36,052 nt of DNA from Gammaproteobacteria bacterium (lineage in GTDB: Bacteria > Pseudomonadota > Gammaproteobacteria > Thiohalospirales > Thiohalospiraceae). This document shows, one piece after another, positions 1-36,052 of this stretch; the first letter of the stretch is position 1; the number at the start of each line of letters is the position of its first letter. Below the pieces are notes generated by a model. It made no database searches. It was not told the origin of the DNA and saw nothing but the letters and a program-made list of their open reading frames with translations. The DNA is taken from NCBI GenBank assembly GCA_015491735.1, contig WFVH01000079.1, positions 1-36,052 of the forward strand, read 5' to 3'. The position numbers and the translations under genes were made by a program.

Positions 1-1
1 G

Positions 2-1156
2 GCTGATCCCGCCAATCCGCCCGACGGAGATGGTGACGGGGTGATCGACGCGCGGGATCCGGCCGGCAGCAACCCCTGTGTTCCGGACAGCAGCAGCGCT
101 GCATGCCAGGAGAGTGCGGACAGCGACGGTGACGGTCTGCCGGATGCGCTGGAGGAGGTGCTGGGGACCGATCCCGGCAATGCGGACAGCGATGGCGATG
201 GCGTCAATGATGGCGACGAGGTGGGGGACGACCCGGCCAACCCGCTGAATGAAGACGGTGACGAGCTTATCGATGCGCTGGACTCCGCGAAGGAGGACAC
301 GGACAGCGACGGCGTGGCCGATCAGCAGGATCCGGCCAACGGCAACCCCTGTGTTCCGGATGCTGGCGCCGTGGCGTGCCAGGAGGGCGCGGACAGCGAC
401 GGTGACGGTCTGCCGGATGCGCTGGAGGAGGCGCTGAGGACCGATCCCGGCAATGCGGACAGCGATGGCGATGGCGTCAATGATGGCGACGAGGTGGGGG
501 ACGACCCGGCCAACCCGCTGAATGAGGACGGTGACGAGTTTATCGATGCGCTGGACTCCGCGAAGGAGGACACGGACAGCGACGGCGTGGCCGATCAGCA
601 GGATCCGGCCAACGGCAACCCCTGTATTCCGGACAGTAGCGGCCCTGCATGCCAGGAAGGCGCGGACAGTGACGGTGACGGTCTGCCGGATGCGCTGGAG
701 GAGGCGCTGGGCACCGATCCCGGTCGTGCGGACAGCGATGGCGATGGCGTCAATGATGGAGATGAGATTGGGGCCGATCCCGCCAATCCGCCCGACGGAG
801 ATGGTGACGGGGTGATCGATGCGCTGGATTCTGCCAAAGGGGATTCGGATGGAGATGGTATCTTTGACCAGTTTGATTCAGCCGATGAAAACCCCTGTAT
901 CCCGAACAGAAGCAGCCAGGCGTGCCTGAATGTCGACAAGGATGGTGATGGTGTTCCGGATACTCTCCGCGGTCCCGCCGCTACGCCCGATGAACCTGTA
1001 TTGCAGACCGGCTTGAAAGGGGTAGGGGGTTGTACGGTGAACCCCGGGGCCGGGTTCGATCCGGTGATGCCATTTCTGCTCGTCATTGCCCTGTTATATC
1101 TCTTCAAACCAAGATGGCGTCTTGGAGCCAGGCTTGTGGAACACGGGGAAAGGTAA
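2..1156 (+). CDS. Thrombospondin type 3-like repeat protein with C-terminal sorting signal (5' partial)
   Basis: The reading frame is open from the first bases of the window, so the N-terminus lies upstream. The visible 385 or so residues are mostly acidic DxDGDG motifs of the thrombospondin type 3 / calcium-binding kind (DSDGDGLPDALEE, DSDGDGVNDGDE), repeated with a 91-residue period, each period ending in a short NPC...C segment. The C-terminus has a GGCTVNPGAGFDPVMPF segment, a hydrophobic stretch (LLVIALLYLF) and a basic tail (KPRWR). This three-part layout is that of a CTERM-type protein-sorting signal, and it resembles the one named JDVT-CTERM. Inference: an exported, calcium-stabilised surface protein anchored or cleaved at its C-terminus, perhaps by the intramembrane protease at 2310. 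OmpA-type gene 1158 follows after 1 base. The repeat class is clear; the exact CTERM class is from memory. Confidence 0.8.
   Translation, partial: ADPANPPDGDGDGVIDARDPAGSNPCVPDSSSAACQESADSDGDGLPDALEEVLGTDPGNADSDGDGVNDGDEVGDDPANPLNEDGDELIDALDSAKEDTDSDGVADQQDPANGNPCVPDAGAVACQEGADSDGDGLPDALEEALRTDPGNADSDGDGVNDGDEVGDDPANPLNEDGDEFIDALDSAKEDTDSDGVADQQDPANGNPCIPDSSGPACQEGADSDGDGLPDALEEALGTDPGRADSDGDGVNDGDEIGADPANPPDGDGDGVIDALDSAKGDSDGDGIFDQFDSADENPCIPNRSSQACLNVDKDGDGVPDTLRGPAATPDEPVLQTGLKGVGGCTVNPGAGFDPVMPFLLVIALLYLFKPRWRLGARLVEHGER
116..934 (+). repeat. Three tandem 273-bp coding repeats
   Basis: Units start at 116, 389 and 662, exactly 273 bp apart and in frame. Units 1 and 2 are nearly identical at the DNA level; unit 3 diverges in its second half. 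Bases 2-50 closely match 773-821, so the array continues upstream of the window. The near-identity suggests recent expansion, and copy number may vary between strains. Confidence 0.9.
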
Positions 1157-1157
1157 T

Positions 1158-2165
1158 ATGGATATCAAAAACCGGAAGACAAGAAAGAGAGTGGCTGTTG
1201 CCGCCGTAGCCGTGCTGTCAGGTTTTGCCGTGCCGGCCAGCGCGGGTTCGGATTTCACCCCCCGCTGGTATGGTGGCGTGGGTGTGGGAATATCCGAACT
1301 GGAGCCTGACCCCAATCGTACAGCCGTCAAGGTTGATGATTCCCGCAGCTCCGGGGGGAAAATATTTCTCGGCTATGATTTGACCAAACGCATCAGTATC
1401 GAAGGTCACTATGCCGATTTGGGCGAAGCAAAAATGGCGCCCAGCGGAGAAGTGGACTACCGGGAGTTCGCTTTGGGCGGCCTCTATTATCTATATAAGC
1501 AGCGTTTGGCGCATGAAGGCTTTGGTCTGTTTGCAAAGGGGGGGCTTGGTAAAATGGAAAATGATACCCAGCTAACCTATGAGCGGCTGAACGACTACAG
1601 CTTTTTCTACGGGGCGGGGCTGGAGTATGCGTTCCGTAACGGTTTCGCGTTGCGGGGTGAACTCGATCTGTACGATAAAGACGCGCGCTTTTTCACCGTC
1701 AGCCTGATGAAAAGGTTTGGTGGCGGTGGAGAAGAACAGGCACAGGAAGCTGTTTCGGAGGCGGAGGCTGCCGCCATCGCCCCCGCGCCCGTTCCTGCTG
1801 TGCCCCAGCCAAAGCAGGCAGCGGCGCTTGGCAAACTGGATATCATCTATTTCCATATCGACTCGGCAGCGTTGACGCCGGAAGCGCAGGCCAAGCTCGA
1901 TCGGATGGCTGGCGAGTTGCGCCGTTTCCCGGATGTCCATATCGAAGTACAGGGGCATACGGACGCACGTGCCTCAGAGGCGTATAATATGAATCTGTCA
2001 CAACGGCGTGCGCGTGCCGTGGTCGATTACCTGTCGAAAAAGGGAATTGCACGGGCGCGTTTCCGCCTGGAGGCCTTTGGGGAAAGCCGTCCCGCTGCAA
2101 GCAACGACACCGAAGAGGGGATGCGCCTGAATCGGCGTGTAGAGTTCAGAGAGCTGGGCGAATAG
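1158..2165 (+). CDS. OmpA-family outer-membrane protein
   Basis: This 335-residue protein starts with a signal peptide (about residues 1-29, cleavage after ASA). An N-terminal eight-stranded-barrel-like region follows (about 30-190, with LFLGYDL-type strands such as IFLGYDLTKRISIEGHYADL), then an Ala/Pro-rich linker, then an OmpA C-terminal peptidoglycan-binding domain. The last contains IYFHIDSAALTPEAQAKLD, VQGHTDARAS, NLSQRRARAVVDYL and LNRRVEF, the family signature. The ATG at 1158 is chosen because GGAAAGG lies just upstream and the signal peptide begins there; the frame is open upstream but overlaps the previous gene. Expected role: outer-membrane barrel tied to peptidoglycan. It begins 1 base after the repeat-protein stop, so the two are probably co-transcribed. 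Confidence 0.9.
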   Translation: MDIKNRKTRKRVAVAAVAVLSGFAVPASAGSDFTPRWYGGVGVGISELEPDPNRTAVKVDDSRSSGGKIFLGYDLTKRISIEGHYADLGEAKMAPSGEVDYREFALGGLYYLYKQRLAHEGFGLFAKGGLGKMENDTQLTYERLNDYSFFYGAGLEYAFRNGFALRGELDLYDKDARFFTVSLMKRFGGGGEEQAQEAVSEAEAAAIAPAPVPAVPQPKQAAALGKLDIIYFHIDSAALTPEAQAKLDRMAGELRRFPDVHIEVQGHTDARASEAYNMNLSQRRARAVVDYLSKKGIARARFRLEAFGESRPAASNDTEEGMRLNRRVEFRELGE

Positions 2166-2309
2166 CCGGCCGCTCTCTCCCGTCGTTTGTACTAACCCTG
2201 CAACCGAGTATATGGGCCTCAGGCGGAGGGGGTGGCTGGACACGATCTGTCTGTATTGTGGCCGGGTTAATAAATACCAGGCGCAAGGGATCGGGCCGGG
2301 GGTAGTGGC

Positions 2310-2759
2310 GTGGTAATGCCGCTGCATCGCCTGCCAACCGACCGGCTGTTTCATGTCGCCGTGGCTGCGGGGCCGCTCGTCTGGGTGGTGCTGTATCTGT
2401 TATACCGGCCGCAGCCCTCCTGGCAACAGATAGTCGAGAACAGTGCGTCCTTGTTGCTGTTGTGTCTGATCTACCCTTTGATCGAGGAGCTTGCATTTCG
2501 CGGCGCGGTGCAGGGCTGGCTGTTGCGTCAGCGGTTTGGATCTGTGTCGGTGGCCGGTATTACTGGCGCCAACATTCTGGCAAGTTGCCTGTTTGCCGCC
2601 GCTCACCTGTTCTACCATCCGCCCCTGTGGGCGGCGCTGGTTTTCGTCCCTTCACTGGTATTTGGCTGGTTTAGAGACAGATATCAGAGCGTGGTTCCTG
2701 CTATTGTGCTGCATATCTTGTACAATTCAGGTTATTTTCTGCTTTTCTCGATAAAGTGA
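2310..2759 (+). CDS. CPBP-family glutamic intramembrane protease, possible CTERM-processing (MrtJ-like) enzyme
   Basis: A 149-residue polytopic membrane protein with about four hydrophobic helices. It has the three CPBP/Abi motifs: EELAFR (residues 59-64, the paired glutamates), a histidine in FAAAH (99), and HILYN (135-139). This is at the short end for CPBP proteases, which are commonly 200-300 residues; the short form fits the dedicated CTERM-processing members of the family. The start may be GTG 2310 or ATG 2316; a run of G at 2297-2301 could serve either. It lies in the same cluster as a protein with a JDVT-CTERM-like tail (ending 1156), which suggests a protease-substrate pair. CPBP identity is solid; the pairing is inference. 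Confidence 0.82.
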   Translation: MVMPLHRLPTDRLFHVAVAAGPLVWVVLYLLYRPQPSWQQIVENSASLLLLCLIYPLIEELAFRGAVQGWLLRQRFGSVSVAGITGANILASCLFAAAHLFYHPPLWAALVFVPSLVFGWFRDRYQSVVPAIVLHILYNSGYFLLFSIK

Positions 2760-2771
2760 TCCATTGAATAA

Positions 2772-3449
2772 ATGATACAAAAACAGACAGAACAGACAGG
2801 CTCTCCGCGCCGCTTCGGCTGTTTGCAGGTTGCCGGGTTGTTACTGGTTGCCGTTGTTGCAACGGCTTTGGTTACCATTTGGATTGTAAGAAGCTATCTG
2901 TTTGTGTCGGAGTTCAGTCCCGTTACTCTCGACGCCAGGGAAGAGCAGATCCTCGAGGCCAAACTCAGACGCCTGGATACAGTGGAAACCGGTGAAGAAG
3001 GTGGCAGCAGCCAGGGGAGTTCACTTGAACCGGAAGCGTACACCGAGCAGGGCGCAAAGCGGGAGATCGATTTTACCGAGCGTGAACTGAATGCGTTGTT
3101 GGCGAAGAACACCGATCTGGCGCGCAAGCTGGCCGTCGATCTTGCCGATGATCTGGTTAGCATCAAGCTTCTGGTGCCGATGGACGAGGACTTCCCGATG
3201 CTCGGAGGCAAAATATTGCGGTTGAAAGCCGGAGCAGAATTTGCTTTTCGGGATGGGCGCCCCGTGGTTGTCCTGAAAGGTGTGACCGTTATGGGGGTTC
3301 CGATTCCCAATGCCTGGCTGGGTGGAATAAAAAACCTTGATCTGGTCAAGGAGTTTGGCGCTGACGAAGGGTTTTGGAAAAGTTTCTCCGAAGGTGTAGC
3401 CGATATCCGCATAGAAGAAGGTTACTTGAAAATAAAACTGAAAGAGTAG
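2772..3449 (+). CDS. Membrane-anchored protein of unknown function
   Basis: I do not recognise a firm family. The 225-residue product has a basic N-terminus, one transmembrane helix at about residues 17-40 (rich in L, V and A), then a charged linker (40-95) and a soluble region. The soluble region begins REIDFTERELNALLAKN and contains strands such as KILRLKAGAEFAF and RPVVVLKGVTVMGVPIP. The E-L-N-A-L-L motif followed by beta strands recalls DUF2140/YpmS-like single-pass proteins, but that is a weak resemblance. The topology implies a large periplasmic domain. It starts 12 bases after the CPBP protease stop, so it is probably in the same transcript and may belong to the same envelope system. 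Confidence 0.75.
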   Translation: MIQKQTEQTGSPRRFGCLQVAGLLLVAVVATALVTIWIVRSYLFVSEFSPVTLDAREEQILEAKLRRLDTVETGEEGGSSQGSSLEPEAYTEQGAKREIDFTERELNALLAKNTDLARKLAVDLADDLVSIKLLVPMDEDFPMLGGKILRLKAGAEFAFRDGRPVVVLKGVTVMGVPIPNAWLGGIKNLDLVKEFGADEGFWKSFSEGVADIRIEEGYLKIKLKE

Positions 3450-3522
3450 TTGCAGTGAGCGGGAAAACATCGGGGGAAACAGGGATACCCGGCGGCTTGT
3501 CCCGGCGATTCACCGATAAGTT

Positions 3523-5253
3523 ATGACAGTGCGCTACCATCCTCAGCTTGTCTCCGCGGCCGTGCGAACCGGCAAACTGGCTCTTTTCGTTATCCTGTCT
3601 GCCGCCAGCGCGGGTTTGTTGGCTGCTGACCGGGTTGTTCCGGACGATTACGATACAATCCAGCAGGCAATCGATGCTGCTGATCCGGACGATACGGTGT
3701 TGGTGAAACCGGGTACCTACCGTGAAAACATCACCCTGCGGAGCGATATTGTTCTACGGGGTGGCGAGACGGCGCGGACGTGGCTTGAAGGTGACGGGGA
3801 AAACCCGTTGATCGTTGCCGACGGTGTTACCAATGCGCGGATCAGCAATTTCACTTTCATCGATACAGCGGTGGGAGTGCGGATATTGGGAAATGCGGAC
3901 ATTATCGTCGCCGGGAATGTTTTTCATTCGGGAAAAGCGGGTACGGCGATAGCGGTCATGGATTCGGCGGCGGCCGATATCAGTAACAACACCTTCCATG
4001 ACAACGGCATGGCGATTGATGGGGCGAATAGCGCCGTCTCTGTCCGCAGCAATTTGTTCTACGAAAACGGGACAGCGATCACTCCTGCGGATTTGACAGA
4101 AAATATCGGCTACAACGGTTTTCTCGACAATAGGGAAAATGGTTCGGTCGGTACCAATGCCTTGCTTGATAAACCCCTTCGCTTCGTAAACAGAGAAAAG
4201 CGGGATTTCCATTTGCGCCACTACTCCGAAGCGATTGACAAGGGAGATGAGGGTGAAACCGACCTGATTGACGGAACCCGGGCGGACATGGGCGCCTACG
4301 GTGGTCCTTACGCCGATGTTATCCCGCTTCCTGTTTCAGGCTTGCACGTCGAAAGCGGCAGCGCCGGTTCCGTAGCCATCAAATGGGAGGCCAGTCTCTC
4401 CTATCTGAGCGCGGGATACAAACTGTATTATGGCAACGATGAAAGTCTTCAGGGAACGGGGGCTGCCGAAGGGGATTCCCCAATTGATACCGGTGATGTT
4501 ACCCGGTACTCCTTGAGCGGACTGACCGCGCCTGCCGCAGCGGAACTGGTGGCGCCCGTTATCGACAATGTATCTCCTTCTCACCAGACGCTACACCTCT
4601 CCTGGTCATCGGTAAAGGGTGCTACCGGCTACAGGGTTCATTACGGTATCGACTCGGTCAGCGAGCATGAAGTCGATACCGGTAGCAAAACCTCATACCG
4701 GCTGCAGCCGCTTCAAAACGGGGTGGTCTATCGTATGGCGGTATCTGCCTACAGTCAGGCAACATATCATTTCGCCGTTACTGTCTACGATAGTACCGGC
4801 AACCGGCATGAGAGCCAGAAAAGCAGGGTAAAGGCCAGCGCCGGGCCGGTAACGGTGAGTCCGCTTTCCGGTGAGGCCACCGCTTTTCCCGAAGCCATCG
4901 AGCCTTACCCAAACCTGCCCGACGAAGGCTGTTTTGTCGCAACGGCGGCGTATGGATACTATTCTGCTCCCCAGGTACAGTTGCTGCGCGATTTCAGGGA
5001 CCGCTATCTGCTGACGCACTCTCCAGGCAGGGCATTCGTCTCTTGGTACTACGAATGGGGACCCGTGGCGGCGCGCTGGCTCGACCGTCACGTAGAGTTC
5101 AAGCCCGTGGTGCGGGTGGCCCTGTTCCCGGCACTGATCGTCGCCGGTATCATGCTTGATGGCAGACTGTTTTTCCTGGTGATGCTTGGTGTAATTTTGG
5201 TTACAATGAGTGCTTTCGTTTTTCGCAACTACCCTGTTCCACTCCGGAGATAG
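3523..5253 (+). CDS. Secreted parallel beta-helix / Fn3-like protein with CFI-box C-terminus
   Basis: A 576-residue exported protein with a signal peptide ending near AGLLAA (about residue 35). Residues 36-245 form a right-handed parallel beta-helix of the pectate-lyase/NosD type (DDYDTIQQAIDAADPDDTVLV, then N-x-F/I-turn repeats such as ISNNTFHDNGMAI). Two fibronectin-III-like segments follow (about 268-330 and 345-430, with SAGYKLYYGND and ATGYRVHYG). The C-terminus from Cys470 (CFVATAAYG...LLRDFRDRYLL) is the CFI-box region, followed by two hydrophobic segments (about 530-565). Predicted role: a surface or periplasmic carbohydrate-interacting protein held in the membrane by its tail. Catalytic residues of a polysaccharide lyase are not evident. 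It lies between the membrane-anchored protein and an outer-membrane barrel. Confidence 0.82.
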   Translation: MTVRYHPQLVSAAVRTGKLALFVILSAASAGLLAADRVVPDDYDTIQQAIDAADPDDTVLVKPGTYRENITLRSDIVLRGGETARTWLEGDGENPLIVADGVTNARISNFTFIDTAVGVRILGNADIIVAGNVFHSGKAGTAIAVMDSAAADISNNTFHDNGMAIDGANSAVSVRSNLFYENGTAITPADLTENIGYNGFLDNRENGSVGTNALLDKPLRFVNREKRDFHLRHYSEAIDKGDEGETDLIDGTRADMGAYGGPYADVIPLPVSGLHVESGSAGSVAIKWEASLSYLSAGYKLYYGNDESLQGTGAAEGDSPIDTGDVTRYSLSGLTAPAAAELVAPVIDNVSPSHQTLHLSWSSVKGATGYRVHYGIDSVSEHEVDTGSKTSYRLQPLQNGVVYRMAVSAYSQATYHFAVTVYDSTGNRHESQKSRVKASAGPVTVSPLSGEATAFPEAIEPYPNLPDEGCFVATAAYGYYSAPQVQLLRDFRDRYLLTHSPGRAFVSWYYEWGPVAARWLDRHVEFKPVVRVALFPALIVAGIMLDGRLFFLVMLGVILVTMSAFVFRNYPVPLRR

Positions 5254-5254
5254 G

Positions 5255-5953
5255 ATGAATATGAGCGATACTGCGGATCCATGGCGGGGAAGCCGGTGGG
5301 ACGCGCTGTTTTGCATCGGAGCTTCCCTGCCGATTCTGTTGGTGTTGTTTCCATCGCCTGTGCTAGCCGCCAGCCACACCACGCAAGAGCCGCCCCGTTG
5401 GTCGCTGGAGCTCAAGGGGGGGCGTTTTTTTCCGGAAGAGGACCATTGGGAGGCCTATTATGGTGATGACAAAACCGGACAGTTCAGCGGGGCGATTGCC
5501 TACAAGCTGAGCCGCCAGTTCGAGATCGGAATGGCCGGTTCCTATATCAGGGACCAGGGAAAAGGGTTGGCGCCAACACAAAACCAGCTTGCCGGCAAGG
5601 TGACTTTTGAACTGTATCCCCTCCAGCTGTTTGCCCTGGTGCGCGGTGTTTTCAGCGAGGGGCAGTGGGTGGTGCCCTATTTGGGCGCCGGATGGAGCCG
5701 GATCTATTATGAACAGGAGATTGACGGGCAGGAAAAACGGCGGGGTGATGCCGCAGGCACACACGTTCGTGGCGGGATACAGTTGCTGCTGGACAATATC
5801 GACAAAAGTACCGCTTGGGGTTTTTATGAGGGTTTTGGTGTCAACAACAGCTATTTTTTCCTGGAGGTACAGCGCAGCGACGTCGAGGTCGGATCCGGCT
5901 CCATCGAGCTGGGTGGCGTCAGCTACCAGGCAGGGCTGCTGTTTGAGTTTTGA
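5255..5953 (+). CDS. Outer-membrane beta-barrel protein (OmpA/OmpW-like fold)
   Basis: A 232-residue protein with an N-terminal signal segment that ends near VLAAS (about residue 38) after a hydrophobic stretch. Alternating amphipathic strands follow (WSLELKGGRFFP, GAIAYKLSRQFEIGMAGSY, VVPYLGAGWSRIYYE), ending in an aromatic C-terminal residue (LLFEF), the usual signal for BAM-dependent insertion. The ATG at 5255 follows CGGAGATAGG and lies 1 base after the previous stop. The open frame extends upstream but overlaps the beta-helix gene. Its specific function is unknown; it closes the envelope cluster. Confidence 0.78.
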   Translation: MNMSDTADPWRGSRWDALFCIGASLPILLVLFPSPVLAASHTTQEPPRWSLELKGGRFFPEEDHWEAYYGDDKTGQFSGAIAYKLSRQFEIGMAGSYIRDQGKGLAPTQNQLAGKVTFELYPLQLFALVRGVFSEGQWVVPYLGAGWSRIYYEQEIDGQEKRRGDAAGTHVRGGIQLLLDNIDKSTAWGFYEGFGVNNSYFFLEVQRSDVEVGSGSIELGGVSYQAGLLFEF

Positions 5954-6197
5954 ATCTGCTCCAGATCCGTTGGTGTAGTCAACTTCCGTTCATAGAGCAA
6001 CCCATAACGCGATCGTTCCCATTCCGTTTGGGCCGGTTTCCCTTTTTCGTCAACGGGGTTCGGGGAGAACAGGGCCTGTCCATCCGGTCCGAATAGCCGG
6101 GTCAATAAAAATAGTGATTTTGATACATCGTCACCAACTGCTGGCGGGTGAATGTGGCATAGTTTCCTCTGGTCTAATTCCAAATCGGTAGGTATTG

Positions 6198-7190
6198 ATG
6201 CGTTTCTGGCCTGTTTTTATTGTCGCCCTCCTGATAGGTTTGTTGATTCCCCTGGGTTATGGTGGATGGGAAGGCTTGGGGCGGCTGCGGGAGTTGCCGT
6301 TGGGGCTGATAGCCGGTTCCATGGCGATGGTGGTTCTGGGGTGGAATCTGAATGCCGCCCGTTTGCGGCTGGTGCTGGGCGGTACCGGAAACTATATGGG
6401 GCAGGGCAAGGCGCTGGCCACCGTGATCTCTTCGGAGTTTGCCATGAGTGCGACGCCTGCGGGTACGGGCGGGGCATTAACCTATATTTTTCTGCTGCAC
6501 CGGCATGGTCTTGCGAGCAGTCATGCCGCTGCCTGTTACGCGCTTGAACAGCTGCTGGATCTGCTCTTTTTTCTGCCCGCCCTGATTCTCCTCTCCATTG
6601 TTTTGCTGGCTGGTGGAGATGAGTTTCATGCCGGTACCCAGCTTGTGCTCCTGGGAGGCATGATCGGTGGGGGGCTTGGATCGCTCTGGTTGCTGGCCCG
6701 GCACTACCGCCCGGTCATGCTGGCGGGTGGCCGGCTGCTCAACCGGTTCGGAATTGCGCGCGAACGCAGGCGCAGAATCGCCCGCTGGATCATCCGTTTC
6801 CGGCAGGGAATCGGTTTGATGCTCAGCCTCTCCCGCTGGCGGTTGCTGCTTATCTATCTGCTGTGTATTGGCCACTGGCTGCTGCGCTATACCATCTTGT
6901 ATTTCATCATCCAGGCATTGGGGGAAGATATCTCCTGGGCATATCTGTTTCTGGTGCAGATGTTTGTTCTCAGTATTGGACAGCTTACTTTGCTGCCGGG
7001 TGGCAGTGGAGGGGTTGAGATCGGTTTCAGCGCCTTGTTGGCGCCCTGGCTGGATCCGGCTACTCTTGCCGCTGCACTGATTGCGTGGCGGTTTGCAACC
7101 TACTACTGGTATCTGCTGGCGGGAGCGCCAATATTCTTTTTCTTTGCCGGAGGCGGATTGTGGCGGCATTTGCGGTTCGGCCGGGCGTAG
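6198..7190 (+). CDS. Lysylphosphatidylglycerol synthase TM-region / UPF0104 family membrane protein
   Basis: A 330-residue protein with eight or more hydrophobic helices spread through its length. It shows the family features of the LPG_synthase_TM (UPF0104) group: an N-terminal helix, the segment SSEFAMSATPAGTGGALTYI, and the glycine-rich LLPGGSGGVEIGFSAL near residue 275, which matches the conserved P-G-G-x-G motif. The cytoplasmic aminoacyl-transferase domain of MprF is absent, so a flippase-like or unknown lipid-related role is more likely than lysyl transfer. The start ATG 6198 follows TAGGT; a TTG at 6195 is less likely. It stands alone, converging with the sulfurtransferase gene across a 92-base gap. 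Confidence 0.8.
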   Translation: MRFWPVFIVALLIGLLIPLGYGGWEGLGRLRELPLGLIAGSMAMVVLGWNLNAARLRLVLGGTGNYMGQGKALATVISSEFAMSATPAGTGGALTYIFLLHRHGLASSHAAACYALEQLLDLLFFLPALILLSIVLLAGGDEFHAGTQLVLLGGMIGGGLGSLWLLARHYRPVMLAGGRLLNRFGIARERRRRIARWIIRFRQGIGLMLSLSRWRLLLIYLLCIGHWLLRYTILYFIIQALGEDISWAYLFLVQMFVLSIGQLTLLPGGSGGVEIGFSALLAPWLDPATLAAALIAWRFATYYWYLLAGAPIFFFFAGGGLWRHLRFGRA

Positions 7191-7282
7191 CTCCGTGGGC
7201 GCAGATTCAACTCAACCTGCCGGCAGGCAGGCGGGCAAGCTGCCGCCGGGTCAATACTGTCCGCAACTGCTGTATTATGCAG

Positions 7283-8104
7283 TTACTGCGTGCTCACGGG
7301 CATCTCCGGATCATTTCCCCATTCGGACCATGCGCCTGCGTAGCCTCTTACCGACGGGTAACCCAGATGTTTCAACGCGATATAGGTTAGTGAGGAGCGG
7401 TGATGTGTCTGGCAATAGACGACTACCGTCTTGTCCGGGGTGATTGCCAGCGAGGCCATTATTTCCCGCAGTTCGTTATCGGGCAGGAGGCGCATGTTGC
7501 GTGCTGGATCCATCAGTTTGACCCAGTCCAGATTGACGGCTCCCGGGATGTGCCCGCCTCTGGCTGCCCGTACATCTTCACCGCGAAACTCGGCCGGCGA
7601 GCGGGCATCCACCAGGACGACATTCGGGTCGTTCAGATACTGCAGCAGTTGATCTTTGCCGATGACAGGCTCCTCCTGCCGCCTGGCGGTAAAATCGCCC
7701 GCTGGGGGCGAAACCGGCCCCTCGCTGACCGGGCGGTTTTCCGCCAGCCAGGCGCGCATTCCCCCGTTCAGCAGGGAGAACCGTGTGTGTCCAAGCACAT
7801 CCAGCGTCCATAAGAAACGGCTCGCCTTGCCCCCTCCCTCATCATCGCATGCGACCACCCAGCGCTCGTCTGTTACTCCAGTATCAGACAAAATCTCGTC
7901 GAGTTGGAGATTGGATGGAAGCAGCCCCATGACCGGCCCGCGGCGGGAAAGGATGGCGGAGCACTCCAGCCGTACCGCATCCGGGATGTGATGTTGGGCG
8001 TAGTTGGTCCGGTTCGAGAGATCGACGACCAAAAGATCTTCTTGTCCCAGCTGTTTTTCCAGCTGTTCCGGCTCGATGATGAGGGGTATGGTTTGTTGCG
8101 GCAT
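7283..8104 (-). CDS. Thiosulfate/3-mercaptopyruvate sulfurtransferase (tandem rhodanese)
   Basis: A 273-residue cytoplasmic protein with two rhodanese domains (about 5-125 and 145-270). The catalytic loop is in the second: Cys231 in CQTHHRSS, in place of the CRxGxR/T loop of typical members. The first domain has DDEGGGKASR at the equivalent place and lacks the catalytic cysteine, as is usual. Also visible are AEFRGED and GGHIPGAVNLDW. Substrate (thiosulfate or 3-mercaptopyruvate) cannot be decided from the loop. It would transfer sulfane sulfur to an acceptor such as cyanide or a thiol. No signal peptide is seen. The next gene on the strand is malic enzyme, 158 bases upstream, so co-transcription is possible. 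Confidence 0.88.
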   Translation of the reverse strand: MPQQTIPLIIEPEQLEKQLGQEDLLVVDLSNRTNYAQHHIPDAVRLECSAILSRRGPVMGLLPSNLQLDEILSDTGVTDERWVVACDDEGGGKASRFLWTLDVLGHTRFSLLNGGMRAWLAENRPVSEGPVSPPAGDFTARRQEEPVIGKDQLLQYLNDPNVVLVDARSPAEFRGEDVRAARGGHIPGAVNLDWVKLMDPARNMRLLPDNELREIMASLAITPDKTVVVYCQTHHRSSLTYIALKHLGYPSVRGYAGAWSEWGNDPEMPVSTQ

Positions 8105-8134
8105 GTGTCAATTTCCAGATTTGCACCAATAATC

Positions 8135-8275
8135 GTAACCACTCGGCGAATCGCAAAATTTCCGGGTGACTGCCCAGCTTTCACCCGGAATCTGTCAGTT
8201 CAAGGTGAAGCGTATGAGTTTACACGTGTAAATGGACATTTTCCAATGCGGAAATGGCGGACTCAGGTGACGATC
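8135..8275 (-). repeat. Decayed copy of the 152-bp miniature element
   Basis: On the minus strand this stretch follows the order of the 152-bp element: TGAGTCCGCCATTTCCGC, the central palindrome TTTACACGTGTAAA at 8219-8232, then CTTGAACTGACAG. The far end GTAACCACTCGGC at 8135-8147 resembles the terminal repeat GTAACTATTCAGC (10 of 13 bases). It has diverged strongly from the intact copies and the end near 8275 is unclear. It overlaps the 3' end of the malic enzyme gene (stop at 8263-8265). Confidence 0.6.
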
Positions 8276-9498
8276 GCCGCATCCTTTCGTGCGACTCCAG
8301 ACGCCAGAGCCGCGCGTGCTACTGCAACCGGTATATGTTCGATCAGGCGGGGATCGAACGGAGTGGGGATGATGTAGTCCCGCCCGAAACCGAGCGACTC
8401 CACCCCATAGATAGCCAGCACCTCGTCGGGCACAGGCTGCTGTGCCAGTTCCGCCAGCGCATGGACAGCCGCGATGTTCATCTCGTCGTTAATGCGGGAG
8501 GCCTGCACGTCAAGCGCACCGCGGAAAATGAACGGGAATCCCAATACATTGTTGACCTGGTTGGGATAGTCCGAGCGGCCGGTTGCCATAATCAGATCAT
8601 CGCGGACTGCGTGTGCCTGTTGGGGGTGGATTTCCGGATCCGGGTTGGACAGGGCGAACAGGATGGGTCTGTCCGCCATCGACTTGACCATGGCCGGAGT
8701 AACCAGTCCGGGACCGGAAACGCCGATAAAGACGTCGGCATGGAGCATGGCGTCTTCCAGGGTGCGCTCGCTCGTGTCGACAGCAAATGTCTGTTTGTAT
8801 TCATTCAGATGGGTGCGTCCGGAATGAATGACCCCCTTGCGATCGATGAGGCGGATATTTTCATGATGCAGCCCCAGCTTGCAGAGCAGTTTCATCGAGG
8901 CGATCCCGGCGGCGCCAGCGCCCAGGCAGACGACCTTTACCTGCTCCAGTTTTTTGCCCTGGAGCTGTAGTGCGTTGAGCAGGCCGGCTGCAATAATGAT
9001 CGCGGTGCCATGCTGGTCATCGTGGAATACGGGGATGTCCAGCCGTTTGCTCAACTCCTGCTCGATTGTAAAACAGTGGGGGGCAGCAATGTCTTCCAGA
9101 TTGATACCGCCAAAGGTTGGTGCGATGGCTTCGACAGTGCGAATGAACTCTTCCGGAGTGGTGGTGTTGACCTCGATATCAAATACATCAACATTGGCGA
9201 ATTTCTTGAACAGAACCGCTTTCCCTTCCATTACCGGTTTCGCGGCAAGCGGACCGGTATTACCCAGCCCCAGCACGGCACTGCCATCGGTGATAACGGC
9301 AACAAGATTCCCCTTGGCGGTATAGCGCCAGGCGTTGGCGGGATCGGCGGCAATCTCACGTACCGGCTCTGCGACGCCCGGTGTGTAGGCGAGAGCGAGT
9401 TCGTGCTGGGTGTTACAGGACTTACTGATCCGGGTGGCTATTTTTCCGGGTACCGGTTGGGCGTGATACGCCAACGCAGCCTGTTTCAAGTCGGACAT
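8263..9498 (-). CDS. NAD(P)-dependent malic enzyme, short form
   Basis: A 411-residue malic enzyme of the MaeB/YtsJ type, lacking the C-terminal phosphotransacetylase domain. It decarboxylates malate to pyruvate. Visible motifs are AYTPGVAEPVR, VITDGSAVLGLGNTGP, a GKAVLFKKFANVDVFDIEV segment, PVFHDDQHGTA with metal-binding aspartates, and the nucleotide-binding GAGAAGIASMKLL. The start used is the ATG at 9498 (MSDLKQAALAYH), preceded by AGGAA; an upstream extension adds 11 residues of poor quality. The C-terminus stops abruptly at DAAIVT where the stop codon falls in a decayed miniature-element copy, and the usual closing helix appears missing. An intact element lies 38 bases upstream of the start codon. 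Confidence 0.9.
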   Translation of the reverse strand: MSDLKQAALAYHAQPVPGKIATRISKSCNTQHELALAYTPGVAEPVREIAADPANAWRYTAKGNLVAVITDGSAVLGLGNTGPLAAKPVMEGKAVLFKKFANVDVFDIEVNTTTPEEFIRTVEAIAPTFGGINLEDIAAPHCFTIEQELSKRLDIPVFHDDQHGTAIIIAAGLLNALQLQGKKLEQVKVVCLGAGAAGIASMKLLCKLGLHHENIRLIDRKGVIHSGRTHLNEYKQTFAVDTSERTLEDAMLHADVFIGVSGPGLVTPAMVKSMADRPILFALSNPDPEIHPQQAHAVRDDLIMATGRSDYPNQVNNVLGFPFIFRGALDVQASRINDEMNIAAVHALAELAQQPVPDEVLAIYGVESLGFGRDYIIPTPFDPRLIEHIPVAVARAALASGVARKDAAIVT

Positions 9499-9535
9499 AT
9501 AGGAATTCCTGTTGCTCGGGTAACAAGCCATTTTA

Positions 9536-9687
9536 GTAACTATTCAGCTCACCCCTGAAATCCGCCATTTCTGCGTTGAAAAAGGGTCATTTACACGCGT
9601 AAACTCCCATTTTTCGCCTTGAACTGACGCATTTCAGGGGCAATCTGAACAGTTACCGGCTTGTTTCATACCATGCTGAATAGTTAC
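9536..9687 (+). mobile_element. 152-bp miniature inverted-repeat element, copy 1
   Basis: Ends are perfect 13-bp inverted repeats, GTAACTATTCAGC (9536-9548) and GCTGAATAGTTAC (9675-9687). The flanks carry a perfect 8-bp direct repeat CCATTTTA at 9528-9535 and 9688-9695. An inner arm CCCCTGAAAT pairs with ATTTCAGGGG. It has no coding capacity. It lies upstream of the malic enzyme start and upstream of the tRNA-Val promoter. Confidence 0.93.
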
Positions 9688-9722
9688 CCATTTTAACCAG
9701 TGTGCCGTAAACAATCACTGTC

Positions 9723-9752
9723 TTGTTTCGTTTCATGCCTTTGTGGTATGGT
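9723..9752 (+). promoter_or_regulatory. Possible sigma70-type promoter of tRNA-Val
   Basis: TTGTTT at 9723-9728 and TATGGT at 9747-9752 with an 18-base spacer, ending 17 bases before the mature tRNA 5' end. Both hexamers are imperfect matches. Confidence 0.4.
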
Positions 9753-9769
9753 ACACGCCCTCGAACGAC

Positions 9770-9846
9770 AGGCGCGTAGCTCAGTTGGTTAGAGCACCAC
9801 CTTGACATGGTGGGGGTCGTTGGTTCGAATCCAATCGCGCCTACCA
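9770..9846 (+). tRNA. tRNA-Val (anticodon GAC)
   Basis: A 77-nt cloverleaf with encoded CCA. The acceptor stem AGGCGCG pairs with CGCGCCT. The anticodon stem CCACC/GGTGG encloses the loop TTGACAT, giving GAC. The T arm contains GTTCGAATC. Confidence 0.96.
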
Positions 9847-9853
9847 AAACTGT

Positions 9854-9889
9854 AAAAAGCACCCGCACTTTCGCGGGTGCTTTTTGTTT
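9854..9889 (+). terminator. Rho-independent terminator after tRNA-Val
   Basis: The stem GCACCCGC / GCGGGTGC encloses ACTTTC-type loop bases and is followed by TTTTTGTTT. An A-rich stretch precedes it, so the stem can extend with A-T pairs. It separates the tRNA from thrS. Confidence 0.9.
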
Positions 9890-9937
9890 GATTGACCATG
9901 TGGCCTTTCGTGTGGGTCACCACTGGAGGAAGACAGA

Positions 9938-11869
9938 ATGCCCGTAGTTACTCTCCCCGACGGTAGTCAACGCCGTTTCGATCACCCCGTTTCCGTCCAC
10001 GATGTTGCGGCTGATATCGGCCCGGGCCTTGCCAAGGCGGCGTTGGCAGGAAAGGTCGATGGAAAACTTGTGGACTGTTCCCATGTCATCGACCGTGATG
10101 CCCAACTGGCTATTATTACTGAGCGGGATGATGAGGGACTGGAGATTATCCGTCACTCCGCCGCTCATCTGCTGGCGCAGGCGGTCAAGGAGCTTTATCC
10201 CGATGCCCAGGTGACTATCGGTCCGGTGATTGAAGATGGTTTTTATTATGACTTTTTCTACGAAAAGGGATTTCATGAAGAAGATCTGGAGCGCATCGAG
10301 AACAAGATGGCAGAGCTGTCCAGGGCGGATTATCCCATCGAGCGCAGCGTTATGTCCCGGGAGCAGGCGATTGAATTTTTCACTGAGATGGGTGAGGAGT
10401 ACAAGGCCAGGATCATCGAAGATATTCCGGCCAGAGAGCAGATCTCACTCTATCGGCAGGGTGATTTTATCGATCTGTGTCGCGGTCCGCATGTGCCATC
10501 TACAGGACGGATCAAGGCATTCAAACTGACCAAGCTGGCGGGTGCCTACTGGCGGGGAGATTCCCGCAACGAAATGCTGCAGCGAATTTACGGTACCGCC
10601 TGGGCCAGTAAAAAGGATCTGAAGGCCTATCTGCATCGCCTGGAGGAGGCGGAGAAGCGTGACCACCGTCGCCTGGGCCGGGTGCTGGATCTGTTCCACA
10701 CCCAGGAGGAAGCACCGGGGATGGTGTTCTGGCACGACCACGGCTGGACACTTTATCAGCAGGTGGAACAGTATATCCGCCAGGTGTTGCGCCGTGCTGG
10801 CTACCAGGAGGTACGCACTCCGCAACTGGTGGATCTCTCCCTGTGGGAGCGCTCCGGCCATCTGGCCAAGTTTGGTGACGAGATGTTCACCACCCATTCC
10901 GAACATCGCGACTACGCGGTCAAGCCGATGAACTGCCCGTGTCATGTGCAGATCTACAACCAGGGTTTGAAAAGTTACCGGGATCTTCCACTACGCATGG
11001 CCGAGTTTGGCTCCTGCCATCGCAACGAACCCTCCGGCACACTGCACGGGCTGATGCGGGTGCGTGCATTCACCCAGGACGATGCTCACATCTTCTGTAC
11101 CGAGGAGCAGGTGCAGGATGAGGTCGCAGCCTTTATTGAACTGCTGCGCGGTGTCTATGCCGATTTTGGTTTCGATGAGATCATCATCAAGCTTTCCACC
11201 CGTCCGGAGCAGCGGGTCGGTGCCGATCTGCTTTGGGACAAGGCCGAGCATGCGCTGGAGCGGGCGCTCAACGCCAAGGGGCTGGATTGGGATCTGCAAC
11301 CTGGGGAAGGAGCGTTCTATGGTCCCAAGATTGAGTTCTCTCTCAAGGACTGTCTTGGACGCGTCTGGCAGTGCGGCACGATTCAGCTGGATTTCTCCAT
11401 GCCGGGACGCCTTGATGCCACCTATGTTGCCGAGGATGGAAGCCGTCAGGTACCGGTGATGTTGCACCGGGCGATCCTGGGTTCGCTGGAGCGTTTTATC
11501 GGTATTCTTATTGAACATTATGCCGGCGCGTTCCCTGCCTGGCTGGCCCCTGTTCAGGCGGTAGTGATGAATATTACCGATCGCCAGGCGGAATATGCGC
11601 AAAAAATAGAGGATAGTTTGCGAAAACGGGGCTTTCGTGTGGTATCGGACTTGAGAAATGAGAAGATCGGCTTTAAAATCCGCGAGCACACGCTTCAGAA
11701 AACCCCGTTCCTGCTGATCGTGGGTGATCGAGAGGTGGAATCTGGTTCTGTGGCCGTGCGCACGCGAACAGGCGAGGATCTTGGCGGCATGTCCGTAGAG
11801 GCATTTTGCGACCATCTTGCCGAAACAGTCGCCAGCCACGGCCGTTCTGTTTTGAAAGGAGTAAAATAA
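9938..11869 (+). CDS. thrS: Threonyl-tRNA synthetase
   Basis: A full-length 643-residue class II synthetase that charges tRNA-Thr. Order: TGS domain (about 1-62), editing (SAD) domain with HSAAH at 73-77 that clears Ser-tRNA-Thr, catalytic core with the zinc-cysteine segment [10 protein letters not shown] and motif 2 ([11 protein letters not shown]), [11 protein letters not shown] motif 3, and the C-terminal anticodon-binding domain (from about 535). The ATG at 9938 follows GGAGGA with good spacing. It is the first gene of the thrS-infC-rpmI-rplT block, and infC begins within its stop codon region, which implies translational coupling. Confidence 0.98.
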
Positions 11870-12393
11870 TCGCTGCTGGAAAAGAAAAACAAGTCCGTAT
11901 AAATGACGATATTACGGCACCCGAAGTGCGGCTCATCGATCAGGATGGGGAGCAGGCAGGCATTGTCTCGCTGGAAGATGCGAAGCGGAAGGCATACGAG
12001 GTGGATCTTGACCTGGTAGAGGTCTCTCCCACCGCCAGGCCGCCGGTTTGCCGCATCATGGATTATGGCAAGTATGTGTTTGAAGAGCGCAAGAAAAAGC
12101 AGCTTGCCAAAAAGAAACAGAAGCAGATTCAGGTCAAGGAGGTAAAGTTCCGGCCGGGAACCGAGGAGGGGGATTACCAGATAAAGCTGCGCAATCTGGT
12201 TCGTTTCCTCGGCGAGGGAAACAAGGCCAAGGTAACACTCCGGTTCAGGGGGCGTGAAATGGCCCACCAGGAGCTTGGCCGCAATCTGTTGAAGCGTGTT
12301 GAAAAGGATCTGGCGGAACTGGGTACAGTGGAGCAGTTCCCCAAGATGGAGGGGCGGCAGATGGTTATGGTTATCGCCCCGAAAAAAAAGTAG
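11869..12393 (+). CDS. infC: Translation initiation factor IF-3
   Basis: A protein of about 174 residues with the IF-3 N-domain ([52 protein letters not shown]), a lysine-rich linker and the C-domain ([34 protein letters not shown]). It prevents 50S joining and proofreads the start codon. No ATG, GTG or TTG occurs at the expected start. After AAAGGAG (11855-11861) the frame reads ATA ATC GCT GCT GGA, so the start is ATC 11869 or ATA 11866, both overlapping the thrS stop TAA (11867-11869). A rare AUU-type start is known to let IF-3 repress its own translation in E. coli; the same logic is likely here. Confidence 0.95.
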
Positions 12394-12518
12394 TGTCATA
12401 GCGACACTCAGCTGCCGGCAAATGCTTGCAGCTCTGGAGGGTGTGTCGAGGTCTTCAAACCGGCGTGAGCCGGTACCCGTACACTCGAGTAGCAGCATCA
12501 AAAGTGGAGTATCCAACG
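12392..12518 (+). promoter_or_regulatory. Structured leader ahead of rpmI-rplT (possible L20 autoregulation site)
   Basis: The 125-base gap between infC and rpmI holds several stems: AGTGTC/GACACT (12392-12408), GCTGC/GCAGC (12411-12432) and CCGGC-GTGA-GCCGG (12460-12473). None has a T-run, so they are not simple terminators. In E. coli the L20 protein represses rpmI-rplT through an mRNA structure in this region; homology of these stems was not tested. Confidence 0.4.
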
Positions 12519-12716
12519 ATGCCCAAGATAAAAAGTAATCGCGGTGCGGCCAAACGCTTCAAGATCACCGCTTCCGGACGGGTCAAGCGCGCGCAATCGC
12601 ATCGCCGTCATATCCTCACCAAGAAAAGCACCAAGCGTAAGCGTCAATTGCGTGCACCCGCCGAAGTTCACCCGGCGGATACCGCACTGATCAAACGTAT
12701 GCTGCCCTATAACTGA
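12519..12716 (+). CDS. rpmI: 50S ribosomal protein L35
   Basis: A 65-residue, strongly basic protein. The start [20 protein letters not shown] and the [20 protein letters not shown] segment are diagnostic of L35. The ATG at 12519 follows GTGGAG; an in-frame extension upstream is not part of the protein. The stop is 15 bases before rplT. Confidence 0.97.
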
Positions 12717-12731
12717 GTGAGGTAAGGAACA

Positions 12732-13094
12732 ATGCCTAGAGTAAAACGTGGTGTAACGGCGCATGCCCGCCATAAAAAGGTTATCAAACAGGCCAAGGGT
12801 TATTCCGGCCGCCGCAAGAATGTTTACCGGGTTGCCAAACAGGCGGTAACCAAGGCGGGACAGTACGCCTATCGCGATCGCCGCCAGCGGAAACGTCAGT
12901 TCCGCGCCTTGTGGATTGTACGTATCAATGCGGCAGCGCGCGAGTGTGGCCTTTCCTACAGCCGTCTCATGAATGGCTTGAAAAAAGCGGAGATCGAGGT
13001 TGATCGCAAAGTGCTGGCTGATCTTGCGGTGACGGATATGGTGGCATTTTCCGCCCTGGCCGAAAAGGCCAAGAGCAGCCTGGCCACGCTTTAA
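12732..13094 (+). CDS. rplT: 50S ribosomal protein L20
   Basis: A 120-residue basic protein, normal length. The start [17 protein letters not shown] and [11 protein letters not shown]-type and [25 protein letters not shown] segments identify L20, an early assembly protein that also controls its own operon in other gammaproteobacteria. GGTAAGGA precedes the start. The usual next gene, pheS, is here separated by a miniature element and a structured leader (13095-13506). Confidence 0.98.
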
Positions 13095-13119
13095 CCCGGC
13101 TGTATATGTTGTCGCCGGT

Positions 13120-13271
13120 GTAACTATTCAGCTCACCCCTGAAATCCGCCATTTCTGCGTTGAAAAATGGTCATTTACACGCGTAAACTCCCATTTTTCG
13201 CCTTGAACTGACGAATTTCAGGGGCAATCTGAACAGTTACCGGCTTGTTTCATACGATGCTGAATAGTTAC
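13120..13271 (+). mobile_element. 152-bp miniature inverted-repeat element, copy 2
   Basis: Identical 13-bp terminal inverted repeats at 13120-13132 and 13259-13271. The perfect 8-bp duplication TCGCCGGT is at 13112-13119 and 13272-13279. It differs from copy 1 at about three positions. It lies between rplT and pheS. Confidence 0.93.
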
Positions 13272-13339
13272 TCGCCGGTTAACCCGGCGGCCAGATCCAG
13301 ATATAGGGGCCTTAAGGTAACAAGCAGGGCATGCATCAA

Positions 13340-13426
13340 GGCGCGGCTCTCGGGGTGAGAGACTGCACGCCTGCCAGGAACCGTAACGTGGAGACGTGCC
13401 GTGCTCGGCGTCTCCAACCGGCAGGG
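13340..13426 (+). ncRNA. Structured leader candidate upstream of pheS
   Basis: Two consecutive nested stems. The first is GGCG (13340-13343)/CGCC (13368-13371) enclosing CTCTC-GGGGT-GAGAG. The second is CTGCC (13371-13375)/GGCAG (13420-13424) enclosing a long hairpin TGGAGACG (13389-13396)/CGTCTCCA (13409-13416), with GCCG-TGCT-CGGC at its tip. No T-run follows. No phenylalanine-rich leader peptide of the E. coli pheM kind is seen. It may control pheST or stabilise the transcript; function unproven. Confidence 0.4.
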
Positions 13427-13461
13427 TCGGGTTGGGGAAATCGCGAATCTTTTTCCATTGA

Positions 13462-14523
<1,062 letters not shown>

Positions 14524-14537
14524 GTGCTATATACGGG

Positions 14538-16904
14538 ATGAAGTTCAGCGAACAGTGGTTGCGAGAGTGGGTTGATCCCGATATCAGCACCGAACAGTTA
14601 TGCGAACAGCTGACCATGGCCGGGCTGGAGGTAGATGCTGTCGAGCCGGTTGCTCCTGCGTTCAGTGGTGTGGTGGTTGCCGAAATCATCAGTGCCGAGC
14701 CGCATCCGGATGCGGACAAACTGCAGGTCTGCCGGGTGGATGCCGGACAGGGGGAGCCGCTGCAGATCGTCTGTGGAGCCAGTAATGCCCGTGCTGGAAT
14801 CAAGGTTCCCGCTGCGCTCGTGGGCGCCGTTCTGCCGGGCGATTTCAAGATAAAAAAGGCCAAACTGCGTGGTGTAGCTTCATTCGGCATGCTCTGCTCG
14901 GCGAAGGAGCTGGGATTGGCGGAGGAGGCGGCAGGACTGTTTGAGCTGCCTTCAGATGCAGAACCGGGAGATGATCTGCGTGACTACCTGCAGCTTGATG
15001 ATGTCACAATTGAACTGGGATTGACGCCAAACCGGGGCGATTGTCTGAGCCTGGAGGGAGTTGCCAGGGAGGTCGGGGTTTTAAATCGCCTGCCATTGCA
15101 GGTTCCAGCCGTTGCTCCGGCAGCGGTTGAAAATGAACATGTTTTTCCCGTGGTTATCGAATCGGCAGAGGCCTGTCCGCGCTATGCGGGACGGGTGATT
15201 CGGAACATTGATCCGACGGTGGAGACCCCCCTGTGGATGCGTGAGCGGCTGCGTCGCAGCGGTCTTCGATCATTGAGTGCCGTGGTGGATGTGACCAACT
15301 ACGTCATGCTTGAGCTGGGTCAACCGATGCATGCCTTCGACCTCGCCAAACTGACAGGCGGCATTCAGGTGCGTATGGCACGCCCCCAGGAGATGCTGAT
15401 GCTGCTCAATGAGCAGCAGGTCACCTTGCGGGAGAATTCGTTGGTGATCGCTGATCAGAATGGTCCGGTGGCACTGGCGGGCATCATGGGTGGCGCAGCT
15501 TCCGCGGTGAGCGATACCAGCCGGGATATTTTCCTGGAAAGCGCTTTTTTCAGTCCCGCCGTGTTGGCCGGTCAGGCGCGCAGCTACGGGCTGCATACCG
15601 ATTCATCTCATCGGTTTGAGCGGGGGGTTGCTCCCGATCTGCAGGTCAGGGCGCTGGAACGTGCTACGGAGCTGCTGCTTGGTATTGTGGGCGGGGAGGC
15701 TGGCCCGGTGACAGATATTGCTGTTGCGGAGCAGCTGCCACGCAGTCCAACCATTTTTTTGCGGGACAAACAGATATCAAGAGTGCTGGGTACCTCAATT
15801 GCCGGTAGCGAGACGGAGCAGGTTTTGTCCCGGCTGGGCATGGATGTCAGGCAACGGGCAGAGGGGTGGCAGGTGACGCCGCCCGGCTATCGTTTTGATA
15901 TCGCCATTGAAGCAGATCTCATCGAAGAGCTGGCCCGTATCCACGGCTACGACAAGCTGCCCAGCGTCAGACCGGTCGCGGCGCTGACAATGCGGACCCG
16001 CCCGGAAACACGGCTACCCATGGAAACCGTGCGGCACATTCTGACTACGCGTGGTTACCAGGAGGTAATCACCTATAGTTTTGTTGATCCGGAGATCCAG
16101 AGGTTGCTGACACCGGACTGCAAGCCGGTCGCGCTGGCCAATCCGATATCATCGGATATGGCAGTAATGCGAACCAGTTTGTGGACCGGTTTGCTGCAGA
16201 CGATAGCCTATAATCTCAATCGCCAGCAGGGTCGGCTCCGCCTGTTTGAAACCGGATTGCGTTTCATCCCCGGCGACGATGGTGTGCAGCAGGAGAAGAT
16301 GCTGGCGGGTGCCCTATGTGGCCCGGTTGAGCCTGAACAGTGGGGGAGTACAGCGCGGGAGGTGGATTTTTTCGATCTCAAGGGCGATATTGAAGCATTG
16401 ACAAACCGGCTTCCACTTCAATTCCAGGCAAAGACGCATCCGGCACTCCACCCCGGACAGAGCGCATGTATCTACCTGCATGACAAGCCCGTTGGCTGGC
16501 TGGGCCTGTTACATCCTTCGGTAGAGAAAAAGCTGGATCTCCCCCGTCCGGTTCTGCTGTTTGAACTGCGGCTGGCGGAAATTCAGGAGAGGAACTTGCC
16601 GGCATTCAAAGAGATTTCCCGGTATCCGGCGATTCGCCGTGATCTGGCAATTATCGTTGATGAAAAGATCGAGGCGGAGGCTGTATTGCGGTGCATACGG
16701 CAACGTGCTGGCGAATTACTGCAAGATATTTGCTTATTTGATGTATATCAAGGCAAAGGTATTGATTCTGGTCGAAAAAGTCTTGCATTTGGCTTGACCT
16801 TGCAACATTATTCACGCACTCTTGAGGATAGAGAGATTGATGCCTTGCTGCATGACATGGTTGGTGAAATTGAACGAAAGTTTGGGGGCGTACTGAGAGA
16901 ATAG
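14538..16904 (+). CDS. pheT: Phenylalanyl-tRNA synthetase beta subunit
   Basis: A 788-residue beta subunit, close to the usual 795. Domains in order: N-terminal start [23 protein letters not shown] tRNA-binding domain (about 39-150, with [15 protein letters not shown] and [11 protein letters not shown]), B3/B4 editing domain (about 210-370, with [20 protein letters not shown]), B5 DNA-binding-like domain (about 400-470), the core, and the C-terminal ferredoxin-like anticodon-binding domain (from about 690, [19 protein letters not shown]). It forms the heterotetramer with PheS and removes mischarged Tyr. ihfA follows after 2 bases. Confidence 0.98.
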
Positions 16905-16906
16905 TC

Positions 16907-17203
16907 ATGGCATTAACAAAAGCTGCAATTGCCGAACATCTGTTCGAAGAACTTGGCCTGAACAAACGTGAAGCCAAAGAGATGGTCGAAATGTTTTTCG
17001 AAGAGATCCGCTCAGCGCTGGAACAGGGGTATCAGGTAAAATTATCCGGTTTCGGTAACTTCGATCTGCGCGAAAAGAAACAGCGGCCGGGGCGCAACCC
17101 GAAAACGGGGGAGGAGATCCCGATTTCCGCCCGGCGGGTGGTTGTTTTCCGTCCCGGGCAGAAATTGAAATTAAAGGTGGAAACCTATGCTGGAACCGAG
17201 TAA
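16907..17203 (+). CDS. ihfA: Integration host factor alpha subunit
   Basis: A 98-residue DNA-bending protein of the HU/IHF family. [57 protein letters not shown] and [14 protein letters not shown] match IHF-alpha, including the proline-containing R-P-G-R-N-P-K-T beta arm that kinks DNA. It pairs with IhfB. Following pheT is the standard gammaproteobacterial position. It overlaps the downstream MerR gene by 17 bases. Confidence 0.97.
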
Positions 17204-17543
17204 CAACAATGAGCTTCCGCCAATTCCAGGCAAACGTTATTTCACTATTGGGGAGGTAGCCGAGCTGTGTGCCGTCAAGCCTCATGTTCTGCGCTATTGG
17301 GAGCAGGAGTTTCCCCAGCTCAAGCCGGTAAAAAGACGGGGGAACCGGCGATACTATCAACATCAGGATGTGCTGATGATTCGCCAGATCCGAACCTTGT
17401 TGTACGAAGAGGGTTTTACCATCGGTGGCGCGCGGCAGCGGATGTCCGGGCAGCAGGATGGCGAGGGTGATGGTTACAAACGGCATCTTATCCGCCAGCT
17501 GAGAAGCGAGCTGGAGGAACTTTTGGCAATTTTGAGGGTGTAG
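17187..17543 (+). CDS. MerR-family transcriptional regulator
   Basis: A 118-residue regulator with an N-terminal winged-helix MerR domain: [42 protein letters not shown] at about residues 11-53. A helical segment with [12 protein letters not shown] follows. The effector domain is short and lacks the metal-binding cysteines of MerR/CueR, so the ligand is unknown. The ATG lies inside ihfA (17-base overlap), so translation is probably coupled. This ihfA-merR arrangement is common in gammaproteobacteria. Confidence 0.92.
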
Positions 17544-17545
17544 TT

Positions 17546-17577
17546 CCGGGGCTTCCGGTTTTCCCCCGGTATTTTTT
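17546..17577 (+). terminator. Rho-independent terminator after the ihfA-merR operon
   Basis: The stem CCGGGG (17546-17551) and CCCCGG (17564-17569) encloses a 12-base loop and is followed by TATTTTTT. It ends 3 bases after the MerR stop begins the gap. Confidence 0.85.
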
Positions 17578-17650
17578 GAGTGCCGGATAGGGTATCATGG
17601 CTGGTTGATACCGGTGAATCCACCGGTGCCGACCGAAGTTTCAACTCGAA

Positions 17651-17728
<78 letters not shown>

Positions 17729-17967
17729 TTTCCCTTCCTCTCACCGACCATGAAAACGGGGTGTCTTGACCGTCGATCAATCGGTTGTTCCCTGATTCTC
17801 GCGTAGTTTATAACGGTTTGGCATGGGGCGGGTTTTCCGTTGCGCTTTTGGCACACGGGTCTGCCGCATCGCTGTTGTTGCACCGATGCTGATCCGACAT
17901 AATATCGGTGTTGCCGGATTTTGAAGCCGTCAGCGCCACATCAGGAAGCAGGAGCTTTGCCAGACAA

Positions 17968-19098
17968 ATGAAAAAGGTTACCATTGTCGGTAGCGGGTTC
18001 GCCGCATTAACCGCTGTTCGGGAGCTGCGAAAAAGAGAGGCAGAAGCCGAGATCACGCTGGTCAGCCCACAAGCCGTATTTGAGTATCTTCCGGGCATCA
18101 TCTGGATTCCGCCGGGGTTGCGGCAAGGGGAGGACTTGCGCATTCCCCTGCAGCGCTTTTTCCAGCGCATGCAGGTGCGGCATTTCGCCGCCGCAGCAAC
18201 AGGCCTGAAGGACGGTGGGCGGACGCTGCTGACCGAAAGGGGAGAGGTGATCAATGACGGCTTGCTGATCTGCTCCGGCGGCCGTTTCCTCAAGAAACTG
18301 CCAGGAATCGAACATGCTATCACCCCCTGTGAGGGTATTGCGGCTGCGGAGCGTATCCGCGACCGGTTGCGCGAATTGCGAAGTGGCACCATTGCCATAG
18401 GTTTTGGAGGCAACCCCAAAGAGCCAGCAGCAATGCGCGGTGGTCCCATGTTCGAATTTCTGTTCGGGATTGATCAGCAGTTGCGCCGGGAGGGGCGGCG
18501 TGAAAATTTCCGGTTGGTTTTCTTTACTCCCGGTGAGAAACCAGGGCAACGGCTTGGACCCAAAGCCGTCGAGGGCCTGCTGCGGGAGATGAAAAAACGA
18601 AACATCGATACGCATCTTGGCTACAAGATTAAAGCGTTTACGCAGAGCAAGGTCATAACCGAGGGAGGAGAGTTCGATACCGACCTTACTCTTTTCATGC
18701 CGGGTATGACGGGGAATCTTTGGTTCGACAATAGCGAACTGCCGCGCTCTCCGGGTGGTTTGATCCAGGCTGATCGGCACTGCAGGGTGTCCGGGATGGA
18801 AAAAGTCTATGTGGCGGGCGACTCCGGTAGTTTCCCCGGCCCGGAGTGGATGCCAAAGCAGGCCCATATGGCGGATCTGCAGGCCAGGGCGGCTGCCACC
18901 AATCTGGTTGCAGAGCTTCGGGGTGAGCCTGCCGAGGCAACGTTCCGGGCTGAACTGGTTTGTATCGTGGATAGTCAGCGTGCCGGCATGTTGGTGACCC
19001 GTACCGAAAGCAGGAACTTTATGCTTCCTCCCATGCGCCTGCTGCACTGGGTAAAGCGGGCCTACGAATGGTGGTATCTGCGGCAATACCGTAATTGA
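17968..19098 (+). CDS. FAD-dependent sulfide:quinone-oxidoreductase-like flavoprotein
   Basis: A 376-residue pyridine-nucleotide-disulfide-reductase-fold protein. The N-terminal FAD-binding motif is VGSGFAALTAVREL (7-20), then LLICSGGRF (99-107), and the second FAD segment VYVAGDSGSFPGPEWMPKQA (280-299). The C-terminus WVKRAYEWWYL (361-371) is amphipathic and aromatic, as in monotopic membrane reductases that reach the quinone pool. Cysteines 102, 121, 272 and 332 are present; 121 (TPCEG) and 332 (ELVCIVDS) are the best candidates for the redox pair. Inference: oxidises sulfide or polysulfide with electron transfer to quinone. Subtype is uncertain, and NADH dehydrogenase-like function is not excluded. 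The start ATG 17968 is preferred over an open upstream extension because MKKVTIVGSG begins the fold. Confidence 0.82.
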   Translation: MKKVTIVGSGFAALTAVRELRKREAEAEITLVSPQAVFEYLPGIIWIPPGLRQGEDLRIPLQRFFQRMQVRHFAAAATGLKDGGRTLLTERGEVINDGLLICSGGRFLKKLPGIEHAITPCEGIAAAERIRDRLRELRSGTIAIGFGGNPKEPAAMRGGPMFEFLFGIDQQLRREGRRENFRLVFFTPGEKPGQRLGPKAVEGLLREMKKRNIDTHLGYKIKAFTQSKVITEGGEFDTDLTLFMPGMTGNLWFDNSELPRSPGGLIQADRHCRVSGMEKVYVAGDSGSFPGPEWMPKQAHMADLQARAAATNLVAELRGEPAEATFRAELVCIVDSQRAGMLVTRTESRNFMLPPMRLLHWVKRAYEWWYLRQYRN

Positions 19099-19182
19099 CC
19101 CGGCACTCGCCCGTTGTGTGCCGGTTCGCTGCAAGGCAGCGCAAACAGCACGGCTGAATACGACATATTATGTGGCCGGGTT

Positions 19183-19334
19183 GTAACTATTCAGCGTAGT
19201 ATAAAACAAGCCGGTAACTGTTCAGCTCACCCCTGAAATCCGTCAGTTCAAGGCGAAAAATGGGAGTTTACGGGTGTAAATGACCCTTTTTCAACGCAGA
19301 AATGGCGGATTTCAGGGGTGAGCTGAATAGTTAC
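19183..19334 (-). mobile_element. 152-bp miniature inverted-repeat element, copy 3 (reversed)
   Basis: The same element on the minus strand. Outer 13-bp ends are at 19183-19195 and 19322-19334. The 8-bp repeat GCCGGGTT flanks it at 19175-19182 and 19336-19343, with one extra C at 19335. Its inner arm GTAACTGTTCAGCTCACCCC matches the outer arm of the other end, so this copy is close to a long imperfect palindrome. It ends 32 bases before the rubrerythrin start. Confidence 0.92.
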
Positions 19335-19366
19335 CGCCGGGTTAATAATAATGCAGGAGAGAAGCG

Positions 19367-19945
19367 ATGGCGAAGCAAATCAAGGGTACCCGGACGGAAA
19401 AAAATCTGCTGATTTCATTTGCAGGTGAGTCTCAGGCGCGAAACCGATACGCTTACTTTGCGGGCGTAGCGAAAAAGGAGGGGCTGGTTCAGATTGCCCA
19501 TATCTTTGAAGAGACAGCCAATCAGGAGAAAGAGCACGCGAAGCGTTTTTTCAAGTTTCTCGAAGGGGGAGATGTAGAAATCATCCAGGCATTTCCTGCT
19601 GGAGTCATCGGCACGACGTTGGAGAATCTGCGGGCTGCGGCAGCCGGAGAAGAGCATGAGTGGAGTGAGATGTATCCCGGCTTCGCTGAAATTGCCCGGG
19701 CAGAAGGTTTCGACACCATCGCCGCGGCTTTCGACGCCATCTCTGTTGCCGAAAAGCAACATGGCAAGCGTTACAGGGAACTGGCAGACAATCTGGAAGC
19801 CGGCAGGGTATTCAGGCGTAATGGCAGCGTGGTATGGCGCTGCAGGAACTGCGGTTATCTGCACGAGGGGAAAGAGGCGCCGCTATCTTGTCCTGCTTGT
19901 ATACATCCGCAGGCCTATTTCGAACTTCTGGGGGAGAACTGGTAG
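19367..19945 (+). CDS. rbr: Rubrerythrin
   Basis: A 192-residue peroxidase of oxidative-stress defence, which reduces hydrogen peroxide with electrons from rubredoxin-type partners. The N-terminal ferritin-like four-helix domain has the di-iron ligands in ESQARNRYAY, EETANQEKEHAKRF, EEHEWSEMYPGF and EKQHGKRY. The C-terminal rubredoxin-like domain has CRNCGYLHEG and CPACIHP, two CxxC pairs for one iron. GGAGAGAAGCG precedes the ATG at 19367. Miniature-element copy 3 ends just upstream, so the promoter lies in or behind that element. It converges with arfB with a 5-base gap. Confidence 0.95.
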   Translation: MAKQIKGTRTEKNLLISFAGESQARNRYAYFAGVAKKEGLVQIAHIFEETANQEKEHAKRFFKFLEGGDVEIIQAFPAGVIGTTLENLRAAAAGEEHEWSEMYPGFAEIARAEGFDTIAAAFDAISVAEKQHGKRYRELADNLEAGRVFRRNGSVVWRCRNCGYLHEGKEAPLSCPACIHPQAYFELLGENW

Positions 19946-19950
19946 CGGAG

Positions 19951-20373
19951 TTACTCCCATCTGCCAGAAATCTTTCGCCGTAGCAGCTTTGTGCGGCCAT
20001 GCCTGATTTTGCTCTCGATGCGTTTTTGTTGCGAGCGGCGGCTTGGTTTGGTGGCGACTCGCTGTTTGCGGTAAGTCAACGCGCTGCTAATCAGTTGCTG
20101 GAGCCGCAGTAGTGCTTCTTCGCGGTTTTTGTCCCGGCTGCGGTGCTGTTGCGCCTTGATGACGATGACCCCTCTTTTGCTCAAGCGCCGATCCGGCAAA
20201 GCCAACAGGCGCCTCTTGTAGTGCTCCGGCAGGGATGAGGCGGCGACATTGAAGCGTAGATGAACGGCGCTGGATACCTTGTTGACATTCTGCCCACCCG
20301 CGCCCCGGGCGCGGATCGCACTGATTTCGATTTCGCTATCGGGGATGGTGAGCCGATGGTTGATTTTGAGCAT
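19951..20373 (-). CDS. arfB: Alternative ribosome-rescue factor ArfB (YaeJ-type)
   Basis: A 140-residue protein with a release-factor-like domain (about 8-100) containing RARGAGGQNVNKVSSAVHLRF; the GGQ motif hydrolyses peptidyl-tRNA. The basic C-terminal tail (KPSRRSQQKRIESKIRHGRTKLLRRK) inserts into the mRNA channel of a stalled ribosome in known ArfB. There is no codon-recognition domain. The ATG at 20373 begins MLKINHRLTIP; a longer open frame upstream overlaps the SlyD gene and is not used. The gap to the slyD-type stop is 10 bases, so the two are likely one transcript. Confidence 0.93.
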   Translation of the reverse strand: MLKINHRLTIPDSEIEISAIRARGAGGQNVNKVSSAVHLRFNVAASSLPEHYKRRLLALPDRRLSKRGVIVIKAQQHRSRDKNREEALLRLQQLISSALTYRKQRVATKPSRRSQQKRIESKIRHGRTKLLRRKISGRWE

Positions 20374-20383
20374 GGTCAAGTGG

Positions 20384-20878
20384 TCAGTGCATCTCTTTTC
20401 TGTAGATTTCATCCATCTCCTGGACTTCGCCACTGTGCAGCTCCGCGTCAATGGCCTCCCTGACGCTGAGGATAACCAGGTCGACATCGATACTGAGTCC
20501 GGCAAGGGGGTGGTTGGCGTCGACAGTTACCTGCTCCTCCGTTACCTTGGTTACCGTCACACCCAGCATTCGCTCTTTTTTCCTGGTTTTGAACTGCATG
20601 CCGGGTTTGATCTCTCCCTCGAAATTGAAACGATCCCTGGGGATCTGTTTGACCAGCTTTTCGTCTCTTGTTCCATACGCCTGTTCCGGTTCGAGCGAGA
20701 TGGAGAGCCGCTCGCCCGAGTAGCGCCCCATGAGCGCGGCCTCCAGGCCACCAAGGATCTTTCCCCTGCCCTGAATGAAGGAGAGTGATTCGTTGTCATC
20801 GGATGAGTCGATAATGTTCCCCTGCTTGTCTTTTACGGTGTACTCAATGGTAACGACCCGATCATTGCATATTTTCAT
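20384..20878 (-). CDS. FKBP-type peptidyl-prolyl isomerase, SlyD-like
   Basis: A 164-residue cytoplasmic cis-trans prolyl isomerase and chaperone. The FKBP core has MKICNDRVVTIEYTVKDKQG at the start, FIQGRGKILGGLEAALMG, the EPEQAYGTRDEKLVKQIP segment and VDANHPLAGLSIDVDL. The insert-in-flap region lies between the two parts of the core, as in SlyD and FkpB. The histidine- and cysteine-rich nickel tail of E. coli SlyD is absent. It is transcribed with arfB. Miniature-element copy 4 lies 39 bases upstream of its start, in the probable promoter. Confidence 0.9.
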   Translation of the reverse strand: MKICNDRVVTIEYTVKDKQGNIIDSSDDNESLSFIQGRGKILGGLEAALMGRYSGERLSISLEPEQAYGTRDEKLVKQIPRDRFNFEGEIKPGMQFKTRKKERMLGVTVTKVTEEQVTVDANHPLAGLSIDVDLVILSVREAIDAELHSGEVQEMDEIYRKEMH

Positions 20879-20917
20879 TGGAATACCCTGTGTGGTGGTG
20901 AGTATGGTTTAGAAATG

Positions 20918-21069
20918 GTAACTATTCAGCTCACCCCTGAAATCCGCCATTTCTGCGTTGAAAAAGGGTCATTTACACGCGTAAACTCCCATTTTTCGCC
21001 TTGAACTGACGCATTTCAGGGGCAATCTGAACAGTTACCGGCTTGTTTTATACTATGCTGAATAGTTAC
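20918..21069 (+). mobile_element. 152-bp miniature inverted-repeat element, copy 4
   Basis: Terminal repeats GTAACTATTCAGC (20918-20930) and GCTGAATAGTTAC (21057-21069). The flanks TAGAAATG (20910-20917) and TGGAAATG (21070-21077) match at 7 of 8 positions. It differs from copy 1 at about two positions. It lies upstream of the SlyD gene on the other strand. Confidence 0.92.
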
Positions 21070-21082
21070 TGGAAATGCTGTA

Positions 21083-21154
21083 ATAACTACTCAGCCCGCC
21101 CCCGTTGCAAACGCCCATTTTCGCCCTGGCGTGACCAATTTCAGGGGCAGTTAC
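21083..21154 (+). repeat. Internally deleted relative of the miniature element
   Basis: Starts ATAACTACTCAGC (near-match to the terminal repeat), then shares AAACxCCCATTTTCGCC-type sequence and ATTTCAGGGGCA with the 152-bp element, and ends in GTTAC. About 80 internal bases are missing. It sits 13 bases after copy 4. No direct repeat flanks it. Confidence 0.65.
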
Positions 21155-21222
21155 ATTCAAATTCCACAACTCGCCGAGTCGTTGTGAAATGGTTTACAAG
21201 CTGGCAGGTTAGGGGTGTTTTT

Positions 21223-22362
21223 TCAGGACTTGCCGATGAGTCGTCTGTTGTATCCGTTCACCCTTTCATCTACCCGGATTGTCTGCCCGTTTTTGGTTGT
21301 CTGAGACAGCTCCTCCTCTTCCTGCGGAAATATTACCAGATGATCGAGGTTCAGGCGGATACCAATTCGTTCTCCGATCTGGTGGTTGTGATGGCTCGGG
21401 GCGAGGCACAGTACCCGGGTTTCATTGTTCAGTTGAAGTGTATAGAGGTGGCTGGCTCCACGGAACAGCCGGTTGACCACGCGGGCGCGTACCGGGCTTT
21501 GATCATCATGAATAATGTCGTCCGGCCGGATTAGCAGCTCGACTTCACTTCCCGGTGGTAACCGCCGGGATAGCTCGCCACTGATCTCTCCCAGCTCCGT
21601 TTGCAGGGTCTGCTCATTCACCACGCGGGCATCCACCAGTACCCCCTGCCCGATAAAGTCAGCTACAAAGCGGCTCTGAGGGCGGTGGTAAAGATCAAAG
21701 GCGCTGTCCCACTGTAACAGCCGTCCCTTGTTCATTACGCCGATGTTGTCGGCAAAGGCGAATGCCTCATGCTGGTCGTGGGTAACCAGCATGGCGGTGA
21801 TTTTGTCCTTGTTGAGAATGTTGCGTACCTCCTGTACCAGCTGTTCGCGCCGCTCCATGTCCTGACTGCTGAACGGTTCATCCAATAGCAGGAGGGCGGG
21901 CCGTGGGGCCATGGCGCGGATCAGGGCGATGCGTTGCTGCTGGCCTCCGGAGAGCTGATGTGGGTAGCAGCGGCGCAGGGAACTCATATCGACCAGTTCG
22001 AGCAGTTCGCCAATACGCTGGTTGATTGCCGGACGGGGCTGGCCGCGCATGCCAAAAGCGATGTTTCCAGCGACGGTCAGGTGGGGGAACAGCGCCAGAT
22101 CCTGAAACACCATGCCGATACCGCGCTTTTCAGGCGGCGTGCTGTCTTGGGTGGTGGCGATAGCCGCCCCATGCAGACGGATTGCACCGCTGTCGGGTTG
22201 CTCGAATCCGGCGATGGTGCGCAGCAGGGTGGTTTTTCCACATCCGCTGGGACCCACCAGACAGGCGAGTTCACCGGATTGCAGTGCCAGATCTATTTCC
22301 TTGACGACAGTTTTCCCTCCCAGCCGGACGGAAAGGCCGGTGATTTCAAGCTGGTTTCGCAT
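21223..22362 (-). CDS. Iron(III) ABC transporter ATP-binding protein (FbpC-like)
   Basis: A 379-residue importer ATPase. Walker A GPSGCGKT (37-44), Q-loop region GMVFQDLALFPHLTVAGNIAFGM, signature LSGGQQQR, Walker B LLLLDEPF with the H-loop TAMLVTHDQHEAF, and a C-terminal TOBE region (about 235-345, with VELLIRPDDI) as in FbpC/PotA. The start ATG 22362 (MRNQLEITG) overlaps the permease 3' end by about 17 bases, implying coupling. It energises the permease next to it. Substrate iron is inferred from the neighbours and the Fur box; a 40-residue or so C-terminal tail is unusual. Confidence 0.9.
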   Translation of the reverse strand: MRNQLEITGLSVRLGGKTVVKEIDLALQSGELACLVGPSGCGKTTLLRTIAGFEQPDSGAIRLHGAAIATTQDSTPPEKRGIGMVFQDLALFPHLTVAGNIAFGMRGQPRPAINQRIGELLELVDMSSLRRCYPHQLSGGQQQRIALIRAMAPRPALLLLDEPFSSQDMERREQLVQEVRNILNKDKITAMLVTHDQHEAFAFADNIGVMNKGRLLQWDSAFDLYHRPQSRFVADFIGQGVLVDARVVNEQTLQTELGEISGELSRRLPPGSEVELLIRPDDIIHDDQSPVRARVVNRLFRGASHLYTLQLNNETRVLCLAPSHHNHQIGERIGIRLNLDHLVIFPQEEEELSQTTKNGQTIRVDERVNGYNRRLIGKS

Positions 22363-24046
22363 GGCCGGGCCTTGAGTGAGCAATGGTAACGCTGAGCAGT
22401 ATAACCGGAATGATGCCGACCAGTACGATGGTCAGCGCAGCGGTGGAGGCGTCCGCCAGGCGCTCATCCGAAGCCAGCTCATAGGTGCGCACCGCCAGGG
22501 TGTTGAAGTTGAAGGGGCGCAGTACCAGGGTGGCGGGCAGCTCCTTGAGGACATCCACGAATACAATCAGCAGTGCCGTCAGCAAGCTGCCGCGGATCAG
22601 GGGGAGGTGAACCCGGCGTACCGTGCCCAATCTGCTCTGCCCCATCGACCAGGCGGCCTCGTCCATGGATGGCTTGACCCGGCTCAGCCCGGCTTCCACG
22701 GTTTGCAGCGATACGGTGAGAAAGCGCACCAGATAGGCGAACAGCAGAATGAACAGCGTACCGCTGAGCAGCAGGCCGGTGCTGACTCCAAACCGGTCAC
22801 GCATCCAGCTATCGAGTGTATTGTCCAGCCACCCGAAGGGGATGAGCACGCCGATGGCAATCACCATGCCGGGGATGGCGTATCCCATCCCGGCTATTCG
22901 CACCAGTCCGCGCAGCCAGCGGGTGGGGTGCAGCCGTTTGCCGTAGCCGAGCAGCAGGGCGGCAAACAGCGCCGTTACGGCGGCAATCCCTGCCAGAGTG
23001 AAACTGTTCACGGCCAGGGTGTAAAAGCTGGCATCAACCATCTGCTCCCAGGTCTGGATTGCCCACAGGCCCAGCTGGGCCACCGGCAGCAGAAACCCAA
23101 ACAGCAGCGGCAGCAGGCAGACGGTGGTGGCGGACCAGGCGCCGAGCCTGCCCAGCCGCTGTTCCGGCAGGGGTCGATAGCGGTTGGTGGCGTGGTGAAA
23201 GCGCGCTTGGCGGCGTGACCAGCGCTCGAGCAGAATCAGGCTGAATACGAACAGCATCAGCAGTGCCGCCAGTTGCGCAGCGGCCACCTCATCATAGAGA
23301 CCGTACCAGGTGCGGAAAATCCCGGTGGTGAAGGTGCTGACTCCAAAGTAGTCAACCGTGCCGAAATCGGCCAGGGTTTCCATCAGCGCCAGCGACAGCC
23401 CGACCACGATGGCCGGCCGCGCCAGCGGCAGCGCCACGGAAAAGAAGCTGCGCCAGGGGCCGCAGCCAAGTAGACGGCTGGCCTCCAGTGCGCATACCGA
23501 CTGCTCCAGAAAAGCCGCCCGCGCCAGCAGATAGACGTAAGGGTAGAGCACCAGTGACAGCACCACTATCGCTCCGCCGATGGAGCGGATCTCCGGAAAC
23601 CAGTAATCACCATAACCCAGACCAAAGGCGCTGCGAATCCAGCCCTGCAGCGGCCCGGCCGGTTCCAACATGCCGGTGTAGGTGTAGGCAAGAATATAGG
23701 CCGGAAATGCCAGCGGCAGCAGCAGCGCCCAGATGAACAGCCGGCAGCCTGGAAAGCGGTACATGCTGGTCAGCCAGGCGGTGGTAATGCCAATGCTGCC
23801 CGCGCCAACGGCAACACCGGCCATCAACAGCAGCGAGTTGCGGATATAGTCGCCAAGCACGGTGTCTGCCAGATGCTGCCAGGTGCCGCTGCCGGGGTGG
23901 AACAGATAGCCGAGCACGGTGAGAATCGGCGTCATCACCAGCAGCGCGGTCAGGGTTGCCGCCGTTGTCCATGGTGATGGCCAACGCAAGTGAAAAGCTG
24001 GGGAACCGCCAGTGGCGGGTGAATTCCGGAAGGTGAGATGACTCAT
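22346..24046 (-). CDS. Iron(III) ABC transporter permease (FbpB-like)
   Basis: A 566-residue permease made of two fused six-helix MetI-type halves, about 12 membrane segments. The EAA-type loops are ALEASRLLGCGPWRSFFSVALP (first half) and MDEAAWSMGQSRLGTVRRVHLP (second half), which contact the ATPase. This two-in-one form is the FbpB/SfuB/HitB pattern. The start MSHLTFRNS at 24046 is chosen; a 45-residue extension upstream is Cys/His/Pro-rich and unlikely. It sits between the binding protein, 288 bases upstream, and the ATPase. The 288-base gap (24047-24334) holds nothing I can support. Confidence 0.92.
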   Translation of the reverse strand: MSHLTFRNSPATGGSPAFHLRWPSPWTTAATLTALLVMTPILTVLGYLFHPGSGTWQHLADTVLGDYIRNSLLLMAGVAVGAGSIGITTAWLTSMYRFPGCRLFIWALLLPLAFPAYILAYTYTGMLEPAGPLQGWIRSAFGLGYGDYWFPEIRSIGGAIVVLSLVLYPYVYLLARAAFLEQSVCALEASRLLGCGPWRSFFSVALPLARPAIVVGLSLALMETLADFGTVDYFGVSTFTTGIFRTWYGLYDEVAAAQLAALLMLFVFSLILLERWSRRQARFHHATNRYRPLPEQRLGRLGAWSATTVCLLPLLFGFLLPVAQLGLWAIQTWEQMVDASFYTLAVNSFTLAGIAAVTALFAALLLGYGKRLHPTRWLRGLVRIAGMGYAIPGMVIAIGVLIPFGWLDNTLDSWMRDRFGVSTGLLLSGTLFILLFAYLVRFLTVSLQTVEAGLSRVKPSMDEAAWSMGQSRLGTVRRVHLPLIRGSLLTALLIVFVDVLKELPATLVLRPFNFNTLAVRTYELASDERLADASTAALTIVLVGIIPVILLSVTIAHSRPGHAKPA

Positions 24047-24334
24047 CGTTATCTGTTTACCTGCAGTGCGGATAACGGGGAGGAACCGGTTGTTGCAGGA
24101 GTGCTGCTGCGGCGCCTCCTGGTCTTGCCGTGGGCAGGTGCACGACGGATGGGCGTCAGGGAATCTGTAGTAGTCCGGCAACCGAACAGGCCGGCTTCAG
24201 CCGTCGTGTGCGCACATGCAGCAAGGCATTGGAGCGCCGTTGCGGCACTCCCTGCGAGCCGCGCCAAGTTTGTTGTCCTGAAGCCGGTATATCCGGTTGC
24301 CGGGTCAACAACAGCCCGGCCACCGGTGAATCTG

Positions 24335-25357
24335 TCAACGCCAGCCGACGCGATCAAAAATCTTTACCGCTGTGACGTTATGGATTCCCAACTCGCCCAT
24401 ATCGAGGCTGTCCTCCTTGAAAGGGTAGCCCCATGACTTAACCACCGGGCTGACCTCGATTCCGTTCTTTACGGGGTATTCATAGTTGCTGCTGGCGTAC
24501 CATTTTTGCGCCTCATCGCTGACCATGAACTCCAGCAGTCTGAGGGCGTTGCCACGGTTTGCGGCATTTTTTGTGATGCCGGCGCCGCTGATATTGATAT
24601 GCGTGCCCCGATCATCCTGGTTGGGGAAAAACAGCGCAACTTTGGCTGCCGCATCACGCTCATCCTGCCTGCTGGAGGCCAGCATGTTGCCCAGATAATA
24701 GCTGTTTACCACGGCGATATCACACTCCCCGATTGCGACCGCCTTGATCTGGGCGCGGTCGTTGCCGCGCGGGGGGCGGGCCATATTGGCCACTACCCCG
24801 GCAGCCCATTTTTCCGCGGCAGCTTCACCGTGGTGTGCAATCAGTGAGGCGAGCAGCGACTGGTTATAGATGTTGCCGGATGAGCGGATACAGATCTTGC
24901 CTTTCCACTTTGGGTTGGCCAGATCCTCGTAGCTGGATAGCATCTCCGGTTTCACCCGCTGTTTGCTGTAGACGATAACGCGGGCGCGTTTGGAGAGTCC
25001 AAACCATTGGTTGTCACCGTCGCGCAGATGGCCGGGTATGGCGCGGCTCAATACCTTGCTCTCCACCGGTTGCAGCAGCCCCGCCTGTTTGGCGACATGA
25101 AGGCGTCCCGCGTCAACGGTCAGAAACAGATCGGCAGGGGTGTTGCGTCCCTCGGCCTGCAGCCGCTTCAGCAGAGCACTGGCCTTGCCGGTAACCAGGT
25201 TTACCCTGATACCGGTTTCGCTGGTGAACTGATTCAACAGCGGTTTGATCAGGTTCTCTTTACGCGCCGAGTAGAGGTTGACCTCGCCGCTGGCCAGGGC
25301 TGGCCCCCAGGCAAGAAAGAGCATAGCGATAACGAACGGTGTCAGACTGTTTTTCAT
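24335..25357 (-). CDS. Periplasmic iron(III)-binding protein (FbpA/FutA-like)
   Basis: A 340-residue binding protein with a signal peptide ending near ALA (residue 22). It starts EVNLYSARKENLIKPLL, the usual beginning of the Fbp/Fut class, and carries the tandem tyrosines NSYYLGN (about residue 219) that ligate ferric iron, together with an EYPVKNG segment near the end. It delivers Fe3+ to the permease and ATPase downstream. A Fur box lies 47 bases upstream of its start, so expression should rise in iron shortage. Confidence 0.92.
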   Translation of the reverse strand: MKNSLTPFVIAMLFLAWGPALASGEVNLYSARKENLIKPLLNQFTSETGIRVNLVTGKASALLKRLQAEGRNTPADLFLTVDAGRLHVAKQAGLLQPVESKVLSRAIPGHLRDGDNQWFGLSKRARVIVYSKQRVKPEMLSSYEDLANPKWKGKICIRSSGNIYNQSLLASLIAHHGEAAAEKWAAGVVANMARPPRGNDRAQIKAVAIGECDIAVVNSYYLGNMLASSRQDERDAAAKVALFFPNQDDRGTHINISGAGITKNAANRGNALRLLEFMVSDEAQKWYASSNYEYPVKNGIEVSPVVKSWGYPFKEDSLDMGELGIHNVTAVKIFDRVGWR

Positions 25358-25403
25358 GTTGAAGAGATTCCCCTCCCCATTTTACGTTTGCGCATGTTGT
25401 TGA

Positions 25404-25418
25404 TGATAATCGTTATCA
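25404..25418 (-). promoter_or_regulatory. Fur box upstream of fbpABC-type operon
   Basis: TGATAATCGTTATCA matches the 7-1-7 consensus TGATAATNATTATCA at 14 of 15 positions. It lies 47 bases before the start of the iron-binding protein and between it and the divergent porin gene, so it may also affect the porin. Fur is an iron-loaded repressor. Confidence 0.88.
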
Positions 25419-25530
25419 TTTATTTTTGCAACGGTTACCCGGTTAATGGTGGCGGGGTTAATACGGTAGGGGGCGGATGATGACGAACCGCAATTTTCTG
25501 TTGTCAACTTGTGATATTTCTGTAACAATT

Positions 25531-25657
25531 TTAAGATAAAAATATAGAAATAGAACTAAGCATTAATTCCCTCAAGTGTCCATAACCGGAGTCAAGTTGG
25601 CCGAAGCGCATCGGCAAGGGGGTTTTCCCATTCCCGGAAAGGACAATTTTATCTTAA
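25531..25657. promoter_or_regulatory. Inverted repeat in the porin leader
   Basis: TTAAGATAAAA (25531-25541) and TTTTATCTTAA (25647-25657) are an 11-bp perfect inverted repeat, each next to ACAATTTT, in an AT-rich leader upstream of the porin. It could be an operator pair or a long-range RNA stem. The rest of 25419-25693 shows no gene. Confidence 0.35.
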
Positions 25658-25693
25658 TAAATAACTTTAAAACTGGCGAGGAGGAGTTTGATT

Positions 25694-26761
25694 GTGAACA
25701 ATAAGAAAACCATGCTTTCGTTGGCGGTTTGTAATGCTCTGGCATTTCCGCTGGCTGCCCAGGCGAACAGCATGACTATCTACGGCTCGGCGGCGGTGGC
25801 TATTGAGGCGCTGGATAACGGCACCACCGACACGACGGAGGTGAGTAACAACCACTCGGCCATAGGCGTCAAGGGCTCCCACGCCCTGGATGCCGGTCTG
25901 AGCGCCGTCTATCTGTTCGATATGTTCGTTGGGCTCGATGCTGGCAATGGGGCGGGTGATGAGGGTTTGCTGGGTGGAGGCCGGGATGGCTGGGTAGGGT
26001 TGTCCGGTGACGAATGGGGTATCGTGGCCCTGGGTTTTCAGGGCAGGCCCTGGAAGACATCCACCAACCACCTGGATCTGTTTGGCAACACCATTGCTGA
26101 CTACAGCGCAATCATGGGCAGTACGGGTGCGGGGCCTGCAGAGAGCGTCTATTTCGATGGTGGGATCGGTAACAGCCTCATCTATTTTGGCCCAAATATC
26201 AACGGGTTTAGCTGGCATCTTCAGTATGGCGCCGACGAGGATGATGACGGCAGCAACGATTGGGGTGCGCAGTTAAACTACAGCCAGGGCGGACTCTATC
26301 TCTCACTCTCTCATGATCTGGATGGCCGGGCTGGCGATACCAAAGATATTGCAGCGACCAAAGTTGCGGCCAGCTACACGGTGACGCCGTCCACCCGGTT
26401 GACCGGAATGGCGGAGGCTATTTCGGGAGAGGACGCCGAAACACGAAACGCCTATTATTTGGGTATTTCTCACCGTATTGCCAATACCACCCTCAAGCTT
26501 GCTTATGCCCTGGCAGATGATAATGATGCGGCAGCAGATACCGGCGCCAGCTATCTAGCTGTTGGGGTATCGCAACAGCTTGCTTCCAATGTGGAGCTGT
26601 ATGCGTTCTATTCCGCGGTGGACAACAGTGACAATGCCCGTTACGGCTACATTTCGGCCCCCCATACATCGTCAAACAACAACACGGCGGTCGCCAATCC
26701 AGGCGATGACAGCAGCGTATTCGCGGTGGGGATGCGTTACGACTTTTCCTGGGAGAAATAG
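25694..26761 (+). CDS. Gram-negative porin
   Basis: A 355-residue outer-membrane porin of the 16-stranded trimeric type. It has a signal peptide ending at AQA (about 20), then NSMTIYGSAAVAIEALD, the start typical of beta- and gammaproteobacterial porins. A DGWVGLSGDEWGIVALGFQGRPW segment follows, near which the constriction loop should lie, and the strands end in YDFSW plus EK. The GTG at 25694 is chosen because GAGGAGG lies 8 bases upstream; a TTG at 25688 is less likely. The last residues lack the clean terminal aromatic (ends FSWEK). A weak hairpin follows at 26790-26817 (CCCCCGGA/TCCGGGGG). Confidence 0.88.
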   Translation: MNNKKTMLSLAVCNALAFPLAAQANSMTIYGSAAVAIEALDNGTTDTTEVSNNHSAIGVKGSHALDAGLSAVYLFDMFVGLDAGNGAGDEGLLGGGRDGWVGLSGDEWGIVALGFQGRPWKTSTNHLDLFGNTIADYSAIMGSTGAGPAESVYFDGGIGNSLIYFGPNINGFSWHLQYGADEDDDGSNDWGAQLNYSQGGLYLSLSHDLDGRAGDTKDIAATKVAASYTVTPSTRLTGMAEAISGEDAETRNAYYLGISHRIANTTLKLAYALADDNDAAADTGASYLAVGVSQQLASNVELYAFYSAVDNSDNARYGYISAPHTSSNNNTAVANPGDDSSVFAVGMRYDFSWEK

Positions 26762-26887
26762 CGGATAGCAGCGCCTCGGGTTGAGTTTTCCCCCGGAGTC
26801 TGTCCCTGATCCGGGGGTTCTCCCGTTGCCGGGCTTGTTTTGTGACCCAGAGCATGGGGTGATCTGTGTCTGGATGGGCGGGGTTGT

Positions 26888-27214
26888 CTATCTGCTGTAG
26901 CGATTCGCGGCAAAGGGATTAAAGCCATTTCCCGCCCTGTTGTACCCTGCCGGCTTCTGCTGCGGTGTTTCTGCCCGATAGTTAGCCATTGCGAACGGTG
27001 CAACGGTGTAGCGGTTAGCCGTGAAGGGGTGGAAGCCGTTGCGGGGATCTTCCATTACCCGCGCCGGTTGGGTTGCTGCTCCCGATGAAACGGCAACGGA
27101 GGACACAGTGTAACGATCGGCAGCCATTGGTTCATAACCGGCCGCGTTGACCGGGATGCTGGCCGCCGCCAAGGTGATTCCTGCGATGATTGCTTTGATG
27201 TTGTATGTTTTCAT
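26888..27214 (-). CDS. Small secreted protein with three internal repeats, function unknown
   Basis: I do not recognise a family. The 108-residue product has a signal peptide (MKTYNIKAIIAGITLAAASI, cleavage near VNA-A at about 24). The mature part holds three copies of a short motif: YEPMAADRYTVSS, FHPFTANRYTVAP and FNPFAANRYSR, i.e. aromatic-x-P-[FM]-x-A-[ND]-R-Y-[TS]. The third is the C-terminus. It has no cysteine. AGGAGAG precedes the ATG at 27214, and the leader has CTAAGTCTAAGTC in tandem. It stands alone between the porin and the SEC-C protein. Real coding is supported by signal peptide, ribosome site and repeat register. Confidence 0.72.
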   Translation of the reverse strand: MKTYNIKAIIAGITLAAASIPVNAAGYEPMAADRYTVSSVAVSSGAATQPARVMEDPRNGFHPFTANRYTVAPFAMANYRAETPQQKPAGYNRAGNGFNPFAANRYSR

Positions 27215-27392
27215 TTTTTCTCTCCTGATATTGGCGATACTTGTGTGGTTACATTGGTCGGTCTGTTGACTTAGACTTAGACCAGTTATAAATAATATCG
27301 CCTAGAGGGAGGGAAAAGTAAAATAGTATTTTTCTAACGGGTCGATAGGGAGTCTCTATCGAGCAAGGCTCCGTTACCATGCAGTATCGCAA

Positions 27393-27974
27393 TCAGCTCC
27401 ACAGCGGTTCACCGCGTTTTGCCTTGATGGCGATCTCCTGCTGAAAGGCGGGTGGCCCAAAACCAAACCAGGCCTCACCCTGTTGGAAAATGAGTGGCCG
27501 CCGTTGGCTGACGGAGTGTGCCTTGAACCATTCCAGAAGTTTTGGTTCAGGATCACGTCCGGCCGAAACCAGAATATCCACGGCCATGCCGCGCCAGGCC
27601 GAGCGGCCGGTGAGGACGATGATTTTGCAACGGTCTGGCCGCATCCACTCCGGCAGCCGACTGTTCTGCTCCGCCCAGCCGCAAAAGAAGATCCGGCACG
27701 GATCTGTTGGCCGTGTATCGTGGATGGTGCAGTTGTGTCCCGAACTGTAAGGGCAAGGTTTGCCAAGTTCGATGTGGTGGCCTTTCACCCGGGTTTTGAC
27801 CCAACCCTCGCAGCAAAGAGAACAAGGTCCGCATGGGCGGACTGCGCTGCCGGTGCCGCTGGTTTTCTCTTTCAGTGGGGGAGAGGAGGGCGTTTGACCG
27901 CAGCAATATTTGAATTTTCTGCCGCTGCCGCACGGGCAGACGGCGTTACGGCCGGTTTTCGTCTTTTTGTTCAC
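27393..27974 (-). CDS. SEC-C / YkgJ-type cysteine-cluster protein
   Basis: A 193-residue cytoplasmic protein. The N-terminus has the SEC-C zinc motif: GRNAVCPCGSGRKFKYCCGQ (8-27). A YkgJ-like metal-chelating cluster follows: CGPCSLCCEGW, CPYSSGHNCTIHDTRP, DPCRIFFCGW. SEC-C motifs occur at the end of SecA and in many unrelated proteins; YkgJ-type clusters probably bind zinc or iron-sulfur. The C-terminal half (FKAHSVSQRRPLIFQQGEAW) is of unknown function. It starts with GTG at 27974 and is followed by a small stem TCGATAG/CTATCGA at 27342-27362. Confidence 0.82.
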   Translation of the reverse strand: MNKKTKTGRNAVCPCGSGRKFKYCCGQTPSSPPLKEKTSGTGSAVRPCGPCSLCCEGWVKTRVKGHHIELGKPCPYSSGHNCTIHDTRPTDPCRIFFCGWAEQNSRLPEWMRPDRCKIIVLTGRSAWRGMAVDILVSAGRDPEPKLLEWFKAHSVSQRRPLIFQQGEAWFGFGPPAFQQEIAIKAKRGEPLWS

Positions 27975-28200
27975 TGTGTGATTTACTCGAGTCCGCGGTT
28001 GGTTGAGATAAGCGGTACTTCTTCAAGGCATTCACCCGGCAGCATGCGTTATTGCCGGGTCAATTGCTTTGAATCTATACGAAGTTCCGAAAAAGCTCAA
28101 TAAGGTACGTGACTTGAATATCGTATAGCCGTTACAATTACCGGCCCGAACGCCCGGTGACTTGCGTTCGGGTTAGGGATAATTGGCACAAATGGAGCAG

Positions 28201-28287
28201 GCCCGGGTGGCGAAATTGGTAGACGCAAGGGACTTAAAATCCCTCGGTGGCAACACCGTGCCGGTTCGATTCCGGCCCCGGGCACCA
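28201..28287 (+). tRNA. tRNA-Leu (anticodon TAA)
   Basis: An 87-nt class II tRNA with encoded CCA. The acceptor stem GCCCGGG pairs with CCCGGGC. The anticodon stem AGGGA/TCCCT encloses CTTAAAA, giving TAA. A variable arm CGGTGGCAACACCG follows, and GGTTCGATTCC is the T arm. A stem CCCGAACGC/GCGTTCGGG lies upstream at 28145-28172; the rest of 27975-28200 shows no gene. Confidence 0.96.
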
Positions 28288-28342
28288 TTATCAAGAATTA
28301 ACAATTTACGCTTTTTGATGCTTCTTGCGGTAAAACAGTTTT

Positions 28343-28494
28343 GTAACTATTCAGCTCACCCCTGAAATCCGCCATTTCTGCGTTGAAAAATGGTCATTTA
28401 CACGCGTAAACTCCCATTTTTCGCCTTGAACTGACGCATTTCAGGGGCAATCTGAACAGTTACCGGCTTGTTTCAGACTATGCTGAATAGTTAC
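28343..28494 (+). mobile_element. 152-bp miniature inverted-repeat element, copy 5
   Basis: Terminal repeats at 28343-28355 and 28482-28494. The perfect 8-bp duplication ACAGTTTT is at 28335-28342 and 28495-28502. It differs from copy 1 at about three positions. It follows tRNA-Leu. Confidence 0.93.
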
Positions 28495-28739
28495 ACAGTT
28501 TTTTAATGAGAACACTCCCAAGTGTCCGGAATATTAGTCAAACAAACTCAATTGGTTACTGGAACCAGCCATTTCCATGTTCTGTCGATGTTTTGTGAGC
28601 AGTTGATCTATCGGGGTTTTTTCGAAAACAGTCAGGCTCAAAATCTGTAGGATCGAATAGAGGCTGGTCTGAACTACTACAGAGTTAGGGGAGCTTGGCT
28701 TTATGTGTAGTAGTCCAGATTTGATCTGACAGTGACCGG
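28495..28739. other. Non-coding stretch with a long hairpin
   Basis: No gene seen. It contains a 14-bp near-perfect inverted repeat TCTGAACTACTACA (28668-28681) and TGTAGTAGTCCAGA (28706-28719). It lies just beyond the truncated end of the IS3-type remnant and could be an insertion-sequence end or a transcript hairpin. Confidence 0.5.
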
Positions 28740-28977
28740 TACGACGCCAACGACAATATCATCGATGGTAGTGAGCAGCTCACGCTCCCCGCTGGTAAGC
28801 CGGGCTGCCAGACGCTTCCTCCTTGAATTCCCGCTTCCAACGGTGCAGCAGGTTGTCCCCCATATCCAGACTCCGCGCCGCTTCAGACACCTTGTAGCCT
28901 CGCTCGGTCACCAGCACCACCGATTCCCGCTTGAAATCCTCTGTATGTTTCCTTCCCGGTTGTTTCTCTGTTGTCAT
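28740..28977 (-). pseudogene. IS3-family transposase OrfA remnant
   Basis: On the minus strand the frame begins MTTEKQPGRKHTEDFKRESVVLVTERGYKVSEAARSLDMG... and continues LLHRWKREFKEEASGS, the helix-turn-helix region of IS3-type OrfA. The frame then breaks: the reading continues in another frame as ARLTSGERELL. The C-terminal half, including the leucine zipper, and OrfB are missing. A decayed fragment with no likely activity. Confidence 0.8.
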
Positions 28978-29009
28978 GGTTCACCTCGTTAGGACATTTT
29001 ACGGCCTTA

Positions 29010-29455
29010 ACTCAGTTCCCGGATCAATTAGATCAATTCAATAGTAAAACGGTGTGGAAAAATTCCAACATTATTGGTATGGTTAAAGCGCGACGGTGTA
29101 TTAAAGGCGAACAAACTGTTGAATACCGTTATTACATTGCCAACTTGAAAGAGAATAATGCCGGGCTATTTGCTGGTGCGGTGCGAAGCCACCGGGGCGT
29201 TGAAAATTCACTTACTGTGTTTTAGATGTTGCCTTTCGCGAAGATGACTCCAGAACATGCGCTGGGCATGCGCAAGAAAACCTTGCCGTACCAAGGCATA
29301 TTGCATTGAACCTTTTGCATCAGAAAGAAACGGCCAAGGTGGGTATGAAAAATAAACGCCTTAGTGCAGGCCGGGATGAAAACACCTGGATAAGGTGTTG
29401 TCGGGCTTGGCAATTTAATGCGTTTACCCAGACGGATAAGACCCTCTATGTCTGA
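29010..29455 (+). pseudogene. ISAs1-family transposase C-terminal remnant
   Basis: Two frames together read like the end of an ISAs1-type (H-repeat) transposase: EYRYYIANLKENNAGLF, AVRSHRGVENSL, then after a frameshift near 29212-29220 VLDVAFREDDSRTCAGHAQENLA, RHIALNLLHQKETAKVG and KNKRLSAGRDE. The typical HWGIEN...LHWVLDVAF-x-ED is recognisable with changes. The N-terminus is missing. A decayed insertion sequence directly upstream of cbbM. Confidence 0.82.
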
Positions 29456-29494
29456 ATAATACATAGGTAAAACACTATAAGCAAAATAGACAGC

Positions 29495-29516
29495 ATTGAT
29501 CTACGTCTATATCAAT
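29495..29516 (+). promoter_or_regulatory. Candidate LysR-type (CbbR-like) operator of the cbbM operon
   Basis: ATTGAT (29495-29500) and ATCAAT (29511-29516) form a perfect inverted repeat across a 10-base spacer, about 70 bases before the cbbM start. It also contains the T-N11-A spacing that LysR-type regulators such as CbbR prefer. No cbbR gene is next to it; assignment is inference. Confidence 0.45.
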
Positions 29517-29586
29517 TTTTCTCGAGGATATTCATGCGCGGTCACTACCGCCAGGCAAAATTCAACCCAAAGTAAGGAGAAATATC

Positions 29587-30972
29587 ATGCTTGACCAAAC
29601 GAGTCGTTATACCAATCTGGATCTCAAGGAGGAAGACCTTATCGCCAGCGGTAATTGGGTTCTGGGCGCATATAAGATGAAGCCGAAGCCCGGTTTCTTT
29701 GACTACATCGGTACTGCCGCCCATTTCTGTGCAGAGTCTTCCACCGGGACCAACGTACAGGTAGTAACCACCGACGACTTTACCCGGAACCTGGACGCCA
29801 TCTGCTACTTCGTCGATGAAGACAAGGAGCTGATGAAGATCGCCTACCCGGTCGAGCTGTTCGATCGCAACATCACCGACGGCCGCGCCATGGTGGTCTC
29901 CATGATGACCCTGATGATCGGTAACAACCAGGGTATGGGCGATGTGGAATACGCCAAGCTGCTTGACTTCTATGTACCACCTCGCTTCCTGCGGCTGTTC
30001 GATGGCCCCTCGATGAATATCGTTGATATGTGGCGTATTCTGGGCCGTGATCTCGACAACGGCGGCATGGTGGTGGGCACCATTATTAAACCGAAGCTGG
30101 GTCTGCGTTCCCAACCGTTTGCCGATGCCTGCTACCAGTTCTGGCTCGGTGGCGATTTCATCAAGAACGATGAGCCCCAGGGCAACCAGGTCTATGCACC
30201 GATGCGCGAAATCACTCCGCTGGTCGCTGACGCAATGAAGCGCGCCATGGATGAAACCGGCCAGCCGAAACTGTTCTCTGCCAACATCACCGCTGACGAC
30301 CCGTTTGAGATGATCGCCCGCGGCGAATACATCCTGGAGACCTTTGGCGAGCACGCCGAGAATGTCGCCTTCCTGGTAGACGGCTATGTTGGTGGCTGTG
30401 GCATGGTTACCTTGGCGCGCCGCTACTTCCCGAAACAGTTCCTGCACTATCACCGCGCGGGGCATGGCGCAGTCACCTCGGAGCAGTCCGACCGCGGTTA
30501 CACCGCGCTGGTACACATGAAATGGGCGCGTATGTCGGGCGCTTCCGGCATCCACGTCGGCACCATGGGTTATGGCAAAATGGAGGGGTATGCCAGTGAC
30601 AAGGTCAACGCCCTGATGCTGGTGGATGACGATGTGGACGGTGATTATTTCCACCAGAACTGGGGCAAGATGAAATCCTGTACGCCGATCATCTCCGGTG
30701 GCATGAACGCCCTGCGTCTGCCCGGCTTCTTCGACAACCTGGGCCACTGCAACGTTATCCAGACCTCCGGTGGCGGCGCCCTTGGCCACAAGGACGGCAT
30801 TGTTGCCGGAGCCACCTCCCTGCGTCAGGCGGTAAGCGCGTGGCAGGAGGGGACGAATCTGATCGATTACGCCAAGGAGCACGGGGAGCTGCGTGGCGCC
30901 TTCGAGAGCTTCCCGGAGGATGCCGATAAGCTCTTCCCCGGCTGGCGCGAGAAGCTGGGGGTACACAAGTAA
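29587..30972 (+). CDS. cbbM: Form II ribulose-1,5-bisphosphate carboxylase/oxygenase
   Basis: A 461-residue form II RuBisCO large chain, the usual length. It carboxylates RuBP in the Calvin cycle and works as a large-subunit-only oligomer; no cbbS follows. Active-site features: [11 protein letters not shown] with Lys168, [10 protein letters not shown] with the carbamylated Lys193 and the Mg-binding Asp195/Glu196, [10 protein letters not shown], and [13 protein letters not shown] near the phosphate site. Numbering is offset by two from the Rhodospirillum rubrum enzyme. AAGGAG precedes the ATG. Form II enzymes have low CO2/O2 selectivity, which fits a low-oxygen or CO2-rich niche such as that of sulfur oxidisers. 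It is the first gene of the operon. Confidence 0.98.
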
Positions 30973-30989
30973 GCCTGCCCTGCCAACAG

Positions 30990-31065
30990 GAGATTTCCAC
31001 CCTGCCGCAAGGCAGGGTGGAAATCTCATCGGAGAGGATGGCGCTCTCCGCCACCCTGCCCGATG
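30990..31065 (+). terminator. Double stem-loop between cbbM and cbbQ
   Basis: The first stem is a perfect 17-bp pair (GAGATTTCCACCCTGCC at 30990-31006 with its complement at 31011-31027) closed by a GCAA tetraloop. A second, GGAGAG (31031-31036)/CTCTCC (31044-31049), nests in CATCGG/CCGATG. There is no T-run, so partial termination or 3'-end protection of cbbM mRNA is more likely than full termination. Confidence 0.8.
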
Positions 31066-31093
31066 GGATCCAACCTGAAACGAGAACGATGCG

Positions 31094-31897
31094 ATGACAG
31101 ATGGAGAGCAATACCTGATCAAAGAGGAACCCTTCTACCAAACCACCGGTAACGAGGTGGCCCTCTATGAGTCCGCCTACAACCGCCGTCTCCCGGTCAT
31201 GGTCAAGGGGCCCACCGGCTGCGGAAAATCACGTTTCATTGAGTACATGGCATGGAAGCTGCGGAAACCGCTGATCACAGTCGCCTGTAACGAAGATATG
31301 ACTGCTGCCGACCTGGTGGGACGCTTCCTGCTCGACGAGAATGGCACCCGCTGGCAGGACGGCCCACTAACGGTAGCAGCCCGCCTCGGTGCCATCTGCT
31401 ATCTCGACGAGGTGGTCGAGGCGCGCCAGGACACCACGGTGGTGATCCATCCGCTCACCGATCACCGCCGGGTACTGCCACTGGACAAGAAAGGCGAACT
31501 GCTGGAGGCCCATCCCGACTTTCAGTTGGTAATCTCCTATAACCCCGGCTACCAGAGCTTGATGAAGGATCTGAAACAGTCCACCAAACAGCGCTTCACC
31601 GCACTGGACTTCGACTATCCGGCCAAGGCCGAAGAGGCGCGTATCGTCGCCCACGAAGGAAAGGTGGATGCAGCAATGGCTGAACACCTGGTGGATATCG
31701 CCCACCGCGCCCGCAACCTCAAGGGCCACGGTCTCGACGAGGGGATCTCCACCCGGTTGCTGGTCTATGCTGCACAACTGATCGACGATGGTATCGGACC
31801 GGTCGAGGCCTGCAAAATGGCACTGGTACGTCCCATAACCGACGATCCCGATATCCGCGCTACCCTGGATGCAGCGGTCGAAATGATCCTCGCTTGA
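31094..31897 (+). CDS. cbbQ: RuBisCO activase AAA+ ATPase CbbQ
   Basis: A 267-residue MoxR-type AAA+ ATPase. Walker A is GPTGCGKS (39-46), Walker B AICYLDEVVEA (Asp104, Glu105), and sensor-type residues follow in VISYNPGYQ, with ALDFDYPAKAEE and a C-terminal helical lid (STRLLVYAAQLI). With CbbO it removes inhibitory sugar phosphates from RuBisCO; the form II-associated pair is known as Q2/O2. It starts at 31094 with a weak ribosome site, and cbbO follows after 25 bases. Confidence 0.95.
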   Translation: MTDGEQYLIKEEPFYQTTGNEVALYESAYNRRLPVMVKGPTGCGKSRFIEYMAWKLRKPLITVACNEDMTAADLVGRFLLDENGTRWQDGPLTVAARLGAICYLDEVVEARQDTTVVIHPLTDHRRVLPLDKKGELLEAHPDFQLVISYNPGYQSLMKDLKQSTKQRFTALDFDYPAKAEEARIVAHEGKVDAAMAEHLVDIAHRARNLKGHGLDEGISTRLLVYAAQLIDDGIGPVEACKMALVRPITDDPDIRATLDAAVEMILA

Positions 31898-31922
31898 TCG
31901 CCAAGTCCTGCAGAGGTGTGCC

Positions 31923-34142
31923 ATGAATCCGGAAACTCAAGCCTGGCGGGATCGGCTCCAGTGCAGCGTCCGCAAAATCGATGATATCTTTGAAGACGCA
32001 CTGAACCGCGCCAGAGAGCTGCTTTCCCCGGAGGGGCTGGATGCCTGGCTGGAGAATGCCGACCGCGTCTGCGGTCTGGGGCGCGGTACCGAACTGGTGC
32101 TGATCTTCCTTGACGAGATCCCGGAGGTGGTGAGCCACAGTGACGAGGCGATTATCCCCGAAGTTGCCGCCACCTGCGCACTGCTCTCCGAGTATGCCGC
32201 CGGCAAGGCGATCAACCCGTTTCTCTCCACCCTGCCCGCCGTGGCACGCCGCCTTGGCAGCGCCGCCCTGCTGCGTAGCTGGCTGCGGTTGATAGAGCGG
32301 ATGGCCAAAGAGGCAAAGGAAGGCACCCAGCTACTGGCCGAACGTGCACCCTACCTGTTCAACCAGCTCAGCATGGCCGGGGTGGAGAACTGGATCAACT
32401 ACGGCATCCGCGTCTACCGCGATCACCCCCACCGTCTGCCCGACTATTTCAGCCTGCAGAGCGCCGACGCCAAGGCGATGCTGATCAAGGAGCGCAACGG
32501 CACGCTGTTCATGGATCATGAACGCCAGCTACGGCTGTTCGAACGCGCCCTGTGGGATCTGGAAACCGACTTCTGCCCCTACTCGGAAGCGTTCGACTCC
32601 CTGCGCAAGCCGCGCCCTCACCTGGATCGGCTTGGTATCCATCTGCCGGACGTGTATGAGGATCTGGGTCCGGTTACCGGCATCAACCGTTACCGGGCGG
32701 CAATCGCCCACATGATGGCGCACAAAATCTGGTCACAGCCCTACCTGGCCGACAATTTCAGCACCTTCCAGCATCTCTGTATCGAGGTATTCGAAGATGC
32801 CCGGGTCGAACATCTGGCGATGCAGCAGTATCCCGGATTACGGCGGCTGTGGCTGTCGATGCATCCGAAACCCAAGCCGGGTAGCTGCCCGGAAGGCTGG
32901 TCCTGCATTCGTCATAAACTGGCGATGCTCTCCTACGCCCTGCTGAACCCGGAACACGACTACAGCGGCCAAAGCCTGCTGGAGTACGAAGCAAAATTCC
33001 GCGCCCGGATCGAGGAGGACCCTTTCGATCCTTCGCTCAGCACCGACCTGGGAGTCCACTGGCTGAAAGACAATGACGAGCACGACTTCCGTAGACCCAA
33101 AATCTGGTTTGAGGATACCGAAGTCAGCTATCGCGACGACAACCGCTACCTGTGGATCTTTCTGGAGGACGTGGAGAATGAAGATGACTTCCACTCCGAT
33201 CACGGTGCAGCCGACCGTGGCCAGGGGGCGGACGAGGACGAACTGCTGCCACCTCAGCACTACCCCGAGTGGGATCAATCGGTACAGAACTACCGTCCCG
33301 ACTGGGTTACCGTCTATGAGGCGATTCAGTCACCGGGCGATGCCGGCCATATCGACCGCCTGCTGGAAAAACACAAGCGCCTGGCCAAACAGCTAAAACA
33401 GATCGTCGATCTGCTCAAGCCCCAGCAGCGGCGCCGCGTGCGTTACCAGGAAGAGGGAGATGAACTGGATCTGGATGTAGCAATCCGCGCCGCCATCGAA
33501 TATCGCATTGGCTCGACCCCCGATACCCGTATCCATCAGAGCCACGTCAAGGATGGCCGTGACATCGCCGTTCTGCTGCTTCTCGATCTATCGGAGTCCA
33601 TCAACGAGACACCACAGGGTGCCGACGCCACCATTCTGCAACTGAGCCAGGAGGCGGTTTCGTTACTGGCCACTGCAGTGGAGGCGCTCGGTGATCCGTT
33701 TGCCATATCCGGGTTTTCGTCCAATACCCGCCATGAAGTCCGTTATGCTCACTTCAAGGGGTTCAACGAACACTGGGGAGATGAGCCCAAGGGACGTCTG
33801 GCGGCAATGGAAGCGGGACATTCGACGCGAATGGGCGCAGCCCTGCGCCACGCCGGACGCTATCTCGAACAACGGCGCGAGGAGAAACGGCTGTTGCTGG
33901 TACTCACTGACGGCGAGCCCTACGATATAGATGTCCAGGATCCAAAATATCTGCAGGAAGATACCCACATGGCAGTAAACGAGCTGGACAGCAAAGGAGT
34001 CACCACCTACTGTATCAGCCTCGATCCCCACGCCGACGACTATGTTGCCGACATTTTTGGTCGCAACAACTACACCGTCATCGACCGGGTGGAACGGCTG
34101 CCGGAAAAGCTTCCGCGGCTGTTCATGAGTTTGACGAAATAG
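31923..34142 (+). CDS. cbbO: RuBisCO activase partner CbbO (VWA protein)
   Basis: A 739-residue protein with a helical N-terminal part (about 1-530) and a von Willebrand A domain at the C-terminus. The metal-ion site begins at DLSES (555-559) after AVLLLL and continues with SGFSSNTRHEV and VLTDGEPYDIDV. It is the substrate-recognition partner of CbbQ: its VWA domain is thought to dock on RuBisCO while the ATPase remodels the active site. Length and neighbours fit CbbO. The aldolase follows after 19 bases. Confidence 0.94.
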   Translation: MNPETQAWRDRLQCSVRKIDDIFEDALNRARELLSPEGLDAWLENADRVCGLGRGTELVLIFLDEIPEVVSHSDEAIIPEVAATCALLSEYAAGKAINPFLSTLPAVARRLGSAALLRSWLRLIERMAKEAKEGTQLLAERAPYLFNQLSMAGVENWINYGIRVYRDHPHRLPDYFSLQSADAKAMLIKERNGTLFMDHERQLRLFERALWDLETDFCPYSEAFDSLRKPRPHLDRLGIHLPDVYEDLGPVTGINRYRAAIAHMMAHKIWSQPYLADNFSTFQHLCIEVFEDARVEHLAMQQYPGLRRLWLSMHPKPKPGSCPEGWSCIRHKLAMLSYALLNPEHDYSGQSLLEYEAKFRARIEEDPFDPSLSTDLGVHWLKDNDEHDFRRPKIWFEDTEVSYRDDNRYLWIFLEDVENEDDFHSDHGAADRGQGADEDELLPPQHYPEWDQSVQNYRPDWVTVYEAIQSPGDAGHIDRLLEKHKRLAKQLKQIVDLLKPQQRRRVRYQEEGDELDLDVAIRAAIEYRIGSTPDTRIHQSHVKDGRDIAVLLLLDLSESINETPQGADATILQLSQEAVSLLATAVEALGDPFAISGFSSNTRHEVRYAHFKGFNEHWGDEPKGRLAAMEAGHSTRMGAALRHAGRYLEQRREEKRLLLVLTDGEPYDIDVQDPKYLQEDTHMAVNELDSKGVTTYCISLDPHADDYVADIFGRNNYTVIDRVERLPEKLPRLFMSLTK

Positions 34143-34161
34143 AGACAGAAAGGAAAAAACC

Positions 34162-35349
34162 ATGCCCATCGTCAACATGAAGGATATGCTCCAGCATGCC
34201 TACCACCATGGCTATGCGATAGGGGCCTTCGATCTGGTAAGCCTGGATTTTCTGGAAGGGATAGTACTGGCTGCAGAGCGGGCCCGCGCCCCGGTAATCC
34301 TGAGCCTGGCCGAATCCCACTTCGAATATTTTGATTTCGAGACAATCATGCCTGCAGTCGAGGCAGCGGCAAAACGGGCCACCATACCGGTAGCCATCCA
34401 TCTGGATCACGGCGCCACACTCGACTCGGCCCGGCGCGCCATCAACCTCGGGTGTAACGGGGTCATGGTGGACGCCTCACAACTCCCCCTGCCCGACAAC
34501 ATCGAAGCCACCCGCAAGATCGTGGAGATGGCGAAGGGATGTGGGGTGCCGGTGGAGGGCGAGCTGGGATACGTTCCCGGTGTCGAAGGTGAGGATGCCG
34601 AACGCCACCCGGGAGAAATCAGCTACACCACACCGGCAGAGGCCAGGGCCTACGTGGAGCGCACCGGCGTGGATTTTCTTGCCGTCTCCATCGGTACGGT
34701 GCATGGCCGCATGAAGGGCAAGCCAAAACTGGATTTCCCGCGCCTGAAGCAGATCAATGAAACCCTGAATATCCCGCTGGTAATACACGGTGGCACCGGA
34801 CTATCCGATGATCAGTTTCGGCGACTGATTTCCAAAGGGGTAGCCAAGATCAACTACTACACCGCACTGTCAGACGCAGCCGCAACACAGATCAGGGAGA
34901 ACAGCAGGACGGAAACATCCTCCGGCTACACCGGCCTGGTGAAAGATGTCCGCGGCGCCATCGCTGCCGAGGTGGAACGCTGCATGCACCTGTGGGGAGC
35001 AGCGGGACGGGCAGCCGAAGTACTGGCCCAGTGTCAGCCCTGGCTGCCGGTGGAACATCTGATTATCTACAATGTCGAAGGGCTGGACAGAGCAGCAGCA
35101 GAGAAGATGATGGCCAAAGGCCGCGAGGTGCTCTCCGCCATTCCCGGAGTACGCGCAGTGTTTACCGGGGAGGCGGTGCAGGAGGATGCCAGGTATCGCT
35201 ATACCTGGCTGGTACGCTTCTGTCACCCGGATGTGATCGACAGCTACCGTGAACATCCAGACCATGTAGCTTTTGCCGACAACCTGTTCCGTCCGGTCGC
35301 CGGGGGACGGATCAGCATCGACTATCTGGCGGTGGAGTCCAAACAATGA
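34162..35349 (+). CDS. Class II fructose/sedoheptulose-bisphosphate aldolase with C-terminal Dabb-like domain
   Basis: A 395-residue protein. Residues 1 to about 290 are a class II zinc aldolase: HLDHG (His80, Asp82, His83), GELGYVPGVEGED, HGRMKG (His181) and IHGGTGL (His209), with INYYTALSDA for phosphate binding. It condenses DHAP with glyceraldehyde-3-phosphate or erythrose-4-phosphate in the Calvin cycle. Residues about 298-392 read as a Dabb (stress-responsive A/B barrel) domain: HLIIYNVEG, TWLVRF, SYREHPDHVAFADNLFRPV, ISIDYLAVE. That fusion is unusual for the family; the domain usually makes dimeric barrels. GAAAGGAAAA precedes the ATG. It overlaps cbbY by 4 bases (ATGA). Confidence 0.9.
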   Translation: MPIVNMKDMLQHAYHHGYAIGAFDLVSLDFLEGIVLAAERARAPVILSLAESHFEYFDFETIMPAVEAAAKRATIPVAIHLDHGATLDSARRAINLGCNGVMVDASQLPLPDNIEATRKIVEMAKGCGVPVEGELGYVPGVEGEDAERHPGEISYTTPAEARAYVERTGVDFLAVSIGTVHGRMKGKPKLDFPRLKQINETLNIPLVIHGGTGLSDDQFRRLISKGVAKINYYTALSDAAATQIRENSRTETSSGYTGLVKDVRGAIAAEVERCMHLWGAAGRAAEVLAQCQPWLPVEHLIIYNVEGLDRAAAEKMMAKGREVLSAIPGVRAVFTGEAVQEDARYRYTWLVRFCHPDVIDSYREHPDHVAFADNLFRPVAGGRISIDYLAVESKQ

Positions 35350-36052
35350 GTCTGCAGGCACTGATATTTGACGTGGACGGCACCCTTGCCGAAACCGAAG
35401 AGATCCATCGCAAAGCCTTCAACCAGGCATTTGCAGATGCCGGTCTGGAGTGGCGCTGGAGCCGCGAGCGCTACCGCGAACTGCTGGCCGTATCCGGCGG
35501 CAAGGAGCGCATCCGTCACCACCTGCTGGAAGCGGATCCAGCCCAGGCCGATCGCAGCGATCTCGATGAGTGGATTGCCGGCCTGCACAAAGCCAAAACC
35601 GCCCGCTATGCCGACATGATCGCTGCCGGCGAGATCGAACTGCGCCCCGGGGTAGAGCGCCTGATCCGCGAGGCCCGCGCAACCGGCCTGCGTCTGGCCA
35701 TCGCCACCACCACCAGCACCGCCAACATCATCGCCCTGTTCGATGCCACCTTGGGCCGGGAGGCGCTGGACTGGTTCGAGGTTATCGGCGCTGCTGAACA
35801 GGCGCCGGTGAAAAAGCCCGATCCCTCCGTCTACCACTGGGTACGGGAGCAGCTTGGGTTACACACCAGCGACTGCCTGGCAATAGAAGACACGCGCAAC
35901 GGAGTACGGGCCGCCACCGGCGCCGGGATCCCGGTACTGGTGACCCAGAGCTACTACAGCGAAGGGGAGGATTTCAGCGGTGCACTGGCGGTGTTGAGTG
36001 ATCTTGGCGAACCGGAACACCCTTGCCAGGTGCTGGCAGGTATCGACGACAA
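35346..36052 (+). CDS. cbbY: HAD-family phosphatase CbbY (3' partial)
   Basis: The open frame runs off the window end after 235 codons, a little short of the usual 250 or so. The HAD motif I is LIFDVDGTLAETEEIHRKAF, with cap helices following; motif II is LAIATTTST, motif III KKPDPSVY and motif IV AIEDTRNGVRAA. It is the operon phosphatase that removes xylulose-1,5-bisphosphate, a RuBisCO inhibitor, in the Calvin-cycle context. The ATG at 35346 overlaps the aldolase stop (ATGA), so translation is probably coupled. Confidence 0.93.
   Translation, partial: MSLQALIFDVDGTLAETEEIHRKAFNQAFADAGLEWRWSRERYRELLAVSGGKERIRHHLLEADPAQADRSDLDEWIAGLHKAKTARYADMIAAGEIELRPGVERLIREARATGLRLAIATTTSTANIIALFDATLGREALDWFEVIGAAEQAPVKKPDPSVYHWVREQLGLHTSDCLAIEDTRNGVRAATGAGIPVLVTQSYYSEGEDFSGALAVLSDLGEPEHPCQVLAGIDD

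Follow-up and report, generated by a model that had tools for sequence, protein, structure and literature searches.

The window, by which we mean the whole stretch of 36,052 nucleotides that was analysed, ends in a Rubisco operon. Five genes follow one another in the order cbbM, cbbQ, cbbO, a gene encoding a class II aldolase fused to a Dabb domain, and cbbY (Table 1). The form of cbbM was assigned from its approximately 30% identity to form I proteins encoded at other loci. CbbY is established as a xylulose-1,5-bisphosphate phosphatase. A gap of 19 bases separates cbbO from the fused gene, whose stop overlaps the start of cbbY as ATGA, and the end of the contig falls inside or just past cbbY. 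The short spacing and the overlap make translational coupling likely. Upstream of cbbM, at 28780-28977 on the reverse strand, a short ORF resembles by eye the remnant of an IS3-type transposase.

Table 1. Genes of the Rubisco operon in the window and domains of the fused gene
Feature	Position	Strand	Basis
cbbM, form II Rubisco	29587..30972	+	Pfam PF00016/PF02788
cbbQ, AAA+ Rubisco activase subunit	31094..31897	+	CbbQ_C 116 bits
cbbO, VWA-domain activase partner	31923..34142	+	VWA match, homology, gene order
Fused gene, class II aldolase and Dabb, 395 aa	34162..35349	+	ORF, sequence, Pfam
Class II aldolase domain (PF01116), residues 4-283, with Asp82, His83, His181, His209	34171..35010	+	Pfam, residue alignment
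Dabb domain (dimeric alpha+beta barrel fold), residues 298-395; Pfam match 309-388	35053..35346	+	Sequence, Pfam, model, Foldseek
cbbY, xylulose-1,5-bisphosphate phosphatase, runs to contig end	35346..36050	+	E 1.6e-58 to solved CbbY 4uar

The original prediction of a full class II aldolase core followed by a Dabb barrel at residues 298-392 was borne out, including the coordinates given for it. F_bP_aldolase (PF01116) is matched with 295 bits (E 7e-88), and Foldseek aligns the full-length fold with class II aldolases. Dabb (PF07876) is matched in the whole protein with E 2e-9, and for the isolated tail (35053-35349) the score is 41.7 bits (E 1.9e-10), where the gathering cut-off is 25 bits; this is the single Dabb match in the source genome. 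The stretch SYREHPDHVAFADNLFRPV, which had been cited as typical of Dabb, holds the HPxH motif of the family. Among solved Dabb proteins the tail sequence matches 3bde (E 1.2e-6) and olivetolic acid cyclase (E 1.8e-4).

The AlphaFold model of the whole protein has two confident domains (pLDDT 86, pTM 0.87). Modelled alone, the Dabb domain reaches pLDDT 90 and has the order strand-helix-strand-strand-helix-helix-strand. Foldseek matches this monomer model to the Mesorhizobium Dabb protein 3bde (TM 0.83-0.86, E 1e-9), and the ferredoxin-like fold of a Dabb monomer is shared with olivetolic acid cyclase as well. Both of these are small stand-alone proteins, unlike the fused Dabb. His299, Tyr362 and His368 of the fused protein align with His5, Tyr72 and His78 of the cyclase, a correspondence that implies no activity here. 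A chance or artefactual match to Dabb is ruled out by the profile score, the sequence matches to solved Dabb proteins and Foldseek. Relatives in other genomes rule out a frame error or a fusion private to the source genome.

Short exact patterns scanned against the genomes of 84,980 species returned 20 loci. The 18 that span both domains come from Gammaproteobacteria, including relatives of Gallionella and Thiohalobacter, plus one labelled Hyphomicrobiales; L019 ends at a contig edge and L021 is an unfused aldolase. With a two-domain model (E <= 1e-120), 48 of 369 sampled Gammaproteobacteria genomes were counted as carriers, nearly all with both domains and a few cut by contig ends. A sample of the whole phylum added four carriers outside Gammaproteobacteria, and in the class of one of these the fusion was present in 2 of 240 genomes. 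The next-best matches of that sample were unfused aldolases of one family (f183, enterobacterial by resemblance), falling to 285 bits. In a plasmid search, none of the places among the matches listed covered the whole fusion.

In a tree of the aldolase domain all 64 fused proteins form one clade (support 100/100), with the nearest unfused aldolases distant. The tree holds few unfused rows, some on long branches, which leaves the exact sister group unsure. The nearest unfused relatives are enterobacterial PRK06801-type aldolases and perhaps YdjI, by a weakly supported join. The Dabb tail is present in those clade members whose C-terminus lies on the contig, and because all fused proteins form a single clade the tail is a regular part of the subfamily. 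The Dabb domain is real and, as had been said, none of the canonical class II aldolases compared has it, but judged from these sequences it is normal for a conserved aldolase subfamily and ordinary there, which is one of the outcomes named beforehand as refuting the original reading.

The fusion itself is already listed in a table of 2010, in which CbbA of the A. ferrooxidans cbb1 operon (ACK80290.1, AFE_1676) has PF01116 and PF07876 and cbbA of the cbb3 operon has the aldolase domain only (PMC2942843). This CbbA shares with the window gene the two Pfam domains and the place after cbbQ-cbbO, but it lies in a form IA carboxysome operon whereas the window gene lies in a form II operon. RT-PCR was used in support of co-transcription of cbb1, with primers listed from cbbO1 to cbbA. 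In the portions of that paper covered here, CbbA is named an FBP aldolase and the extra domain passes without comment. Searches of the literature, in which subscription journals are thinly covered, returned nothing relevant on Dabb together with aldolase, nor any paper discussing the features described below (the Rubisco/activase association, the altered substrate site and a clade without a Zn ligand).

Gene order and co-occurrence both lend good support to a link between the fused gene and Rubisco. A Rubisco large-chain match is found in 47 of the 48 carriers vs 129 of 321 non-carriers among the 369 Gammaproteobacteria genomes (Fisher p 6e-16, uncorrected for kinship), at a cut-off (E 1e-40) that may take in Rubisco-like proteins. 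Surroundings were read for 53 copies, and 30 of these lie close to Rubisco, activase or carboxysome genes; approximately 40% show none of these in the surroundings read, which in some cases reach a nearby contig end. Eighteen of the 30 belong to form I operons and lie downstream of cbbO (cbbL-cbbS-cbbQ-cbbO-fusion), in some cases separated from it by at least one other gene. Seven others follow cbbX, a different activase type, in red-type operons, and the remaining Rubisco-linked copies are in alpha-carboxysome loci or beside cbbM. That the fusion tracks form II operons is ruled out, as most operonic copies stand with form I (CbbQO or CbbX). From its placement behind cbbO and cbbX, in carboxysome loci and near cbbM, the fusion follows Rubisco and its activase rather than form II.

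Other conserved genes were seen at these loci. A protein of approximately 125 aa without a Pfam match (L006:5493-5894 and relatives, 24 proteins at 22 loci) typically separates the fused gene from cbbO or cbbX. Another of approximately 104 aa, also without a Pfam match (L006:1931-2254 and relatives, 19 proteins at 18 loci), is typically between cbbS and cbbQ. At the carboxysome loci L010 (7345-8544), L083 and L090 a BMC-domain protein and a NUDIX hydrolase are encoded close to the fused gene.

Taken as annotated, the gene would encode a plain second Calvin-cycle FBP/SBP aldolase (CbbA), with Dabb as an accessory dimerisation domain. The annotation and the co-transcription support from A. ferrooxidans (PMC2942843) agree with this, as do the best-scoring solved relatives, which are class IIB FBP aldolases, and the Zn ligands and catalytic Asp (D82, H83, H181, H209), which are intact in the window protein. 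Three copies that come immediately after the canonical fba of a tkt-gap-pgk cluster also agree; these same copies argue that the fused gene is not replacing the canonical aldolase. However, the source genome already has a canonical class II aldolase on contig 95, clustered with transketolase, GAPDH, a probable phosphoglycerate kinase and a probable pyruvate kinase, which rules out the fused gene as the sole FBP aldolase. The NCBIfam model for FBP aldolase, TIGR01859, reaches 256.8 bits where 343 are needed, and other FBP-aldolase equivalogs are also below cut-off; the sole model passed is the broad cbbA ketose-bisphosphate subfamily TIGR00167.

The substrate site differs too. The canonical FBP/TBP aldolases (FbaA, KbaY and the genome's own Fba on contig 95) have the same TIM barrel and the same Asp82, His83, His181 and His209, but they are about 285-360 aa long, end without a Dabb tail and carry Asn24 and Asp or Ala at position 233. 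KbaY and the genome's own Fba have Arg at position 257, which we take to be the distal (6-)phosphate-binding residue of FBP/TBP class II aldolases. The window protein has Thr there, and Arg is kept in only 5 of 68 fused members. Its loss is common to the PRK06801-type relatives and E. coli YdjI, which have the class II fold of the fused protein but no Dabb domain and Asn at position 24; the neighbours of ydjI are genes for sugar use. Ala50, Glu51 and Tyr233 are common to the fused protein and the PRK06801-type. Glu51 was ruled out as a fusion-specific change, since it is also found in class IIB FBP aldolases, e.g. B. methanolicus FBA-C (PMC8119897).

All 67 fused members that were scored carry Asp or Glu at position 24 (Asp in the window protein), where the unfused aldolases of the residue alignment and tree set all have Asn. 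Asn24 is not invariant beyond the fused clade, as SqiA (8q57) has Ser. With Arg257 missing and Asn24 changed, it is unsafe to assume FBP as the substrate. The protein stands outside FBP aldolase proper (Fba/CbbA) both by the 6-phosphate Arg and by the equivalog cut-off, and YdjI, perhaps among its nearest relatives by the weak join noted above, is not an FBP aldolase. We consider a plain second FBP/SBP aldolase unlikely.

The catalytic D-H-H-H set is complete in 52 of the 68 scorable fused members; the 16 others include L020, whose N-terminus is misread. Eight of the fused proteins form one clade in which Gln or Arg replaces His181 and Val replaces Glu132, and seven of the eight are located behind cbbO. 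Further, apparently separate losses of catalytic residues occur elsewhere (L016/L017, L060, L115, L118, L121, L113). Aldolase-domain pN/pS is 0.12-0.31 in the altered clade vs 0.05-0.26 in intact members, rates that are rough because dS is near saturation. Gene decay is an unlikely cause of the Zn-ligand loss, as purifying selection persists. An H. pylori aldolase changed to Gln at the same position (H180Q) was crystallised holding FBP, according to the structure title (5ud3). Either the metal site would tolerate Gln, or the gene may be kept for something besides turnover. In three genomes with two copies, L066/L122 (G067), L059/L060 (G122) and L058/L121 (G001), an intact copy is paired with one whose catalytic residues are altered; G067 has the altered one in its Rubisco operon.

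Since the clade without the Zn ligand is still conserved, and mostly in the operon, catalysis may not be the point. The aldolase fold could then serve Rubisco or its activase as a scaffold or as a module that binds sugar phosphates, with catalysis dispensable. The slow evolution of the altered aldolase domain, about equal to that of intact members, the separate losses elsewhere and the H. pylori variant are in line with this, but most members, including the window protein, keep the whole catalytic set, and the metal might still be held by Gln. The roughness of the rates also weighs against a binding module, as does the Dabb tail, whose evolution outpaces that of the aldolase domain in most pairs compared. 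We regard such a module as improbable. Somewhat more doubtful still is a Rubisco-activase accessory in which a Dabb-dimerised sugar-phosphate-binding fold would capture or dispose of inhibitors released by CbbQO or CbbX, one lineage having dispensed with catalysis.

We tentatively favour, at rather less than even confidence, a subfamily of class II ketose-1-phosphate aldolases that is associated with Rubisco, acquired its C-terminal Dabb domain in a single event and kept it, and has a sugar-phosphate role on the Rubisco side. The Zn-dependent site of most members, including the window protein, would cleave a ketose-1-phosphate to DHAP and an aldehyde. This substrate would probably be a sugar phosphate made or released at Rubisco, and not the FBP of the canonical enzyme. 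Working alongside the activase and CbbY, the enzyme would have a role in metabolite repair or inhibitor disposal. The Dabb domain most likely dimerises, adding a second subunit interface or a binding pocket, and the protein may contact Rubisco or the activase.

DHAP aldolases make pentulose phosphates such as xylulose-1,5-bisphosphate, so cleavage of this compound is chemically plausible. The missing 6-phosphate Arg, as read from the alignment, nevertheless speaks against a bisphosphate substrate such as xylulose-1,5-bisphosphate, which would otherwise be the obvious Rubisco inhibitor, and that compound is already removed by CbbY, encoded next door. The conservation of the clade without His181 and the copies away from Rubisco in the stretch read also count against the ketose-1-phosphate aldolase that we favour.

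Rubisco is slowed by the sugar phosphates of its own misfires, and CbbY, CbbQO and CbbX are known answers. What deserves attention in the fused aldolases is the strong association with Rubisco and its activases, together with the alterations at the substrate site and a conserved clade that lacks a Zn ligand. A conserved and widespread aldolase that lies beside two different activases, and has been filed as a routine FBP aldolase, would be a candidate for a further player. Genes called cbbA in such Rubisco operons may be misannotated.
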